Below, piece by piece: positions 1 through 64,000 of a stretch of DNA of 64,000 nt. The notes beneath the pieces were generated by a model. That model ran no database searches and was not told the origin of the DNA. It saw nothing but the letters and a program-made list of their open reading frames with translations. Within the stretch, counting starts at the first letter, position 1, and each line of letters opens with the position of its first letter. The DNA comes from Verrucomicrobiaceae bacterium E54 (GTDB lineage Bacteria; Verrucomicrobiota; Verrucomicrobiia; Verrucomicrobiales; Akkermansiaceae): contig JAKZES010000001.1 in NCBI GenBank assembly GCA_022548915.1, positions 186,001-250,000 on the forward strand, in the 5' to 3' direction. A program made the position numbers and the translations under genes.

Positions 1-3000
1 AGTGGTATGAGAACGGCGAGGCGGTCGGCGAGGTGATCGACTTCGCCTCGCTGGAGAGCCACGTGTCGCGGGACAACCAGGTGGTGACGACCGCGAAGCT
101 TTTCGCCCGGTCGAAGGGCGCGGCCACGCTCGAGATCGAGTTGCCGCCGGACGCCAAGTTGTGGGAAACGAGGGTGGCCGGCGAGCGGGTCAATGCGCGC
201 AAGGCGGGAGACCGGATCCTCGTGCCGCTGCCGCGCCGGCTGGACCCGGAATCGGCCGTGGAGGTGGAACTGCGCTACGGCCGGAATCCGGGCGAGGGCG
301 GGATCCGCCTGGTCGCGCCGAAAGTGGGAACGGCGACCGCGGTGGCCAAGTGGACGATCCGCGGGGACGAGGGACGCCAGCTCGTTCCCGACGAGGACGC
401 GAAAAGCGGTGCGCAGCTGGTGCGTCCGGTCCTGACCGAGACCGGCGCGGAATGGATTTCGACCCGCGGCCGGATGGGTGCGGCCGGCGTGCTGGTGCTG
501 GCCGCCTTGGGGCTGGTCATCCGCCGGATTCCCAAGTTGCGCTGGCTCGGCGTGGCGATCCTCGTCGGGGCCGCCGTCGCGAGTTTCGGGATGGCGGGCA
601 TCGCCAACGGCGAGCGACGGGTGATGCTGGGCGTTCTCGAGTATTCCGCGCCCGCGGTTCTCGCCGGAGAGGAACTCTTCGTCGAGTTGTCGAATGTCGC
701 CGGCTGGGAAGCGATCTTCAGCGGATGGGGGGCGTTTGTGGCCGTCGTCGGAGTCGCCCTGCTGATCTGGGCGCTGCTGCGGGCGGTCGGCCGGGAATCG
801 CATGTCACCACGCTGGTCGTTATCGGTTTCGCCGCCATCGCCTGGGGCGTGCTGGCGCAGCACGGGGGCGCCATCGCCTTCTTTGCCCTGTTCGGCCTGG
901 CGCTGCTGGTGCTGGCCGTCGTCCCGTTCCTGCGGCGATCCGGAGGGCCGGGGGCGGCCCCGCCGAAAGCTGCCGCCGCCGCGGCATCGATGATCGCGCT
1001 GTTTGCGATGATGCCGGCACCGGCCGACGCGGCCGAGGCGCTCGAGCGGATCGAGCAGAAGTGGAGCCTGTCCGATGGCGTGCTCGATGCCGGCTTCGAG
1101 GTGCGGGTGCGCGCAACCGAGCCGGGCGAGCGTTTCCTGTTGCTCGCCGCACCGGCGACCTTGACCGGCTTCGACGGTGCCGGGCTGTCGGTGGTCAAGG
1201 AAGGCCGGCAGTACTTTCTCGTGTCCGACGGCGCCGGCGTGGGCACCGGTCGGGGAAGCTACGAGATGCGGATCGCGGACGCGGCCGAGGGCTGGAAAAT
1301 GCCGACCGGCCCGGCGGCGGTTCAGACCGTCTTCGCGCGCCACGACCGCGAAGGCTGGGAATTTCAGGCCACCGGTGCGGCCCGGCTGCAGCCGGGGCGT
1401 GAGGTGGAGGGCGAGGAGGGCCACTGGACGGAAATCCGGCTGACCCCGGGCACGGGCCACACCTTCCGGGTGCGTCCCGAACAGCGCGATGCGAGCCAGG
1501 AGGAGACGCGGTTCTTCACCGAGGTTTCGGACCTGTTCCTGCCCGGACCGGGGGTGGTCAACGGCATCCATGGTGTCGAGGTCAGGCCCGCCCAGGGATT
1601 GGTGCGCGAGCTGTCGCTCATGGTCCCGGAAGGCTTCACCGTCGGCGATGTGGTCGATGGCCCGGTCGGCCGCTGGAGATTCAATCCGGACACGCGGCGC
1701 CTGCGGGTTTCGATCGAGCCGGCCCAGCAGGCGCCCTTCGCCTTCCGGGTGGCCACCCAGCGGGCGACGGGAGTGCTGCCGGTGGACCTGTCGCTGGCCC
1801 CCCTGCGGGTCGAGGGGGGTGCCGGTTCGGTCGGCATGATCGGACTCGCCTTTGGCGACGACGCCCAGCCCGAGGCCGTGCAGCCGGCCGGACTGGGTGC
1901 GGTGAACCTCGACGACTTTCCGGGAGTGCTTCTGCCCAAGGATGGCGAGGGACGTCCGCTGGCGCTCCTGCAGCGTGCCTTCCGCTACGGGGCGGACGAG
2001 GCGAGCGTGTCGCTCAAGGTGGCGCCGGTGGCCCCTGAACTGCGGGTCGAGACCAAGCAGACGCTTTCGATCGGCGACGACCGGATGGTGCTGGCGGTTG
2101 ATCTGACCGCGCGGATCACCCGGGCAGGGATCTTCCGCCTCACGGCCGATTTCCCGGAAGGCCTGGAGGTGGAATCCGCGACCGGAGCGGCCCTCAGCCA
2201 CTGGACGGTCAATGATGTGGAAGGGGGACGGGTGCTGACCTTGAACCTCAATGGCAGGACCCTCGGCGAGCAGACCTTCGCGATCAGCCTGGCGGGAGCC
2301 TCGCCGGGCACCCGGGAGTCGTGGTCGGTGCCTCGGCTCACGGTGCGCGAGGCCGCCCGCCAGCGCGGCACGCTGACGGTGGTGCCGGATCGCGGCCTGC
2401 AGGTGCGCTCGGTTTCCCGCGAGCAGGTTTCGCAGCTCGATCCGGGCGAGATGGGCGTGCCAAGACCCGGCGCGCTCGCGTTCCGCCTGTTGCAGGCCGA
2501 CTGGGCGCTGGCGCTGGCGGTGCGCGAACTCGATCCGTGGGTCACGGCGAAAGTCATGCACGAGGTGACCCTGCGCGAGGGTCAGGCCCTGACCCGGGCC
2601 AGGCTGGTTTACCGGATCGAGAACGCCGCGCGCAAGGCGCTGCGGGTCAGGCTCCCCGGACTGGACGAGAGGGCGGCCGCGACGGTGCGCGCCAGCGGTC
2701 CGGCCGTCGGCGACTTCGTGCCCATCGAGGGCGAGGAGGATTTGTGGGAGATCCGTTTCCAGCGCGGCGTCGCGGGTGAGACGACGGTCGATGTCGAGTT
2801 CCAGCGCCAGTCGGGCGATGAGGCGGCGGTGGTCGAGGCGATCGAGCTTCTCGAAGTACGGCAGGTTTCGTATTTCGCGGGAATCAAGGCCGGGGGTCGC
2901 CTCGATGCGGCGCTCGAGGGCGCGGTGACCGGCTGGCAGAAGATCGACTGGACCGGGGTCCCGCCGGAACTCCGGGAGGGCTCGGGAAGCGAGATCCCGG

Positions 3001-4142
3001 ACTTCGTCTTCCGCGTTGCCGAACCGGAGGGTGCCCTCCGGCTCCGTGTCGACCGCCACGATCTCGCCGGCTCCCAGCCGCTGCGGGTGCGCAGCGGGAA
3101 GTTCGTGACGCTCGTGTCGCCGACGGGATCGGCGATGACCGGGGTGACGCTGAAGATCGATGTGAGCGAGAAATCGACCCTCCGTCTGAAGCTCCCGCAG
3201 GATGTTTCCCCCTTCAACCTGCTCGTGAACGGCGAGGGTGTGCCGTTGGTCAGGGATGGCGACGTGTGGCTGTTCTACATCACCCCCTCGCCACTGGGTG
3301 AAGGTCCCGCCGAGCTAGCCTTCACCTACGCGACCGAGGACGAGCGTCCCGGGACCCTGTTGGCACCCAAGTTCGACATTCCTCTGGAGAACCTGGTGTG
3401 GGAGGTGTTCGTGCCGGAAGGCTGGGAGATCGGTGGCAGCGATGGATCGTTTGAACTGGTGCAGTCCGAGCAGCTGGGAGACCTGGGTCTCGAAAGCTAC
3501 CTGAAGGCCTCAAGCCTGCGCAGCCGGGAGGGTCGCGAGCAGGCGCAGCAGGAGTCCCGCGAGGGCTTTGCCCAGCTTGCCTCCGGCAACCAGGAGAAGG
3601 CGGTGCAGTTGCTCGGCAAGGCGGCCCGCAACGACTTCCTCGACGAGGCCTCCAAGGAGGACGCGCGGGTGCAGTACCGCAATCTCAAGATGCAGCAGGC
3701 CGTGCTCGGCTTGAACACCCGGCGCCAGCGGAACTACCTCGACAACGGAGGCGCTGCCGACATCGCGCCGAACCGCCAGCTCGAGCAGGCCGCCGAAGAG
3801 AATCCGATCCTCCAGGGCCAGTTCAACTTCGACCCGCAGCAGTTCGACCGCCTGATGGTCGGCAATACGGTCGAGGAAACCACGGCCCTCAAGGAGATCG
3901 CGAGTGCCATCGTCGGCCAGCAGCTCGAGGTGATGCCGGCGCCGCAGTCGCTGGAGGTCGAGCTGATCGGCCAGGGGCGCATGTTCCGCTTCGAGCGGAG
4001 CCTGCAGCTGGTGGACGACGAGGCGATGACCCTGGAACTGGAGCTGCGTCGGCAGCGGGCGGAAGGATGGGGTTTTGCCGGAATCGTCGGACTTTTGGCC
4101 GGGGCCGTGCTTGTCGTCGGTCTGAAGCGCCGGGAGGAATAG
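1..4142 (+). CDS. Large membrane-anchored protein, 5' end outside window
   Basis: The frame is open at the left edge: codons from base 3 read WYENGEAVGE before the first possible start (GTG at 33), so at least 1,379 residues are present and the true start lies upstream. A beta-rich region of about 145 residues is followed by a cluster of hydrophobic segments (roughly codons 148-335 counted from base 33). The last of these, MIALFAMMPAPADAAEA, looks like an internal signal peptide with a cleavage site. About 1,000 beta-rich residues follow, then a helical stretch resembling one TPR (GFAQLASGNQEKAVQLLGKA), and finally a C-terminal membrane helix (GIVGLLAGAVLVVGL) with the basic tail KRREE. I infer a large extracytoplasmic domain anchored at its C-terminus. 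I recognise no family and assign no function. The downstream transpeptidase gene starts 77 bp later. Confidence 0.75.
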   Translation, partial: WYENGEAVGEVIDFASLESHVSRDNQVVTTAKLFARSKGAATLEIELPPDAKLWETRVAGERVNARKAGDRILVPLPRRLDPESAVEVELRYGRNPGEGGIRLVAPKVGTATAVAKWTIRGDEGRQLVPDEDAKSGAQLVRPVLTETGAEWISTRGRMGAAGVLVLAALGLVIRRIPKLRWLGVAILVGAAVASFGMAGIANGERRVMLGVLEYSAPAVLAGEELFVELSNVAGWEAIFSGWGAFVAVVGVALLIWALLRAVGRESHVTTLVVIGFAAIAWGVLAQHGGAIAFFALFGLALLVLAVVPFLRRSGGPGAAPPKAAAAAASMIALFAMMPAPADAAEALERIEQKWSLSDGVLDAGFEVRVRATEPGERFLLLAAPATLTGFDGAGLSVVKEGRQYFLVSDGAGVGTGRGSYEMRIADAAEGWKMPTGPAAVQTVFARHDREGWEFQATGAARLQPGREVEGEEGHWTEIRLTPGTGHTFRVRPEQRDASQEETRFFTEVSDLFLPGPGVVNGIHGVEVRPAQGLVRELSLMVPEGFTVGDVVDGPVGRWRFNPDTRRLRVSIEPAQQAPFAFRVATQRATGVLPVDLSLAPLRVEGGAGSVGMIGLAFGDDAQPEAVQPAGLGAVNLDDFPGVLLPKDGEGRPLALLQRAFRYGADEASVSLKVAPVAPELRVETKQTLSIGDDRMVLAVDLTARITRAGIFRLTADFPEGLEVESATGAALSHWTVNDVEGGRVLTLNLNGRTLGEQTFAISLAGASPGTRESWSVPRLTVREAARQRGTLTVVPDRGLQVRSVSREQVSQLDPGEMGVPRPGALAFRLLQADWALALAVRELDPWVTAKVMHEVTLREGQALTRARLVYRIENAARKALRVRLPGLDERAAATVRASGPAVGDFVPIEGEEDLWEIRFQRGVAGETTVDVEFQRQSGDEAAVVEAIELLEVRQVSYFAGIKAGGRLDAALEGAVTGWQKIDWTGVPPELREGSGSEIPDFVFRVAEPEGALRLRVDRHDLAGSQPLRVRSGKFVTLVSPTGSAMTGVTLKIDVSEKSTLRLKLPQDVSPFNLLVNGEGVPLVRDGDVWLFYITPSPLGEGPAELAFTYATEDERPGTLLAPKFDIPLENLVWEVFVPEGWEIGGSDGSFELVQSEQLGDLGLESYLKASSLRSREGREQAQQESREGFAQLASGNQEKAVQLLGKAARNDFLDEASKEDARVQYRNLKMQQAVLGLNTRRQRNYLDNGGAADIAPNRQLEQAAEENPILQGQFNFDPQQFDRLMVGNTVEETTALKEIASAIVGQQLEVMPAPQSLEVELIGQGRMFRFERSLQLVDDEAMTLELELRRQRAEGWGFAGIVGLLAGAVLVVGLKRREE

Positions 4143-4219
4143 TCGAATTTGCCTCTCTTCATGGGTTGAATCATCCCGCCCGGCGTGGATACTCCGACCG
4201 TAGTCCACACAACCGATCC

Positions 4220-4843
4220 ATGAACTTCCTTCCTCGCATCCTCGCCCTTTCGGCCCTTGCTGCCGCCGCCATTGGTCTCAGCTCCTGCGGAAACATGAGC
4301 ACCGGCACCTCTGGTACCTCGTTTTCCTACAAGCCAAAGGTCACCCAACCCACCAACCGTTCGGCGGTGAAGGTCAAGATCAGCACCAGCGCCGGACGGC
4401 TTTATGTGGTTGAGGGCGACAAGGTCCTGTTGGCGACCCCCTGCGGCGTCGGCAAGGCCGGCTCACCCACGCCCGCCGGGAATCACCGCATCACCAGCAA
4501 GACCAAGGAACGCCGGCGCCAGAGCCAGCCGGGCCGCGGCTATCCGATGACCTACTGGATGTCCTTCTACAGCCCGGCCTACGGGATGCACTGGGGGTTC
4601 GTGAAGCCCTACCCTTCGACGATGGGCTGCGTGAGACTGCCGCTGAATTCGGCGCGCGAGATCTTCAACATGGTGCGGGTCGGCACGCCGGTGAACGTGT
4701 CGTCGACCCAGCCGTGGGACTCGACCATCGGCGCGAGCCTGCCGGTGCTCGACGACTCGCCGCTGCCGAATCCCCCGATGTCCTACATGCTCAGCCCGCA
4801 GGTCTTCAAGGACGCCGAACAGGGCAAGATGTGGCAGTTCTGA
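4220..4843 (+). CDS. L,D-transpeptidase (YkuD) lipoprotein
   Basis: 207 aa. The start at 4220 is chosen because it begins a lipoprotein signal ([23 protein letters not shown], lipobox LSSC); the frame is open further upstream but without signal character. From about residue 50 it resembles the YkuD fold: a GRLYVVEGDKVLLATPCGVGKAG strand region, GSPTPAGNHRI, and the active-site segment MHWGFVKPYPSTMGCVRLP, with the catalytic Cys and Arg and the upstream His in the usual order. These enzymes form 3-3 peptidoglycan cross-links or attach proteins to the wall in the periplasm. The position after the lipobox Cys is Gly, so retention at the outer membrane is plausible. It is convergent with argH across a twin-hairpin element. 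The family is clear; the exact substrate is unknown. Confidence 0.88.
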   Translation: MNFLPRILALSALAAAAIGLSSCGNMSTGTSGTSFSYKPKVTQPTNRSAVKVKISTSAGRLYVVEGDKVLLATPCGVGKAGSPTPAGNHRITSKTKERRRQSQPGRGYPMTYWMSFYSPAYGMHWGFVKPYPSTMGCVRLPLNSAREIFNMVRVGTPVNVSSTQPWDSTIGASLPVLDDSPLPNPPMSYMLSPQVFKDAEQGKMWQF

Positions 4844-4847
4844 GCTG

Positions 4848-4912
4848 GGGAGCGCGGGTTTGAAACCCGCTTCCCACTGCGGCTTGAAAAGCCGCTCTCC
4901 CCACGCGCTCCC
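4848..4912. repeat. Twin TGAA-loop hairpins with outer stem, convergent intergenic
   Basis: Two perfect hairpins sit side by side: 4854-4870 (gcgggtt-TGA-aacccgc type, 8-bp stem) and 4879-4895 (gcggctt-gaa-aagccgc, 7-bp stem). They are enclosed by an outer stem, 4848-4856 (gggagcgcg) pairing with 4904-4912 (cgcgctccc), which competes with the first inner hairpin for three bases. The element lies between convergent stop codons and touches the argH stop. It may act as a bidirectional terminator, although no T-run is present, so it could instead be a dispersed REP-like repeat. Related elements are at 14046-14092 and 22059-22130. Confidence 0.6.
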
Positions 4913-6255
4913 TATTTCCTTCGTTCGATCTCGGCGCGGACGTTGTCGATCGAGGGGGCGCCGGGGTTGGTGCGGGCGGCAAGGGCCGTCTCGACCGAGA
5001 ACACGCCGGAAGCCTCGGCCGTGAAGGCGGGGTCGATCGTCGTCAGGTCGAGTTGATCCAGCGGGGTGCCGGTCTTCACCGACTCGGCGACGGCCTTGCC
5101 GACGAGTTCGTGGGCCTGCCGGAAGGGGACGCCCTGCCGGACCAGCCAGTCGGCGAGGTCGGTGGCGAGCAGCATCGGGTCGGAGGCGGCGGCGAGGCAC
5201 TTGTCTTCGCGGATCTCCATCGCGGCGATCATCTCGGCATTCACGGCGAGCGTGAGCTTGAGGGTGTCGACCGAGTCAAAGAGCGGCTCCTTGTCCTCCT
5301 GCAAGTCGCGGTTGTAGGTGAGTGGCAGGCCCTTCACCGCGGTCAGCAGGCTGACCAGGTTTCCAAGCAGGCGCCCGGTCTTGCCGCGGGTGATTTCGCA
5401 GACGTCGGGGTTCTTCTTCTGCGGCATCAGGGAAGAGCCGGTGGTGTGGGCGTCGGAAAGCGTGACGAAGCCGAACTCGGCCGAGCACCACAGGATGAGG
5501 TCCTCGGAAAGCCGGGACAGGTGGACGCCGCACAGCGCCATCGCGAAGAGGAACTCCGCGATGTAGTCACGGTCGGCGACGGCATCCATCGAGTTGCGCG
5601 TCACGCCGTCGAAGCCGAGCTCGGCGGCGATGGCCTCGCGGTCGAGATTGATGGTCGAGCCGGCCAGCGCGCCGGAGCCGAGCGGCGAGATGTTGAGGCG
5701 CTTGCGGCAGTCGGCGAGCCGGCCGAGATCGCGGTCGAGCATCTCGACGTAGGCGAGCAGGTGGTGGCCGACGGTGACCGGCTGGCCCCGCTGCAGGTGG
5801 GTGTAGGCGGGCAGGACGGTGTCGGCGTATTTCTCCGCGCGGTCGAGGAGGGCCTGCTGGAGGTCGGAGATGCCGGCCGAGAGCACGTCGATCTCCGCCC
5901 GGCAGTAGAGCCGGGTGTCGGTGGCGACCTGGTCGTTGCGCGAGCGGGCGGTGTGGAGCTTGGCGCCGGCGGGGCCGATCCGCTCGGTGAGCGCGGCCTC
6001 GACGTTCATGTGGATGTCCTCAAGCGAGGTCTTGAACTCGAACTTGCCGGCATCGATGTCGGCCTCGACCGAGCGCAGGCCGGACTCGATCTGCCCGAAC
6101 TCGTCGGCGGTCAGCAGCCCGGCCTTCATCTGCGCCCGGGCGTGCGCGATCGAGCCGGCAATGTCGTGCTTGTAGAGTCGCCAGTCGTAGCTGATCGACT
6201 CCCCGAATTGCTGGACGAGTTCCGCGGTTTCCCGGGCGAAGCGGCCTTTCCACAT
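4912..6255 (-). CDS. argH: Argininosuccinate lyase
   Basis: 447 aa, normal length for ArgH. It cleaves argininosuccinate to arginine and fumarate, the last step of arginine synthesis, in the cytoplasm as a homotetramer. The N-terminus MWKGRFARETAELVQQFGES is typical, TARSRNDQVATD carries the conserved HxARSRNDQ region (here LHTARSRNDQ), and the fumarase/aspartase superfamily signature GSSLMPQKKNPD with the catalytic Ser is intact. The ATG at 6255 fits the family start. No other arginine gene is adjacent, so the gene stands alone, facing the transpeptidase gene tail-to-tail. The roughly 260 bp upstream hold short repeats rather than an obvious strong promoter. Confidence 0.97.
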   Translation of the reverse strand: MWKGRFARETAELVQQFGESISYDWRLYKHDIAGSIAHARAQMKAGLLTADEFGQIESGLRSVEADIDAGKFEFKTSLEDIHMNVEAALTERIGPAGAKLHTARSRNDQVATDTRLYCRAEIDVLSAGISDLQQALLDRAEKYADTVLPAYTHLQRGQPVTVGHHLLAYVEMLDRDLGRLADCRKRLNISPLGSGALAGSTINLDREAIAAELGFDGVTRNSMDAVADRDYIAEFLFAMALCGVHLSRLSEDLILWCSAEFGFVTLSDAHTTGSSLMPQKKNPDVCEITRGKTGRLLGNLVSLLTAVKGLPLTYNRDLQEDKEPLFDSVDTLKLTLAVNAEMIAAMEIREDKCLAAASDPMLLATDLADWLVRQGVPFRQAHELVGKAVAESVKTGTPLDQLDLTTIDPAFTAEASGVFSVETALAARTNPGAPSIDNVRAEIERRK

Positions 6256-6274
6256 GGCCGGAGCCTACGGCTTC

Positions 6275-6307
6275 GAAGTTCCAAGTGAGAAGTTCCAAGT
6301 TCCAAAG
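6275..6307. repeat. Short tandem 'gaagttccaag' repeats upstream of argH
   Basis: gaagttccaag occurs at 6275-6285 and 6289-6299 and is followed at once by a partial copy ttccaaag. This is 20-50 bp upstream of the argH start. On the argH strand it reads as cttggaactt units. Runs of this kind look like a dispersed short-repeat family rather than an operator, but their position in front of argH leaves regulation possible. Confidence 0.5.
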
Positions 6308-6340
6308 GTGCGCGGGACGGGACCGGGGGCGGGGGAGTGG

Positions 6341-6359
6341 CTGCTGCGGCCCGCAGCAG
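6341..6359. other. Perfect 8-bp hairpin in divergent intergenic region
   Basis: ctgctgcg-gcc-cgcagcag forms an 8-bp GC-rich stem with a 3-base loop. It lies in the 263-bp gap between the divergent argH and restriction-modification genes. No T-run follows. The rest of 6308-6518 shows nothing else clear apart from a TTGACC at 6462-6467 with only a weak -10 match 18 bases downstream (catcct, 6486-6491). Confidence 0.45.
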
Positions 6360-6518
6360 GCCGTGGTTGCGGCGGCCCCCCGCTCCTTCAGTTCCGTCAG
6401 GGAGCGCCGCCGACCGCGATTCCCCAGTGCCCCCGAGGATGTCCCACCCGGCCTGCTGCATTGACCTTGCCCCGCCCTTGCAAGCATCCTGCACGCGGTT
6501 CCGAGCCTTCACGCCGAG

Positions 6519-9500
6519 ATGCACCCAGTCGCCGAATACTTTAACGCTCTCCATGCCTCGCTGGGCGCCGGCACGCCGGAAACCTCAGGCTATCCGGCAC
6601 TCGCCAACCTCCTCAACGCCGTCGGCGAGACCCTCAAACCGAAGATCTCCGCCGTCATCCACCCGGCAAATACCGGCTCCGGCATCCCGGATGGCGGCCT
6701 TTTCTCGACCAAGGATCTCAAGAAGCATGGTGCCGACGCGCCCTCGCTGTTCGATAAACTCAAGCCCGAGCGCGGTGTCATCGAAGTCAAGCCGCTTGAC
6801 AAGGACCTCTCTGCCTTCGAGTCCGGCGAGCAGGTCCGCAACTACCTGGAAGCCTACGGACAAATCCTCCTCACGAACTACCGCTCTTTTGCATTGTGGT
6901 CGCTGAAGGGTGGAAAGCCCGAGCGGGGCGAATACTACCACTTCGCCCCGAGCGAAAACGAGTTCTGGACCAAGGCACACGCCCTGCGTGCCGATCCCAA
7001 GCACCCGGAATACGAGCGCTTCTGGCAGTTCCTCCGCCGCGCCCTGCTTAGCAACGCCCGCATCGCCAACCCGCAGGACCTCGCCGCGTTCCTCGCCAGC
7101 TACGCCCGCGAGGCCCGGGCTCGCGTCGAGATCGCTCCGATGGGCACGCTCGAACCGGTCAAGAAGGCCCTTACCGAGGCTCTCGGCGTCCGCTTCGAGG
7201 GTGAGAAGGGCAGCCACTTCTTCCAATCGACCCTCATCCAGACGCTTTTCTACGGCATCTTCTCGGCCTGGGTGCTGTGGCACGAATCCCATCCCAAGCC
7301 CGCCGACCGCTTCCAGTGGCGACTCTCCGCCCAGCACCTCGGGCTGCCGATCCTGCGGACGCTCTTTGTCCAACTCGCCGGGGACCCGAAAAAGGTCCGC
7401 GCGCTCAACATCGAGGAGGTGCTCGACTGGACCGAGGAATGCCTCGCCCGAGTTGATCGCGCCTCCTTCTTCGCCCGCTACGACATGGGCGAGGCCGTCC
7501 AGTACTTCTACGAGCCTTTCCTTGCCGAGTTCGACCCTGAGCTGCGCAAGGACTTCGGCGTCTGGTACACGCCGCCGGAGATTGTCCGTTACATGGTTGG
7601 CAGCGTCGATGCCGTCCTGCGGGAAAACTTCGATCTCTCCGACGGTCTCGCCGATCCCTCGGTGATCGTCCTCGATCCCTGCTGCGGCACGGGCGCCTAC
7701 CTGGTGGAAACCCTACGCCTCATCTACGACCGCCTCGTCGAGGGCTACGGCAAGGCGCAAGCCGCGCTGAAGATTCGCGAGGTTGCCAAGCAGCGGCTAT
7801 ACGGCTTCGAACTGCTGCCCGCGCCGTATGTCGTCGCCCATCTCCAGATCGACCTCCTGCTCACCCGCTGGGGCGCGGAGCTGAACCACGACCAGGACGA
7901 GCGTGCCGGGGTCTTCCTCACCAACGCGCTGACCGGCTGGGTGCCGGTGAAGCACCCCAAGGACGAAATTCTCTTCTCCGAGTTCGCCGACGAGCGCGAT
8001 CAGGCCGACCAGGTGAAGCAGAAGGAGCAGATCCTCGTGATCCTCGGCAATCCGCCCTACGACGGTTACGCCGGCGTCGCGATCGAGGAGGAACGCGCCC
8101 TTTCGCAGGCCTACCGCACCACCAAGGAGGCACCGGCCCCGCAGGGCCAGGGACTTAACGACCTCTACATCCGTTTCTTCCGCATGGCCGAGCGCCGCAT
8201 CGCCGAGGGCGTGCCGGAGCACGACGACCCCAAGCCTGGGCCGCCGCGCGACGACGCCCGCGGCATCGTCTGCTTCATCTCCAACTACTCGTGGCTCGAC
8301 GGCCTCTCGCATCCCGGCATGCGCGAGCGCTTCATGGAGGTCTTCGATTCGATCAAGATCGACTGCCTCAACGGCGACAAATACAAGACCGGCAAGAAGA
8401 CCCCCGACGGCAAGCCGGACCCAAGCATCTTCTCCACCGAGAAAACCGCCGTTGGCATCCAAGTTGGCACCGCCATCGCCTTGCTGGAGCGACGCCCGGA
8501 AGGGAGCCCAACGCCGTCACCGTTCGACGAGTCAGTTTATCAGCCCCGGGCCGAACTCCAGTTCCGGCACTGGTGGGGAAAGAACAAGCGCGCGGAGATT
8601 GTCGAGGCACTTGAGAAGCAGGTGGAGTGGCGTTCGCTCAAACCGTCACTCAAGTTTGGACTGGCAATGCTTCCGGTGGGCGTTCGGGAAGACTACACCG
8701 ATTGGCCACAGCTGGTTCAGCTGCTCCCGCGATCGTTCCCCGGCGTGAAGACCAGTCGGGATGATGCTGTGGTGAGCATCAGCCGCGAAGCCCTCGAAAG
8801 TAGATTTGCGGCCTATCAAGATTCTTCGATTTCCGATCAGGAAGTTGGCAGACGGTTCGCACCTCTCTTCCAATCGACCAAAACCTTCAATCCTTCCGAC
8901 GCTAGAAAGAAGCTACTCGAAATGGTTCCCGATGGGGCGATAGAAATTCTTCCATATGCATATCGGCCATTCGACGTGCGATCAGTTGCGTGGGAGGGAG
9001 GCGCGATCCTTCTGGACCGTCCGCGGCCGGACTACAGGAAGCAGCTCAGTCCCAGCAATCTTTGGCTCAGTGCCACCCAGCGCAACCGCAAGGAGGATTT
9101 CTACTGTCCCCAGGTCACCCGGTGTCTTGCGGACCACCACATTGTGGAATCCAACGTAGGGATGTTTCCTCTTTACCTTTGTCCTGATGAGGAAGGGGCA
9201 GAGACTTCAGCCCACCTCGACCTATTCGAGCCCACCGGCCCCCAACCCAACCTCACCGACTTCGCCAAGGACTACCTCGTCGGCTTGAAGTGCGAGCCGG
9301 AGGATCTGTTCTTCCACATCGTCGGCATCCTCCACGCGCCGGCTTACCGCGAGGAGAACGGCGGGGCGCTGCGCCAGGATTGGCCGCGCATCCCGCTGCC
9401 CGCCGACGCCGCCACGCTCAAGTCCGGCGCCGCCCTCGGCCGCCAGCTCGCCGCTCTGCTCGATCCCGAGATCCCGGTGCCGGGCGTCACCGACCTCAAG

Positions 9501-9944
9501 ATCCGCGACGACCTCAAGGGCCTCGGCGAACTCACCGTCAGCGGTTCCGCCAAGTCGCCCGACCTCGCCATCAACGCCCGCTGGGGATACGCCGGCCAGA
9601 ACGGTGTCACCATGCCCGGCCCCGGCAAGGTTGCCTCAGGCACTCGCGGCGAGGGTTTCCTCGACATTCACCTCAACGCCACCACCCGCTGGAAGGATGT
9701 TCCCGAGGGAGTCTGGACTTACACCCTCGGCGGCTATCAGGTGCTCAAGAAGTGGCTCAGCTACCGCGAGCTAGCCCTCCTCGGCCGCCCGCTCACCACC
9801 GACGAGGCCCAGCAATTCACCCACCACGTCCGCCGCATCGCCAGCATCCTCGCCCTCCATCCCTCACTCGACGCCCACTACCGGGGGACGACCGGGAATT
9901 CGAACTCTTCCTCCGCGTCATCACCGTCAGCCTCGAAGCCATGA
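6519..9944 (+). CDS. Fused restriction-modification enzyme (type ISP/IIG-like), frameshifted near 3' end
   Basis: 1,141 aa as read. The N-terminus has a PD-(D/E)XK nuclease pattern: GIPDGGLF near residue 55 and GVIEVKPL near residue 90. The central N6-adenine methyltransferase has motif I DPCCGTGAYL near residue 388 and motif IV GNPPY near residue 510. The C-terminal third resembles the specificity domain of LlaBIII/LlaGI-type (type ISP) enzymes, but the helicase of true type ISP enzymes is absent, so a IIG-like single-chain enzyme is more likely. The last ~14 residues are a Ser-rich run (NSNSSSASSPSASKP) typical of an out-of-frame tail. Adding one G to the G5 run at 9883-9887 restores a natural-looking end (EFELFLRVITVSLEAMKIVN...) stopping at 9982. 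Bases 8640-9230 are visibly poorer in GC, as expected for an exchanged specificity region. Confidence 0.85.
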   Translation: MHPVAEYFNALHASLGAGTPETSGYPALANLLNAVGETLKPKISAVIHPANTGSGIPDGGLFSTKDLKKHGADAPSLFDKLKPERGVIEVKPLDKDLSAFESGEQVRNYLEAYGQILLTNYRSFALWSLKGGKPERGEYYHFAPSENEFWTKAHALRADPKHPEYERFWQFLRRALLSNARIANPQDLAAFLASYAREARARVEIAPMGTLEPVKKALTEALGVRFEGEKGSHFFQSTLIQTLFYGIFSAWVLWHESHPKPADRFQWRLSAQHLGLPILRTLFVQLAGDPKKVRALNIEEVLDWTEECLARVDRASFFARYDMGEAVQYFYEPFLAEFDPELRKDFGVWYTPPEIVRYMVGSVDAVLRENFDLSDGLADPSVIVLDPCCGTGAYLVETLRLIYDRLVEGYGKAQAALKIREVAKQRLYGFELLPAPYVVAHLQIDLLLTRWGAELNHDQDERAGVFLTNALTGWVPVKHPKDEILFSEFADERDQADQVKQKEQILVILGNPPYDGYAGVAIEEERALSQAYRTTKEAPAPQGQGLNDLYIRFFRMAERRIAEGVPEHDDPKPGPPRDDARGIVCFISNYSWLDGLSHPGMRERFMEVFDSIKIDCLNGDKYKTGKKTPDGKPDPSIFSTEKTAVGIQVGTAIALLERRPEGSPTPSPFDESVYQPRAELQFRHWWGKNKRAEIVEALEKQVEWRSLKPSLKFGLAMLPVGVREDYTDWPQLVQLLPRSFPGVKTSRDDAVVSISREALESRFAAYQDSSISDQEVGRRFAPLFQSTKTFNPSDARKKLLEMVPDGAIEILPYAYRPFDVRSVAWEGGAILLDRPRPDYRKQLSPSNLWLSATQRNRKEDFYCPQVTRCLADHHIVESNVGMFPLYLCPDEEGAETSAHLDLFEPTGPQPNLTDFAKDYLVGLKCEPEDLFFHIVGILHAPAYREENGGALRQDWPRIPLPADAATLKSGAALGRQLAALLDPEIPVPGVTDLKIRDDLKGLGELTVSGSAKSPDLAINARWGYAGQNGVTMPGPGKVASGTRGEGFLDIHLNATTRWKDVPEGVWTYTLGGYQVLKKWLSYRELALLGRPLTTDEAQQFTHHVRRIASILALHPSLDAHYRGTTGNSNSSSASSPSASKP

Positions 9945-10025
9945 AGATTGTCAACGGCTTGCCGAAGCTGGAGATTGATTGAATCCCCGCTCGCGTGCTG
10001 CGCCGGTAGCGACCAGATTTGTCCC

Positions 10026-11219
10026 ATGACGCCCGACGAACTCAAGACCCTGATCCAATCCGGTGAAGCGGATCGCGTTGAAGTGACCCGTGCGACGACG
10101 GACACGAACAAGTTTCGCGAGGCGATCTGCTCGTTTTCGAACGACATGGGCGGCCGTGGTTTGCCAGGGTATCTGATCATTGGAATCGACGAGAATAATG
10201 CCGACTTTCGTCTCCCTATTACCGATGATCTGATGCAGCAATTCGCTTCGTATCGCTCGGATGGCCAGGTGATGCCGCTGCCTGTGCTGCACGTGGAGAA
10301 AGTGGAGCACCCGGATGGAAGGGGTGAGGTGTTGGTGGTCGAGGTGAAGCCCCACGACATGCCGCCGGTGCGGTTCAAAGGGCGAGTCCACGTTCGCGTG
10401 GGTCCGCGGAAGGATACCGCGAGCGAAACGGAGGAACGGGTGTTGATGGAACGGCGGGCAGCTAATTTTCCGACCTTTGACGCGACACCCTGTCCTGAGG
10501 GTGAACTCGAACGGCTCGACCTCGAAACGTTTCGGCAGACCTACCGTCCGGCTGCGGTAGCGGACGAGGTGATTGCGGAGAACCACCGCGATTTGAAGGA
10601 GCAGCTTGCAGCTCTGCGGTTCTACAATCTCAGGCGGGACTGCCCGACGAACGCCGGGATGCTGGTATTGGCCTATGATCCGCTGGACCTTTTCCCGGGA
10701 GCCAAGGTGCAGTTCGTTCAGTTCGACGGACCTGGGTTGGACGACACGCCGCTCGCTGAGAAGACCTTTGCAGGCAATTTGATCACGCTTCTGGCGGAGT
10801 TGGAGACCTTCCTGAAAGGGCGCTTCACGCAGCGGTATGTTCCGGTTTCCGAGCTGCGGGAGGTTGCCGCGTATGACTATCCGCCGGATGCGGTCAGAGA
10901 ATTGTTGATGAACGCGATTCTCCACCGCGACTACCAGTCCACAAGTCCGGTCCGCTTGTATCAGTTCAGCGACAGGTTGGAGATCCAGAATCCGGGAGGC
11001 CTCTACGGAGAAGCTTCGCAGGAGAATTTTCCCAGAGTAAACAGCTACCGTAATCCGATCATCGGGGAAGCGATGCACGTCCTCGGGTACGTAAACCGTT
11101 TCGGCCGGGGCGTGGCCCGGGCGAGACGCGCCATTGAGGAGAATGGAAGTCCGGAGCTGCGGTTTGAGTTTGAAACGCACCACTTTCTGGCGGTCATTCC
11201 GAAACATCCTGCCTTATGA
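10026..11219 (+). CDS. Schlafen AlbA_2 / RecG-like putative DNA-binding protein
   Basis: 397 aa from the ATG at 10026. An upstream in-frame extension exists but overlaps the frame-restored end of the previous gene. The N-terminal ~130 residues match the AlbA_2 (Schlafen) fold: EADRVEVTRATTDTNKFREAICSFSNDM, then GYLIIGIDENN. Many family members have a V-E-(F/W)-K-R motif; here the K is replaced (VEVTRA). The C-terminal part (AAYDYPPDAVRELLMNAILHRDYQ, IQNPGGL) is the HATPase-like domain seen in proteins annotated as RecG-like putative transcription regulators. In other bacteria such proteins occur both as regulators and in defence loci. The stop overlaps the ParA start (ATGA, 11216-11219), so the two are translationally coupled. 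Confidence 0.85.
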   Translation: MTPDELKTLIQSGEADRVEVTRATTDTNKFREAICSFSNDMGGRGLPGYLIIGIDENNADFRLPITDDLMQQFASYRSDGQVMPLPVLHVEKVEHPDGRGEVLVVEVKPHDMPPVRFKGRVHVRVGPRKDTASETEERVLMERRAANFPTFDATPCPEGELERLDLETFRQTYRPAAVADEVIAENHRDLKEQLAALRFYNLRRDCPTNAGMLVLAYDPLDLFPGAKVQFVQFDGPGLDDTPLAEKTFAGNLITLLAELETFLKGRFTQRYVPVSELREVAAYDYPPDAVRELLMNAILHRDYQSTSPVRLYQFSDRLEIQNPGGLYGEASQENFPRVNSYRNPIIGEAMHVLGYVNRFGRGVARARRAIEENGSPELRFEFETHHFLAVIPKHPAL

Positions 11220-12247
11220 AGACACTGGCCTTTTTCAACAACAAGGGTGGCGTGGGAAAGACCACGCTCGTCTATCACCTGGCGTGGATGCTGTGGGACA
11301 TGGGGAAGCGGGTGCTGGTGGCGGACCTTGACCCGCAGGCCAACGTCACGTCGATGTTTCTCTCGGAGTCTGATTTGGAAACGCTTTGGGATCCTGATGT
11401 CGACAGCAAGCAGAGCATCATGGCCCCGATCGAGCCCTTGATCCGTGGCCTCGGCGATATCGGCCCGGCTCCGTGCCATCGCATCCGCGAAGGGCTCCGT
11501 CTTCTGCCCGGCGACCTGAGTCTTTCGAGCTTCGAGTCGAAGCTGTCGGATTCGTGGGGCAAGTGTCTGGATCGAGACGAGGCTGCGTTCCGGGTGACGA
11601 GTGCTTTCCACCGTTTGACCAAGGAGGCTGGCAAGGAGTTCGAGGCGGATGTTGTGCTGATCGATGTCGGGCCGAATTTCGGAGCGTTGAACCGGGCGGC
11701 GCTCATTTCGGCGGATGCCGTGGTGGTGCCGCTCGCGCCAGATCTGTTTTCGATCCAGGGATTGCGCAACCTCGGGCCGACGCTCAAACGTTGGCGTGAG
11801 GAGTGGAACGAGCGGCTTACGAAGAACCCGGAGCCTACGCTGGACTTGCCGTCTGGCACGATGTCGCCGCTTGGGTATGTGGTGCTGCAGTTCGGTATCC
11901 GCGACAGCCGCCCGGTTAAGGCCTATGACAAGTGGTCAAAGAAGATTCCCTCGACCTTCCACGACTTCGTGATCGGCTCACCCGAGCAGTCTGAGCTTGG
12001 TTACGAAGAGGACGGCCATTGTCTGGCGCTGCTGAAGCACTACAGAAGCCTTATGCCGATGGCGATGGAGGCCCGCAAGCCGATCTTCCACCTCAAGGCA
12101 GCGGATGGGGCGATCGGCGCGCACACTTACAGCGTGAAGGATTGCGAGCAGGACTTCCGGCAGCTTGCGATGCGCATTCTCGACCGACTTGATGGCGTCG
12201 TGGTTGGTGGCGCTTTCCCGCATGCTGCGGGAAGCATGGGTGAATGA
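11216..12247 (+). CDS. ParA/MinD-family ATPase
   Basis: 343 aa. The N-terminus MKTLAFFNNKGGVGKTTLVYHLAW carries the deviant Walker A box KGGVGKTT at residues 10-17. DLDPQANVTSMF follows, and the Walker B-like strand is DVVLIDVGPNFGALNRAAL. The segment ADAVVVPLAPDLFSIQGLRN is typical of ParA ATPases. These proteins move cargo or partition DNA by ATP-dependent dimerisation. No ParB follows; the next gene is an unrecognised protein, so a partition role is not supported. It overlaps the AlbA_2 gene by 4 bp. Placement behind a restriction-modification gene suggests a defence or genome-maintenance module. Function beyond ATPase is inference. Confidence 0.88.
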   Translation: MKTLAFFNNKGGVGKTTLVYHLAWMLWDMGKRVLVADLDPQANVTSMFLSESDLETLWDPDVDSKQSIMAPIEPLIRGLGDIGPAPCHRIREGLRLLPGDLSLSSFESKLSDSWGKCLDRDEAAFRVTSAFHRLTKEAGKEFEADVVLIDVGPNFGALNRAALISADAVVVPLAPDLFSIQGLRNLGPTLKRWREEWNERLTKNPEPTLDLPSGTMSPLGYVVLQFGIRDSRPVKAYDKWSKKIPSTFHDFVIGSPEQSELGYEEDGHCLALLKHYRSLMPMAMEARKPIFHLKAADGAIGAHTYSVKDCEQDFRQLAMRILDRLDGVVVGGAFPHAAGSMGE

Positions 12248-12281
12248 AAACCGGATTTGGGGGTCTTCGGAATTGGCTGCC

Positions 12282-13022
12282 ATGACCAAGAATGAAGTTG
12301 TCTATCAGTGTTTGATCGACCCCTTAGACAAGAGGGTCGTTTTTCAAGGAGAAGAGCTGATGGAAGGGCGTTATCTGCTAGACTGTGGCAACGAGCTGAT
12401 CGAGAGCTGGGGGAGCGGGCAACTTCCACTGATGGAGGAAGGTGAGACGAGGACGCTGGACTACTACTATGCGACCAGCCGAATACGACCACACCGTTCC
12501 GTAGCGACCTTCACCAAAGGTCCGTTTAGTACTGAGCGGAGGGTGACTGGTAGTTCTGAAGCCGGATTTGCGAAGGACATCCCATACGTGTATGGGTTCG
12601 ACGGGTGCCGACCTGCAAGCTACAACGAGTTTCCACTTCCTGAGAAAGTTCCTGGCTACCTCTCGAAACAGTATTTCTACGATGAGAAGGCAATCAAGCT
12701 GGCGCGAGCCGCGTGCGTCGAAGAACTGAGGTCCGCCGTTGCCCTGGGCTTCGGCCCGGAATCAATCTTGAGTCTGTTGACCCGGTTGGAGGACTTGGTC
12801 GGCTCGACTGGGGGGCGAGGGCTGCATCCACACCCCGTGCCGTTCTTCGGCGATAGTGAAGAGGAGGGCGCTGTTTTGCTTCTGGATCTGGCGCTATTTG
12901 CGATTTTGAACAAATCGAATCATGCTGGGCTTCCGGCCGATGTCATTCGAGCGCACAAGGAGCGGAGAGAAAGATCCGATATTCATGATCATGAGCTTCG
13001 CCAGTTACTGGCCTCGATCTAG
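12282..13022 (+). CDS. Unknown protein, partner of ParA-like gene
   Basis: 246 aa from the ATG at 12282; a GTG at 12240, overlapping the ParA stop, is an alternative start adding 14 residues. There is no signal peptide or membrane segment. The N-terminal half is acidic and aromatic (ELIESWGSGQLPL, RTLDYYYATSRIRP). The C-terminal half looks helical (KLARAACVEELRSAVALGFG) with a hydrophobic helix EGAVLLLDLALFAILNKS and a charged end RAHKERRERSDIHDHELRQL. I recognise no family. Its codon use is more AT-rich than that of surrounding genes, which suggests recent acquisition. It is the last gene of the four-gene block starting at 6519. Confidence 0.7.
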   Translation: MTKNEVVYQCLIDPLDKRVVFQGEELMEGRYLLDCGNELIESWGSGQLPLMEEGETRTLDYYYATSRIRPHRSVATFTKGPFSTERRVTGSSEAGFAKDIPYVYGFDGCRPASYNEFPLPEKVPGYLSKQYFYDEKAIKLARAACVEELRSAVALGFGPESILSLLTRLEDLVGSTGGRGLHPHPVPFFGDSEEEGAVLLLDLALFAILNKSNHAGLPADVIRAHKERRERSDIHDHELRQLLASI

Positions 13023-13127
13023 GCGGTATCAGCAGCATCGAGACATTTGCATGCTTGGAATTGCCCCCGTGTGCGGCCGGAACTTCCCGGGCGTGTGTTG
13101 ATGGCCGATAACCCATCGTGAGACTCA

Positions 13128-14054
13128 ATGAACGGGTTGCCTTTCCCTTCAGTCGTGGCGGCAAGCTGGTGGCAGGTGATCGCGGTTCCGGCGGCGGAGG
13201 TGCTGGTCGGGGCGGTGGTTCTGGGGCTGCTGGTGTATTTCGGCAGCCATTCGAGAAGGTGGTGGCGGAAGCGGTATCGCGAACCGTTTCACGAGGGGAT
13301 CCTGCGACCACCGGGTTGGGGCTGCCTCGAAAGGCGGGAGGATGCGTTGATGGAGACCACGGGCCTGGCGGTCGGCATGATGATTCTCGCGATGCTGTTG
13401 CCGTTTGTTGTTTTCACCGGAAAGCCGTTCGCTTGGGTGGGTGTCGTGTTGGCGGGCGTGCCGACGGGATGGTTCGGCTTCCGGCGGATCCGGAAGCTGA
13501 TCGGTCGCGCGCGGACCGAGCGGCTCGGCTTCCTCGGCGAGTGTGTGGTGGCGGAGGCGCTGGCCCCGCTGGCGGCGAAGGGCTGGCGGGTGTTCCACGA
13601 TTTGCCGATGGAGGTGGATGGGAAGCCCTTCAACATCGACCACGTGGCGGTTGGGCCGGGCGGGGTGTGGGCGATCGAAACGAAGAGCTTTTCGAAGTCG
13701 AAGCTGGTGGAGAAGGGTGGCGACTCGCTGCGGGTGGAGGGCGAGGTCGTGGTCCTGCCGGACGGGCGGAGGAGTCAGGCGCTCAAGCAGGCGCGGGGTG
13801 CTGCAAGGGCCTTGCAGGTGCGTTGCAACGGGGCGGAAGCGCCGGTGAAGTTCGTCGAGCCGCTGGTGGTGTTGCCGGGGTGGACGGTGAACTACCCGAA
13901 GGGTGCGGCTCCGCAGATCCGGGATCCGCGGAATGTGGTGGCCTTTCTGGAGGGGCGGGAGCGGGTGATGGACGACGCGGCGGTGGAGAAGGTCGCCGCG
14001 AAGCTGGAGGAGTGGTGCCGGGTGCTGCGGTTTGAGGCCAAAGATGCGGGCTGA
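13128..14054 (+). CDS. NERD-domain membrane protein
   Basis: 308 aa. Two hydrophobic regions occur near residues 12-40 (VIAVPAAEVLVGAVVLGLLVYF) and 78-115 (VGMMILAMLLPFVVFTG, VGVVLAGVPTGWFGF). A NERD (nuclease-related) domain follows at about 125-245: RTERLGFLGECVVAEAL, FHDLPM, and the PD-(D/E)XK-like core FNIDHVAVGPGGVWAIETKSF, in which D, E and K are all present. It may be a membrane-tethered nuclease or DNA-binding protein. It sits 105 bp after the putative defence block but need not belong to it. The start ATG at 13128 is preceded by a GTG in another frame. The stop lies inside a hairpin. Confidence 0.82.
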   Translation: MNGLPFPSVVAASWWQVIAVPAAEVLVGAVVLGLLVYFGSHSRRWWRKRYREPFHEGILRPPGWGCLERREDALMETTGLAVGMMILAMLLPFVVFTGKPFAWVGVVLAGVPTGWFGFRRIRKLIGRARTERLGFLGECVVAEALAPLAAKGWRVFHDLPMEVDGKPFNIDHVAVGPGGVWAIETKSFSKSKLVEKGGDSLRVEGEVVVLPDGRRSQALKQARGAARALQVRCNGAEAPVKFVEPLVVLPGWTVNYPKGAAPQIRDPRNVVAFLEGRERVMDDAAVEKVAAKLEEWCRVLRFEAKDAG

Positions 14055-14092
14055 AGCCCGCGGTCCGTTTGGCGGCGTTCGGCAGGATGCCG
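14046..14092. repeat. Twin hairpins between convergent NERD and Fur-family genes
   Basis: 14046-14061 (gcgggc-tgaa-gcccgc) overlaps the NERD stop codon, and 14080-14092 (cggca-gga-tgccg) follows. The first hairpin shares its stem type and TGAA loop with 4854-4895. The element ends 9 bp before the stop of the converging Fur-family gene. Confidence 0.5.
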
Positions 14093-14101
14093 GCGCTCCC
14101 C

Positions 14102-14602
14102 TCACCGCTTCCGCACCGGGAGGCGCTTGCGGGAGAGGCGGGCTTCGATGAGGGAGGGGCAGCTGCCCTTGGTGCGGAGCTGCTCGCAGCAGGCCTCGAT
14201 CTTGATCGACTGGCGCTTGGGCCGGAAGCCGAGGCGGCGGGTGAGGCAGTCGTTGAGCAGTTCGAGGTGCGAGTCCTCGAACTCGATCACCTTGCCGCAA
14301 TCGACACAGACGAGGTGGTTGTGGGTCGGCTTGTCGAGGAAGTTGGGGTCGTAGGTCTTGAGGTCGCCACCGAGGTCGATCTCCTGCAGCAGGCCGGCCT
14401 CCACCAGCAGGGCGATGGTGCGGTAAACGGTCGCCCGGGAGGCGTTGATGTTCTTCCGCCGGACGCGGTCGAAGAGTTCTTCGGAGGTGAAGTGCTCGTC
14501 CTCGGCGAAGGCGAGCTGGACGATGGCCTCGCGCTGCGGCGTGCGACGCATGCCCTTGCGGCGAATGAAATCGTCGAGCTTGGCGGTCGCCGCGTCGTCC
14601 AT
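14102..14602 (-). CDS. Fur-family metalloregulator
   Basis: 166 aa. The N-terminal winged helix carries RRTPQREAIVQLAF and NINASRATVYRTIALLVEAGLL, the recognition helix typical of Fur/PerR/Zur. The metal-sensing region is THNHLVCVDCGKVIEF, with the structural CxxC. A second cysteine group is CCEQLRTKGSC, an unusual Cys-Cys-x8-Cys rather than a simple CxxC. It represses genes when bound to a metal or senses peroxide; which metal cannot be read from sequence alone. The gene is single and divergent from a lipoprotein gene. The ATG at 14602 begins MDDAATAKLDDFIRRKGMRR. Confidence 0.92.
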   Translation of the reverse strand: MDDAATAKLDDFIRRKGMRRTPQREAIVQLAFAEDEHFTSEELFDRVRRKNINASRATVYRTIALLVEAGLLQEIDLGGDLKTYDPNFLDKPTHNHLVCVDCGKVIEFEDSHLELLNDCLTRRLGFRPKRQSIKIEACCEQLRTKGSCPSLIEARLSRKRLPVRKR

Positions 14603-14699
14603 GGCGGCAGGATAAGACCGCGGGGGCGGGGAGGTGAAGCTTTTCCCCGGGCCGGATTTCTCACGTCCGGTGACAAATCCGGGTTGGCAAGCGGTGTCG

Positions 14700-15173
14700 A
14701 TGCGCTTGAATGCGGGAGTGATTCAGATTGCCAGATGGCTGCCGATGCTGGTGGCGGGGGTGTTGTGCGGCTGTGGTTCGTCGGTGCTGGATGTGCGTCC
14801 GGTCCACATGAGGAATCTCGACATCGCGGATCCGGACCAGCCGCTGATCCGGGGCGAGCAGCGTCGGTTGCTCCATGGGGCGATCGGGGTGCGCGAGCAG
14901 GAGCAGCGGCTCGGCCACTACTACGTGGTGTTGTGGGAGGACGACTCCGCCGGCGACCCGGCGCGGGTGACCTTCGAATACCAGCAGGCGGGCACGGCGA
15001 GCCGCATCCTGCGCCAAGAGCAGAGCTTCGCCCCGGGCGCGACCTCCGGCCGGGCCGAGTTCCGCATCATCGGCGACGATTACCTCGAGGGCGGGCGGGT
15101 GCTGGCCTGGCGTTGCCGCTTGTTCCGGGGCGAACGCGAGGTCGCCAGCCGCCACTCATACCTGTGGGAATAG
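14700..15173 (+). CDS. Small lipoprotein, unknown
   Basis: 157 aa from the ATG at 14700, chosen because it opens a signal peptide (MRLNAGVIQIARWLPMLVAGVLCGC) with lipobox VLCGC or LCGC. The mature part is short and beta-rich: YYVVLWEDDSAGDPARVTFEYQQ, then FRIIGDDYLEGGRVLAWRC. It looks like a single beta-sandwich domain of an envelope lipoprotein. I do not recognise the family. It lies alone between the divergent Fur-family gene and the promoter of the STAS/phosphatase operon. Confidence 0.75.
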   Translation: MRLNAGVIQIARWLPMLVAGVLCGCGSSVLDVRPVHMRNLDIADPDQPLIRGEQRRLLHGAIGVREQEQRLGHYYVVLWEDDSAGDPARVTFEYQQAGTASRILRQEQSFAPGATSGRAEFRIIGDDYLEGGRVLAWRCRLFRGEREVASRHSYLWE

Positions 15174-15195
15174 GCGCAATTTGCGGCAAGGGCGG

Positions 15196-15225
15196 TTGAC
15201 CGCCAGCGGGCGCTGCGCCTAAGTT
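15196..15225 (+). promoter_or_regulatory. Possible promoter of STAS-phosphatase operon
   Basis: TTGACC at 15196-15201 is followed after 18 bases by TAAGTT at 15220-15225, about 40 bp upstream of the GTG start at 15265. The -35 is strong and the -10 weak. Confidence 0.4.
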
Positions 15226-15264
15226 ACGACGCAACCTCATTCGAGCGGAGACCTTCATCACACC

Positions 15265-15795
15265 GTGGACAAGGACATCGGCATCACGTTCGGGATTTTC
15301 GACGGCTTCACCTGGATCCGTTGCGAGGGCAAGGGCTCATTTCTCCAGAGTCCGGCTCTCAAGGAGTGCGCCGGCCAACGCCGGGACGACGGGGAGAGGC
15401 ACTTCGTGATCGATCTCGAGGCCTGCACGGGCATGGACTCGACCTTCATGGGCTTCCTGGCCGGCCTCGCGGCGCGGGTGGGCCGGGAGAATGGCTGGGT
15501 GCAGGTGGCCCGGCCCGGCGACCGCAACCGCCAGTCCCTCGAGGATCTCGGTCTCGACTGCCTGCTGGAGATTTCCCCGCCCGAGGCCCCGTGGCGGGGA
15601 AGGATAGCCGAGATCCGCGGGGAGCTGAAGCCCTACGCGCCGAAGCGGCTGCCGAACATGAGCGAACGGGCACGCCACGTGCTTGAGGCCCACCGGGAGC
15701 TTGCCTCGACCAGCGAGGAGAACACCAAACGGTTCGCCAATGTGGTGCAGGTGCTGGAGAAGCAGGTTTCCGACTCGTCGGATGCCGACCGCTGA
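15265..15795 (+). CDS. STAS-domain anti-sigma-factor antagonist-like protein
   Basis: 176 aa with a GTG start. The first ~110 residues form a STAS domain: HFVIDLEACTGMDSTFMGFLAGLAARVG contains the D-S-T/S segment in which the conserved serine of SpoIIAA/RsbV proteins is phosphorylated. A basic linker (KPYAPKRLPNMSERARHV) leads into a helical, coiled-coil-like tail (LEAHRELASTSEENTKRFANVVQVLEKQV). It probably takes part in a partner-switching circuit, being dephosphorylated by the phosphatase encoded next; the two genes overlap by one base. No anti-sigma kinase is in the window. The pathway role is inference from family and neighbour. Confidence 0.85.
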   Translation: MDKDIGITFGIFDGFTWIRCEGKGSFLQSPALKECAGQRRDDGERHFVIDLEACTGMDSTFMGFLAGLAARVGRENGWVQVARPGDRNRQSLEDLGLDCLLEISPPEAPWRGRIAEIRGELKPYAPKRLPNMSERARHVLEAHRELASTSEENTKRFANVVQVLEKQVSDSSDADR

Positions 15796-17234
15796 TGAAG
15801 GAGCACGCCATTTTCCTCGGACTGGTCACGGTCCTGCTTCTCCTGTTTCTCATCCAGTTGCGGTTGCGCCGCAAGGTGAAGATCAAGAAGTTGCAGCTGG
15901 CGGCCTTGGAGGGGGAGGAGGAGAGGATGTTCGAGTTCCTCCACAACCTGGGGGTGGCCATCGACCGTCAGTCGGACCAGTCCAGCCTCTACCGGACGAT
16001 TGTCGACGGACTCGACGCGGTGGTCGAGGCGCGGGGCGGCGCCCTCTACCTGCTCGACGAGAGCGGCGGGATGCTGCAGCCGAAATACCTTTCCGAGAAT
16101 TGCCCGGCGCTGGTCGGGGTGCCTCTCGAGATCCGGCGCAAGGCGGAGCGGGATCCGAGGGCGATGGACAGCCATCTGCGCCTTTCGCAGGTCCCGGCGG
16201 ACCAGGGAGTGCTGGGGGATGCCCTGAGTGCCGGGAAGGCGATCTGGGTCGAGGATCTGCGCGGTCATGACTCCTTCCACGATGCCTTCCACGGCTTTGG
16301 CGGCGGCGAGGTGGCGGCGCTGATCGCGCCGCTGCGGCATGCCGGGAAAGATCTCGGGGTGCTCGCGGTGGCCCGGCTCCGCGAGGACGGCGAGTTTACT
16401 TCCAACGATTTTTCGGTGTTCCGATCGGCGGCGGAGCAGTCGGGCTTCGCGCTGGGAAACGCGATGATCTACAAGGAGGCGGGCGAGAAGCGGCGCTTCG
16501 AGACCGAGATCCGCAACGCCGGCGAGGTCCAGCGGGTGCTCCTCCCGCAGGGCGATCCCGAGGTGCCGGGATTCCGGATTGCCGGGGCCAACGTGCCGGC
16601 GCGGCTGATCAGCGGCGACTACTACGATCACTTGAATCTCGGCGGTGGCCGGCACGGCGTGGTGATCGCCGACGTCTCGGGCAAGGGCGTGGCGGCCGGA
16701 TTGATGATGGCGATGTGCCGGAGCGTGTTGCGCTGCCACGCGCAGCTTCATGAAGATCCGCTGGAAATGATCGCCGCCGTCAACCGCCAGCTGTTTCCCG
16801 ACATCCGGGAGGACATGTTCATCAGCCTCTTCTACGCCGAGTTGTTGGAGAACCAGGGGAAGGTGCGCCTGGTGCGTGCGGGCCACGACCCGGCGCTGCT
16901 TTTCCGTCCGTCATCCCGCAAGGCCGAGGAGCTCAAGCCACCGGGGCTGGCGCTGGGAATCGACGACGGCGTCGTGTTCGAGCGGGTGACGGTGATTTCG
17001 GAGATCGAGATGCAGGCGGGTGACTGCCTGCTTTTTCATACCGACGGGATCAAGGAGGCGGTCAACGACCGGGGCGAGGAGTTCGGAATGGAGCGCCTGC
17101 ACGAATCCTTCATGGAGAATGCACCGCTGGGAGCTGAAGCGGTGATCGCCGGAGTCCAGCGTGACCTCGCCCGATTCGGTGCCGGAGCCCCGCAGATCGA
17201 CGACGTGACCTTGATGGCCATCGAGCGGCGATAG
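15795..17234 (+). CDS. GAF-SpoIIE type serine phosphatase (RsbU-like), membrane-bound
   Basis: 479 aa. One N-terminal membrane helix (HAIFLGLVTVLLLLFLIQ) with a basic flank is followed by a GAF domain (about 55-210; RMFEFLHNLGVAIDRQ, ALYLLDESGGMLQPKYL). The PP2C-like SpoIIE domain (about 235-478) begins with the linker helix RNAGEVQRVLLPQ, and its metal-binding aspartates are seen in LISGDYYDH, IADVSGKGVAAG, LFHTDGIKEA and QIDDVTLMAI. It probably dephosphorylates the STAS protein encoded immediately upstream in response to a GAF ligand. The ATG overlaps the STAS stop (TGATG). Domain calls are firm; the signal is unknown. Confidence 0.92.
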   Translation: MKEHAIFLGLVTVLLLLFLIQLRLRRKVKIKKLQLAALEGEEERMFEFLHNLGVAIDRQSDQSSLYRTIVDGLDAVVEARGGALYLLDESGGMLQPKYLSENCPALVGVPLEIRRKAERDPRAMDSHLRLSQVPADQGVLGDALSAGKAIWVEDLRGHDSFHDAFHGFGGGEVAALIAPLRHAGKDLGVLAVARLREDGEFTSNDFSVFRSAAEQSGFALGNAMIYKEAGEKRRFETEIRNAGEVQRVLLPQGDPEVPGFRIAGANVPARLISGDYYDHLNLGGGRHGVVIADVSGKGVAAGLMMAMCRSVLRCHAQLHEDPLEMIAAVNRQLFPDIREDMFISLFYAELLENQGKVRLVRAGHDPALLFRPSSRKAEELKPPGLALGIDDGVVFERVTVISEIEMQAGDCLLFHTDGIKEAVNDRGEEFGMERLHESFMENAPLGAEAVIAGVQRDLARFGAGAPQIDDVTLMAIERR

Positions 17235-17281
17235 CGGGCAAGGGGTTGACGAGCGGGGCGGTGGGTGGCAGGTAGCGGCCC

Positions 17282-17890
17282 ATGAATTCGAAAGAAAGCG
17301 AAGCGGAAGTCCGGCCCGACGAGGCGCCGGAGGAATCCGTGGAACAGGTGGAGCAGAAGAGTCCGGCCGAGACGGAGGCTGCCGAGGCCGGGGAACCGGG
17401 TGAAGCGCCCGAAAACGATGACGAGCCCGTCGATCCTCTGGAGGCCCTCGAGAAGGATCTGCTGAAGTGGAAGGAAGTGGCGATGCGAACCGCCGCCGAC
17501 CTGGAGAACTTCCGCAAGCGCGCGGCGCGGGACCGCGAGGAGTCGCTGCGCTACGCCAACCAGTCGCTGCTCGAGGAGTTGCTGCCCATTCTCGACAACT
17601 TCGACATGGGCATGCAGGCGGCCGGCCAGGAGCAGGGCTCGATGATCTACGTCGGCATGGAGATGGTCCGCAAGCAGCTCGACGAGTTCATGCGCAATCA
17701 GGGGGTCACCGAAGTCGCCGCCGAGGGCCTCGATTTCGATCCGAACCTGCATGATGCCGTTTCCCAGGAGGAGGGCGAGGAGGAGGGAAAGGTCCTGCGG
17801 GTGACCCGGCGGGGCTATCTGCTGCGCGACCGGCTGCTGAGGCCGGCGAGCGTGGTGGTCTCGAAGAAGAGCGAACCTGAGGACGCCTGA
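17282..17890 (+). CDS. grpE: Nucleotide exchange factor GrpE
   Basis: 202 aa. An acidic, disordered N-terminus (~60 residues) precedes the long coiled-coil ([28 protein letters not shown]) and the globular wing with [13 protein letters not shown] and the C-terminal signature [23 protein letters not shown]. GrpE releases ADP from DnaK. dnaJ follows 4 bp downstream; dnaK is not in the window. A TTGACG at 17246-17251 could be a -35 box, but the -10 is poor, and I see no CIRCE-type inverted repeat in the 47-bp leader. Confidence 0.96.
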
Positions 17891-17894
17891 GCTG

Positions 17895-19043
17895 ATGTCG
17901 GATCGCGATTACTACGAAGTGCTCGGGGTGTCGAAGAACGCCAGTGCCGCGGAGATCAAGAAGGCCTACCGCAAGCTCGCGGTGAAGTTCCACCCGGACA
18001 AGAACCCGGGTGACGATGCGGCCGAGGAGAAGTTCAAGGAGCTGGGCCACGCCTACGAGGTTCTCAGCGATCCCGACAAGCGTGCCGCCTACGACCGCTA
18101 CGGGCATCAGGCCTTCTCCGGTGCGGGCGCCGGGGGCGGGGGTGGCTTCGGCGGCTTCGGTGGCTTCCACGATCCGATGGACCTGTTTTCCCAGGTGTTC
18201 GGAGGCGCCTTCGGCGGGGGCTTCGAGGAGTTCTTCGGCGGTGGCCGGCGTTCGGCCTCGGGCAAGCAACGGGGCAGCGACCTGCGCTACGACCTGGAGA
18301 TCTCACTCGAGGATGCCGCGAGGGGGGTCGAGAAGGAGCTCGAGATCGAGCACCAGACGGCCTGCTCGAAGTGCTCGGCCACCGGCTCGAAGGGCGGCGG
18401 CGGATCTCGCCCGTGCAGCACCTGCGGCGGCCGCGGCGTGGTGGCGCGCCAGGCCGGAATCTTCATTCAACAAACGACCTGCCCCGACTGTCGCGGCGCG
18501 GGCGAGACGGTGGCGGATCCCTGCTCGGAGTGCCATGGCGAGGGCCGGGTCGAGAAGCCCAGCCGGATCAAGATCCGCATCCCGGCGGGGGTCGAGGACG
18601 GCACCCGCCTGCGGTCTTCGGGCAATGGCGATGCGGGCGTGCGCGGCGGCACTTCCGGGGACCTCTACGTGTTCCTGCACGTGCGCAGCCATGATGTCTT
18701 CGAGCGCGATGGCAGCGATCTTTTCTGCCGGGTTCCCTTGCCTTTCAGCACGGCGGCGCTCGGGGGCGAACTGGAGGTCCCGACGCTCGACGGCAAGGCC
18801 TCGATCAAGATCCCGGCGGGAACGCAGGGCGGAACGCTCTTCCGTTTGCGCGAGCGGGGCATGCCGACCCTGCAGGGAAGCCGCAAGGGCGACCTGCATG
18901 TCGAGGTCCAAGTCGAGGTGCCGACCCGGCTGAACTCCGACCAGCAGGACAAGTTGCGGGAGTTCTCCGAGTCCATCGGCGACCACAACTCGCCGATGCA
19001 GGAGTCCTTCTTCGAAAAGGCCAAGCGGTTCTTCGGTTCCTGA
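17895..19043 (+). CDS. dnaJ: Chaperone DnaJ (type I Hsp40)
   Basis: 382 aa. The J-domain (1-70) has the HPD tripeptide in [12 protein letters not shown] Gly/Phe-rich linker (about 75-115) precedes the zinc-binding region, whose four cysteine repeats are [24 protein letters not shown] and CSECHGEG, all with both cysteines. The C-terminal substrate-binding domains follow ([34 protein letters not shown]). DnaJ stimulates DnaK ATPase and delivers clients. It is packed between grpE and rsmE with gaps of only 3-4 bp, so the three are one operon. Confidence 0.97.
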
Positions 19044-19046
19044 GCC

Positions 19047-19754
19047 ATGCCACGCTTCCTGCTTGAGCCGGAGCGTTGGGGCCGGGAGGCGTCGTTGACC
19101 GGTGCCGAGGCCCACCATTGCGCGCGGGTCATGCGGGCGGCGCCCGGGGACCGGGTCGAGGTCTTCGATGGAGCCGGTCGAGGGGCGGAGGCGACGATCG
19201 TCTCGGTATCAAAGCAGGAGGTCCGCCTCACCATTTCCGGGGAGCGCTGGGAAGCGGAGCCCGCGGTCCGCGTAGTGCTCGCCATCGCCGCCCTCAAGGG
19301 CAAGGCGATGGACTGGACCATCCAGAAGGCGGTCGAGCTGGGGGTTGACGAAATCGTTCCGGTGCTGAGCGAGCGCAGCATCGCCCGCGGGGAGGGTGGG
19401 AAATGGTCGAGGACGGCGCTCGAGGCCTGCAAGCAGTGCGGACGCTGGCGGCTGCCCCCGGTGGGTCCGACCGAGCGCCTGGAGGAGTTCCTCGGTCGCC
19501 AGTCCTCCGGGGAAAATCGCCGGATTCTCGCGTCTCTGGGAGCGGACTCGGTCCCTTTGCGGGCGGCCCTTGAGGAGGCCCCCAGACCCGCGGAAGCCGT
19601 CTTTCTCGTCGGTCCCGAAGGGGATTTCAGCGATTCGGAGACCCGAGCAGCGATTGAGGCGGGTTTCGTGGCCGCAAGCCTGGGGACAACGGTCCTGCGG
19701 AGCGAAACCGCCGCCATCCATTGCCTCAGCGCGGCTCGCTACGCCTTCGCGTAA
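19047..19754 (+). CDS. rsmE: 16S rRNA m3U1498 methyltransferase RsmE
   Basis: 235 aa, usual length. It has an N-terminal PUA-like part (LTGAEAHHCARVMRAAPGDRVEVFDG) and a SPOUT knot with the signature motifs FLVGPEGDFSDSE and SLGTTVLRSETAAI. It methylates U1498 of 16S rRNA using SAM. It follows dnaJ by 3 bp; the dnaJ-rsmE order is common in many bacteria. The ATG at 19047 gives the standard N-terminus MPRFLLEPERW. Confidence 0.96.
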   Translation: MPRFLLEPERWGREASLTGAEAHHCARVMRAAPGDRVEVFDGAGRGAEATIVSVSKQEVRLTISGERWEAEPAVRVVLAIAALKGKAMDWTIQKAVELGVDEIVPVLSERSIARGEGGKWSRTALEACKQCGRWRLPPVGPTERLEEFLGRQSSGENRRILASLGADSVPLRAALEEAPRPAEAVFLVGPEGDFSDSETRAAIEAGFVAASLGTTVLRSETAAIHCLSAARYAFA

Positions 19755-19762
19755 GGGGAAAA

Positions 19763-19790
19763 TTGGAACAGATTTCTTGTTTTTTAAAAT
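19763..19790 (+). promoter_or_regulatory. Probable sigma-70 promoter of CAP-protein gene
   Basis: TTGGAA (19763-19768), a 16-base spacer, and TAAAAT (19785-19790) lie in a conspicuously AT-rich stretch, unusual for this genome, about 20 bp before the GTG start at 19811. Confidence 0.5.
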
Positions 19791-19810
19791 AACTTAAGTA
19801 AAAGACCCCG

Positions 19811-22042
19811 GTGGTTCGTTTTTCGCAAATCATCGGCTGGTCGGCTTTGCTGCTGCTTCTGGCGTCGTCTGGCTACTCGGCCTCAGGGCCGCTGCCGTCC
19901 ACGGGGCTGACGGTTGATCCGTCCCAGCGGGCTTCGGTGGTGGCGTTTTGGAATCGCTATTACTCGGCGTCGGAGGGGGCTTCGGAGATCATGGACTGGA
20001 ACGGTACCTACGGCACCTGCAGCCCGGGCACCAATTCGCTGGAGTTCGTCGAGGCGGTGGAACGCCGGGTGAATTTCTACCGGGCGATGGCGGGTCTCGA
20101 CGCCAACGTCGTGATGAATTCCGGCGCTTCGGTGGTCATCCTGCCCAGTGATCCCGCCAACCGTCGCCCATCTCCGGCGACGACCAAGGCGACGGCAGCC
20201 CAGGCTGCCGCGATGATGTTCTCGTGGGCCGATCTCTACACCCTGACGCCGCTCAGTCACGATCCTCCAAGCAGCCAGCCTCCCTACTATTGCTGGAGCA
20301 CGACGGCGTGGAATGGAGCGAAGAACGGCAACCTCGCGCTCGGGTTCTGCGGCCCCGAGGCGATCGATGCCTACATGCGGGAGAACGATCCGGCGACGCT
20401 TTCGATCTGGAGTTCGGGCGTCGGTCACCGGCGCTGGATTCTGAAGCAGGGCGTGTCCGATTTCGCCACCGGCGACGTGCCGGGGGATGGAACGCGCCGT
20501 GCCTCCAACGTGCTCTACGTCTATCCTGCTTCCAGCGAGCTGGTGGCGGTGACGCCGAAGTTCGTGTCCTGGCCTTCGGCCGGATTTTTCCCGGACGCGC
20601 TGATGGCAAAGCAATGGTCGTTGAGTCATCCAGGTGCCGACTTCACCTCGGCCACGGTGAGCATGACCGACTCGGCGGGGGCGCCGGTGGCGACGGCGCT
20701 GGTCGATCGGGAGACGCTCAGCCTCGGGGATCCGGCCATCGTCTGGTCGGTTCCGGATTCGGTGGCGCTGACCTCCGTGGATGCCGACACGACCTATCAG
20801 GTGACGGTCTCGGGCATCGAACTCGACGGCGCAACGGTCAGCCACAGCTACAGCGTCACGGTCATCGACCCGGATGTCATTCCGGATGGCCTCGATCTAA
20901 CGGGTACTCCGACGCCTCCATTGTCGGGGGCGAACTACTTCTTCGAGCCAGTCGTTGGAGCGGACTCCCATGCCGTGGTCGTCTCGGTCGGTGAAGCCGC
21001 CACCTGGACGGCTGGTGCCGAGGATGGGGATGGTGTCGAGATCACTGACGAGACTTCGGCGGCCTACGCATTGCGCAATGGCAGTGGCTTCAAGAGAAGT
21101 GGCAGCAAAGCGTTTCGACTGGTATTCGAGTCCCCGACCGATGTTTCCCCCCAGTCGTTTGTGATCGAGAGGGAGCTGCTTCCCGGCTCTGGCGGGCAGC
21201 TTCTCTACCACCTGCGGCGGGGCTACATGACCAACTTCATGAATCTCGAAGTCCAAGTTTCCGAGGCCTTGGGTCCGTGGACCACCGTGGACTCCATTTC
21301 GGGGAATCCGGTGACCTGGCGCGGTCTTCTGATCAATGATCCGGAATTTGTGCAGCGGGTGGTTCCGTTGGAGGAGGGCAAACTCGTGCGGGTTCGGTTT
21401 CGTTTGCGCTACACAGGCAACTTCGGCCCCACCGACTATGCGACCTACGTCAGCACCTCGTCGCAGGCGGGTGTATTCATCGATGACATCGCCTTCAGCG
21501 ACTGCCAGTGGACCGTCGCCGAGTCCGAGATCGTGCCCGGTGAGGGCGAGGATTTCGTTCGGGTCGGTCCCGCGGGTCTCGATCCCTCACCCGGTGCCGG
21601 CGATACGATCGGCCTTCGCTTGAAGGCAACGATTGGCGGGCGAGGCTACACCACGCCGACTCCAATGGCCGTGACCTTCGTGGCGGGCATGGGTGACTTT
21701 GGCGAGTGGATTGCGGCCGAGTTCCCCCTGGTCACCGATGGATTCGATGGCGACCACGATGGCGACGGCTTGAGCAACGGTCTCGAGTATGCCTTCGGCC
21801 TCAGCCCGACGGACCGTTCGCGGCTTCCTCAAGTCCTCGCCCTCAATGGCCAGACCCTCCAACTCAGCACCCCGCTGCCGCAGATGCGGAGCGACGTCGT
21901 CTACGAGATGCAGGTGTCGGACGACTTGGTCGGGTGGGATGCCGCGGGCGTCTCCGTGCATCACAGCGGCGGTCAGTTGATCGGGTCCGCGACCGCTCCG
22001 GCCGGCAAGGGGTTTGCGCGCTGGAAGGTGACGCAGCCCTGA
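19811..22042 (+). CDS. Exported CAP-like domain protein with C-terminal Ca-binding-like motif
   Basis: 743 aa with a GTG start. It has a signal peptide (WSALLLLLASSGYSASG). Residues ~60-240 resemble a divergent CAP/SCP domain: AVERRVNFYRAMAGLDANV, the His-containing LSHDPPSSQPP, and SGVGHRRWILKQG. Beta-sandwich regions follow, including LFYH/LLYHLRRGYMT and a MAM/concanavalin-like stretch around 480-580 (YATYVSTSSQAGVFIDDIAF). The C-terminus has DGDHDGDGLSNGLEYAFGLSP, a thrombospondin-type-3-like calcium motif frequent in exported verrucomicrobial proteins. It is likely secreted or surface-exposed; substrate unknown. It is convergent with purB. Confidence 0.8.
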   Translation: MVRFSQIIGWSALLLLLASSGYSASGPLPSTGLTVDPSQRASVVAFWNRYYSASEGASEIMDWNGTYGTCSPGTNSLEFVEAVERRVNFYRAMAGLDANVVMNSGASVVILPSDPANRRPSPATTKATAAQAAAMMFSWADLYTLTPLSHDPPSSQPPYYCWSTTAWNGAKNGNLALGFCGPEAIDAYMRENDPATLSIWSSGVGHRRWILKQGVSDFATGDVPGDGTRRASNVLYVYPASSELVAVTPKFVSWPSAGFFPDALMAKQWSLSHPGADFTSATVSMTDSAGAPVATALVDRETLSLGDPAIVWSVPDSVALTSVDADTTYQVTVSGIELDGATVSHSYSVTVIDPDVIPDGLDLTGTPTPPLSGANYFFEPVVGADSHAVVVSVGEAATWTAGAEDGDGVEITDETSAAYALRNGSGFKRSGSKAFRLVFESPTDVSPQSFVIERELLPGSGGQLLYHLRRGYMTNFMNLEVQVSEALGPWTTVDSISGNPVTWRGLLINDPEFVQRVVPLEEGKLVRVRFRLRYTGNFGPTDYATYVSTSSQAGVFIDDIAFSDCQWTVAESEIVPGEGEDFVRVGPAGLDPSPGAGDTIGLRLKATIGGRGYTTPTPMAVTFVAGMGDFGEWIAAEFPLVTDGFDGDHDGDGLSNGLEYAFGLSPTDRSRLPQVLALNGQTLQLSTPLPQMRSDVVYEMQVSDDLVGWDAAGVSVHHSGGQLIGSATAPAGKGFARWKVTQP

Positions 22043-22058
22043 CCGGTGAGTTCAGGAG

Positions 22059-22130
22059 GCGGGACGCCCTCGTCCCGCGATCGTGGTGGCCCGAATCGTC
22101 CTCTGGATTGCCGGGCGGGGGCGCCCCGCC
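22059..22130. repeat. Twin GC hairpins between convergent genes
   Basis: 22059-22078 (gcgggacg-ccct-cgtcccgc, 8-bp stem) and 22114-22130 (ggcgggg-gcg-ccccgcc, 7-bp stem) lie between the CAP-protein stop and the purB stop. They have the same paired-hairpin arrangement as 4854-4895 but different stem sequences. There is no T-run. Confidence 0.5.
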
Positions 22131-22144
22131 TTCAAGGCCGTCCG

Positions 22145-23563
22145 TCAAAGAATGCCACCCGGCTGGTAGGCCGCGGCTTGCGGATGGGTTTCGGCCAGGG
22201 CCTCGACGCGGGCGGCGAAGGCCCCGATCTGTGAGCGGGCGGCTCCGGCGTTGGTCTCACCGGCGCGGACGATTTCCCCGAGCTGCTCGCGGGAGAGCGG
22301 GATGCGCTCGTCGCCGGCGAGGCGGTCGATCAGGTTGTTGGTTTCCACACCACCGGTGCGGAGATCGTTCACCGTGGCCACGGCATGTTCCTTGATCGCC
22401 TTGTGGGCGGTTTCGCGTCCGACGCCGGCCTTCACCGCCTCCATCATGATCGTGGTGGTCATCAGGAAGGGCAGGTAACGGGCGTTCTCCTTGGCGATGA
22501 CCGCCGGGTAGGCGTCCATCTGGCCGAGGATGGTGAGAAAGGTTTCGAACAGACCGTCGATGGCGAAGAAGGCGTCGGGCAGCATCACGCGCCGGACCAC
22601 CGAGCAGGAGACATCGCCCTCGTTCCATTGATCGCCGGCCAGGCCCGAGGCCATCGCGAGGTGTCCTTTCAGGATCACGTGGAGGCCGTTGACCCGCTCG
22701 CAGGAGCGGGAGTTCATCTTGTGCGGCATCGCGCTCGATCCCGTCTGACCGGGGGCGAATCCTTCGCTGGCGGTTTCGTGTCCGGCCATCAGCCGCAGCG
22801 TTTTCGCCATCGAGGAGGGGCCGCTCGCCAGTTCGGTGAGCAGCGCCACCACGCGGAAATCGAGTGAGCGGGGATAGACTTGCCCGACGTTGGTCCACAG
22901 GGCGGGCATGCCGAGGTGGGCGACCACCCGCTGTTCCAGTTCGGCCACCTTTCCGGCGTCACCCTCGAAAAGCGAGAGCTGGTCCATCTGGGTGCCGACC
23001 GCGCCCTTGAGACCGCGGACGGGATAGCGATCGATCAGCTCCTGAAGATCGACATGGGCGGCGAGCATTTCCTCGCCGAACATCGCGAGTCGCTTGCCGA
23101 AGGTGGTCGGCTGGGCCGCGACATTGTGGGTGCGGGCGGTGATCACCAGATCGGCCCATTGCTTCGAGTGCTCCGCCAGGCGGGCGAGGGTGGCAATGGA
23201 GCGGTCGCGGATGATTTGCAGCGAGCGGAAGACCTGGAGTTGTTCGACATTCTCGGTGAGGTCGCGGGAGGTCATGCCCTTGTGGACCTGCTCGTGTCCG
23301 GCGAGGTCGTTGAACTCCTCGATGCGTGCCTTGACGTCGTGGCGGGTGACCCGCTCACGGTCCATGATGGAGCCGGTGTCGACCTGGTCCTTCACGGACT
23401 CGTAGGCGTCGATGGCGTCCTGCGGAATGTCGAGTCCGAGGTCGCGCTGGGCCTTCATCACGGCGATCCAGAATTCCCGCTCGAGGACGATGCGGCCCTC
23501 GGCGGACCAGATGGCTTGAAGGGCGGGGGAGGTGTAGCGCTCGGCGAGGACGTTGGGGATCAC
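22145..23563 (-). CDS. purB: Adenylosuccinate lyase
   Basis: 472 aa with a GTG start giving MIPNVLAERYTSPAL. It catalyses two fumarate-releasing steps: SAICAR to AICAR, and adenylosuccinate to AMP. The superfamily signature is GSSAMPHKMNSRSCERVNGL with the catalytic Ser, and ITARTHNVAAQPTTFGKR and KGMTSRDLTENVEQ are family hallmarks. The cytosolic enzyme works as a tetramer. The gene is monocistronic as far as visible, and divergent from the ArsR gene of the sulfur island with ~160 bp between them. Confidence 0.95.
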   Translation of the reverse strand: MIPNVLAERYTSPALQAIWSAEGRIVLEREFWIAVMKAQRDLGLDIPQDAIDAYESVKDQVDTGSIMDRERVTRHDVKARIEEFNDLAGHEQVHKGMTSRDLTENVEQLQVFRSLQIIRDRSIATLARLAEHSKQWADLVITARTHNVAAQPTTFGKRLAMFGEEMLAAHVDLQELIDRYPVRGLKGAVGTQMDQLSLFEGDAGKVAELEQRVVAHLGMPALWTNVGQVYPRSLDFRVVALLTELASGPSSMAKTLRLMAGHETASEGFAPGQTGSSAMPHKMNSRSCERVNGLHVILKGHLAMASGLAGDQWNEGDVSCSVVRRVMLPDAFFAIDGLFETFLTILGQMDAYPAVIAKENARYLPFLMTTTIMMEAVKAGVGRETAHKAIKEHAVATVNDLRTGGVETNNLIDRLAGDERIPLSREQLGEIVRAGETNAGAARSQIGAFAARVEALAETHPQAAAYQPGGIL

Positions 23564-23679
23564 GAGGCGGAGGTAATGGAGCGGCGCGTTCGAGGCAAGG
23601 GTTTGGAAAAATCCCGGAATTCCCCGAACGAAATCCGGAAGAGCAAATTATGCGAAGTCTCGGGCATCAGGCGCGCTGA

Positions 23680-23693
23680 CACTTGAAGAAGTG
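23680..23693 (+). promoter_or_regulatory. Inverted repeat upstream of first ArsR gene
   Basis: cactt-gaag-aagtg at 23680-23693 lies 30 bp upstream of the ArsR start, followed by the partly similar gaagtattgaaatgc. The position and size fit an autoregulatory ArsR operator. No motif database comparison was possible. Confidence 0.4.
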
Positions 23694-23722
23694 CTGAAGT
23701 ATTGAAATGCGCAACGGTTGAA

Positions 23723-24064
23723 ATGACGACGGAAGAGCTCCAGCAGTTGAAGGAAGAATTCCACAGCCACCGGCAGGTCTGTGAGGAGGTGGTGGGCTTG
23801 TTCCATCTGCTGTCGAACAAGATCCGCTTCCGGATTGTTTGCACCCTGCTGCACGGCGAGGCCTGCGTTCAGGATCTCGTCGAGGTTCTCGGGCTCGAGC
23901 AGATGTCGAATGTTTCCCAGCAGCTCAGGATGCTCCGGCTTTCCGGTGTGGTGACGAAGCGTCGCGACAAGCGGCAGATCGTCTACCGCATCGCGGACGA
24001 GCGGATCCGGGGGCTGATCGGCTTCATGCGCGAACACTACCTCCAACCCCACGACGACTCATGA
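23723..24064 (+). CDS. ArsR/SmtB-family regulator (sulfur island, first)
   Basis: 113 aa from the ATG at 23723; a TTG seven codons earlier is an alternative. The winged helix is FHLLSNKIRFRIVCTLLHGEACVQDLVEVLG, with recognition helix MSNVSQQLRMLRLSG and wing RRDKRQIVYRIAD. The cysteine in RIVCTLL aligns with the first sensing cysteine of the persulfide sensors SqrR/BigR. Their second cysteine, near the wing, is absent (YRIADE), but other cysteines occur at RQVCEE and GEACVQD. Persulfide sensing is therefore possible but unproven. The stop overlaps the start of the SQR-like gene (ATGA at 24061), so sensor and enzyme are co-translated. Confidence 0.88.
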   Translation: MTTEELQQLKEEFHSHRQVCEEVVGLFHLLSNKIRFRIVCTLLHGEACVQDLVEVLGLEQMSNVSQQLRMLRLSGVVTKRRDKRQIVYRIADERIRGLIGFMREHYLQPHDDS

Positions 24065-25326
24065 AACAACTCCTCATCCTTGGTGCCGGCACGGCCGGCA
24101 CGATCATGGCCAACCATCTGCGCCGGCGACTGGATCGCGACGAATGGAAGATCAGCATCATCGACAAGGAGGGGGATCACTACTATCAGCCGGGATTCCT
24201 GTTCATGCCCTTCGGCATCTATTCCGAAAAGGATGTGGTGAAGCCGAAGCGCAAGTTCGTCGGGAACGGCGTGGAATACCTGGAGGCGACTGTGGAAAGG
24301 GTCCTCCCGGAGGAAAACCGGGTGGCGCTCGAAGACGGGCGGACTCTTGACTTCGACCTGTTGATCATCGCGACCGGCACCGAGCCCTGCCCCGACGAGG
24401 TCGAGGGCATGACGGGTCCGGACTGGGGTGACCGGGTGCATCAGTTCTACACCTTCGAGGGTGCGCGTTCGTTGCGCTCGTCCATGCGCCGCTGGGAGGG
24501 CGGGCGCCTCGTGGTCCACGTCTGCGAGATGCCGATCAAGTGTCCGGTCGCACCGCTGGAGTTCGCCTTTCTCGCCGACAGCTGGCTCAAGGATCGGGGG
24601 CTGCGGGAGAAGACCGAGATCGTCTACGTCACGCCCCTGTCGGGCGCGTTCACCAAGCCCGTTGCCTCCGGAATCCTGGGGCACCTGCTCGAGGACAAGG
24701 GGATCAAGGTGGTCACCGACTTCAACATCGGAAGCGTCGACAACGAAAACCACAAGATCGTCTCCTGGGACGAGCGCGAGGTGCCCTACGACCTCCTGGT
24801 GACCGTGCCGCCCAACATGGGCGACCCGATGATCGAGCGCTCGGGTCTCGGCGACGAGATGAACTTCGTGCCGGTCGACAAGCACACGCTGCAATCGAAG
24901 GCCCGCGACAACATCTTCGTGATCGGTGATGCCACCGACGTGCCGACCTCCAAGGCCGGATCGGTGGCGCATTTCGAGGCCGAGGTGCTGACCGAGAACA
25001 TCCTCAGCTTCATCCGGAACGAGCCGCTCGAAGAGAAGTTCGACGGTCATGCCAACTGCTTCATCGAGTCCGGCGGCGGCAAGGGCTTCCTTCTCGACTT
25101 CAACTACGAACTCGAGCCGGTGCCCGGGAAGTTCCCGCTCCCGCTGGTCGGGCCGATGTCCCTCCTCGGCGAGTCCCGGATGAACCACTTCGGCAAGATG
25201 GCCTTCAAGCACGTCTACTGGAACATGCTTCTCCAGGGACGCCCGATTCCGCTCGTCGGACACCGGATGTCCATGTCCGGCAAGAAATTGCCCGAGGGCG
25301 TCGAGGCGCCCGCACCGGTCGGCTGA
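24061..25326 (+). CDS. Sulfide:quinone oxidoreductase-like flavoprotein
   Basis: 421 aa. The N-terminal FAD motif is LLILGAGTAGTIMANHLRRR, and the second flavin motif is DNIFVIGDATDVPTSKAG. Candidate catalytic cysteines are in TEPCPDEVEGM and MPIKCPVAPLEFAFLAD, the latter placed as in SQR/flavocytochrome c sulfide dehydrogenases. The C-terminus (NHFGKMAFKHVYWNMLLQGR) is amphipathic, as in membrane-surface SQRs. It would oxidise sulfide to sulfane sulfur and pass electrons to quinone at the inner membrane. Coupling to an ArsR gene and to TusE/DsrE2 genes supports this. The SQR subtype, or a related persulfide-handling NAD(P)/FAD enzyme, cannot be settled from sequence alone. Confidence 0.85.
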   Translation: MKQLLILGAGTAGTIMANHLRRRLDRDEWKISIIDKEGDHYYQPGFLFMPFGIYSEKDVVKPKRKFVGNGVEYLEATVERVLPEENRVALEDGRTLDFDLLIIATGTEPCPDEVEGMTGPDWGDRVHQFYTFEGARSLRSSMRRWEGGRLVVHVCEMPIKCPVAPLEFAFLADSWLKDRGLREKTEIVYVTPLSGAFTKPVASGILGHLLEDKGIKVVTDFNIGSVDNENHKIVSWDEREVPYDLLVTVPPNMGDPMIERSGLGDEMNFVPVDKHTLQSKARDNIFVIGDATDVPTSKAGSVAHFEAEVLTENILSFIRNEPLEEKFDGHANCFIESGGGKGFLLDFNYELEPVPGKFPLPLVGPMSLLGESRMNHFGKMAFKHVYWNMLLQGRPIPLVGHRMSMSGKKLPEGVEAPAPVG

Positions 25327-25362
25327 CCCCGGCTTTCAATCAAACCACAACCACCAACAACG

Positions 25363-25677
25363 ATGCCTGAGAAAACAATCAATGGAACGACGATCACCGT
25401 CGATGACGACGGTTTCATGACCGACCACTCGCAATGGAACCGCGAGGTTGCGGCCGCCCTGGCCGAAGAGGAGGAGGTCACCCTGTCGGATGCCCACTGG
25501 AAGGTGCTGGACTTCATCGCCAGCGACTTCGCGGAGAAGGGCAAGGTCCCCGGCATGCGGCGGATGAACAAGGTCGGCGGCATTCCGACCAAGGAACTCT
25601 ACACGCTGTTCCCGGGAGGTCCCATCAAGAAGGCCGCGAAGATCGCCGGCTATCCAAAACCCGCCAGCTGCGTCTGA
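25363..25677 (+). CDS. DsrC/TusE-family sulfur carrier
   Basis: 104 aa. It has the compact DsrC/TusE fold: NGTTITVDDDGFMTDHSQWNREVA, LSDAHWKVLDFIASDFAEKGKVPGMRRM and the C-terminal arm LYTLFPGGPIKKAAKIAGYPKPASCV. The penultimate cysteine (CysA), which carries persulfide, is present. The second arm cysteine of true DsrC (ten residues upstream) is Ala (KKAAKIAG), so the protein is TusE-like in chemistry. No DsrAB genes are present. It probably accepts sulfur from the DsrE2-like protein encoded next. The 36-bp leader after the SQR-like gene implies one operon. Confidence 0.93.
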   Translation: MPEKTINGTTITVDDDGFMTDHSQWNREVAAALAEEEEVTLSDAHWKVLDFIASDFAEKGKVPGMRRMNKVGGIPTKELYTLFPGGPIKKAAKIAGYPKPASCV

Positions 25678-25686
25678 CGGGCCGGC

Positions 25687-25703
25687 GCCCGGCGGTGCCG
25701 GGC
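25687..25703 (+). other. Hairpin between tusE-like and dsrE2-like genes
   Basis: gcccggc-ggt-gccgggc gives a perfect 7-bp stem and 3-base loop, in the 48-bp gap. There is no T-run. It may set the relative expression or stability of the operon segments rather than end transcription. Confidence 0.45.
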
Positions 25704-25725
25704 ACCATTCCAACCATCCAACAAC

Positions 25726-26220
25726 ATGTCTGACGAACCCATCAAGAAAGTCTCGATCATCGTTTCCCGCGGTTCCCTCGAGGGAATCTACCCCGGCCTG
25801 ATCATGGCCAACGGCGCCCGCATGGAGGGGATCGAAGCCAACCTCTTCTTCACCTTCTTCGGTCTCTACGGCATCCTGAAGAAATACATGAACTCGATCA
25901 AGATCGCCACGGTCGGAAACCCGGCGATGCGGGTTCCCTCGGCCAAGGGCTTTCCCCTTCCGACCTGGATGGGGGCCATCCCGGGCATGTCCGCCTTCGC
26001 CACCTCGATGATGAACAAGGAAATGGAGGCCCTCGACATCCCGCCGGTCGGCGAGTTCATCGAGATGATCTCCGACGCCGGTGGCAAGATCTACGCCTGC
26101 CGGGCGACCGTCGACATGTTCCATCTCAGCGACGACGACTTCTGTCCGCAGATGGACAAGGTCCTCACCGTTGGCGAGTTCTACGAACTCTCCGCGGGTT
26201 CCCAAATCATCTTCACCTGA
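25726..26220 (+). CDS. DsrE/DsrF/DrsH-like (DsrE2) sulfurtransferase
   Basis: 164 aa. The N-terminus KKVSIIVSRGSLEGIYPGLIMANGARMEG and the following hydrophobic FFTFFGLYGILKKYM are typical of the DsrE2 group. The conserved cysteine lies in GGKIYACRATVDMFHLSDDDF. DsrE2 proteins bind persulfide and exchange it with TusA- or DsrC-type carriers, often beside rhodaneses in sulfur oxidisers. Here it sits between the TusE-like carrier and the FadL-type porin. The hydrophobic helices suggest membrane association. Family call firm; direction of sulfur transfer inferred. Confidence 0.92.
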   Translation: MSDEPIKKVSIIVSRGSLEGIYPGLIMANGARMEGIEANLFFTFFGLYGILKKYMNSIKIATVGNPAMRVPSAKGFPLPTWMGAIPGMSAFATSMMNKEMEALDIPPVGEFIEMISDAGGKIYACRATVDMFHLSDDDFCPQMDKVLTVGEFYELSAGSQIIFT

Positions 26221-26226
26221 ATCTCT

Positions 26227-26256
26227 GCCCCGGAGCCTCTGGTGAGGCCGAGGGGC
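26227..26256 (+). other. Extended hairpin between dsrE2-like and fadL-like genes
   Basis: gcccc (26227-26231) pairs with ggggc (26252-26256), and gcctc (26235-26239) with gaggc (26244-26248) around a 4-base loop. It is an interrupted 10-bp stem in the 52-bp intergenic gap, without a T-run. Confidence 0.4.
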
Positions 26257-26272
26257 GCTACCCCATGAATCC

Positions 26273-27550
26273 ATGAAACGCCAAGCCCTACCCCTCGCCG
26301 CGGCCGCGATCGGTCTCGTTGCACCCGCACTCGCCACCAATGGCGACAACCTCATCGGCATCGGTCCGATCTCCCGCTCCCTCGGGGGTACCGGGATCGC
26401 CGCGCCCCAGGATGCCATCAGCGCGGTGTTTTCCAACCCCGCGGCCATGTGCATCAGCCCGAGCTGTGCCTCGCCACAGGTCGACGCTGCGATCACCTTC
26501 TTCATGCCCGAGGTGAATGCCGCGGTCCTTGCGGGTCCGTTTGGTAATTACTTCGGCGCGAGCGACGACACCGTTTACCCGATCCCCGCACTCGGGGTGT
26601 CCTTCCCCATCGGTGACGAAGCAGGTCGCTGGCGTGCCGGATTCGCGGCCTACGGAGTGACCGGACTGGGTGTCGACTACCGGGGGACCCCGATTGGAAA
26701 CCCCAATCCAGGGTGGGGCGCACCGCTGGTCGCCGGATCCTACACCGACCTCGCGATCATGAAGATCGCGCCGTCGATCGCCTATGCGGTGTCGCCGGAG
26801 TTCTCCGTCGGCTTCTCCGCCCACATCGACTACGCCACCCTGGACCTCGGACTCGGCCCGAAGAACGACTTCGGGTTCGGCGCCCAGATCGGGTTGGTCT
26901 GGAAGCCGGTGCAGAATGTGTCCGTGGGCCTGACCTACATCAGTCCCCAGTCGACGACTTTCGACAACGTGACCGACTTCGATGGCAACGGCCTCATCGA
27001 TTCGCTGGAACTCGAGGCGCCACAGCAGATCGGCATCGGCGTGGCGTGGACCGGTCTCGACGACCGCCTGATGATCGAACTCGACGGACGCTGGATCAAC
27101 TGGAGCGATGCCGCCGGTTACGATGACTTCGACTGGAGCGACGAATGGGTCGTCGGGCTCGGGGTCCAGTATGAACTGCTTCCGAGGAAACTGTGGATTC
27201 GCGGTGGCTACAACTTCGGCACCAACCCGGTGAAGAAGCACAACGGATTCAACGGTGCGTTCTTGCCGGGAGGCATTCCCGCCCAAGTGGTGAACGTGCA
27301 GGGCAAGAACATCCCGCGCTACTACTACGAGACCTTCCGCACGATCGGCTTCCCGGCGATCGTCAGGCACCATCTCACCATCGGCGTGGGCTGGCAGATC
27401 CGTCCGGACCTGGTGCTGAATGTGGCCTACATGCACGCCTTCGAGGAATCCTTCAGCCAGACCGGAGCCGGCCCGGCTGGGGTTCCGATCACGCTGCGAT
27501 CCGACCTCTCGGAGGACAGCGTCGACATGGGCCTGACCTGGCGTTATTGA
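26273..27550 (+). CDS. FadL/OmpP1-family outer membrane channel
   Basis: 425 aa. It has a signal peptide ([19 protein letters not shown]). The mature N-terminus is FadL-like ([34 protein letters not shown]), the family signature of an N-terminal plug helix with an NPA motif, followed by alternating beta strands ending in aromatic residues (final VDMGLTWRY). FadL channels carry hydrophobic molecules across the outer membrane. In this sulfur operon the cargo might be an organosulfur compound or hydrophobic sulfur species, which is inference. Two cysteines (CISPSC) near residue 62 are unusual for a porin and might form a disulfide. Confidence 0.9.
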
Positions 27551-27638
27551 TTCGTTGGTTGCAGGGGAGGCGCGGGGACTTGGCCGCGCCTCTCCGCCAA
27601 TCCCTTGCATTCGATCTTTTCCCGACCACCTTGGTGAC

Positions 27639-28124
27639 ATGAATCGTCGAATGATTCCGCTGATCGTGGCAGGCCTGATGGCGGTCCAGCCGGGGTGTTC
27701 CGGCCCCGCCTCCGGTGGTGCCCCCATGCCCCCTGCGGGGCCCGTGGCCGACTACCGGAATTCAAAGGCGGAGATCGTGGTGCTCAACTTCTTCGACATG
27801 TATTGCCACACCTGCCAGACGATGGCGCCCCACTCGAAGAAACTCCACCAGATGGTGCAGCAGAAGGGGCTCGGTTCCCGTGTCGATTTCTATGCCATCG
27901 GCTGGGGCAATACGCCGCTGGAGAGCGAGCAATACCGCCAGCGCTTCGGGGTCGACTATCCCGTGGTTCCGGACCGCGACCTCACGATTTCCAAGCGTTT
28001 CGGGAGCTTTCGGCCACCGCTGATGATCGTGCTCGAGCGCCGCGGAGGTTCGTGGGTCGAGAAGACCCGGATCGAGGACCTGCGCGGTGACAAGGAGCCA
28101 TTGCTGGCGGAAATCATTGAATGA
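27639..28124 (+). CDS. Exported thioredoxin-fold protein (CHTC)
   Basis: 161 aa from the ATG at 27639, chosen because it opens an export signal (MNRRMIPLIVAGLMAVQPGC); the Cys may be lipidated, though QPGC is a poor lipobox. A thioredoxin fold follows, with active site FFDMYCHTCQTMAPH (CxxC) and the cis-Pro region in FRPPLMIVLERRGG. It is likely a periplasmic thiol-disulfide reductase or resolving partner. The stop overlaps the start of the peroxiredoxin gene (ATGA at 28121), which suggests it reduces that peroxiredoxin. Confidence 0.85.
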   Translation: MNRRMIPLIVAGLMAVQPGCSGPASGGAPMPPAGPVADYRNSKAEIVVLNFFDMYCHTCQTMAPHSKKLHQMVQQKGLGSRVDFYAIGWGNTPLESEQYRQRFGVDYPVVPDRDLTISKRFGSFRPPLMIVLERRGGSWVEKTRIEDLRGDKEPLLAEIIE

Positions 28125-28738
28125 ATCCACGTCTCACCATGAACGCCGCGTTCTCATCCGGCATGGTCGTCGCGACCATGGCCCTCGCTTCGTGCGACCT
28201 GTCCAGCAATGGGGTCCCGCCTGATCTGAAGGCGTCGGTCTACCGGCCGGGCAACCAGAAACCGGTGGACAGCGTGCTCAAGGTCAGGGTGGGGGACAAG
28301 GCGCCGGACTTCACCCTGCCTTCCGTCTCGGGGAAGAAGGTCACGCTTTCCAGCTACCGGGGCCGGCGCAACGTCGTGCTGACCTTCGTGCCGGCCGCCT
28401 ACACGCCGGTCTGCTCGGCCCAGTGGCCGGGCTACAACATCTCGCTGGGCCTGTTCGAGTCGCACGATGCGACCCTGCTCGGCATCACCACCGACAATCT
28501 TCCCTCACTGCATGCCTGGACCGTGGCCATGGGGGGGCTCGACTTCGAGGCACTTTCGGATTTCTGGCCGCACGGCAAGGTGGCCTCCCGCTATGGTTTG
28601 CTGCGCTCCGATGGCACCACCGAGCGGGCTCTCGTCGTGATCGATAAGCAGGGCGTGATCCGCTACATCGACGTTCACGACATCAACCAGCGTCCGCCCC
28701 TTGAAGACCTGATCGGCGAGCTTTCGAAGCTCGACTGA
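28121..28738 (+). CDS. Lipoprotein peroxiredoxin (AhpC/TSA family)
   Basis: 205 aa. The N-terminus includes a signal ending in a lipobox-like MALASC; a second in-frame ATG at 28139 is an equally good start. The peroxiredoxin core is APDFTLPSVSGKKVTLSSYRG, VVLTFVPAAYTPVCSAQW with the peroxidatic cysteine in TPVC, then YGLLRSDGTTERALVVIDKQG. No obvious resolving cysteine follows, so the enzyme may be 1-Cys and rely on the thioredoxin-like protein encoded 4 bp upstream. Its envelope location suggests removal of peroxides or persulfides outside the cytoplasm. Confidence 0.87.
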   Translation: MNPRLTMNAAFSSGMVVATMALASCDLSSNGVPPDLKASVYRPGNQKPVDSVLKVRVGDKAPDFTLPSVSGKKVTLSSYRGRRNVVLTFVPAAYTPVCSAQWPGYNISLGLFESHDATLLGITTDNLPSLHAWTVAMGGLDFEALSDFWPHGKVASRYGLLRSDGTTERALVVIDKQGVIRYIDVHDINQRPPLEDLIGELSKLD

Positions 28739-28749
28739 GCCGGCGGCTG

Positions 28750-29064
28750 TCAGAAGCGCAGCCTCTTGACCTTCGCTTCGCGGTTGAGTTTGTCACAGGC
28801 GATCCGGCACAGCTCAAGGGCGGCCGGTTCGGCGATCGAGTAAATCACCGTCGTCCCCTGCTTCTTCCTGGCGACCACGCCGGCCTCGTAGAGGATCTTG
28901 AGTTGCTTGGAAATGTTGGCCTGGGTCGTGGGAAGACGCCCGACGAGTTCGCTCACGGTGCAGGCCCGGGCCTTGAGCTCCTGGAGAAGAGCCAGCCGGG
29001 TCGGCTCCGAGAAGGCGCGGAAAAACGAGGCCACCCGCTCGAGTTCGAACGCTTCAAGTTTCAT
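28750..29064 (-). CDS. ArsR/SmtB-family regulator (sulfur island, second)
   Basis: 104 aa from the ATG at 29064; longer in-frame starts run into the divergent gene and are rejected. The winged helix is FFRAFSEPTRLALLQELKARACTVSELVGRLP with recognition helix TTQANISKQLKILYEAG and wing KKQGTTVIYSIAE. Cysteines are ARACTV and LELCRIACD; the last pair, in the C-terminal helix, could sense metals or persulfide. The gene is divergent from the rhodanese gene over a 99-bp region with two palindromes, its likely operator. It is convergent with the peroxiredoxin gene (11-bp gap). Confidence 0.9.
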   Translation of the reverse strand: MKLEAFELERVASFFRAFSEPTRLALLQELKARACTVSELVGRLPTTQANISKQLKILYEAGVVARKKQGTTVIYSIAEPAALELCRIACDKLNREAKVKRLRF

Positions 29065-29089
29065 GGCTCCGATTATCCCGCTCAAAAGC

Positions 29090-29118
29090 GCTTGCGCAAG
29101 CATAACCATATGGCTATG
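29090..29118. promoter_or_regulatory. Two adjacent palindromes, probable ArsR operator
   Basis: 29090-29101 is a perfect 12-bp palindrome (gcttgcgcaagc). It abuts the imperfect 18-bp palindrome 29101-29118 (cataaccatatggctatg, 8 of 9 pairs). The second has the AT-rich form of many ArsR-family operators. They lie midway between the ArsR start (29064) and the rhodanese start (29164), so one protein could control both. Confidence 0.55.
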
Positions 29119-29163
29119 TAGCCGCCAAGTCCGGGCTGCGAATGGCCCGATGAAAGAATCGAC

Positions 29164-29697
29164 ATGAAAATCACTGCGAAAGAACTGAAGGAGGAACTGG
29201 ACCACGGGCGGGTGAAGCTCGTGGACGTGCGCACGCCGGCGGAGTACGGGGCGCTTCACATCGAGGGCTCGGAACTGATGCCGCTGGGCAGCCTGCGGCC
29301 CGATGACTTGAAGGATCACGACTGCGTGATCATCTGTCGTTCCGGCAAGCGGGCGGAGATGGCGCGATCGCAACTCGCGTCGGCTGGATGCGAGCGGCTG
29401 CGGGTGCTGGAAGGGGGCGTGCTGGCGTGGGATGCGGCGGGTTTGCCGGCCAATCGTGGAGCCGCGGTGCTCTCATTGGAGCGGCAGGTGCGAATCGCGG
29501 TCGGGATGATGGTGGTTGTTGGGATCGTCCTGGGTGAGTGGGTGCATCCCGGTTTCTTCGGGTTGGCCGCCTTCTGTGGGGTCGGCCTCGTGGTGGCCGG
29601 ATTCACCGACTGGTGCGGCATGGCGATGCTCCTCGCCAAGGCGCCGTGGAACCAGCGGGCGGGCGAAGTCGGCAACGGAAAATCCTGCTCGGTGTGA
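29164..29697 (+). CDS. Rhodanese-DUF2892 membrane protein (YgaP-like)
   Basis: 177 aa. Rhodanese domain 1-100: KLVDVRTPAEYGALHIEGSE and the active-site loop VIICRSGKRAEMARSQL, with the persulfide-forming Cys. The C-terminal DUF2892 part has two membrane helices (RIAVGMMVVVGIVLGEWVH and LAAFCGVGLVVAGFTDWCG). The architecture matches E. coli YgaP, whose partner there is the ArsR-type regulator YgaV, and the divergent ArsR here recalls that pairing. It would transfer sulfane sulfur at the inner-membrane surface. Its stop overlaps the next gene's GTG. Confidence 0.93.
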   Translation: MKITAKELKEELDHGRVKLVDVRTPAEYGALHIEGSELMPLGSLRPDDLKDHDCVIICRSGKRAEMARSQLASAGCERLRVLEGGVLAWDAAGLPANRGAAVLSLERQVRIAVGMMVVVGIVLGEWVHPGFFGLAAFCGVGLVVAGFTDWCGMAMLLAKAPWNQRAGEVGNGKSCSV

Positions 29698-30287
29698 AGG
29701 CACGTTGGATCATCGCCGGGCCGGGGCTGGTTGCCGGGCTTTGCCTGGTGGCTTGCTCGGCAGGCGACGAGCAGGTCGACGGGAGGAACGCGTCGAAGGT
29801 GATCGCCTTGGCGAAGGGGGCGGCGCAGGCGGCCTTCGAGAGCCTTTCCGGCGAACTCGGCAAGGCGATTGCCGAGGGGGGGACGACCCGCGCGATCCCG
29901 GTTTGCTCGTCGAAGGCGGGTTCGCTCACCGCCCGGATCGCCGAAGAGCAGGGAGTGGAGATGAAGCGGTTGAGTGATCGACCGCGGAATCCCGGTCAAC
30001 GGGCCACGGGTGAGGATCTCGCCGCACTCGAGTCGATGCGGGCGGATCCGAAGCCCCAGGTTGCCTGGAGTGACGACGGCAGTGCCGTGGTGCGCCTGCC
30101 CATCGTGATCAACAACGCGCTTTGCCTGAAGTGTCACGGTGGTGCCAACGACGTCGACGCGGAGACCCGGGAGGCACTTGCCACGCTTTACCCGGAAGAC
30201 GAGGCCACCGGTTACTCAATGGACGACTTGCGCGGCATTTGGCGGATCGAGGTGCCGCCGACTCTTCAGTCCGCCGAGGTGGAGTAG
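29694..30287 (+). CDS. DUF3365 haem-binding lipoprotein
   Basis: 197 aa. The start is the GTG at 29694, overlapping the rhodanese TGA (GTGTGA), because it opens a lipoprotein signal (WIIAGPGLVAGLCLVAC, lipobox LVAC). The mature part matches the DUF3365 (Tll0287-like) sensor/haem fold, with a single CxxCH motif in NNALCLKCHGG. A single c-type haem at the envelope suggests redox or gas sensing, or an electron shuttle. Translation is coupled to the rhodanese gene. The AT-poor region to 30375 holds only short inverted sequences and no further gene. Confidence 0.85.
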   Translation: MKARWIIAGPGLVAGLCLVACSAGDEQVDGRNASKVIALAKGAAQAAFESLSGELGKAIAEGGTTRAIPVCSSKAGSLTARIAEEQGVEMKRLSDRPRNPGQRATGEDLAALESMRADPKPQVAWSDDGSAVVRLPIVINNALCLKCHGGANDVDAETREALATLYPEDEATGYSMDDLRGIWRIEVPPTLQSAEVE

Positions 30288-30375
30288 GTGGGGTTTGGGC
30301 GCTTCGGAGGGGCAGCCCTCGAAAGGCTCCGGCTCCCCGCGAGTGAAAATTCGCGGGGAGTGGACTGGCTGGGTT

Positions 30376-31098
30376 TCAGCGGTTGGGGCCTCCGCCACCC
30401 TGACGACCCCGGCCATTTCCCTGGCCTTGACCCTTGCAACTGCGTGGTCCGCCCGGGCCCTTGCCGGCACCGGGTCCGCGACCCCATTTTCCGCGGTCCG
30501 CTCGATTATTGTCGGGCCCGCACTTGCCGCAGTCACCACCGCAGGCGCCCCGCTGCATTTCCCCGTCGACGATGGCCTTGAAGTCCGCGGCCGGAAGGGC
30601 CTCGGCTTCGTACTTGCCCCCGCGGCCGGTCAGGTTGCGGTGAAAGGCGCGCAGGTGGTTGTTGGAGGCGGCCTCAAGGTTCGCGAGCGCCTCCTTGTGC
30701 TGTGGAAAGTCCTTCTGGGCCGCCCTCAGGTCGGCGATGTCGTGGTCCTCGAGGCGGACTCCCACCCGGCAGGCGTCGACTTCGGAACGGCGGCCTTCCT
30801 TGAGCCACTGGCGATAGGTCCGGTCGAGTCCCCTGGTGGTGAAGCGGCGGCCTTCGGGAGGCTTCGGGATGTTGATCCCTTCGGCCTTGAGAATGTCGGC
30901 CATCACCTCCCGGTGCCGGGCTTCGGAATGCGGGATGTTCTGCAGCGGACGGATGTCCGGGTGCTTCTTCCCGAGCGCCACGTAGAGATCGTGGGCGAGG
31001 ACTTCCTCCTCGTAGAGGCGCACCAGGTGGGAGTTGTCGGCGGCGGCAGCCACCGAGCCGAGTGCCAGGCAGGCAATGAGTAATGTCGTGGTTTTCAT
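30376..31098 (-). CDS. Exported DUF2202 ferritin-like protein with Cys/Gly-rich tail
   Basis: 240 aa from the ATG at 31098, which opens a clean signal peptide (MKTTTLLIACLALGSVAAAAD); an ATG four codons upstream is possible. The DUF2202 part is a predicted four-helix, ferritin-like bundle with Glu/His residues in VRLYEEEVLAHDLYVALG and HSEARHREVMADI, where iron could bind. The C-terminal ~55 residues are a Gly/Arg/Lys-rich low-complexity tail with cysteines in GACGGDCGKCG. The domain occurs in many proteins of unknown function; a metal-storage or oxidase role is inference. It is convergent with the DUF3365 gene. Confidence 0.85.
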   Translation of the reverse strand: MKTTTLLIACLALGSVAAAADNSHLVRLYEEEVLAHDLYVALGKKHPDIRPLQNIPHSEARHREVMADILKAEGINIPKPPEGRRFTTRGLDRTYRQWLKEGRRSEVDACRVGVRLEDHDIADLRAAQKDFPQHKEALANLEAASNNHLRAFHRNLTGRGGKYEAEALPAADFKAIVDGEMQRGACGGDCGKCGPDNNRADRGKWGRGPGAGKGPGGPRSCKGQGQGNGRGRQGGGGPNR

Positions 31099-31176
31099 GG
31101 TGTCGGTCATTCAGATCCGGGTGGTAATTAACCCGGCGAAGATGACGGCAGCATGACGACCCGGATGCAAACCGGC

Positions 31177-32820
31177 TCAATCGCCGTCCCGCGGGGCCTG
31201 GTGCCAGGCGCCTCCGAGAATGCTGCGCGCATCGTAGCCGTGGTTGGCGAGGATGCGGGCGGCGAAGTAGCTGGTCTTGCCCATCTGGCACACCGTGTAG
31301 ACCGGTCGTGACTTGTCGATCTCCCCGAGGCGGTCGCGGACCGTGGGCAGGGGGATGTTGGTGGCACCGGGAACGGGAAGCTTCTCCACGGCGGCGGGCG
31401 GACGGACATCGACGATCTGCTGGCCCTCGGCCTCCCCGAGCGTCTGCACGGGAATCAGCATGCCGTCGCGCATGTTGGTGGCGGCGAAGCCGGCCGTGTT
31501 GATCACATCCTTGGCGCTGCCGAAGGGCGGCGCGTAGGCAAACTCGAGATGGACGAGGTCGTCGATGGTCATCCGGCCGCGGATCGCCGTGGCGAGCACG
31601 TCGAGCCGCTTGTCCACGCCGTCGACACCGACCGCCTCGGCGCCGAGCACGCGGCCGTCTTCGGGCGACCACAGCAGCTTGAGGGTGATGGTCTCGGCTC
31701 CGGGGAAATAGGATGCGTGCGAGGGACCGTTGACCGTGACCGTTTCGTACGGGGTTTTGGTCATCTTGAGTCGGTTCTCGCTGGCGCCGGTGACCCCGGC
31801 CGCCAGATCGAAGACGCGGACGATGGCGGTGCCGATCGAGCCGGGATAGGGCAGGGCCTTGTCGCCGAGGAAGATGTGATCCGCGACAGTGCGCCCCTGG
31901 CGGTTGGCGGGACCACCGAGAGCGATGGCCACGTGGCCGCCGAGAATCGGATCGGCAGACTCGCAGGCGTCACCGACGGCATAGATGTCCGGGATGCTGG
32001 TGCGCTGGAATGCATCCACCGTGATGTGGCCCCGCGGCCCGAGGGCGATGCCGGCGTCCTTGGCGAGTTGGCTGTCGGGGCGGACGCCGATGGAGAGGAT
32101 CACCAGTTCGGCTTCGATGCGGCGGCCGCTGTTGAGCTTCGCGGTGACGACGTCGCCCTCGCCCTCGAAGCCGTCGATGCCGTCGCCGAGGACCAGTTCG
32201 ACCCCCTTTTCGCGGAGCTTCCGCTCGAGCGGGCGGGTCATTTCGGGATCGAGCTGTGGCAGCACCTGGGGCTGCAGCTCGACCAGCGAGACCTGCTTGC
32301 CGATCTCGAGGAGTTGCTCGGCCATCTCCAGCCCGATGAAACCCGCGCCGACCACGGCGACGCGGTCGGAGGTCGCGGCCAACTCGATGATGCGGTCCAT
32401 GTCCTGCAGGTTGCGCAGGGTCAGGATGCGCGGATGGTCGATGCCCGGAAGCGGCGGGCGCAGCGGGCTGGCGCCCGGGGAAAGGATCAGCTGATCGTAG
32501 GGAATCGAGGATTCCGCGCCGTCCGCGACCGAGCGCAGGGCCACGGTCTTCGCGGACGGGTCGATCGCGGTGGCCTCGGTCAGGGTGAGCACCTCGAGGT
32601 TGAGGAGCTTGCGCAGCGACTCGGGTGTCTGCAGGGCGAGTTCCTCGCGGTCCTTGATCTCGCCGCCGATGTGGTAGGGCAGGCCGCAGTTGGCGAAGGA
32701 GACGTCGGGGCCGCGTTCGATCACGGTGATGCGGGCGGATTCGCTGTGGCGCCGGGCGCGGGCGGCGGCGGAGGCGCCGCCGGCCACGCCGCCGATGATG
32801 ACGATGTGTTTCGGATTCAT
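31177..32820 (-). CDS. CoA-disulfide reductase / persulfide reductase-rhodanese fusion
   Basis: 547 aa from the ATG at 32820 (MNPKHIVIIGGVAGGASAAARARR). The flavoprotein disulfide reductase part has the single active cysteine of the CoADR/NADH oxidase group in VSFANCGLPYHIGG, the NAD motif VAVVGAGFIGLEMAEQLLE and the FAD motif DIYAVGDACES. A C-terminal rhodanese (from ~residue 460) has VDVRPPAAVEK and active loop YTVCQMGKTSYFAARIL with the Cys. The fusion matches Npsr/CoADR-Rhd enzymes, which reduce CoA-persulfide and polysulfide. It fits sulfane-sulfur disposal here. The ArsR gene lies 16 bp upstream, in the same operon. Confidence 0.94.
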   Translation of the reverse strand: MNPKHIVIIGGVAGGASAAARARRHSESARITVIERGPDVSFANCGLPYHIGGEIKDREELALQTPESLRKLLNLEVLTLTEATAIDPSAKTVALRSVADGAESSIPYDQLILSPGASPLRPPLPGIDHPRILTLRNLQDMDRIIELAATSDRVAVVGAGFIGLEMAEQLLEIGKQVSLVELQPQVLPQLDPEMTRPLERKLREKGVELVLGDGIDGFEGEGDVVTAKLNSGRRIEAELVILSIGVRPDSQLAKDAGIALGPRGHITVDAFQRTSIPDIYAVGDACESADPILGGHVAIALGGPANRQGRTVADHIFLGDKALPYPGSIGTAIVRVFDLAAGVTGASENRLKMTKTPYETVTVNGPSHASYFPGAETITLKLLWSPEDGRVLGAEAVGVDGVDKRLDVLATAIRGRMTIDDLVHLEFAYAPPFGSAKDVINTAGFAATNMRDGMLIPVQTLGEAEGQQIVDVRPPAAVEKLPVPGATNIPLPTVRDRLGEIDKSRPVYTVCQMGKTSYFAARILANHGYDARSILGGAWHQAPRDGD

Positions 32821-32836
32821 GAGTCGTTGGAAAAGG

Positions 32837-33142
32837 TCAGGAGTGGAGCGTCTTCGACATACTCTGGCAGAAGCGATCCAGGGCTTTCGATTCGAGGGTG
32901 TAGAAGATGTTGCTGCCCTTGGTTCGCCCCTTGATGAGGCCGACCTCGACGAGTTCCCTGAGGTGCCGGGAGCAGGCGGGCTGGGAGAGCGGGAGTTCGT
33001 TGACGATGGCCATGGCCGCGCTTTCCCCCTGTTGCCCGAGAAAGCGCAGGATCGCCACCCGTGCCGGATGGGACAGCGCCCGGGCAAAGGCGGAAAGCCG
33101 AACCAGCTGCGGATCAAAGTCCTCGAGTTTCGGCCGCGGCAT
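32837..33142 (-). CDS. ArsR/SmtB-family regulator (sulfur island, third)
   Basis: 101 aa. The winged helix is LSAFARALSHPARVAILRFLGQQGESAAMAIVNELP, with recognition helix LSQPACSRHLRELVEVGL and wing KGSNIFYTLE. A cysteine lies within the DNA-recognition helix (QPACSRH) and another near the C-terminus (DRFCQSM), an arrangement that could allow direct thiol control of DNA binding. It heads the operon with the CoA-disulfide-reductase-rhodanese gene, and an ATAT-n5-ATAT palindrome sits 6-18 bases before its start, probably for autoregulation. Confidence 0.92.
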   Translation of the reverse strand: MPRPKLEDFDPQLVRLSAFARALSHPARVAILRFLGQQGESAAMAIVNELPLSQPACSRHLRELVEVGLIKGRTKGSNIFYTLESKALDRFCQSMSKTLHS

Positions 33143-33147
33143 ATTTG

Positions 33148-33160
33148 ATATTTGAGATAT
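33148..33160 (-). promoter_or_regulatory. ATAT-type palindrome, probable ArsR operator
   Basis: atatttgagatat (5 of 6 pairs) at 33148-33160 is immediately upstream of the third ArsR start codon, in an AT-rich 20-bp patch that stands out from the GC-rich surroundings. Binding there would block its own operon. Confidence 0.5.
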
Positions 33161-33441
33161 GAACTATCGGAATACAAGTGCGTTTTTGGTGGCGAGGATT
33201 TGCGGGGAGGGTGGTTGATTCGGTGTGGGGCCCGGCTGCCTCGGCTTCAGTCATCGCCGGCGTTGAGGGTTCCCCGATTCCGTCACCACGATGCGCGGGG
33301 AGTCCGGGTTCTTCCCAAGAGACCCCAGATCGGGTTGGAGAGGGCCCGAAAATCTTTCAAAAGACGAGAGCTTCCGGGTACACCGTGCGTAGGCTCCCCG
33401 TCGCGGATCTCTCCGCGGTTCAGAAGACCGGATTCAAGCAA
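33161..33441 (+). other. Intergenic, no gene seen
   Basis: The 281 bp between the ArsR operator and the FAD oxidoreductase start hold the divergent promoters, but I cannot place convincing -35/-10 boxes. The frame of the downstream gene is open through most of it but shows no signal or domain character, so I do not extend the gene into it. Confidence 0.4.
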
Positions 33442-35109
33442 ATGAAGATTCTCCAAGTTGCAATTCGAGCGGTGCTGGCATCGCAGGTAATGGCTCTCGC
33501 CCTGGTCGATGCGTGGGGTGAGACGCCGAAGGCCGATGTCGTCGTCTATGGTGATGCCTCGGGTGGCGTGGTCGCCGCCGTGCAGGCCGCCCGCATGGGC
33601 AAGTCGGCGATCCTGGTTTCCCAGTATGGTCATCTCGGCGGGCTGACCAGCAGCGGGCTCGGCTGGAGCGACATCGGTAACGACAAGATCCTGGGCGGCC
33701 TCTCCCGCGAGTTCTACCACCAACTCTACCTCCACTACCAGAAGCCGGAGGCCTGGGTGCAGCAGAAGCGGGAGGAGTTCGGAAACAAGGGCCAGGGCGT
33801 GCCCGGCCTCAACGAAAAGACCGAGCTCGCCTCGGTCTTCGAGCCGAAGGTGGCCGAGGCGGTCTTCGACGCCATGGTCAAGGAGGCGGGCGTCCGGGTC
33901 GTCAAGGGTCGCCTCGATCTCGAAAAGGGAGTGATGAAGGACGGCACGACGATCACCGGCATCCGGCTCGAGGACGGGACGGTGATCGAGGGCAAGGTCT
34001 TCATCGACGCCTCCTACGAAGGCGACCTGATGCCGCTGGCCGGGGTGTCCTTCGTCACCGGCCGCGAGTCGAACTCCGAGTTCGACGAGCAGGGCAACGG
34101 AAATACCGGTGTTGCGAAGAAGAATCAACTGCCCAACGGCATCGATCCGTATGTCGTCGCCGGTGACGCGTCCAGCGGTCTGCTGCCCGGCGTGAACCCC
34201 GACCTCGGGGGTGAGAAGGGCGAGGGCGACCACCGGCTGCAGGCCTACTGCTACCGGATGGTGCTGACCGATGTGCCGGAGAACCGCATCATGATCGAGA
34301 AGCCGGACGGCTACGACGAGGCCGACTACGAGATTCTTTTCCGGGCGATGGAGGCGGGCCAGAAGGGCGGGTTCTTCAAGCTCTCGCCGATGCCGAACCG
34401 CAAGACCGACAGCAACAACAACGGCGGCATTTCGACCGACTACATCGGGATGAACTACGGGCCCGACTGGGATTGGTCGACGCTCGACCATGAGGAGCGG
34501 GAGAAGCTCGCGGCGAAGCATCGCGACTGGCAGCTCGGGCTGGTCTGGTCCGTCCAGAACCACCCCCGGGTGCCCGAGCCGATCCGCAAGGCCTACGCGC
34601 CGTGGGGGCTGCCGAAGGATGAGTTCACCGACAACGGCCACTGGCCCTACAATCTCTACGTCCGCGAGGCGCGGCGCATGCGCTCGGACTTCGTGATGAC
34701 CGAGAACCACTGCAAGCGGACGCTGCCGGTGGAGGATCCCGTCGGGATGGGTGCCTACACGCTCGACTCGCACAACACCCAGCGGGTGGTGCACAACGGC
34801 ATGGTCAAGAACGAGGGGGACATCCAGTCCTACCTCGGCGGAAAAGCCTACGGCATCTCCTACCGGTCCCTCGTGCCGAAGGCGGAGGAATGCACCAACC
34901 TGCTGGTGCCGTGGGCGCTCTCCGCGACCCACATCGCCTTCGGCTCGATCCGGATGGAGCCGGTGTTCATGATTCTCTCTCAGAGCGCCGCCACCGCGGC
35001 CTGCATGGCCATCGATGCGGAGATCCCCGTGCAGGACGTCCCCTACGACAAGCTCCGCGCCCGGCTCGTCGCAGACGGTCAGGCGCTGGGTGTGCTGCCG
35101 ATGGAGTGA
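33442..35109 (+). CDS. Exported FAD-dependent oxidoreductase (FAD_oxidored family)
   Basis: 555 aa from the ATG at 33442, which opens a signal peptide (VAIRAVLASQVMALALVDAWG). The FAD-binding start is ADVVVYGDASGGVVAAVQAARMGKSAILVSQYGHLGGLTSSGLG, with a G-D-A-S-G-G in place of the usual GxGxxG. VFIDASYEGDLMPLAGVSFVTGRES and the C-terminal HIAFGSIRMEPVFMILSQSAATAACMA are typical of the family abundant in Planctomycetes/Verrucomicrobia. These are often linked to polysaccharide or xanthan/sugar breakdown, but the substrate here is unknown. The gene is monocistronic, ending at a strong hairpin with T4. Confidence 0.9.
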   Translation: MKILQVAIRAVLASQVMALALVDAWGETPKADVVVYGDASGGVVAAVQAARMGKSAILVSQYGHLGGLTSSGLGWSDIGNDKILGGLSREFYHQLYLHYQKPEAWVQQKREEFGNKGQGVPGLNEKTELASVFEPKVAEAVFDAMVKEAGVRVVKGRLDLEKGVMKDGTTITGIRLEDGTVIEGKVFIDASYEGDLMPLAGVSFVTGRESNSEFDEQGNGNTGVAKKNQLPNGIDPYVVAGDASSGLLPGVNPDLGGEKGEGDHRLQAYCYRMVLTDVPENRIMIEKPDGYDEADYEILFRAMEAGQKGGFFKLSPMPNRKTDSNNNGGISTDYIGMNYGPDWDWSTLDHEEREKLAAKHRDWQLGLVWSVQNHPRVPEPIRKAYAPWGLPKDEFTDNGHWPYNLYVREARRMRSDFVMTENHCKRTLPVEDPVGMGAYTLDSHNTQRVVHNGMVKNEGDIQSYLGGKAYGISYRSLVPKAEECTNLLVPWALSATHIAFGSIRMEPVFMILSQSAATAACMAIDAEIPVQDVPYDKLRARLVADGQALGVLPME

Positions 35110-35115
35110 GGCCGA

Positions 35116-35140
35116 GCGGGGGGTGCCCCCGCGCGCTTTT
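35116..35140 (+). terminator. Rho-independent terminator-like hairpin
   Basis: gcggggg-gtg-cccccgc (35116-35132) gives a 7-bp stem, followed by gcgc and TTTT at 35137-35140, 7 bp after the FAD oxidoreductase stop. Confidence 0.6.
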
Positions 35141-35374
35141 CTCCGGCATGGCATCGGATGGACCGCGGTCCATCAGTTCGAACTGCAGGGATGTTCCGGC
35201 GCCCCCGGCGAGAGACAGCTCCTCCCCCTCATCTGGCCAGGTCAGCCAACTGCTTCGCCAACCCTTCGAGGCTCTCCGGCCAGGTTTCGAAAGTGACGGA
35301 CTTCGGGTCAAGAAAACGGCCCGCTCCCGGAAGGGAAGCGACCCGTGAAAAGGGGAGCAAAATCGGGAACGGTC
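35141..35374. other. Intergenic, possible gene remnant only
   Basis: No complete gene. On the minus strand a frame ending at about 35236 reads PKSVTFETWPESLEGLAKQ, which looks protein-like, but no start or family can be assigned, so it may be a decayed 3' end or chance. Confidence 0.3.
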
Positions 35375-36058
35375 TCAGCGACGGCGGCGCAGCAGGAAGA
35401 GCAGGCCGATGCCGCCGAGAAGCGCGGAGGTGGGCTCGGGAATCACAACGGGACTTCCGTTCACATCAATTTCTTTCAGGGTGCTCCAGCCATTCTCCAC
35501 CGTAGTAAAGGTAATCCGGATGGCCGCGACATTCGTCGCAAAGGAGGACAATGTGTCATCCGCCACACGAGCCCTGCCATAGAAAGGGCTTGCGCCGATC
35601 ACAGAACTGCCACCGGACAAAGCCGTGATGAACGTGGTGGGTGCTGATACGGTGGCATACTGCACATTGAAGCTGGTGATCTCGTCACGTCCACCATTCG
35701 AATGACCGAAGAAGATATCGATGCTATTGAGGGTGTATCCGAGAGTGTTGGTTGAGAGATCCAGAGTGTAGGTTGCGCTGCTGCCACTATTGATCCTGGG
35801 CGCACTAGGGTCTGTTGATAGGCCGAGACCATCGCGAACTCTTGATTCCGGCTGAGCGCCACTTACGGTGTCAAGTGTTCCCGTGTAGGTTCCGAAGGCA
35901 GTTTGCAACAGGTCGGTGCTGGAAGCCACTGCGTAGCCAGTTCCTCCCTGAACGGTCGTTGTGACAACAACGGCGGCATGGACAGACCCTGCGAGCAGGG
36001 TGGATGCGAGGATCGCGGATACTGTTTTTCTCAAGGAGGGATAGGAGTTGCTCTTCAT
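35375..36058 (-). CDS. PEP-CTERM sorting-domain protein
   Basis: 227 aa. It has a signal peptide (LRKTVSAILASTLLAGSVHA). The mature body is a Ser/Thr/Gly/Asn-rich beta domain (~180 aa) with no recognised catalytic residues. The C-terminus is a textbook PEP-CTERM signal: VIPEPTSALLGGIGLLFLLRRRR, i.e. PEP motif, membrane helix, Arg cluster. Such proteins are processed by an exosortase and released to the surface or matrix; no exosortase gene is in this window. It is convergent with the FAD oxidoreductase gene. Function of the body unknown. Confidence 0.9.
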   Translation of the reverse strand: MKSNSYPSLRKTVSAILASTLLAGSVHAAVVVTTTVQGGTGYAVASSTDLLQTAFGTYTGTLDTVSGAQPESRVRDGLGLSTDPSAPRINSGSSATYTLDLSTNTLGYTLNSIDIFFGHSNGGRDEITSFNVQYATVSAPTTFITALSGGSSVIGASPFYGRARVADDTLSSFATNVAAIRITFTTVENGWSTLKEIDVNGSPVVIPEPTSALLGGIGLLFLLRRRR

Positions 36059-36284
36059 CTTGGTCTAGGAAGAATTTGTGATCTCGTTCAGACTGCGAGA
36101 GGCTTACAATACGCTGGCGCAGGGACGGAAGAAAAAGGTGTATCACCAACCGATCCGCTTTTCCCGAGGTTGGTTTCGTGTCGATTCCGGCCCGATGTTT
36201 CCTTTGATTTGCCAACATTCATCCGGGTCGCCCCGCGATCGGTAACCAGAGCCTCTGGCCTTCGCTGGTCCCAGCATATCGCAG

Positions 36285-36418
36285 CCCACGACTGGACCGG
36301 TTCCGCAGTGAGATTCTCCCCTTGCCTTGCTCATTCGGCTCGTTGCGGATGGGCATGCGTCGGGGATCGAAGTGGTATGAAGGCCGTCAAAGCCTCGCGC
36401 GTGAGTCCCTGACTTCGG
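36285..36418 (+). repeat. Fossil of regulator 3' end plus repeat A, copy 1
   Basis: 36285-36308 (cacgactggaccggttccgc) closely matches the 3' end of the intact regulator gene near 40232 (cacgatcggaccggttccga). Downstream, 36345-36417 matches 38951-39022 in the same orientation (gcggatgggca-gcg-tcgggga...). The unit 'regulator end plus repeat A' therefore occurs twice, 2.6 kb apart. 36059-36284 contains no gene I can support. Confidence 0.55.
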
Positions 36419-36421
36419 CCG

Positions 36422-36531
36422 CTACTCCGCCACCGGTTCGGAAGCGGAACGGATTCGGACCGATTTCATGCTCTTCAACCTCTGGAAAATAGGAGCGGTT
36501 GGTAGATGGAAAATCGATTGCGTCCGACCTT
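36422..36531 (-). pseudogene. Inverted fragment of GntR/LacI-type regulator 5' end
   Basis: Read on the minus strand, this matches the leader and first codons of the intact regulator at about 39139-39236 at roughly 80% identity. It includes the leader block ccaaccgctcc / ttccagaggtt / agagcatgaaa. Translation from 36469 gives MKSVRIRSASEPVAE then TAG, where the intact gene reads MKPLRIRSACEQVAEYLKE, so a Tyr codon has become a stop. It lies directly upstream of, and divergent from, the exported protein gene at 36558. It is either a decayed divergent regulator gene or a retained operator region. Confidence 0.7.
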
Positions 36532-36557
36532 CCCTTCGAAGAGAAGCATGGTCCGAA

Positions 36558-38864
36558 ATGAAAAAGGGACGGCTCTCCAAGACCATTTTTCTCGCGTTCA
36601 CAGGCCTAGCCGCCATGTCGGCCAGCGCCACTGTCCTCGAAGGTTGGACATCGGTGGACACTCTTGACTACGACCGCGTCATCGGTGCGTGGAATTTCGT
36701 GGACAGCGATAATCCGCCAGGCTCGGACCTTGTCGTCGAAGGAGTGACCTTCACCACCGTTGATGCCGGGGACGGAACCTACGGCGATCTCACGGTTGGC
36801 GGTCTCTTGGGTGCCAGCAGCGGCTTCACCACCGGCCAGACCATTTCTTCCGGTGGCACCACGACCCAGGACGAGACGAATCTCACCACGATCGTGACCA
36901 CCAATCTGAACGGCAAACAGGGAGTATCGCCGTCTGGTGACCTCACACTCGACCTCGACGGTCTCGCATCCGGCACGTATTTCGTGCAGTACTTCTTCTC
37001 AATCAATGGAGGCACGGACCGCTACTTCAATCTAACCGCTGAAGGCACGACCACAATCGGAGAGGTCGCAAGGACATCAGGCACCACTTTCAACTATCTG
37101 ATCTCCGGAAATGTGGAAGTGACCGATGGCACCCTGAATCTCAGGGTGGAATCAGGCCCAGCCAGCGACAATCGCCGGCTGATCAGCGGCCTGCTCGTTT
37201 CGACCACGGGCAGTCTTCCCCCGGTGCTCGTCTCTGAGGACCCCGCCGATGATTCCACCATCGTGCTGTTTCCATCGACCCAGAATCTGACCGCAACCTT
37301 CAACGAGAACATCGTTGCCGGCACCGGAAACATCGAGCTGCGCAACCTCGATACGTCCGCCATCACGACGATCGCGGTGACCGACGCCACCCAGGTGAGC
37401 ATCTCGGGCAAGGTATTGACGATTGATCCGACCGCCGACCTTGACTACGGCACCGACTATGCTGTGCGCATTGATTCCGGCGCGCTTGTCAGCACCGGAG
37501 CCATCGACTATCCGGGAATCAGCGACGACGTGACGTGGAATTTCACCACGCTCCCCTTCGACGAAACCGATCCGACGGTCGTTTCGCTGAGCCCGACCGA
37601 CAATTCCACGGTGTCCCGGGCCGATGAGGGTCTCATGATCACCTTCGATGAGATCGTGCAGGCCGGCACCGGCAACATCGAGGTCATCAACACGACGACC
37701 CTGGCGAGCGAATTGATCGACATCACTGATACCTCCCGCGTCACCTTCAGCGGCAATACCGTGACGGTCGTGACCGACCAACTCGTGGCCGGGGATGACT
37801 ACGCGGTGCAGATCGATGCGACTGCCATCACAGACCGGTCGTTCAATCCCTACGCTGGCATCGCCGACAATACCACCTGGAACTTCTCGGTGGATGCAAC
37901 CGCTCCCCAACTCCTTGCTTTGACGAGCGTCGATGTCCTCGACCTGACCAACGTGGTGGGGGCCTACGACTTCACCGGAGCTGACAGCATCACTGCGAAT
38001 GGAACGAGCTTCAGCATCGGAGGAGTCAACTTCACGAGACACAACTGGATGACGTCGAGCACCACTGACCTGGTCCTGACGAACTCACGTTCCGATGCGA
38101 ATGCCCCGAGCAACGCCCCGAACATTTCCGAGGGAGGAACCGCTTCCGATCAGGCGAATTTGACCGTACTCCTCGATTACTGGGCCCAGGGCAATCAGGG
38201 AGGCTCCGGGGCAGACATGATCGCGACCGTCTCGGGTCTCACCAACGGAACCTACAAGATCCAGTATCTGATCGGAACCAACAACACGACGCGCTCGAAC
38301 GCGATCTTCTACCGTCCAGAAGTCGGGGATGACGTGCTCTTGGAAGACTACAGCATCCGGAACGAGAACATCGTGATCACGGCCGGTGGAATCGAGGTCA
38401 CTGACGGTTCCCTGCGGCTGGTCATGGCGCAAGGACCGACCAGCGACAACCGCAGGATCATCGCCGGCCTGATCATCTCGTCCGAAGGTGGCGGAGGCGG
38501 TGACCCGGACTACTCGACTTGGGCCACGAACAACGGCATCCCCGGGGAACTCTTCGAAGACGACTTCAACAGCGATGGCATCAGCAACGGGGTCGCCTAC
38601 GCCCTCGGCCTGAGTCCCACCGCCTCGAGCTATCCGGTGGGGGCTCTTTCCGGCAACACCATCACCTTCGCCAAGGGGGCGGATGCCATCAGCAATGGCG
38701 ACGTGACCTGGATCATCCAGACCTCGGAGACGCTTGCCCCGGGCTCGTGGGTGGACGCGGTGACCCAGGCCGCGGGTGATCCCACCGCCACGATCTCCTA
38801 CACCTTCACGCCCGGCAGCCCGGACAGCGAATTTGCACGTCTCAAGGCGGAGCAATCCCCCTGA
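36558..38864 (+). CDS. Exported protein with two SbsA Ig-like domains and duplicated flanking module
   Basis: 768 aa from the ATG at 36558 (signal: SKTIFLAFTGLAAMSASA). Architecture is A-Ig-Ig-A'. Module A (~25-215; VIGAWNFVDSD ... VEVTDGTLNLRVESGPASDNRRLISGLLVS) recurs as A' (~470-650; VVGAYDFTGAD ... IEVTDGSLRLVMAQGPTSDNRRIIAGLIIS). Between them are two SbsA_Ig (Big_5)-type domains (SPTDNSTVSRADEGLMITFDE, WNFTT/WNFSV ends). The C-terminus has DDFNSDGISNGVAYALGLSP, a calcium-motif tail common in exported verrucomicrobial proteins. It is probably a surface or secreted adhesive/binding protein; no enzyme signature is seen. A regulator fragment lies upstream and the intact regulator downstream. 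Confidence 0.85.
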   Translation: MKKGRLSKTIFLAFTGLAAMSASATVLEGWTSVDTLDYDRVIGAWNFVDSDNPPGSDLVVEGVTFTTVDAGDGTYGDLTVGGLLGASSGFTTGQTISSGGTTTQDETNLTTIVTTNLNGKQGVSPSGDLTLDLDGLASGTYFVQYFFSINGGTDRYFNLTAEGTTTIGEVARTSGTTFNYLISGNVEVTDGTLNLRVESGPASDNRRLISGLLVSTTGSLPPVLVSEDPADDSTIVLFPSTQNLTATFNENIVAGTGNIELRNLDTSAITTIAVTDATQVSISGKVLTIDPTADLDYGTDYAVRIDSGALVSTGAIDYPGISDDVTWNFTTLPFDETDPTVVSLSPTDNSTVSRADEGLMITFDEIVQAGTGNIEVINTTTLASELIDITDTSRVTFSGNTVTVVTDQLVAGDDYAVQIDATAITDRSFNPYAGIADNTTWNFSVDATAPQLLALTSVDVLDLTNVVGAYDFTGADSITANGTSFSIGGVNFTRHNWMTSSTTDLVLTNSRSDANAPSNAPNISEGGTASDQANLTVLLDYWAQGNQGGSGADMIATVSGLTNGTYKIQYLIGTNNTTRSNAIFYRPEVGDDVLLEDYSIRNENIVITAGGIEVTDGSLRLVMAQGPTSDNRRIIAGLIISSEGGGGGDPDYSTWATNNGIPGELFEDDFNSDGISNGVAYALGLSPTASSYPVGALSGNTITFAKGADAISNGDVTWIIQTSETLAPGSWVDAVTQAAGDPTATISYTFTPGSPDSEFARLKAEQSP

Positions 38865-38880
38865 TCAGCCGCTGCGAAGC

Positions 38881-39022
38881 GAATCGAGGGCGGCACGGTC
38901 GGACCGCGCCACGGTGAGGTACTCCTCTTTCCTTCGGCGCCTGGCTGGATGCGGATGGGCAGGCGCTCGGGGAGTGAAGTGACAAAAGCGCCGTCGGCGC
39001 CTCGCGGGTGGGTCCCCGAATT
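38881..39022 (+). repeat. Fossil of regulator 3' end plus repeat A, copy 2
   Basis: 38881-38906 reads, in one frame, R-I-E-G-G-T-V-G-P, matching the regulator C-terminus F-I-E-G-G-T-I-G-P. Repeat A follows (38951-39022), matching 36345-36417, and contains a small hairpin (gcgcc-gtc-ggcgc, 38988-39000). The rest of 38865-39189 is the leader of the intact regulator gene; it has no other gene. Confidence 0.55.
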
Positions 39023-39189
39023 CTGCAGGCACTTCGCCATCCCCGGTAGGGTGCCTTTCCGGCATCCAGCCGAGGTTGTGCCGACCAGCCGTTCATGAGC
39101 GAGGAAGTTCCCGTAGCACGAACATGCCTGAGCGGGGGCGACTGCGTTTCCATTTGCCAACCGCTCCGGATTTCCAGAGGTTAAAGAGC

Positions 39190-40260
39190 ATGAAACCGTT
39201 GCGGATCCGTTCAGCCTGCGAGCAGGTGGCGGAGTATCTGAAGGAGATGATCCGGCGGCAGACGTGGACCGGAGCGATGCCGGGCGAGAACCGGTTGGTC
39301 CGCGAACTCAAGGTCGGGCGGGATACCGCCCGGGCAGCCCTGGACCAGTTGGAAAGGGAGGGCTGGCTGGAGTCCCAGGGGCCCGGGCGGCGGCGCCGGA
39401 TCGTCCTGCCGGACGACGCCAAGCCGGCGACCTTCCGGGTCAGGCTCCTGCTCTACAGTCCCGAGGACCGTGGCAACCCGGAGATGTCCACGCTTCTGCT
39501 GAAGCTGAGCGAAGCCGGATACGAGGTCAGGTTGGCGCGAAGGTCCCTGACCGAACTCGGCATGAAGGTGGAGCGGGTGGCACGGATGGTGGAGCAGACG
39601 GAGGCCGACGCCTGGGTGATCGTCGCGGCCTCCCGCGAGGTGCTGGAATGGTTCGCGGCGCGGTCGAAGCCGGCCTTCGGCCTGTTTGGAAGAGCACCCC
39701 TTGAGCCTCTGGCCTTCACCGGTCCCCAAAAAGCCCCGGCGTATCTGGCCGCCGTGAGGTGGCTGGCGGCACTGGGTCACCGTCGCATCGTCTTCCTGCT
39801 CCCCGAGTTTGCAAGAAAGCCCGCCCCGGACAAGGTGGTGCAGGCGGTTTTCGATGAGATGAATGGCCTGGGAATCCAGACCGGTGACTACAACCTGCCG
39901 GACTGGAAGCCGTCACCTGAAGGCCTTCGTAGCTGTCTCGACTCGCTCTTCAGCGTCACCCCGCCCACCGCCCTCTTTCTCGACCAGCCCTGCGAGTTCA
40001 TCGCGGCCCAGCAGCACCTTGCCGAGCGCGGCATTCTGGCACCCCGGGACGTTTCGATGATCTGTGCCGATGATGACCCCACCTTCGCCTGGCACGAACG
40101 CCCGGTCAGTTGCATCCGTTCTCCCATGGGGCCGCGCGTGAACCGCGTTCTCCGGTGGATCCGGAACGTCGCGACCGGCAAGGATGACCGTCGCAGGGCC
40201 TTCACCGAGGCGGAGTTCATCGAAGGCGGCACGATCGGACCGGTTCCGAGGGGTCAATGA
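39190..40260 (+). CDS. GntR-HTH regulator with LacI-like sensor domain
   Basis: 356 aa from the ATG at 39190 (MKPLRIRSACEQVAEYLKEM). The N-terminal winged helix is GntR-like (GAMPGENRLVRELKVGRDTARAALDQLEREGWLESQGPGRRR). Residues ~85-350 resemble a periplasmic-binding-protein-like LacI/XylR sensor (FRVRLLLYSPEDR, ADAWVIVAASREVLEWF, APRDVSMICADDDPTFAW). Such regulators typically sense sugars. Fragments of the same gene occur at 36285, 36422, 38881 and 41634, so this is the one intact member of a decayed family. Likely targets are the neighbouring exported-protein genes. The 3' half is in a 620-bp repeat shared with 41634-42246. Confidence 0.88.
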   Translation: MKPLRIRSACEQVAEYLKEMIRRQTWTGAMPGENRLVRELKVGRDTARAALDQLEREGWLESQGPGRRRRIVLPDDAKPATFRVRLLLYSPEDRGNPEMSTLLLKLSEAGYEVRLARRSLTELGMKVERVARMVEQTEADAWVIVAASREVLEWFAARSKPAFGLFGRAPLEPLAFTGPQKAPAYLAAVRWLAALGHRRIVFLLPEFARKPAPDKVVQAVFDEMNGLGIQTGDYNLPDWKPSPEGLRSCLDSLFSVTPPTALFLDQPCEFIAAQQHLAERGILAPRDVSMICADDDPTFAWHERPVSCIRSPMGPRVNRVLRWIRNVATGKDDRRRAFTEAEFIEGGTIGPVPRGQ

Positions 40261-40394
40261 ATGATCGGTTCCACCGGGCACCCCCAGAGTGCTGCCCGGA
40301 TCTCCAGTCAGCCACCCTTCAAGGATCGATCAGCAGGGGGTCGATGGTCGCGATGGGCTCCTCCTCCGGTTGGTGAAGCTTGAGCATGGCCTTG
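39772..40394. repeat. Direct repeat flanking fic, arm 1
   Basis: Matches 41634-42246 in the same orientation. It covers the regulator 3' half and, beyond its stop, the last ~25 codons of the PDZ/HEAT gene (read on the minus strand as MLKLHQPEEEPIATIDPLL...). Identity is highest from 40224 on and stops abruptly at 40394, inside the fic gene. The arm spacing is about 1.86 kb. Confidence 0.8.
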
Positions 40395-41468
40395 GTTTCT
40401 CACGGGACGATAGTGCGCCCCCCGGCCCCTTCCGTGGAGTTCGGCGAATCCGTTTTCGGTCAACTCGGTGAACTTGTCCTTCAGCGTGTTGCGGTTGGCC
40501 GAGAGGGCTTCCGCCGCATCCCCGACCGAGAGCGTTTGACGCGTTTCAAGGAGCATGAGTAGGCGTCCCGCAAGCGGGGAAAGCGCGGCGGGTGGCGGAG
40601 GCGCATTTCCCTTTGCCGGGGAATCCGGCAGGCGTTTCCGCAAGCGCTCGATCTGGAACTTCAGTGCCCGCAGGAAAAAGAGAACCCATGGCTCCCAGTC
40701 GGCTTGATGCCGGAACGAGGTCTGGGTTCTGCGCAATGCGAGGTAGTAGGCATCCTTATGATGCTCGATCACACTTTCCAGGGAAGTGTAGGAAGCGTAG
40801 GCATAGCCCGAACGCAGCAGCATCAGGTTGGTCACGACCCGGGAAAGGCGACCGTTGCCATCCTGAAACGGATGGATGGCGAGGAAGACCACGTTGAAGA
40901 CAGCGATCCGCAGGAGAGGATGGAGAACGGGGTCGCCCTCTTCCCTGGCAAGCCAGGCCAGGAGTTGTTCCATGAGCACCGGTGTCTCGAAGGGTGACGC
41001 GGTTTCGAAAATGATGGCGACCTGTTTCCCATCCGCATCGAAGGCGGCAACATGGTTGTCGAGTGTCTTCCATTGGCCCCGATGGCGTTCATCCTTTTCG
41101 CTGTATCGCAGGAGATCGCGATGCAGTTGCAGGAGAATGCTTTCCGAGATCCGCAGATCCGGCCAAGCGGTCTGGATCGATTCCATCACGTAGGCGTAGC
41201 CCGCAACCTCCTGCTCGTCGCGTGACCGGAAGGATTCCTTCCCGAGCTTGCCGACGAGTTGCTCGACTTCGCCGTCGCTCAGCTTCGCGCCCTCGATCCG
41301 GGTTGAGGAACCGGCGCTCTCGATGGTTGCAATGCGGCGCAGCGTGAGCAGCGTCCCGGGACCGAGCTTTCCGAGCGCGCGCCACTCGCCCTTGAACTCG
41401 TCAATGGACGCGATCAGCGTCAGCATTTCGTTGGTCGGTTGGAAGACCGGTGGAAGAGGGATCTTCAT
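40308..41468 (-). CDS. Fic-domain AMPylator with C-terminal HTH
   Basis: 386 aa. The Fic motif is intact: VFLAIHPFQDGNGRLSRV (HxFx(D/E)GNGRxxR). The N-terminal auto-inhibitory helix is present: AGSSTRIEGAKLSDGE ((S/T)xxxE(G/N)), so this is a class II Fic protein. A winged-helix-like C-terminal part (LLETRQTLSVGDAAEALSANRNTLKDKFTEL) follows. Such proteins modify targets by AMP transfer; stand-alone Fic proteins of this kind (SoFic-type) have been reported as anti-phage. The natural end is probably near GRGRGAHYRPV. The last ~29 codons are read out of frame from a duplicated 3' end of the PDZ/HEAT gene, giving an accidental tail (HRDHRPPADRSLKGG). Confidence 0.93.
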   Translation of the reverse strand: MKIPLPPVFQPTNEMLTLIASIDEFKGEWRALGKLGPGTLLTLRRIATIESAGSSTRIEGAKLSDGEVEQLVGKLGKESFRSRDEQEVAGYAYVMESIQTAWPDLRISESILLQLHRDLLRYSEKDERHRGQWKTLDNHVAAFDADGKQVAIIFETASPFETPVLMEQLLAWLAREEGDPVLHPLLRIAVFNVVFLAIHPFQDGNGRLSRVVTNLMLLRSGYAYASYTSLESVIEHHKDAYYLALRRTQTSFRHQADWEPWVLFFLRALKFQIERLRKRLPDSPAKGNAPPPPAALSPLAGRLLMLLETRQTLSVGDAAEALSANRNTLKDKFTELTENGFAELHGRGRGAHYRPVRNQGHAQASPTGGGAHRDHRPPADRSLKGG

Positions 41469-41480
41469 GCCCTGATCCTA

Positions 41481-41530
41481 CCTCCAATTCCACCCGAAGT
41501 CATCCAATTGCCTCCAATTCCATCCATTTC
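41481..41530 (-). promoter_or_regulatory. 10-bp phased repeats directly upstream of fic
   Basis: Five consecutive 10-mers begin 13 bp before the fic ATG: cctccaattc, cacccgaagt, catccaattg, cctccaattc, catccatttc. Three contain tccaatt, in register with one helical turn. This fits a multi-site operator, perhaps for the Fic protein's own HTH domain. Confidence 0.5.
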
Positions 41531-41633
41531 CTGGGAGATGGAGAATCGAAGCCATGCTTTCCGGTTCAGGATCCAGGGCTCGGGCAACCCACCGCCCAAA
41601 GACGTGACCGGAGCGGAAGCGCGGTATGAAGAG

Positions 41634-42117
41634 CTGGGCCACCATTGCATCGTCTTCCTGCTGCCCGGACATGCGAGAATACCCGAACCGGATCGTGTCA
41701 TTCGGGAGACACTTCATGGAATGAATGCGCTGGGGATCAGGACCGGTGAGTACAACCTGCCGGATTGGGAACCGTCACCGGCGGGCCTTCGGCGATGCCT
41801 CGATTCCCTCTTTGGGCTGACTCCTCCGACCGTCCTTTTTCTCGACCAGCCCTGCGAATTCATCGCGGCCCAGCAGCACCTTGCCGAGCGCGGGATCTTT
41901 GCGCCCCGGGACGTTTCGATGATCTGTGCCGATGATGACCCGAGCTTCGCGTGGCATGAGCGCTCCGTGCTCGCCCGTGGGCCCGCGCGTCAACAGGGTT
42001 CTTCGCTGGGTCGAGAACGTCGCACGCTGCAAGGACGACCGGCGCAAGGGCTTTACCAAGGCGGAGTTCGTGGAGGGTGGCACGATCGGACCGGTTCCGA
42101 AGGGGCCAATGAATGAT
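41634..42117 (+). pseudogene. Truncated, frameshifted second copy of GntR/LacI-type regulator
   Basis: Only the C-terminal ~160 residues remain: LGHHCIVFLLPGH, YNLPDWEPSPAGLRRCLDSL, FLDQPCEFIAAQQHLAERG and APRDVSMICADDDPSFAWHER match the intact gene nearly residue for residue. After HER, near 41962-41976, about 11 bp are missing and the frame shifts; the continuation (GPRVNRVLRWVENVA...FVEGGTIGPVPKG) is in another frame. The DNA-binding half is absent. It is part of arm 2 of the repeat that flanks fic (41634-42246). The upstream piece 41531-41633 has no recognisable match. Confidence 0.85.
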
Positions 42118-42246
42118 TGCTTCCACTGGGCACCCCCAGAGTGCTGCCCGCATCTCCAGTCAGCCACCCTTCAAGGATCGATCAGCAGGGGATCGATGGT
42201 CGGGATGGGGGCCTCCTCCGGTTGGTGCAGCTTGAGCATCGCCTTG
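41634..42246. repeat. Direct repeat flanking fic, arm 2
   Basis: Second arm of the repeat described at 39772. It spans the regulator pseudogene, the 54-bp convergent gap and the genuine 3' end of the PDZ/HEAT gene. It diverges from arm 1 right after gcctt at 42245. Here the PDZ/HEAT reading frame continues, showing that this arm is the original junction. Confidence 0.8.
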
Positions 42247-45200
42247 CCGGCCCTGGCCTGGAGGGCCTTCCATTCGTAATACTTGTCTTCCTTCCGCATG
42301 TGGGCGGCGGGGCCGCCGCGGAGGTGGGCCACTTCCATGTACTCCATGACGTCCTGCAGGGCCTTCACGGCGATCTTGTTGTCGGCGGAGGAAAGGCTCC
42401 CCTTGTCGAGGCCTTCGGCATTGGTGACCAGTGCGTCGGCGGCGTTGGAGACGCCATTTTCCAGGCAATACATCAAGGCCCGGAGGGCCCGGGCATCGTA
42501 AACGCGGCCGAGTAGCTTGATGAGACTGCCGTCCATGTTCAGCTTCAGCATCGGTTCGGCGAAGTCCATGCGCTCGGCGTCGGTGAGATCCCAAAAGCCC
42601 TTGGGTCCCAGAACCAGTCGGCGGGCGGACTGGGCACCGACGATCTTGGCGCTTTCCTTGTCGGTCTTCGCGATCCGGAGCATGACCTGGTCGGCCTTGC
42701 GGCTCAGCGAATAGGAGAGCGCATGAACGATCTCCCGCAGCTCCGAGAGGCTGTCGGTTTCCGCGGCCTTCTCGAGTGAGTCGATGCTGATTTCGTCCCC
42801 CAGCCGGCCGAGGATGAAGTAGAGGTTCGGCCGGATGGCGGGGTCGGCTTTGGGCAGGACCTTGAGGACGTCGTCCCGGATCCGGGTCGCGCTGGTCGGA
42901 TCGTCCCTGAAGGAAAGCAGGGCATCCTCACAGCCGATGATTTCCTCCTGCTCACGCGCTTCGGCGAGTTGGGCGAAGAGCGTCGGTATGGCCTCGGTAC
43001 CGGCAAGCCTGGCAAAGGTGTGTGCGGCCGCTGCCCTCACCGGGATCGAGTCGTGCTTGAGCGCCGATCTTGCAATCTCGAGGCCCTCGTCGGAGCCGCT
43101 CAAGGCAAAGACCGCCAGGATACCGGCGGCAGCTCGCGGCTCCGCGGAGGCAAAAAGCTCGCCGAGCGCGCCGCCGGCGCCGGCGGTTACAAGCTCCGCG
43201 GCCGCCTTCTGGGCGTGCTCCCGCAGTCGCCAGTAGTCGTGATTGAGGTAGGGCAGGAGGTCGGGCAGCGCGTCGGCGCCCAGCATCTCCGTGAGGAAAT
43301 CGATTGCCGCCATCTTGCGGAAGTAGGAGCGCTTGGCGGGGTCGGCGAGTTCGTCGCGGCAAAGCTTGATCTTGGCACCGGTGCCATCGGCGGCATTCAG
43401 CTTCTCTTCAAACATGACGCGGACGTCAGTGAAGATCGAGGGCAGGCGGGGAGGATCGCTGGCGGCCGAGACGAGCTTGTAGAGTTCATCCAGCGGGGTG
43501 ATGACCGTCTTCTTGTCCACCTTCTTGACGAGTTCGGTGTTCGGGTTGTCGGTCAGGACGATGGCCATCTCGTCGAGGTAGTCCTTGAAGACGGCCGGCT
43601 CGGCCTTGACCGGGTCGGGCTCCATGAGCGGACGCTTGAAGCCGACGAAGGGGCGGATATCGCGGCGGATGGCCGCCTGTCGACGCAGGCGGTCGGCGGA
43701 GGATTCCATCCCTTCCCGGTAGTTGAACTTCGTGAGCAGGGCCCGGGCGGGGGCCGAGCGGTTGGCGAACATCTGGTCGGCCAGCTGCTCCACCTCCGCC
43801 GCGTTGGTGAGCGGCCCGGCGACCTTGACGACGGTTTCCTTGGTCCAGGGCTCGAGCCGGGACGGCATGAAGGATCCGTGAACCGGGTCGAGCATGATGA
43901 GATGTTCCAGTGCCGAGCGCACCTCCTCCTCCTCGAACCCGGCTTCGAAGGGTTTGTTGGCGAGGACGGTGCTGTTCTTGAAGAGCGCGGCCTGGGTCGA
44001 GTTGCGGACGCTGTTCGGGGCGATGGCCTTCGGTTCGTCGAGCGTTGCCTGGATCATCGCGAGTTGGGTTTCCTTGGCGTCGGTGGCCCTGGAGATCACC
44101 TTCACGGCCGAGACCCGGACGAAGTCCGCCGGGTCCTTGAGCAAGGCGGTGAGCTTCGAGAGGTGCTCGAGGACCACATCGGTCCCGCAAGCGCCGACGG
44201 TCCGTACCGCACCATCGCGGAATCGGGCCTCGTCGTGTTCGAGCAGCCCGACCACCCGCGGCAGGATCTCCTTTTCGCCGGCCTGATAGCGCTTTGCGAG
44301 TTCCTGGGCGACCTGGCCCCGCGCCTTCGGCTTGAAGATGTCGAGGAGGTCGAGGACTTCTTCCGTGCTCCGCTCGCGCCAAGGTGTGCCGTCCATTTCG
44401 ATGAGCAGCGGATCGTTGAACTGGGCTCTCGCGCTGGAGAGGAGTTGCTTCATCTCCCGCTCGTTCGGGTAAAGCTTCTCATTGGGGTCCTTGCCGGTGA
44501 TCAGCGTCTGCTTGTAAACAGCCGCCTGGTGAAGGACCTGGGTGGCGGTGGGGTCGCGAAGCGCTCCATAGCCGCCGTGATAGACGAAGCTGCCGTCGAA
44601 CATGCGGCTGAGGGTCCGGCGCCAGCGCAGGTTGCGCTCGTTCAAGGTGCGCACTTCCGGGCCGCAGAGGCTGGCCGCCCATGACGACCAGTTGCCGTGG
44701 TAGTCGTGGCCGTGCCCGCCGCGGCGGGTGAAGGCACAGTGGCTCGACATCATCGCGAAGTACTTCGCGCCGTAGTCATCACCGAGGAGTTTCATCGAGA
44801 AGGCGACACCGGTGTTCTTGCCGTTGCTGTCATCGGTGGCAGCCGCTCCATGGTCGCCGTAGGGGATGGCACCCTGGTCGACGTAGGAGCCGAAGAAGCG
44901 GTGGGCCCGCTTGACCGCGAGGTCGATTTCGGGGTGCTCGATGCCGAGTTTCTGGGCCAGGGTGATGAGGAAGAAGCAGCGGTTGCCGGCGGCGTTGAGG
45001 GCGCCGTAGCCGGGGTTCATGCCGTGGAGTTCGCCGCCGTTGAAGGACGGGTAGGCGAAGGTGTGGCCCCATGAGCCGTGACCGCTCTGGCCCATCGCGG
45101 TGTCGATGGCATACTTCCGTAGCGCCGGGAGGACAAAGTCATCGCCCGTCGCGTCGTAGTAGATGGCGCAGTACAGGCCACCGTAGCCGTGGTGCCAGCT

Positions 45201-46136
45201 CTGGTAGCCCTTGTAGCCCCGGTAGCCGGGTTCGAACATGGTTCCCGCGGGCTCGGTCGGCGGCTTCCACGGGCTGTGGGGTCCCCGCACCCAGTCGTGC
45301 ACGATCTTGCGGTGCTCGGGCCTGCCGGACGAGATCAGGGCGATCGCCTCGATGATACCACCGCGGCCGCTTCGCTTGACCTGGGGGTCGACGATGAACT
45401 TCTGTTCCAGGACCTTGTAGGCATCGTCGAGAATCTTTGCGGTTTTGGGGCAGTCGTAGGGAGCGGTGTCACTGTAAGCGGGAAAGGTGCGGAGCTTCAG
45501 TTCGACCTCGAGGGTTTCGGCTTCGACCGGGAACTTGTCGAAACCCATCTGACGGACCTCCTGCGTCCGTTCCTCCTCCGGTTTCCAGTCGTAGAGCGTG
45601 TTGTCATCGCGGGCTTCGCTGATGAGTTCATCGATATCGACGGCGGCAAGGTCCTGCTTGCCGGTCCGGGCGGCGTAGTTCTTGTCGCGCCACACCTGGA
45701 AGACCATCCGGCCCTCGTTCTCTTCGAGTTCGGCTTCGATGATGGCATTGCCGATGAGGATGCCGATGTGTCCTCCCGCCTCGAACTTCTTGCCGTTCAA
45801 GCCCAGGATCACGTCTCCGGGTAGGAGCTTTCCCTCGGCGGGTGAACCCGGAAGGGTGCCCTTGACGAAGACCTGGTCCCCCTGGAAGCGGAAGTCGATC
45901 ATCTGGCTGACGATGCCCGTCGGGCCGAGGGTCCAAACCGGGGGTTCCTTGCCCTTGCCGTCCGTGGGGAGCGGCTCGTACTGGGTCAGGTCGGGCAGGT
46001 GGGTCGGTCGCTCCGGGGTGTCATCAGGAAGTTCGCCCTCGTTGGCCAGTTGTTCCATCTGCTCGGGGGTGAGCGTGCGTTCCTCGGAGAACGCTGGTGA
46101 AACCATCAGGAGGAATAGGAACAGAAGTCGTTTCAT
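42171..46136 (-). CDS. Exported PDZ and HEAT-repeat protein (DUF6288-like)
   Basis: 1,321 aa from the ATG at 46136, 2 bp after the previous stop. It has a signal peptide (MKRLLFLFLLMVSPAFSEE). A PDZ-like domain at ~75-165 (VKGTLPGSPAEGKLLPGDVILGLNGKKF) is followed by a middle region rich in Gly/Trp/His (GYKGYQSWHHGYGGLYCAIYYDATG), resembling an alpha/alpha-toroid. From ~640 to the end, helical HEAT-like repeats occur (VVGLLEHDEARFRDGAVRTVG, LPYLNHDYWRLREHAQKAAAE, ALKHDSIPVRAAAAHTFARLAG). The arrangement resembles DUF6288 proteins, recalled rather than searched. It is the last gene of the giant-TPR/ExbBD operon and probably acts in the envelope. Its 3' end is duplicated at 40261-40394. Confidence 0.85.
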   Translation of the reverse strand: MKRLLFLFLLMVSPAFSEERTLTPEQMEQLANEGELPDDTPERPTHLPDLTQYEPLPTDGKGKEPPVWTLGPTGIVSQMIDFRFQGDQVFVKGTLPGSPAEGKLLPGDVILGLNGKKFEAGGHIGILIGNAIIEAELEENEGRMVFQVWRDKNYAARTGKQDLAAVDIDELISEARDDNTLYDWKPEEERTQEVRQMGFDKFPVEAETLEVELKLRTFPAYSDTAPYDCPKTAKILDDAYKVLEQKFIVDPQVKRSGRGGIIEAIALISSGRPEHRKIVHDWVRGPHSPWKPPTEPAGTMFEPGYRGYKGYQSWHHGYGGLYCAIYYDATGDDFVLPALRKYAIDTAMGQSGHGSWGHTFAYPSFNGGELHGMNPGYGALNAAGNRCFFLITLAQKLGIEHPEIDLAVKRAHRFFGSYVDQGAIPYGDHGAAATDDSNGKNTGVAFSMKLLGDDYGAKYFAMMSSHCAFTRRGGHGHDYHGNWSSWAASLCGPEVRTLNERNLRWRRTLSRMFDGSFVYHGGYGALRDPTATQVLHQAAVYKQTLITGKDPNEKLYPNEREMKQLLSSARAQFNDPLLIEMDGTPWRERSTEEVLDLLDIFKPKARGQVAQELAKRYQAGEKEILPRVVGLLEHDEARFRDGAVRTVGACGTDVVLEHLSKLTALLKDPADFVRVSAVKVISRATDAKETQLAMIQATLDEPKAIAPNSVRNSTQAALFKNSTVLANKPFEAGFEEEEVRSALEHLIMLDPVHGSFMPSRLEPWTKETVVKVAGPLTNAAEVEQLADQMFANRSAPARALLTKFNYREGMESSADRLRRQAAIRRDIRPFVGFKRPLMEPDPVKAEPAVFKDYLDEMAIVLTDNPNTELVKKVDKKTVITPLDELYKLVSAASDPPRLPSIFTDVRVMFEEKLNAADGTGAKIKLCRDELADPAKRSYFRKMAAIDFLTEMLGADALPDLLPYLNHDYWRLREHAQKAAAELVTAGAGGALGELFASAEPRAAAGILAVFALSGSDEGLEIARSALKHDSIPVRAAAAHTFARLAGTEAIPTLFAQLAEAREQEEIIGCEDALLSFRDDPTSATRIRDDVLKVLPKADPAIRPNLYFILGRLGDEISIDSLEKAAETDSLSELREIVHALSYSLSRKADQVMLRIAKTDKESAKIVGAQSARRLVLGPKGFWDLTDAERMDFAEPMLKLNMDGSLIKLLGRVYDARALRALMYCLENGVSNAADALVTNAEGLDKGSLSSADNKIAVKALQDVMEYMEVAHLRGGPAAHMRKEDKYYEWKALQARAGKAMLKLHQPEEAPIPTIDPLLIDP

Positions 46137-46138
46137 GA

Positions 46139-47293
46139 TCAATGGGATTGGTTTGCCACAAGGAAGATCGAGAATCCGGTGCGGGCGGCGAGTTGAGTGA
46201 GCTCTTCACCGGGAGTTTTGCCCGGGAGATCCCAGACGAGGTGAGCGACCTGACGGACCCTGGCGCGGGTCTTGCGCCGCTGCTGCATCAGCTCGGTGAA
46301 CCGCCGTATCAGTGCTTCGATCCGGTCCGGGGATTCGACCACGAAGGAACAGCGACCGAACCACAGGGATTCGAACACGAAGTCATCATCGATGGTGTCG
46401 TCCCCGAGCGGCAGAAGATCGAAGCGCCGGTGTTTGGCGGCGAGCGGTTGAAGTTGTTCGAGAGCTTTCGCCGCCTTCAACGGTTCGTCGGCGAGGTAGA
46501 GGAACGAGTCCCCGCGCCGGGCCAGCCAGGCCAGCTCCGCGACCACCGGACGGCGGGGTGGATCGGAACGTTCGACCACCGCCGGCATGGGGGTGATGGA
46601 ACCTGGAAGAGCCGAGGGCAGGGGAAGCGGGAAGCTGGCCTCGGCGTAGCGGTTGGCCCGGCGCAGATAGTCGTAGCCGAGCAGCAGGAGGCCGAGGATC
46701 GGCAGGGCGAGGGACACGCGACCGTTCCAGCGATCGATCCTGCGCGCGGCGACGACCTCTTCCTCGCCCATCAGTATCGGTTCGGGGCCCTTCTCGGCTT
46801 CAAGTGCCTCGACGTCCGCGCCGCCCTCGGCTTCTTCGGTGTCGATCAGCGCATCGAGGCTGGTGTCTTCCTCGCCCTCGCTCGAGCGGGTTCTTTTGTT
46901 CTTCTTCCACGCCGGCTCCTCGAGGCTGTCGTAGTATTCAAGGTCGCTTTCCTCGAGGCCCGCCTTGTCCATGAATTCCTCGCCATCGTCCTCGGCGAAG
47001 CGGATCTGGGCGACTTCGTCGCCCCGCAGGTCGAGTGCCGCCTGACGCCGCTCTTCCTGCTTCGCCTTCATCATGGCGAGTTGGATCGAGGGGTCGATCT
47101 CGATCCGGTCGACGTGGGTGGCCGAGTGGATCTTGGCACAGGCGAGGGCGGCGAGTGCCAGGACGAATCCAAGCCGGACGAGGAAGCGCTTCTTCATCCC
47201 CCAGTAAACGAGCCACGTCGCGACCGCCGCCAACGCGAGTGCGAAGCCGAGGTAGCCGATGGTGCCGATGGTGCCGATGGAGTCGGGGTTCAC
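46139..47293 (-). CDS. Membrane protein of ExbBD/DUF4159 operon, unknown
   Basis: 384 aa with a GTG start. Membrane helices are near residues 12-30 (YLGFALALAAVATWLVYW), 38-55 (VRLGFVLALAALACAKI) and ~195-212 (VSLALPILGLLLLGYDYL). Between them lies a long acidic segment (EDDGEEFMDKAGLEESDLEYY, EGEEDTSLDALIDTEEAEGG). The C-terminal ~150 residues are a soluble alpha/beta domain (FLYLADEPLKAAKALEQLQ, CSFVVESPDRIEALIRRF). The N-terminal GTIGTIG comes from a 9-bp tandem repeat in the DNA. I do not recognise the family. It is packed 24 bp after the DUF4159 gene and 2 bp before the PDZ/HEAT gene. Confidence 0.78.
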   Translation of the reverse strand: MNPDSIGTIGTIGYLGFALALAAVATWLVYWGMKKRFLVRLGFVLALAALACAKIHSATHVDRIEIDPSIQLAMMKAKQEERRQAALDLRGDEVAQIRFAEDDGEEFMDKAGLEESDLEYYDSLEEPAWKKNKRTRSSEGEEDTSLDALIDTEEAEGGADVEALEAEKGPEPILMGEEEVVAARRIDRWNGRVSLALPILGLLLLGYDYLRRANRYAEASFPLPLPSALPGSITPMPAVVERSDPPRRPVVAELAWLARRGDSFLYLADEPLKAAKALEQLQPLAAKHRRFDLLPLGDDTIDDDFVFESLWFGRCSFVVESPDRIEALIRRFTELMQQRRKTRARVRQVAHLVWDLPGKTPGEELTQLAARTGFSIFLVANQSH

Positions 47294-47317
47294 GATGGAA
47301 GGGAGAAAAACCGGGGG

Positions 47318-48928
47318 TTACTTGCGGGCTTTCGAAATGGCGTCGTCCCACTGGTTGAAGGAATAGTAGACGAGGTTCACTCCGAGATTCATCGCGGCGT
47401 CGCGCATCTCCGGCGTGACGTCGGTGTAGCCGGGCGATTTCCAGGCGTCGTTCATGTCGCCGGGGTGGTAAAAGACGACCCAGCGTCCCTCGTGCTTGAT
47501 GCCGAGCGGCCGGCGCCCGCCGTGGTGCCAGAAGGCCGGGGCACCATCCGGGAAGGCATAGGGGAGTTGATAGATCATGTCGTCGTCGGCGATGTCGATC
47601 AGCGGCTTGTCCGGAAACACCTGACGCATGAAGTGGGTGAAGGACTGGTGGAACCTCGCGCTGCCGGCATCGGCGATCAGCATGCCTCCCTTGAGGCAGT
47701 AATCCCGTAGGATCTTCGCGTCCTTGGTGCTCACGCGCCCCATGCTGTCGTTCCCGGTCAGATAGACGAACGGCGGGAAGCCATCGTCCGGATACTTCCG
47801 CAGCAGGGCGATCGAGTGGCTCTCTCCCTTGCTGGCGATCTTTCTGAAACCCGTGGCCTGGGCGAAGGCCTTGAGGAAGTTGATGTCGGCGGCGGTCTCG
47901 TTCATGCCGTCGTCCCAGCCCGCTCCGTCGTGCTCGAGCCGGATGAAGCGGATCTTGTAGTCATCCATGCCCTCCGGCCATCCGCCTTCGTCGCCGCCGC
48001 CCTTGCCGATGTTGCCCGCCATGGCGTTCGGGTTGGCCTCGTAGGTCACCTCGGTCTTTTCCTCCATGATCTGGTCGACCTCGGTCTCGTCGAGGTCGGG
48101 TTGATCAAAGAGGATGGCGGAATTCGGCCGCAGGGTGAGCGTCTTCTTCTTTTTCTTCTTCGGTTTCACCACCTTGACCATGGCGACCACCGGGTTGCCG
48201 CTGCCTTTGGGCACCTTGTAGGCCTCGACGCAGCCCCCGAGGCTGAGAATCCAGGGGATGATCACAAGGATCATCAGGTGGGTGAGGATACTCCCGTAGA
48301 GGCTCTTCCGGTGGCGGGGGTCGCGACCGTGGGTGCGCAGGCTCTCGAGCATCCGGTCGCCCCGCAGCGGCCGGCCGGTGACCGAGGTGAAGGCGGCGTA
48401 AACCGAGCGGCTGCGCAACATGAGCTGCAGCCACCAGGCGTAGGCCGCGACCGCGAAGGCCGGCCAGCAGATGCCCCACCACATCTTGAAGGCGGTGACG
48501 CTGTCCTGCTTGGAGCCGTTGATCTCCAGCCCCTCGCGGCCCATGGCGAAGGCTCCCTGCCAGACGAGCCAGACCAGGGCCGCCATGACCACCACCACTG
48601 CCAGCACGGTGAAGCGCAGGATCAGGTAGGTCGGTTTCGAGCGGATGAAACCGAGCAGGCCGGCGATGGCGCAAAGTCCGCCGACGACGCCGATGGCGTG
48701 AAAGCAGGTCTTGAGGGAGGAGGTGACGTGCAGCTTCTGCCACAGGATCGCCAACTCACCCTTGTTGGAGAGCCAGGCGTCAAGGACCGGTGGCCCCCAC
48801 AGGCCCACCGCCCCTCCGAAGAGCGAAAGGGCCAGCACCGCAAGCGCCACCACCACCGCCTTTGAAGGAGACGGGGCGGTCGGGATCTGATCGATCCTCT
48901 CGGCGGGAAGCTGGACGTTCGGCGGCAT
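47318..48928 (-). CDS. DUF4159 membrane protein
   Basis: 536 aa. Five or so membrane helices lie in the first ~235 residues (VVVALAVLALSLFGGAVGL, TVLAVVVVMAALVWLVW, SILTHLMILVIIPWILSL). A very basic stretch KVVKPKKKKKKTLTLRP precedes the soluble C-terminal DUF4159 domain (~310-530): YKIRFIRLEHDGAGWDDGM, FPPFVYLTGND, LRDYCLKGGMLIADAGS and WVVFYHPGDMNDAW. DUF4159 has a class I glutamine-amidotransferase-like fold without a clear catalytic set, and commonly occurs next to ExbB/ExbD, AAA/VWA or giant-protein genes in Planctomycetes, Verrucomicrobia and Bacteroidetes. Function unknown. Confidence 0.88.
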   Translation of the reverse strand: MPPNVQLPAERIDQIPTAPSPSKAVVVALAVLALSLFGGAVGLWGPPVLDAWLSNKGELAILWQKLHVTSSLKTCFHAIGVVGGLCAIAGLLGFIRSKPTYLILRFTVLAVVVVMAALVWLVWQGAFAMGREGLEINGSKQDSVTAFKMWWGICWPAFAVAAYAWWLQLMLRSRSVYAAFTSVTGRPLRGDRMLESLRTHGRDPRHRKSLYGSILTHLMILVIIPWILSLGGCVEAYKVPKGSGNPVVAMVKVVKPKKKKKKTLTLRPNSAILFDQPDLDETEVDQIMEEKTEVTYEANPNAMAGNIGKGGGDEGGWPEGMDDYKIRFIRLEHDGAGWDDGMNETAADINFLKAFAQATGFRKIASKGESHSIALLRKYPDDGFPPFVYLTGNDSMGRVSTKDAKILRDYCLKGGMLIADAGSARFHQSFTHFMRQVFPDKPLIDIADDDMIYQLPYAFPDGAPAFWHHGGRRPLGIKHEGRWVVFYHPGDMNDAWKSPGYTDVTPEMRDAAMNLGVNLVYYSFNQWDDAISKARK

Positions 48929-48942
48929 CGGGGCGGCTCAGT

Positions 48943-49401
48943 TCAGCGGAACAGATCGACTTCCTCTTCTTCCGGGATGGGGGGCACTTCGGGGCCCTCC
49001 TCGACCTTCTTGAGTTCCTCCTCGATGGCGGACTTGGGCTCGTCGGGATCATCCGCGGGCTCGGCGGCGGGTTCCGTGGCGGGGCTCTCGTTCGGTTCGG
49101 CGGGCGGTGCCTTGGGAATCCCCCCGGCAATGGAACTGCTGAGTTCCTGAGGCTCGATGCCGTGTTCGTCGGCGATCTTGCGAAGGGTGATGTTGGCTTC
49201 CCTGACCGCGGCCTTGACCCGCTCTTCCTCACTCAAGTCGCTGGTGCCCATCCCGAAGGCCTTTCCGAAAAGAAAGGGCACGCTGGAGCCGAGCAGGATG
49301 ACGGCATGGACCACGATCGTGAAGAGCAGGATCTTCTTCAGGCTGCGGCCCTCGAAGGTGTCCAGCAACTCGTCGGGGCTGGTTTCGTTGTTCGGATTCA
49401 T
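48943..49401 (-). CDS. TonB-like energy-transducer N-terminal protein
   Basis: 152 aa. A single N-terminal membrane helix (LKKILLFTIVVHAVILLGSSVPFLFG), with a conserved-type His in the helix as in TonB/TolA, is followed by a Pro/Glu-rich, extended region (IPKAPPAEPNESPATEPAAEPADDPDEP) and an acidic C-terminus (EEEEVDLFR). The usual C-terminal TonB fold is missing, so it may be a linker-only transducer that contacts another operon protein in the periplasm. It lies 8 bp from the ExbD gene. Confidence 0.72.
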   Translation of the reverse strand: MNPNNETSPDELLDTFEGRSLKKILLFTIVVHAVILLGSSVPFLFGKAFGMGTSDLSEEERVKAAVREANITLRKIADEHGIEPQELSSSIAGGIPKAPPAEPNESPATEPAAEPADDPDEPKSAIEEELKKVEEGPEVPPIPEEEEVDLFR

Positions 49402-49409
49402 GGTGGTGA

Positions 49410-49832
49410 CTATTCGTTGTTTTCGCCGACGGCTTCGATGATGCCGCCGCCCGCGGCGATGGCCTTGATCACGGGTTCAAATTGCTCCTTGGTCAGCTGG
49501 GCATCGCACTTGAACTGAACGTGGCGCTGGTCGTCGGAGACGGTCTTGGTCAGCAGCGCACGGACGCCCATCTCGACCTCCTTGACGCTGTCGACCTGGT
49601 AGCCGTCGAAGAAGATCTCGCCGTTCTCATCCACGGCGATGCGTGCGGCCACGGGGATCTCGATCTTCTCGACGAACTCGGAGAAGGGCAGGGTGAGCCG
49701 GGCCTTGCTGTTGTCCTTGCTGACCTCGCTGCAGACCATGAAGAAGATGATCAGCAGGAACGCGATGTCGCCCATGCTCGCGATGGGCACGGGCACGCTG
49801 CGGCGTTTGCGACGTTGGAGGTGCTTCTTCAT
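49410..49832 (-). CDS. exbD: ExbD/TolR-family protein (first)
   Basis: 140 aa from the ATG at 49832. A basic N-terminus (MKKHLQRRKRRSVPVPIASM) is followed by the ExbD membrane helix GDIAFLLIIFFMVCSEV, with the proton-path Asp in MGDIAF. A periplasmic domain follows (RIAVDENGEIFFDGYQV). ExbD subunits combine with ExbB to use the proton gradient. The start is 1 bp from the stop of the second exbD gene, so the two are likely produced together and may form a hetero-oligomer. Confidence 0.92.
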   Translation of the reverse strand: MKKHLQRRKRRSVPVPIASMGDIAFLLIIFFMVCSEVSKDNSKARLTLPFSEFVEKIEIPVAARIAVDENGEIFFDGYQVDSVKEVEMGVRALLTKTVSDDQRHVQFKCDAQLTKEQFEPVIKAIAAGGGIIEAVGENNE

Positions 49833-49833
49833 C

Positions 49834-50247
49834 CTATTCGTCCTCCTCGACGATGGCGACGACCCCATGATGCTCGCTGATCGAGGCCAGGGCCTGGAAA
49901 TAGTTTTCGTAGGGGGTGCCGCTCGCGGATTCGAGCATGATGACCCGCTTGGATGGATCCTTCTCGGCGAGTTCGAGCGCCGCGAGGCGTTCGTTGAGTT
50001 GCTCGATGGTCACCTTGCGGTCATTGAGGAAAACCTCGGCTCCGCGGAGGTTGACGATGGGGGTCTTGTCCGACTGCGGCTGGCTGGTCTTCTCGCCGGT
50101 GGGAAGGTCGGCGGTGATGGTCTTGACCTTCACCAGGGTGGTGGCGACCAGGAAATAGATGATCAGCAGGAACGCGATATCCGAGAACGAGCCGGTCGGG
50201 ATTTCGCCCGAGCGGTGTTTCTTCTCACGTGTGCTGCGCCGTCTCAT
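49834..50247 (-). CDS. exbD: ExbD/TolR-family protein (second)
   Basis: 137 aa from the ATG at 50247. The basic start MRRRSTREKKHRSGEIPTGS is followed by FSDIAFLLIIYFLVATTLVK, the membrane helix with the essential Asp (FSDIAF). The periplasmic part is NLRGAEVFLNDRKVTIEQLNERL and ends acidic. It is paired with the adjacent exbD gene, as in many ExbB-ExbD-ExbD loci. The upstream intergenic region holds a long inverted repeat separating it from exbB. Confidence 0.92.
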   Translation of the reverse strand: MRRRSTREKKHRSGEIPTGSFSDIAFLLIIYFLVATTLVKVKTITADLPTGEKTSQPQSDKTPIVNLRGAEVFLNDRKVTIEQLNERLAALELAEKDPSKRVIMLESASGTPYENYFQALASISEHHGVVAIVEEDE

Positions 50248-50260
50248 CGCAAGCTCAGGA

Positions 50261-50402
50261 AATGACGAAATACCCAAATACCCAAACACCCGAGGAAGCC
50301 CGAATGACAAAATCCGAAGTGCGAAGGAACGGCTCGCTGGAGGAGCCCCGCTTCGTCATTCGCCCGTTCATCATTCCTTGGGTATTCGGGTGTTTCGTCA
50401 TT
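50261..50402. repeat. Long inverted-repeat element between exbB and exbD
   Basis: The left arm (50261-50297; aatgacgaaatacccaaata... acacccgagg) pairs with the right arm (50374-50402; ttccttgggtattcgggtgt ttcgtcatt), about 25 of 29 positions. The interior carries related short words (gaatgacaaaa at 50303, gtcattcg at 50355). It resembles a REP/MITE-type element. It may fold in mRNA and adjust ExbB:ExbD ratios. There is no coding capacity. Confidence 0.7.
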
Positions 50403-50410
50403 CGAAATTT

Positions 50411-51055
50411 TCAGTGGTGCGTGAGGATGAACTCGACGAGTTCGCTGTTGGCTTCTTCGATCTCGAGTTCGATCTCGTCGCTCCAGCGGTTGAAGACGCT
50501 CTGCGGGATGACGGCGAGCAGGGCGATGATCAGGCCGGCGGCGGTGGTGACCATCGCCTCGGAGATGCCGTTGGCGACTTCGCCGCCACCACCCGCCATG
50601 CTGCCCGCCTCGGCGAGCCCGGAGAACGAAGCGATCATGCCCGTCACGGTGCCGGTCATCCCCAGCAGCGGGGCGGCGGTGCCGATGGTGGTCAGGACGT
50701 CGAGCCGCTTGTTGACCACGCTCATCGCCTGCGCGCTGTAGTCGTCCATGACCTGTCCGACCACCAGCCGCATGGTCTCGGAAGACTCGTTCTTGCCCTT
50801 CAGCTGGTCGTAGGACCGGAGGCCGGCGAGAATGACGGAGGCGAGCGGTCCCCGGGCGGCCTTGCATTCCTCCATGGCGGCGGAGAGGTCGTTCTTGCGC
50901 AGGTGGGCCAGCACCTTCGACCGGAGCGAGCGGGTGTCGATCTTGCGGTTCGCGCGGAAGGCCAGCCAGCGGTCATAGACCACGGCAAGGCTGATCAGAC
51001 TGCAGATCATCAGGGGAACCATGATGATCTTTCCTTCAATGATGTGTTCTAGCAT
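50411..51055 (-). CDS. exbB: ExbB/TolQ/MotA-family proton channel protein
   Basis: 214 aa. Membrane helices: IIMVPLMICSLISLAVVYDRW near the N-terminus, and VLTTIGTAAPLLGMTGTVTGMIASF and ISEAMVTTAAGLIIALLAVIPQ in the C-terminal half, with the family motif GTAAPLLGMTGTVTGM. With the two ExbD proteins it would form an inner-membrane motor driving a periplasmic partner, here probably the TonB-like protein and the giant TPR proteins of the same operon. It overlaps the upstream small gene by 7 bp. Confidence 0.94.
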   Translation of the reverse strand: MLEHIIEGKIIMVPLMICSLISLAVVYDRWLAFRANRKIDTRSLRSKVLAHLRKNDLSAAMEECKAARGPLASVILAGLRSYDQLKGKNESSETMRLVVGQVMDDYSAQAMSVVNKRLDVLTTIGTAAPLLGMTGTVTGMIASFSGLAEAGSMAGGGGEVANGISEAMVTTAAGLIIALLAVIPQSVFNRWSDEIELEIEEANSELVEFILTHH

Positions 51056-51399
51056 CGCTGTTTGGTTTCGTGAGTTGAGTGGATGAAGTCGAGGGCTTTC
51101 AGGGCATCGGCGACCGGCATTTCGAGACAGGGGAAACGGAGTCCGTCCCCCGGAGCAATCACCAAACCACCGCGCGCGGCGTTGTAGTGGCTTTCCCGGC
51201 AGTCCTCGAGTGGCCGACGCTGGAGGTAGCGGCGGCGTCCGACGGACAGCAGGACGATCTCGTCATCCATGATGCAGAGCCACAGCGGGCTGCGCCGCGT
51301 CCAGCGCCCGGTGTCGACCCGGGTCCGCGTGCGCAGGATGAAGCGCGGCGACGAGTTGCCGACGGTGTCACGCAGGAGTTGTTGTTCGAGTCGGTTCAA
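51049..51399 (-). CDS. Small unknown protein between giant TPR gene and exbB
   Basis: 116 aa with a TTG start (MNRLEQQLLRDTVGNSS). There is no signal peptide or membrane helix. It is Arg-rich and strand-rich (RFILRTRTRVDTGRWTRRSPLWLCIMDDEIVLLSVGRRRYLQRRPLEDC), resembling a small PH-like or beta-barrel domain. Two cysteines close to the C-terminus (FPCLEM, KQRC). It overlaps exbB by 7 bp and begins 20 bp after the giant gene, so it is surely part of the operon. No family recognised. Confidence 0.7.
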   Translation of the reverse strand: MNRLEQQLLRDTVGNSSPRFILRTRTRVDTGRWTRRSPLWLCIMDDEIVLLSVGRRRYLQRRPLEDCRESHYNAARGGLVIAPGDGLRFPCLEMPVADALKALDFIHSTHETKQRC

Positions 51400-51419
51400 A
51401 ATGGTCGGCGGGGCCGGGA

Positions 51420-54400
51420 TCAGCGGCTCTCCTTGAGTTGTTCAATCATGCGTTCGCGGGCCTTGTTTTCCTCCTCGATGATCCGGGCGAAGACCGGGTC
51501 GGCGAGGCGGCCGCGGGCATACTTGGCCCACTTGCTGTCGGGGAAGTCGAAGGTGACGCGACGGTAGAGCTGGTAGGCCTCCCGGATGCCGTTGCCACGG
51601 GCCTTGTAGTTGTTTTCGGACATCAGTCCGACCCAGCGTTCGTGACTGATGCCGCTCCAGTAGATGGCCTGGGCGCGGATGTCGGGGCCATCGTATTGCT
51701 CGCTGTCGATGACCTGCTGGAACTGCACGAGGGCTTCCTCATACTGGTGGGCCCGCATGAAGTTCTGGGCCGCCCGCAGTCCGGCGAGTCCGGCGAGCGG
51801 ATCATCCGGGAAGCGTTCCTGAAGCTTGGAGAAGACCATCGCGGCATTGAGGAACTCCGGGTAGCTCAGGTCGTCGAGACGCAGCACCTCGGCTTTCGAC
51901 TCATCGTCCTCGTTCTCGCGGAGCAGGTCGGCCTGCTCCTTGAACTCCTGGCCCTTCTTCTGGAAGTAGCCACCGAGACGGGCCATCACCGTCGGGATAA
52001 GCTCGTCATTGGGATACTTGTAGGCGAGCTTCACGTACTCTTCGACCGAGTTCTCGATCTCGCCCATCTTCTCGTAAACCAGGGCGGTCTTGAACTGGGC
52101 CTTCGGGGCGAACTCGGTGTCCGGATAGTCGGTGGGGATCTTGGAGAAGCGGGCGAGCGCGTCCTGGTACATCGGCAGCTTGCTCTCGTCGTTCTTCGCG
52201 AGGTCGGCGAACTCCTGCGAAAGGTTGCCGAGCAGGTATTCGGCGTGCGCCTTGAGTTCGTCGTCGCGGTGGGTGGCGAGAGCTTCGGCCAGAAGCTTGC
52301 GGGCCTGGCCGATCTGCCGGCGGGCAAGGCTTTCCTCGTCCATTTCGCGGTGCTTCTTGGCGAGCTCGAAGTAGCACTCGGCGAGGGTGAAGCCCGTCCG
52401 CACCGCCATCTCGTCGCCGGTGAAGCGCTTGCTGAAGGGTTCGATGACGCCGTCGGCGCCCTTGTTGACGTTCACGGCGAAGCTCTGGTCCTCGTAGCTG
52501 ACGGTGATGTCGTCACCATAGCGGACCGGGAAGCCGTTGAGCGCCACGGGCGGAAGCTCGGCGGGAATCTGTTCGTCGGCGTAGGCAACGGTGAAGACAC
52601 CCTTGAAAACCCCCGAGTGACTTTCGGTCTCGCGCACTTCGTAGCGGGTGCTGGCACCGCTGGTGCCTTTCAGCGTGACGATGGCATTGTCGCGCTCCGG
52701 GCCGCGGTCGAGACCGGGAGCAAGCAGCCGGAGATAGATCTTTTCGCCGACGTAGGCACTGGTGAGCGCTTCGCGATAGCCGTTCTCCATGACGTCGAGG
52801 AAGGCATCGCTGCCGACTGTGAAGCGGGTGGTTTTCCAGTGCACCTTGCCGTCCTGGTCCTGCCACGGGAAGCCGACATGGACGATGTCGCCTGCCTTGA
52901 CGGCCAGGCCGTCGGGAATGGCCGAGGAGGGGAGTTCTTCGGCAGACTTGGTGGCGAAGCTGCGGGTCGGCGGGTCGCCGAGGATCAGGGGAATGCTGAA
53001 GGAGAACCGACCTTGTTCGAGCGGGGGTTCGTTGGTCGGTGGAGTGGGCGGCGTGGCGATGTGGTAGCCGCGGGGCACATCCAGTTCGCCGGAGCCGAGT
53101 CTGCCGGTGAGCTTGAGCGTTCCGGGAACCGTGACGTCGAATTCCTTGCCCGGGGCCTTGGCCGCTTTGCGGGCCTCGTCGGTTTGGACGTAGGCGCGGA
53201 TCTCGCTGCTGCCCGCCAGTGCGAGGTGAGGGGCGACCACATCGAAGCGGAGGTTGGCGCCGATGACCGCGGTGAGGGGCTTGTCGACCGTGTCGGCGGA
53301 GTCGACATGGTGGTAGGACAGCTCACTGCGGGGATGGAAGACCTCGGTGCCGCCGGGCCGGCGGGCCTTTTCATCGTCCTCGCTCGGGGTCGGGGTGTAG
53401 GGGAGAACCTCGCTGGAAAGGGCGTAGGCACTCAGCAGCGGCAATTCATATTGCGCGTGGGTGATCGTGACCTCGCGATCCGCGGGAATGCCGGGGTCGA
53501 GGTTCTCCACGTCGCGGTAAACGGCCGTCAGGACTCCGCCGGGAGTCAATTGAATCTCGGAGTCGCGGGAAGGCTCGCCTTCCACCGGAAAGACCCGGCC
53601 CATGAACACGCCGCTGTGTTTCTCGGTCTCGACGGCTTTCAGCGTGACCGAAGCTCCACTGCTGGAATTCACCACGAACTCGATGGTGTCGCGCTCGGGA
53701 CTGCCATCGAGGTCGGCATCTTCGATCACGATCGCGACGGCATCGTCCATGCGGAAGCGGCGGATCGGTTCGAGGACCAGTTCCCGTTCGCCTTCCTTGT
53801 TGGTTTCGTAGTTCAGGAAGGACGCGGTGATGGTGCCGGTGTTGTAGGCGACGCCGAGGCTGCGCTGATGGCGGTCGCGGTTCGGCGTGGCGGTCACCGG
53901 GTCTTCGTAGCGGGCCACGATCTGGTCACCGGGGAGAACCTCGAGCTGCATGTTCTCGCGCAGCGCCTTGTAGTCCTGCGCCACCGGCAGGAGTTGGTTG
54001 TCGTCGCGGTCGGTCAGGGTGACCTTGGTGATTGCCGGAGTCACGCCCTCGAAGCCCTCGATGACGAGGCGAACCATGCGGGCCTGGGTCTTGTCGCCGA
54101 AATCGATGGTGAAGCCCTCGTCGCCGGAGGTGATGGTTGCGGGCTGTGTGATGGCCGCCCGCACGCCTTCGGGGAAGGTCGCGGGGTCGAACATGGAGGG
54201 CGGGCAGGGCACCAGTTCCGCCTTGCCGGGCTCATCACAGAGCAAGGCCGGCTTGCGCTTGAGAAACTTGTCCCGGCCGTCGTGGCACCAGAATTCGATC
54301 TCGTGCAGCCCGGGAGCGAGCTCACGTTCGATGAGCAGCGGATCCTCCGATTCCTCGTCGGCGGGTTCCCCGTTGAGCAGGAAGATCGTGCGGATCACTC

Positions 54401-57400
54401 CCTTGTCATCGGTGCGCGGCAGGCCCGTGAGCTGGAACCTGCGGATGGCCGCCGCCGGTTGGTAGAAGAGGGCGCGGTAGCGGATCAGGCCCGAGTAGCC
54501 GGGGTGACCGGTATTCACGACCGGGAGTTCACCGTCGGCGGCGAGGTCCGGGACATAGGCGGCAAGGTAGTTGCAGTTCGGCCGGACGGAACCGAGTTCC
54601 ATCTTCTCGAGCCAATCCTCAGGCAAGTCACTGCCTTCGGGTTCGGATACCGGGATGCCCTCGCGGAAGGTCGGGAAGGAGGTCATCTGTGGTTTTCCGT
54701 TCCAGGGCGCCTCGTCGTCGGGGAAGCGGGCGCGGGTCGTCCACTGGTCGCCGTTCATCGAAGTCTGGAAGACGAAGTGGGTGGGCTGCTGACCGGTGCC
54801 GCCGGAGGCGACGGTCATCCTTGCCACGCCGACGTTGTCGTTGAGGTCGACACCGAAGATGCGGGTGGCCTCGCGGTCGCCGACCTGACCCTGCCAGCCC
54901 GGGTAGTCGAGGGCGCTGATGGCCATGTTCGGATCGCGGCCGGGGGCGCTCTCCGAAGCGAATGCCAACGCCTGGGCACCCGTCGTCGGCACGATGGCCT
55001 GGAACTCGCCGCTGAAGGGCGCGGTCTCCTTCAGCACGAGCTGGCGGATCTCGTCGCCGCTGGATGCCTGCATGGAAACGGTGATCTCATCGATCCCGGG
55101 CGAGGCGCTGCGGTCGGGGTCGGTGACCCGGAGATAGACCGGGTTGCCGGGGCGCACCGCCCGGGTGCCGAGGGCGGCCTGGGCGGTGGAAAGGCCGAGT
55201 TCCTCGATGTCGAGGCGGCGCTCGCCCTGGCGCGGCGGGAAGGCGCCCGCGCTGAAGTCGACCATGGCGTCCGACGCGACCGTGATGACGAGGTCAGGAT
55301 CGTCCGGCAGGTCGTCCATCTTCTTCCGGAAGCGCTCCGAGTATCCGAAGCGGATCTCGTCGACGCCGAGCACCTGCAGCACCTTGTCATTCGGATTCGG
55401 CGCGCCGAGTTCGGTGGGCACCTCGGCGCGGAACTTGTCCTTGCTGTCACCGAGTTGATAAAGAAGCACCCGTACCTTGTCGCCGGACTTTGCCCAGATC
55501 TCGACCTCGATGTCGGCGCCGACGCCGGAGACCCGCAGGGTGGGGTCGCGCAGGTTGATCTTCACCGCCTCACCCGGGACGATGACGGTGTCGTCCTGGG
55601 AGGGGCCGAGTTCGATCTCGCTGGCTTCGACCAGCTTGCGCATCTGGTAGTGGATCTGGCCACGCAGGATCAGCGCGTCGGGGTGCTTTGGATCGACCCG
55701 CAGCACCGCCTCGAGTTCATCGAGTGCCTCGGCGAAGTTTTCCTGGTCCATGAGGACCTCGGCACGGGCGTAACGGACCCGCTTTCGGAATTCCGGATTC
55801 GGGAGGCGCATCAGGTTGTCGAGTTCGGTCAGGGCGGCTCCGAAATTGCGGGAAACCCGGTCGACTTTCACCGATCCCAGGGCGGCTTCCAGATGCATCG
55901 AGGTGCCCTCGTATTCCGCGGCGTCGGCGACCTTGCGGAACCACGCGCGGGCGGTCGGAAGGGCGCCCTTGCGGAAAGCGAGTTCGGCATAGGCGATCTT
56001 GAGCGCGGCGTCCTGTTCGGGGCTGAAGGTGCCGGCGGCCTGCCGCGACCAGATGGTGAGTTCCTTCACCAGTTCCTCGGCACGTTCTTCGTGTTCTTCC
56101 TCGATGTTCCGCTCGAGGAGCCAAAGTCCGTAGCCCACCGAGAGCGAGCGCAGCACTTCCTTGAGTTGATCGGCGTGGGCATCGTACAGGACCCACGCCG
56201 TGTCACGGTTGTCCTGCACGAACTCGGCGTTCGATTTGTAGATGGGGTAGCTCGGGTCGTTCTCGGCGACCGGGATTTCCACCGCGCCGACTTCCATGGC
56301 GGCCTTGCCGGCCACCTGACGCAGGAGTCCGGCGATTTCGGACGGGCGTCCGTCGCCGGCATTGGCGAGCGCCCGGCCGGCTACACTTCGGCGACCACTG
56401 CGGGCGACGGTCATGGCGACCGAGGGCGAACCGGCTTGATTGGCAGCCTCGGCGAGGCGCGCGAGCGCGTCGGCACCGCGGTAGTGCCGGCCATCATCCG
56501 TCGCGGCGGCGGCATGCCAGAGTCCGGCGGCGTAGGGTTCGAGCGGGCTCCATCCGGAGGACTCCCGCGCCTCGTCGGCGATGCGCTGGACGAGCGGCTC
56601 GTAGCCCTGCCTCGAGGGAGGGGGGGCGACCGGGGAGTTCACGGAGAACAGGGAGAGGACCAGTGAACGGGTTTCGGGGGACCACTCCGGAAGCTTGGCG
56701 ACGGGTTCGAGGCCGATGACGGTGACCGTGTCGGGTGCGTTCGCCGCACCCTCGACCGCCGACTTCAGTGCCGACTCGACCTGGGCCGGTGTGGCGTCTT
56801 GCGGCAGCGCGAGGAGGTCGCGGGAAACGAAGCGCGGATCGGCGCTCCCGCACTGCGTGGTCAGGAAGCCCGGCCCGAAGATCTGCTCGCGGGCCGCGAG
56901 GGAGTGATAGGCGGGGTCGACCGCGGCGTAGGCCGATGATTCGAACAGGGCCTTCATCGCTTCCCGGGACTCGGGCTTCTCGGGGTCCACGCTGTGGAGC
57001 CAGAGGCCGAGGATTCGCTCGGACAGCTTTCCGGCCTGAGCCTGGCGGGTGAGGATCTGCTGGAGATGTTTTGCAAACTCCGGCAGGGCTTCCCGCGCCT
57101 GTTTCTTGCCCCACCGGTCCCAGCTTTCATCGAACCCGGGACCGAACCGCAGCCTCGCGTAGGTGCTTCCGCCAAAACTCGACTGTTCGATGGCCCGCCG
57201 GAACAGGCTGGAGCGGGTGTCGTCCTCGTCGGCGACCAACCGGATCAACATCACTTCCCGGTCGGCATCCGGTGCCTGGGCGAACAAGGCATCCCACAGC
57301 GGGAGGGCCCCCGGCGTGGAGGGGTTGGCGGAAAGAAGGTCGGCTTGCAGGGTCTTGAAGGCGGCGAGGCGCTCGTTGTTCTTGGCCTCCTTCGAGACCT

Positions 57401-58784
57401 GCTGCTTGAGCTTCTGGTAGCGGCTGTCGAGGTTGTTGTATTTGACGTTCGGCGCGTTGTGATCCTCGCCTTCACGCTCGAACATACCGCTGTGCCACAG
57501 TCCGTGGGTGAGGGTCTTGATATCGTCGAAGCGCCACATCTCCGACTTCATCATCTGGTCGGCGGCGGCGCTGTAGCGTCGTTCCGGGCGGGCCCATGCG
57601 CGCACCATGGCCGCCTGGGCGTGAGGATTGCGGGCGAGATGGGGGGCGATTTCCTTCGCGACTTCGGGCGTGAGCGTGGCATCGAAGAGGGGGACGTCGG
57701 GAGCGGCAAGCGAGTTGAAGACCTGCGGCAGATCCTTCACGAGGGCCCGGAGTTCATCCTTGGAGAACATGTAGTCGGCAACCTTCCGGCCCCTGGCCTG
57801 GTCGACGGTCATTTGGAGCAAGGCCTGTGCCTGCTGTGGTGGAAGTTGCCGGAGTGTCTTGAGGATTGGCGCGGCCTTGGCTTCGCGGCCCGGGGTGACG
57901 AACGAGTTGAAGACCCCGGAGTCCCCGGCGTTGAAATTCATCCAGCCGATCATCGCGGCCCGGGATCCCTCGAAGGGAGCCGCCGCAATCATGGCTTCGG
58001 CGACCGGCAGCGCGGAGTTGAAATGGTCTTCAGGGATCGGCTTCTTGGCCCCGGCGAGTTCGGCGGCGGGCTTGCACAGTGGAATGATGGTCTTTGCCCA
58101 TGCGATCCGCTCCTTGATCCCGGCCGGTGTCCTCCGGGCGGAGGCGAGGGCATCGAGCTCCTCGTAAAGGCGCTCGCTCTCGTGACTGAAGGTCTCGAAC
58201 TCGCTCATGAGGAACTCGAGACTGTCCTCGAAGCGATCGAGCGGATCGTTGCTGTTCAGGATCGCGGCATGCCAGCGGGCGAGGGCGACGAGATCCTTGC
58301 GTTCGCGGGCCCTGTCGAGGAACCAGCGGTCAAACTGACGGGCGCGTCCGAAGGTCCGCAACCGGGCCCCGTCCTCGCGCATGAAAAGATAGGCCGCTTC
58401 GGGATCACCGAGGTGGTTGATGAGCAGGCGGTAGGTCGCCGGCACGGCTTCGCCGGCGATGCGGCCGTCCACCTTGGGATCCGTGAGCAGCTTGCGGTAG
58501 AAGCTCGCGGCCGATGACCATTCACCGGCCCGTTCCGCCGAGCGTGCGGCCTGGAAAAGGGTGTCATTGGAGAGCCCCGGATTGGCCGCGAGCCACGGCT
58601 TCACTGCGGCGAAGGCGAGGGCGCTGCGGTTCTCGGCAAGTCCGGACTTGAGGATCTCCGCGACCGATCCTTCGGTCTGGGTTGCCGCGTCCTCGAAAGC
58701 CGCGATGCGGTCGTCCAGCGGTGCTGAGATGAGCGCGGCAGACAGGAACCACGAATGGACACCAATGAACACGAATGTTTTCAT
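51420..58784 (-). CDS. Giant exported TPR/beta-repeat protein (paralogue 2)
   Basis: 2,454 aa from the ATG at 58784; an in-frame ATG six codons earlier is possible. The signal peptide MKTFVFIGVHSWFLSAALIS is partly encoded by a repeat arm (58744-58776). Residues ~20-1100 are helical, TPR-like (RARAEVLMDQENFAEALDEL, LRVDPKHPDALILRGQIHYQ). Residues ~1100-2090 are beta domains bearing a recurring E-T-x-x-x-(S/T)-G-x-F-x-G motif (KETAPFSGEFQ, VETEKHSGVFMG, RETESHSGVFKG). The C-terminal ~360 residues are YbgF/BamD-like TPRs (YPDTEFAPKAQFKTALVYEKMGE). It is homologous to the upstream giant. It probably resides in the periplasm or on the outer membrane, energised by the downstream ExbBD. Function unknown. 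Confidence 0.88.
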   Translation of the reverse strand: MKTFVFIGVHSWFLSAALISAPLDDRIAAFEDAATQTEGSVAEILKSGLAENRSALAFAAVKPWLAANPGLSNDTLFQAARSAERAGEWSSAASFYRKLLTDPKVDGRIAGEAVPATYRLLINHLGDPEAAYLFMREDGARLRTFGRARQFDRWFLDRARERKDLVALARWHAAILNSNDPLDRFEDSLEFLMSEFETFSHESERLYEELDALASARRTPAGIKERIAWAKTIIPLCKPAAELAGAKKPIPEDHFNSALPVAEAMIAAAPFEGSRAAMIGWMNFNAGDSGVFNSFVTPGREAKAAPILKTLRQLPPQQAQALLQMTVDQARGRKVADYMFSKDELRALVKDLPQVFNSLAAPDVPLFDATLTPEVAKEIAPHLARNPHAQAAMVRAWARPERRYSAAADQMMKSEMWRFDDIKTLTHGLWHSGMFEREGEDHNAPNVKYNNLDSRYQKLKQQVSKEAKNNERLAAFKTLQADLLSANPSTPGALPLWDALFAQAPDADREVMLIRLVADEDDTRSSLFRRAIEQSSFGGSTYARLRFGPGFDESWDRWGKKQAREALPEFAKHLQQILTRQAQAGKLSERILGLWLHSVDPEKPESREAMKALFESSAYAAVDPAYHSLAAREQIFGPGFLTTQCGSADPRFVSRDLLALPQDATPAQVESALKSAVEGAANAPDTVTVIGLEPVAKLPEWSPETRSLVLSLFSVNSPVAPPPSRQGYEPLVQRIADEARESSGWSPLEPYAAGLWHAAAATDDGRHYRGADALARLAEAANQAGSPSVAMTVARSGRRSVAGRALANAGDGRPSEIAGLLRQVAGKAAMEVGAVEIPVAENDPSYPIYKSNAEFVQDNRDTAWVLYDAHADQLKEVLRSLSVGYGLWLLERNIEEEHEERAEELVKELTIWSRQAAGTFSPEQDAALKIAYAELAFRKGALPTARAWFRKVADAAEYEGTSMHLEAALGSVKVDRVSRNFGAALTELDNLMRLPNPEFRKRVRYARAEVLMDQENFAEALDELEAVLRVDPKHPDALILRGQIHYQMRKLVEASEIELGPSQDDTVIVPGEAVKINLRDPTLRVSGVGADIEVEIWAKSGDKVRVLLYQLGDSKDKFRAEVPTELGAPNPNDKVLQVLGVDEIRFGYSERFRKKMDDLPDDPDLVITVASDAMVDFSAGAFPPRQGERRLDIEELGLSTAQAALGTRAVRPGNPVYLRVTDPDRSASPGIDEITVSMQASSGDEIRQLVLKETAPFSGEFQAIVPTTGAQALAFASESAPGRDPNMAISALDYPGWQGQVGDREATRIFGVDLNDNVGVARMTVASGGTGQQPTHFVFQTSMNGDQWTTRARFPDDEAPWNGKPQMTSFPTFREGIPVSEPEGSDLPEDWLEKMELGSVRPNCNYLAAYVPDLAADGELPVVNTGHPGYSGLIRYRALFYQPAAAIRRFQLTGLPRTDDKGVIRTIFLLNGEPADEESEDPLLIERELAPGLHEIEFWCHDGRDKFLKRKPALLCDEPGKAELVPCPPSMFDPATFPEGVRAAITQPATITSGDEGFTIDFGDKTQARMVRLVIEGFEGVTPAITKVTLTDRDDNQLLPVAQDYKALRENMQLEVLPGDQIVARYEDPVTATPNRDRHQRSLGVAYNTGTITASFLNYETNKEGERELVLEPIRRFRMDDAVAIVIEDADLDGSPERDTIEFVVNSSSGASVTLKAVETEKHSGVFMGRVFPVEGEPSRDSEIQLTPGGVLTAVYRDVENLDPGIPADREVTITHAQYELPLLSAYALSSEVLPYTPTPSEDDEKARRPGGTEVFHPRSELSYHHVDSADTVDKPLTAVIGANLRFDVVAPHLALAGSSEIRAYVQTDEARKAAKAPGKEFDVTVPGTLKLTGRLGSGELDVPRGYHIATPPTPPTNEPPLEQGRFSFSIPLILGDPPTRSFATKSAEELPSSAIPDGLAVKAGDIVHVGFPWQDQDGKVHWKTTRFTVGSDAFLDVMENGYREALTSAYVGEKIYLRLLAPGLDRGPERDNAIVTLKGTSGASTRYEVRETESHSGVFKGVFTVAYADEQIPAELPPVALNGFPVRYGDDITVSYEDQSFAVNVNKGADGVIEPFSKRFTGDEMAVRTGFTLAECYFELAKKHREMDEESLARRQIGQARKLLAEALATHRDDELKAHAEYLLGNLSQEFADLAKNDESKLPMYQDALARFSKIPTDYPDTEFAPKAQFKTALVYEKMGEIENSVEEYVKLAYKYPNDELIPTVMARLGGYFQKKGQEFKEQADLLRENEDDESKAEVLRLDDLSYPEFLNAAMVFSKLQERFPDDPLAGLAGLRAAQNFMRAHQYEEALVQFQQVIDSEQYDGPDIRAQAIYWSGISHERWVGLMSENNYKARGNGIREAYQLYRRVTFDFPDSKWAKYARGRLADPVFARIIEEENKARERMIEQLKESR

Positions 58785-59174
58785 AGTACGACTCGTTTCC
58801 ATTCCAGTTTGGCTCGTTTGAAATTGAGAATGAGGCCTACCTTTAGACCGGTGATTTTCAGATAGTTCATCATCTGGCCCAATTCATGATTTGTGATGCG
58901 ATCGATGACTTTCGTGTCCACGACGACTTGATCATGGGTGATCAGATCAGGAATGTATTCGCCCACCTGCACCTCTTTGTAGGTCACGGCGAACCGGGGC
59001 TGTTGCTTGAATGGGATGCTTTGCAGGCCGAGTTCGACTGCCAGTGCGTTTTCATAGGGTTTTTCCATCAACCCATGCCCAAGTCCCTTGAGGACTTCTA
59101 ATGCACAACCGACCACGCCGTATACTTCCTCCTTGAGGAACAATTCGTGTCCATTCGTGTCCATTCGTGGTTCC
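58744..59174 (-). mobile_element. GxxExxY cassette with 33-bp inverted repeats
   Basis: The ends are inverted repeats: 58744-58776 (ggaaccacgaatggacacca...) and the complement of 59142-59174 (ggaaccacgaatggacacga...), 30 of 33 positions identical. The right arm itself is made of 10-bp units (attcgtgtcc twice, then attcgtgg). Between them lies only the GxxExxY gene. It has no transposase, so it would be a non-autonomous, MITE-like cassette. It sits exactly between two paralogous giant genes of one operon. Confidence 0.65.
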
Positions 59175-59176
59175 AT
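58781..59176 (-). CDS. GxxExxY protein (PD-(D/E)XK-like)
   Basis: 131 aa from the ATG at 59176 (MEPRMDTNGHELF...); an ATG at 59164 is an alternative. The family motif is GHGLMEKPYENALAVEL (GxxExxY). EVQVGEYIPDLITHDQVVVDTKVID carries a PD...DxK arrangement like PD-(D/E)XK nucleases. Function of the family is unknown. The first codons are encoded by the right inverted repeat. The start is 2 bp after the stop of the upstream giant, and the stop overlaps the ATG of the downstream giant (ATGA), so the gene is fully integrated into the operon's translation. Confidence 0.93.
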   Translation of the reverse strand: MEPRMDTNGHELFLKEEVYGVVGCALEVLKGLGHGLMEKPYENALAVELGLQSIPFKQQPRFAVTYKEVQVGEYIPDLITHDQVVVDTKVIDRITNHELGQMMNYLKITGLKVGLILNFKRAKLEWKRVVL

Positions 59177-59178
59177 AT

Positions 59179-62100
59179 TCACTGTCCGGACTCCAGTCGT
59201 TCGAGTTCCAGTTCGGTCTCCAGTTTCAGGAGTCGGTCGGTTGAAAGCTGTGCCCGGGCGTAGGCCGCCCATTCACTTTCGGGGAAGTCGTAGGTGAGGC
59301 GCTTGAAGATCGAGTAGGCCGCCATCTCCTGGCGCAGGTCCTGGTAGCACATGCCGACCCAGTACATCGCCTGGGCGCGGACCTTGGGTCCGTCGTAACC
59401 CTCCTCGGTGATGACCCGCTGGAAGGCGTCGACAGCTTCGGCGTTCTTGCCGGCGCGCATGTAGGCCTGACCGGCGCGCAGTCCGGCGGGGCCTGCCAGT
59501 TCGTTGCTCGGGAAGCGCTGCTGCAGGCGGCCGAAGATGCTGGCGGTCTTGAGATACTCGCGCTGGGCCAGCGTCATCAGGGCGGTGCCCTCGTACTGGG
59601 CGTCCTTGTCGTCCTCGCCCTTGGCAAGCAGTTCCTTGGCCTGGGCTTCGAGGCCTGCGGCCTTCTTCAGGAAATGGCTGCCGAGCCTCAGCATCGAGGT
59701 CGCGAGGAACTCGGAGTCGGGATACTTGTAGGCCAGCTTCACATACTCCTGCGCCGCGATGTCGGGTTCCTTGAGGGCTTCGTAGACGGTGGCGATGCGG
59801 TACTGGGCGCGCGAGGCGTGGATGGTCTGCGGGTAACTCCCGGTGACGGTCATGAAGCGCGACAGGGCGGCGCGGAAGCGGGTCTCCCTGGTCTCCTCAT
59901 CCTCGGCGGCGATGGCCTCCTCCATCGTCAGTGTGCCGAGAAGATACTCGGCGTGTGCCCGGGTGTCCGGGTCGCGGAACTCGTCCATCGCCTTGGAAAG
60001 AAGCAGCTTGGCACTGGAATACTCCAACCTGGCCTTCTCGGTCTCGCCGAGCTTGCGGTGGCGCTTGGCCATTTCGAGATAGGCCTCCGCCAGCGAGAAC
60101 TGGGTCCGCATGCCGATCTCCTCGTCTTCGTAGGTCTTCGAGAAGGGCTGGATGGTGCCATCGGCTCCCTTGCTGATGGTGACCATCAGGGTCTCGCTGT
60201 CGTTGCCGTTGGCATCGGTGTAGCGTGCGGCGATGGTATCGCCGTAGATCACCGGGAATCCTTCGCGGCGAACATCGTGTTCCTCGGGCAGGGCTCCGGC
60301 CTCCTTGGCATAACCGATGAGATACTCGCCCTTGAAGATACCGGTGTGCGGCCCGCTTTCACGGAGCTCGACCGAGGCCTTGGCGCCGGACTTGGCCTGC
60401 ACGATTGCGGTCACGGTGTCCATGGCATCGCTGACGTCGGCGCCGAGGTCGACCACGCGCAGGTTCAGGCTTTCCCCGACGTAGGCGCTGGTCATCGGCT
60501 CGCGGTAATCCTCCGCCATCAGGTCGAAGGTGCCGTGCGTGATCACCCGGGTCGAAGTCGTCAGCCATTTCTTGTCGCCGCCCGGTGTTTGATACTGGAA
60601 TCCAAGGTGGATGCGGTCGCCCGGCTGGACGACCAGGCCGCTGCTGCGGGCGAGCAACTCCTCCGCCGCGGCCCGCGAGTCCTTGGCCCGTTCCTGAAGA
60701 TCCTCGCGTTCCTCTTCCGTGAGCACCCCCGAGGGAGGAAGAAGTCCGGCGACGACCGGGATTGTCAGGCGGAAGCGGTCCCGCTGCTCCGGTTCGAAGG
60801 TGTTCCAGACCGATCCGCCCGTGTAGATGGGAATCTCCGGAACGCCGTGCCATGCCCCGTGCCCCCTGGGAACCCCCAGTCCTCCCGTGACCTCGATGGT
60901 GCCCGGGATACTGACGTCGAAGCCCGCAACCGCGGCTTGTCCGCCGGCCTTGCGACCGGCGTCCGTCTGCGCATAGACCCTGACTTCGGAGCCGGTGCGC
61001 AGTGCCAGGTGGGGGGCAAGCACCTCGAAGAAAAGGCGTCTCCCGTGGGCCGCCTGGAATCCGCCTTCGGGGGCCTTGGATGCGGGAATGAGGGTGTTCT
61101 TGATCTCGTAGCGGACCTTCACGGCCTCGCTGGCAAGGCGCTCTTCGGCCTCCAGGCGTTGGCGGTGGATGGGCTCAAACCCGTGATGCAGCGTGTGCAT
61201 GCCCGGGTTGCCGTCCTCGGGTTCCCAAGGGGTGACCTCGGCGTGGGCAACGATGAACTCGGGCGGGGCGAAGGAGGCGTGATCGATGCGGGCAACCCGT
61301 TCGTAGGGAATGCCGGGCCGGTTGTTTTCCTCATCGAGGTAGCTGACGTGGATGGTGCCGCCTTCGGGCACGGAGACCTGGCCTTCACCGGTCGCAGCTC
61401 CTGCCACCGGGGTGACGAGCAACTTGAAGATGCCGGTTGAATCGCCGGTTTCCAGAGCTTCGTAGTCCCGGCCTTTCCCGTCTCCGACGGCAAGGGTGAC
61501 CTTCACGCGGTCCGGGTCGCCGGAGACGTCCATGTCCGGGTCGGTGACGACCAGCGAAAGCGGTTCGTCGTGGCGGAAGCGGATGAGCTGCTCGTAGTAG
61601 GGCATGTCCTTCCGGCGCCCTTCGTCCCAGCGGGGCTCGATGTCGGCGAACTCGACGCGGGCATCGGTGAAGGCCACATCGAGGAAGCGTTCGTGGCGCT
61701 CCTTGTCCTTGGTGACGAAGCGGTCATCGACGTAGCGGACCGAGATCTTGTCACCGGTGAGGATTTCGAGGGTGTCGTTCTTGTTGAGCGTGGCGAAGTC
61801 TTCCTTCACTGGCAGCACCGTCGCGCCATCGGGCTCGGAAAGCGTCAGCTTGTTGAGGGCGGGGACGGATCCCTCCTGCTCGAGAAACACCAGATTCAAC
61901 AGCCGGGCCCGCGAACCCGGAGCGAACTTCACCGTGAATTCGGTGCCCGCCTCGTTGGCCGTGATCGTCGCCGGGCCGTTGCGGTGGTCGAGGCTGCCCT
62001 CGGGGAAGGTGGACGGATCGAAGAAGTCGTCCGGGCAATCGACGAGCGTCTCCGGGTCCTCAAGGTTGGCCCGCAGCTTGATGCCGCGCCCGAAGCCGAT

Positions 62101-64000
62101 CGCGCAGTCCCAGCCGGTGGCCCAGATTTCGAAGTAGTGGATTCCGGGACGGAGATTGATCTGACCTTCCAGTCGGCCCGGCTGCTCTTCACTGGTGATC
62201 CGACGTCCATCCACCGCGAGCAGGAATTGCGGGGGGTCCGACACGGACGGGTGCGTTCCCTCCGGAACCTTGTATCCGCCCAGATCGAGCTTGAAGCGGC
62301 GGGTCACGTCCCGGGCTTCATGGAAATAGCCGCGGAAGCGGTAGATCACGTGGGCGTTGTGGTGCCGGCCCTGCCGCTGCCACTTGACCTTGGCGGGAAT
62401 CGACTCGTCCAGCGCCTGCGAAGGACCGCTGACGTTTTCCGCGACGCCTGCGGCGTAGGTCTGGGTCATCCATCCCCACTCGAGGTGCTGACGGATCTCA
62501 TCGAGGTCGTAAACCGAACGCTCGTTGTTCGCGTGGAGGCGGTCGGTGTCATTCATGATGACCACCGATGGATGCCAGGGTTTCTCGATGGCGGCCTGAT
62601 TCCGGGGAAAGACGGCGATGGTGCTCATGTCGCCGGGGTTCATTCCTGTCTGCAGCGCGAAGGTCTTGAGCTTGGCGCCCTCCTCGGCGGCGGTGATGGT
62701 CAGTTCTCCGAGCGGATGGTTGTCGTTCAGGTCGACCTTGAAGTCGGGGACGACCTCCTTGGTCGGGATCGGTCGCCACGCCGGGTAGGTGTCGGCGGAC
62801 GGGCTGATCACCATGTTCGGATTGCGGCCCGGCTCGGAATTGCGGCCGAAGGCCAGCGCCTGCGCGCCGTTGGTCGGAATGCTCCCCTCGAACCAGCCGG
62901 TGTGGGTCCCGGTTTCCTTCAGGGTGACCCGTGAGATCGAGTCGCCGCTGGAGCTGCCGACGCTGACGGTCAGCTCGTCCACTTCGGGCGTGCGGCTGCG
63001 GTCGGGATCGATCACCCGGACGTGGATCGGGTTGCCGGGCTTGGCCACATTCACCAGATACCGGCCGAACTCGTCGGCGGAAATGTCGCCATTCTCCGCG
63101 CGGGCATCGGCGTCCATCGATTCGGCGGCGAGCCGGGCCTTGGCCGCGGCCTCGAGATTGTCCCGCGAACCCTTGGACTCAAGCTCCCGCATCATCGCTT
63201 CCATGTCCGCGGTGCGTTGTTCGGCTTCGGTGAGAAGCTTGCGGGCCGAGGCGATGAGCAGCGCGTCGGAGGCCACGGTGATCGGTCCGCCGCGCTTCTC
63301 GTCCACCAGGTTCATCTTCTCGAGAAAGCGCTCGGTGTAGGCGTAGAAGATCTCGTCGTCGCCGATCACCTGCAGCGTGCCGTCGTCGGCAGCGGGGGCA
63401 CCGAGGGCGGTCTTGATCTCGCCGCGGAACTTGGTCTTCTCGTCGCCGAACTGGCGCAGGAAAAATTGCTCTTCGTCGCCGGAGGTGGCCCAGACCTTGA
63501 CCTCGATTTCGGTGCCGGCACCCGAGACGGCGAGGGTGGGGTCGTTCAAGGTGACCTTGAGGTTCTCGCCGGGAACGATGCTGGCCTGCTCGGTGTTGGA
63601 GCCCAGCTCAACCTCGGTGGCTTCCATCAGCTTCTCACGCTTGAGCTGGACCTTGCCGAGGAGGATGCGGGCGTCCGGGTGGTTGGGCTCGCGGGCGAGA
63701 ATGGAGTCGATGTCATCCTTGGCGTCCACGAATTCCTCCATGTCGTAGTGGACCTCGGCGCGGGCGTAGCGGATGTCCGTCCAGAGTTCGGGGATGCGCT
63801 CGAGTTCGAGTTCGTTGAGGGTGTTCAGGGCGCCATCGAAGTCCCTGGCAAGACGCTCCGCTCCCGCCCGGCGCAGGGTGGCCTGGTGCCGCAGGGGGAC
63901 CTCGGCGAAGTCCTCGTTGTTCTCGGTGCGGGTGAAGATCTCATGCGCCTGCCGGAGCTGGCCGCGCTGGATGGCGATGTCGCCGTAGGCGAGTTCGATG
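59179..64000 (-). CDS. Giant exported TPR/beta-repeat protein (paralogue 1), 5' end outside window
   Basis: At least 1,606 residues; the frame is still open at base 64000, where it reads IELAYGDIAIQRGQLRQAHE, matching the TPR region of the second giant (IAYAELAFRKGALPTARAWF). An in-frame ATG at 63741 is not the start. The region contains TPR helices, then beta domains with the E-T-G/S-x-x-(S/T)-G-x-F motif (KETGTHTGWFEG, LETGDSTGIFK, RESGPHTGIFKG) and C-terminal YbgF-like TPRs (FRAALSRFMTVTGSYPQTIH, YDFPESEWAAYARAQL). It is a tandem paralogue of the gene at 51420 along its length. N-terminal signal not visible. Confidence 0.88.
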   Translation of the reverse strand, partial: IELAYGDIAIQRGQLRQAHEIFTRTENNEDFAEVPLRHQATLRRAGAERLARDFDGALNTLNELELERIPELWTDIRYARAEVHYDMEEFVDAKDDIDSILAREPNHPDARILLGKVQLKREKLMEATEVELGSNTEQASIVPGENLKVTLNDPTLAVSGAGTEIEVKVWATSGDEEQFFLRQFGDEKTKFRGEIKTALGAPAADDGTLQVIGDDEIFYAYTERFLEKMNLVDEKRGGPITVASDALLIASARKLLTEAEQRTADMEAMMRELESKGSRDNLEAAAKARLAAESMDADARAENGDISADEFGRYLVNVAKPGNPIHVRVIDPDRSRTPEVDELTVSVGSSSGDSISRVTLKETGTHTGWFEGSIPTNGAQALAFGRNSEPGRNPNMVISPSADTYPAWRPIPTKEVVPDFKVDLNDNHPLGELTITAAEEGAKLKTFALQTGMNPGDMSTIAVFPRNQAAIEKPWHPSVVIMNDTDRLHANNERSVYDLDEIRQHLEWGWMTQTYAAGVAENVSGPSQALDESIPAKVKWQRQGRHHNAHVIYRFRGYFHEARDVTRRFKLDLGGYKVPEGTHPSVSDPPQFLLAVDGRRITSEEQPGRLEGQINLRPGIHYFEIWATGWDCAIGFGRGIKLRANLEDPETLVDCPDDFFDPSTFPEGSLDHRNGPATITANEAGTEFTVKFAPGSRARLLNLVFLEQEGSVPALNKLTLSEPDGATVLPVKEDFATLNKNDTLEILTGDKISVRYVDDRFVTKDKERHERFLDVAFTDARVEFADIEPRWDEGRRKDMPYYEQLIRFRHDEPLSLVVTDPDMDVSGDPDRVKVTLAVGDGKGRDYEALETGDSTGIFKLLVTPVAGAATGEGQVSVPEGGTIHVSYLDEENNRPGIPYERVARIDHASFAPPEFIVAHAEVTPWEPEDGNPGMHTLHHGFEPIHRQRLEAEERLASEAVKVRYEIKNTLIPASKAPEGGFQAAHGRRLFFEVLAPHLALRTGSEVRVYAQTDAGRKAGGQAAVAGFDVSIPGTIEVTGGLGVPRGHGAWHGVPEIPIYTGGSVWNTFEPEQRDRFRLTIPVVAGLLPPSGVLTEEEREDLQERAKDSRAAAEELLARSSGLVVQPGDRIHLGFQYQTPGGDKKWLTTSTRVITHGTFDLMAEDYREPMTSAYVGESLNLRVVDLGADVSDAMDTVTAIVQAKSGAKASVELRESGPHTGIFKGEYLIGYAKEAGALPEEHDVRREGFPVIYGDTIAARYTDANGNDSETLMVTISKGADGTIQPFSKTYEDEEIGMRTQFSLAEAYLEMAKRHRKLGETEKARLEYSSAKLLLSKAMDEFRDPDTRAHAEYLLGTLTMEEAIAAEDEETRETRFRAALSRFMTVTGSYPQTIHASRAQYRIATVYEALKEPDIAAQEYVKLAYKYPDSEFLATSMLRLGSHFLKKAAGLEAQAKELLAKGEDDKDAQYEGTALMTLAQREYLKTASIFGRLQQRFPSNELAGPAGLRAGQAYMRAGKNAEAVDAFQRVITEEGYDGPKVRAQAMYWVGMCYQDLRQEMAAYSIFKRLTYDFPESEWAAYARAQLSTDRLLKLETELELERLESGQ

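Follow-up and report, generated by a model that had tools for sequence, protein, structure and literature searches.

How does a giant protein come to begin with residues encoded by the inverted repeat of a neighbouring gene? This question is raised by an operon on the minus strand of the window (the whole stretch of 64,000 nucleotides analysed here), in which two tandem paralogues, giant-2 and giant-1, stand on either side of a small GxxExxY gene and are followed by ExbB-like and ExbD-like genes (Table 1). The GxxExxY gene lies between two 32-nt arms that match at 30 of 32 positions (94% complementary) and are spaced by 366 nt; a first-pass annotation of the same DNA had described 33-bp inverted repeats (30/33) around a single GxxExxY gene, which corresponds to this repeat extended outward by one mismatched base. 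Tested against 200 shuffles of the same geometry, the locus (L019) has an arm score of 28, while the shuffles give 13 or less. The stop codon of giant-2 precedes the 5′ arm by 4 nt, and the two candidate starts of the GxxExxY gene lie at the edge of that arm or inside it, in agreement with the earlier proposal that the right arm encodes the N-terminus of this protein. The reported overlap of its stop with the ATG of the giant is likewise present. From this MKT start giant-1 is 2,454 aa long (2,460 aa for the ORF opened by an earlier ATG). Of its N-terminal residues, where the annotation had counted about 11 from the left arm, that arm encodes 4-13 fully and T3 and L14 partly. With its hydrophobic stretch and small residues before a conserved PLDD, the N-terminus looks by eye like a signal peptide.

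Table 1. Features of the giant-1 junction and its surroundings (window positions; arms named relative to the nuclease gene)
Feature	Position	Strand	Remarks
5′ arm (right)	59143..59174	-	GGAACC, then three units of CACGAATGGA type; codes the nuclease N-terminus
3′ arm (left)	58745..58776	-	Read onward, codes giant-1 residues 4-13 (FVFIGVHSWF)
GxxExxY gene	58781..59176	-	Predicted PD-(D/E)XK nuclease fold, D..DTK motif intact; start candidates 59176 (MEPRMDTNGHEL) and, further in, 59164 (MDTNGHEL)
ATGA overlap, giant-1 start and nuclease stop	58781..58784	-	
Giant-1, TPR-containing, signal-peptide-like N-terminus partly arm-coded	51420..58784	-	
Giant-2, C-terminal part, upstream tandem paralogue of giant-1	59179..63741	-	
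MotA/TolQ/ExbB family gene, downstream	50411..51055	-	PF01618
ExbD/TolR family gene, downstream	49410..49868	-	PF02472

The protein encoded between the arms matches TIGR04256 (123.4 bits, cut-off 35) and, as its only Pfam match, PF13366 (115.7 bits, cut-off 22), and its alignment contains the D..DTK motif, which is of the D..[ED]xK type. The closest PDB folds to its AlphaFold2 model (pLDDT 97.6) are Cas4 SSO0001 and LHK-Exo, with modest Foldseek scores (best E 1.0e-03, TM about 0.5-0.6). We are confident that the modelled fold is PD-(D/E)XK, near Cas4-type nucleases, alkaline exonucleases and other PD-(D/E)XK enzymes, and from fold and motif together the GxxExxY protein is a putative nuclease. 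Several other identities were dropped. A phage or defence family was set aside since the window protein matches 0 PHROGs families and 0 families of the PADLOC models at E up to 0.01, and since a search of 50,697 phage records, made with the nuclease clade that also served to choose the wide sample described below (AG) as query instead of the window protein, also gave 0; the same query met the gene in 8 of 72,556 plasmid records and at 1 locus of the viral contigs. A 23S intervening sequence was discarded because the protein matches TIGR04256 and not TIGR02436 (IVP), and because an Rfam search of positions 58000-60000 gave no match. REP/RAYT did not fit either, PF13366 being the only match and the fold being PD-(D/E)XK and not that of an HUH/Y1 transposase.

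Inverted arms turn out to be common around GxxExxY genes. The genome of the window (G000) has nine of them, eight with an arm score of at least 21 and a ninth (L017) with 14, a score that its best shuffle also attains. In a set of 38 loci from the same order, 27 reach the threshold of 17, compared with 1 of 297 shifted controls; in a fuller order set without shifted controls, 59 of 88 loci (from 96 rows, 8 being left out as fragments, one contig end and three below the cut-off) reach 18, the threshold also used for the wide sample and for the IVP set. That wide sample comprises the best 80 matches by similarity to one nuclease clade (2 of 81 loci were skipped at contig ends), and among these best matches 62 of 79 score 18 or more (controls 4/700): 61 of the 78 loci from genomes, together with the only one from a viral contig. 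These 78 loci come from 17 named phyla and one unassigned record, with arms in 15 phyla, in a sample made mostly of metagenome-assembled genomes whose phylum labels may include contamination. In the order set, arms accompany 58 of the 80 genes with an intact D..[ED]xK motif and 1 of the 8 without it, one of these 8 (L083) being a truncated match (Fisher p 0.0015); 22 of the 29 loci without a clear inverted repeat have an intact motif. The first-pass annotation had named as a danger to its reading that the repeat might be absent around other GxxExxY genes, which is contrary to what we found. It had suggested searching genomes for its 33-bp repeat; the loci compared here bear out that arms are frequent in this setting but not that there is one repeat, since arm types differ from one nuclease clade to the next and no clear inverted repeat is present at 29 of 88 loci.

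The arms consist of some three copies of a short unit of roughly 7 bases, recurring every 8-10 nt and mostly with ACC at the outer end, and the unit is CACGAATGGA-like, CGCAAAG/CACAGAG-like, GGATGGATA-like, CACGGAA-like or of other types depending on the clade. Eight arm classes, defined post hoc with the arms already inspected (of the 59 order loci with arms, 3 are unclassified and L201 has a doubtful label), require 9 changes on a nuclease tree of 56 loci, where the minimum is 7, the shuffled mean is 30.1 and 0 of 200 shuffles are as low. Since vertical inheritance could cause such a match, loci sharing a flanking gene were collapsed; with one locus per shared-flank cluster (29 loci) there are 7 changes for a minimum of 5 and a shuffled mean of 11.6, again with 0 of 200 as low. 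Arm k-mers also correlate with protein identity, weakly in size, both over 57 loci (rho 0.152, p 0.0005; flank control p 0.12) and within genomes (rho 0.221, p 0.022; control p 0.62), L201 and L210 being left out. The own partner arm is strictly the best match for 36 of 57 loci, with a mean score of 25.9 within and 12.2 between loci. At one locus shared within a genus, 13 genomes were compared: three arm types, read by eye, accompany their nucleases in ten of them, the site is empty in two, and one holds another ORF. This covariation of arm and nuclease makes the arms the likeliest candidate for the nuclease substrate.

Matching arms might instead act as RNA, pairing in the mRNA and isolating the insert, as the ends of intervening sequences of 23S rRNA are thought to do. 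The same architecture does exist around IVP genes (TIGR02436), a four-helix-bundle family whose link to such sequences is also named in a published figure legend: 30 of 37 IVP loci (one of 38, L296, was left out as a fragment) are bounded by inverted repeats of iterated short units with scores of at least 18. Nevertheless, mismatches between GxxExxY arms have no excess of G-U-compatible changes (89 vs 94 in the order set, 109 vs 119 in the wide set), and on this ground we rejected the idea that the arms match because they form an RNA stem. With the Rfam result added, a role at the RNA level seems improbable.

Arm pairs of the window type occur also without a gene. The loci compared hold at least 37 pairs of this arm type (38 rows, the pair at L308 appearing twice), and of those listed 4 contain the nuclease gene and 33 do not; among the latter, six are copies of a repeat of genome G272, two are long (321 and 450 nt) and the rest measure 71-179 nt. 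Nuclease remnants inside the gene-less pairs listed were sought and the idea was dropped, none being clear (best non-carrier E 5). Internally deleted cassettes, such as those of G377 and G042 described below, represent one way in which gene-less pairs can arise. The six similar G272 copies sit inside a different repeat with inverted ends of its own and with an apparent 10-bp duplication in one copy, and they were discarded as proof of GxxExxY mobility because these outer ends belong to another repeat. A rough survey for other arm-coded signal peptides gave 15 candidates, mostly doubtful and not including the window case, and the notion that arms have a general habit of feeding signal peptides was abandoned. 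The excess of gene-less over gene-bearing pairs among those listed is what one would expect if the arms were an independent family of short repeats that settles beside GxxExxY genes, with the gene as a passenger, and the different palindromic repeats at the giant-1 junction of two relatives (see below) agree with this too. It is nonetheless hard to reconcile with an arm type that tracks the nuclease clade and with arms mostly missing beside members without an intact motif, and we give it little credence.

How the arm relates to the start of giant-1 was followed in relatives. A search for the giants in 386 genomes of the order gave matches in 25, of which 23 have a visible giant-1 N-terminus and two (G337 and G362) have the giant-2 type only. 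Window-type arms are present at the giant-1 junction in 4 of 23 orthologues (G000, G002, G377, and G042), around an intact nuclease gene in G000 and G002 and around an internally deleted one, with both arms kept, in G377 and G042. The arm codes a hydrophobic N-terminal stretch in all four carriers (for example MRAFVSIGVHSWFLAALVAASPLDD in G002 and MKTFVSIGAHSWLLFGSLAAAAPLDD in G377), its end lies 23 nt (26 nt in G377) from the conserved PLD codons, and the ATGA overlap of start and stop recurs in G002 and even in the nuclease-deleted G377. With G000, the 3′ arm shares 31 of 32 bases in G002 and 29 of 32 in both G377 and G042, and the 5′ arm shares 31 of 32 in G002. The 19 orthologues without arms have other N-termini, so the other observation by which the first-pass annotation would have been refuted, relatives with an empty site and the same signal peptide, did not occur; in one of the 19 (G344) the giant start directly overlaps the upstream stop. 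G253 and G290 have other palindromic repeats at the junction, extending into the N-terminus. A repeat is thus used at the junction, as first proposed, but such use is not unique to this cassette.

Giant-2 provides a second case in the same operon. Its start lies outside the window (at about G000:C111:252873) and is preceded by a 161-bp arm pair of the window type that holds no gene (G000:C111:252880-253040) and whose arm codes part of MIRVHSCAFVVLLSGATLSSAAT, the N-terminus of giant-2. Eight giant-2-type relatives without window-type arms in the stretch compared (G002, G042, G011, G337, G362, G200, G344, and G335) have other N-termini.

Presence and absence of the cassette at orthologous sites are therefore both seen, among relatives so distant that loss remains compatible with the pattern. 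The four carriers do not form a clade on the giant tree (22 rows), which rejects a single carrier clade with p-AU 2.8e-05; losses from an old insertion, repeated insertion at one place, or exchange are possible causes. Between G000 and G002, fourfold sites differ by 0.553 in the nuclease (n=47) and by 0.567 in the giants (n=624), both values being maybe near saturation. Since the nuclease is as diverged at these sites as the giants are, the insertion is not recent, and judged from this divergence the cassette is an old resident of the giant-1 junction. The arms are more alike than their surroundings: 0 of 322 windows of 32 nt in the nuclease ORF and 0 of 1,624 in the giant reach the 31/32 found in the arms between these genomes, a pattern that would follow equally from gene conversion or from selection acting on the arm as DNA. 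The claim that a mobile cassette landed between tandem paralogues and was adopted as a translation and export start consequently survives in part. Some relatives have an arm-bounded unit at this junction and others do not, and where it is present its arm serves as start region and as signal-peptide-like sequence; the landing is not a fresh one, and mobility of the GxxExxY element is something that we infer from sequence comparison.

Long residence is not peculiar to the window, as it also follows from the flanking genes that many insertions in the order share across genomes. It would suit a resident nuclease with a host function at fixed places (addiction-like or in repair, for example), whose arms would be operators or expression signals rather than mobile ends. 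The protein is strongly conserved between G000 and G002 (111 of 127 residues identical, compared with 64% in the giants), and carriage by phages, plasmids and viral contigs, searched with the AG clade, is as scarce as stated above. Empty sites in related genomes, scattered gene-less arm pairs, and internal deletions that keep both arms speak against it, and we consider this explanation unlikely.

We favour, with a probability of about 55% for the whole, the explanation that the window locus is one copy of a widespread element in which two inverted arms enclose a GxxExxY gene of the PD-(D/E)XK nuclease kind, and that one arm of this copy became the signal sequence of giant-1. The nuclease would recognise the arm units and cut or nick there, and copying or movement of the elements could come about in this way, perhaps also that of gene-less pairs in trans. 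As one outward frame of the arm is hydrophobic, insertion over a tight stop-start junction would have given giant-1 a usable signal sequence, and in two other lineages selection may have retained the giant-1 arm once deletion had removed the nuclease gene. We propose more tentatively, at somewhat less than even odds, a broad class in which GxxExxY nucleases and iterated arms change together by clade, the IVP family is convergent on the same architecture, and many repeats with a 7-10-nt period in environmental genomes are arms or remains of both, continually supplying start and signal-peptide sequence.

On the favoured reading, GxxExxY, a family known mainly by name, gains a setting and a testable candidate substrate, its own arm units, and each nuclease clade can be matched to an arm sequence as an enzyme is to its site. 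The operon of the giants becomes a worked example of a repeat turning into signal-peptide sequence, in which one can see the filled, the decayed and the arm-less state, and one explanation is suggested for the stock of short-period repeats between genes. The open-licence literature searched yielded no paper that treats repeats beside GxxExxY genes, no mention of five arm oligomers, and no paper on PDDEXK_3 with inverted repeats, on four-helix-bundle proteins with intervening sequences, or on TIGR04256 or TIGR02436.

Known systems resemble this element in parts. REP sequences and RAYT comprise one gene flanked by inverted repeats, with gene-less copies scattered between genes, and the GxxExxY elements share both traits; RAYT is an HUH/Y1 transposase, whereas GxxExxY has a predicted PD-(D/E)XK fold and its arms are arrays of short units. 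IVP elements have the same build of a small gene and iterated arms but differ in the protein family and in the sequences of the units. The short gene-less arm pairs, mostly 71-179 nt among those listed, recall MITEs, although no target duplication is seen for the window-type arms themselves among the relatives compared, which are too divergent. In Beggiatoaceae, the TAACTGA heptamer is likewise a seven-base unit iterated just upstream of start codons (PMC4679880), but that article describes them as direct repeats, and the word "nuclease" is absent from its main text. In outcome there is a resemblance to the Yersinia palindromic sequence RU-2, a short mobile repeat fused in frame in YPO1552, where it forms part of a predicted signal peptide (Delihas, PMC2229807). 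The passages of that paper covered here name no nuclease gene inside the repeat, whereas the window arm belongs to a nuclease-bearing element, two cases occur in one operon, and arm-less relatives have other N-termini. Compared with these systems, the adoption at giant-1 is a well-resolved further case of a repeat in a signal peptide, and the element in which nuclease and arms are matched by clade is the newer part.

GxxExxY genes encode small proteins of the PD-(D/E)XK nuclease fold and often lie between two inverted arms of iterated short units, forming elements. At three loci (L056, L198, and L202), each flank of the element seems to carry a full hairpin of arm units instead of one arm. A fourth, L218 in genome G006, shows an apparent tandem duplication that takes in the right arm together with the beginning of the following gene, with an additional arm copy in between. 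Six GxxExxY members (L081, L082, L233, L236, L237, and L240) carry a degenerate active-site motif and have possibly been co-opted for another role; none of these six loci had arms scoring 18. Genome G272 contains six similar repeats (L302-L307) that enclose arms of the type found in the window cassette and whose outer ends resemble CAGGGCCACCTCATTTCGG. Inspection by eye of one of them, L307, revealed an identical stretch of 10 bases on both sides, likely a target duplication.

The junction at the start of the giant gene giant-1 is occupied in two genomes (L085 in G253 and L095 in G290) by a different family of palindromic repeats, which extends into the probable signal peptide. At the same junction in G329 (L109), visual examination showed a sequence resembling one single GxxExxY-type arm, though not of the window arm type, followed by short-period repeats like those of IVP genes, the whole reading into the N-terminus. 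At the second test locus, the empty sites of G007 (L318) and G001 (L321) have, at the position of the element of other genomes, a short GC-rich hairpin that looks terminator-like by eye.

Inverted repeats of iterated short units also flank IVP genes (TIGR02436), which encode four-helix-bundle proteins, both in E54 itself and in its relatives (L045-L054 and L274-L301). An inverted-repeat score of at least 18 was reached at 30 of the 37 IVP loci, compared with 0 of 292 shifted controls. The unit sequences of these repeats differ from those of the GxxExxY arms.
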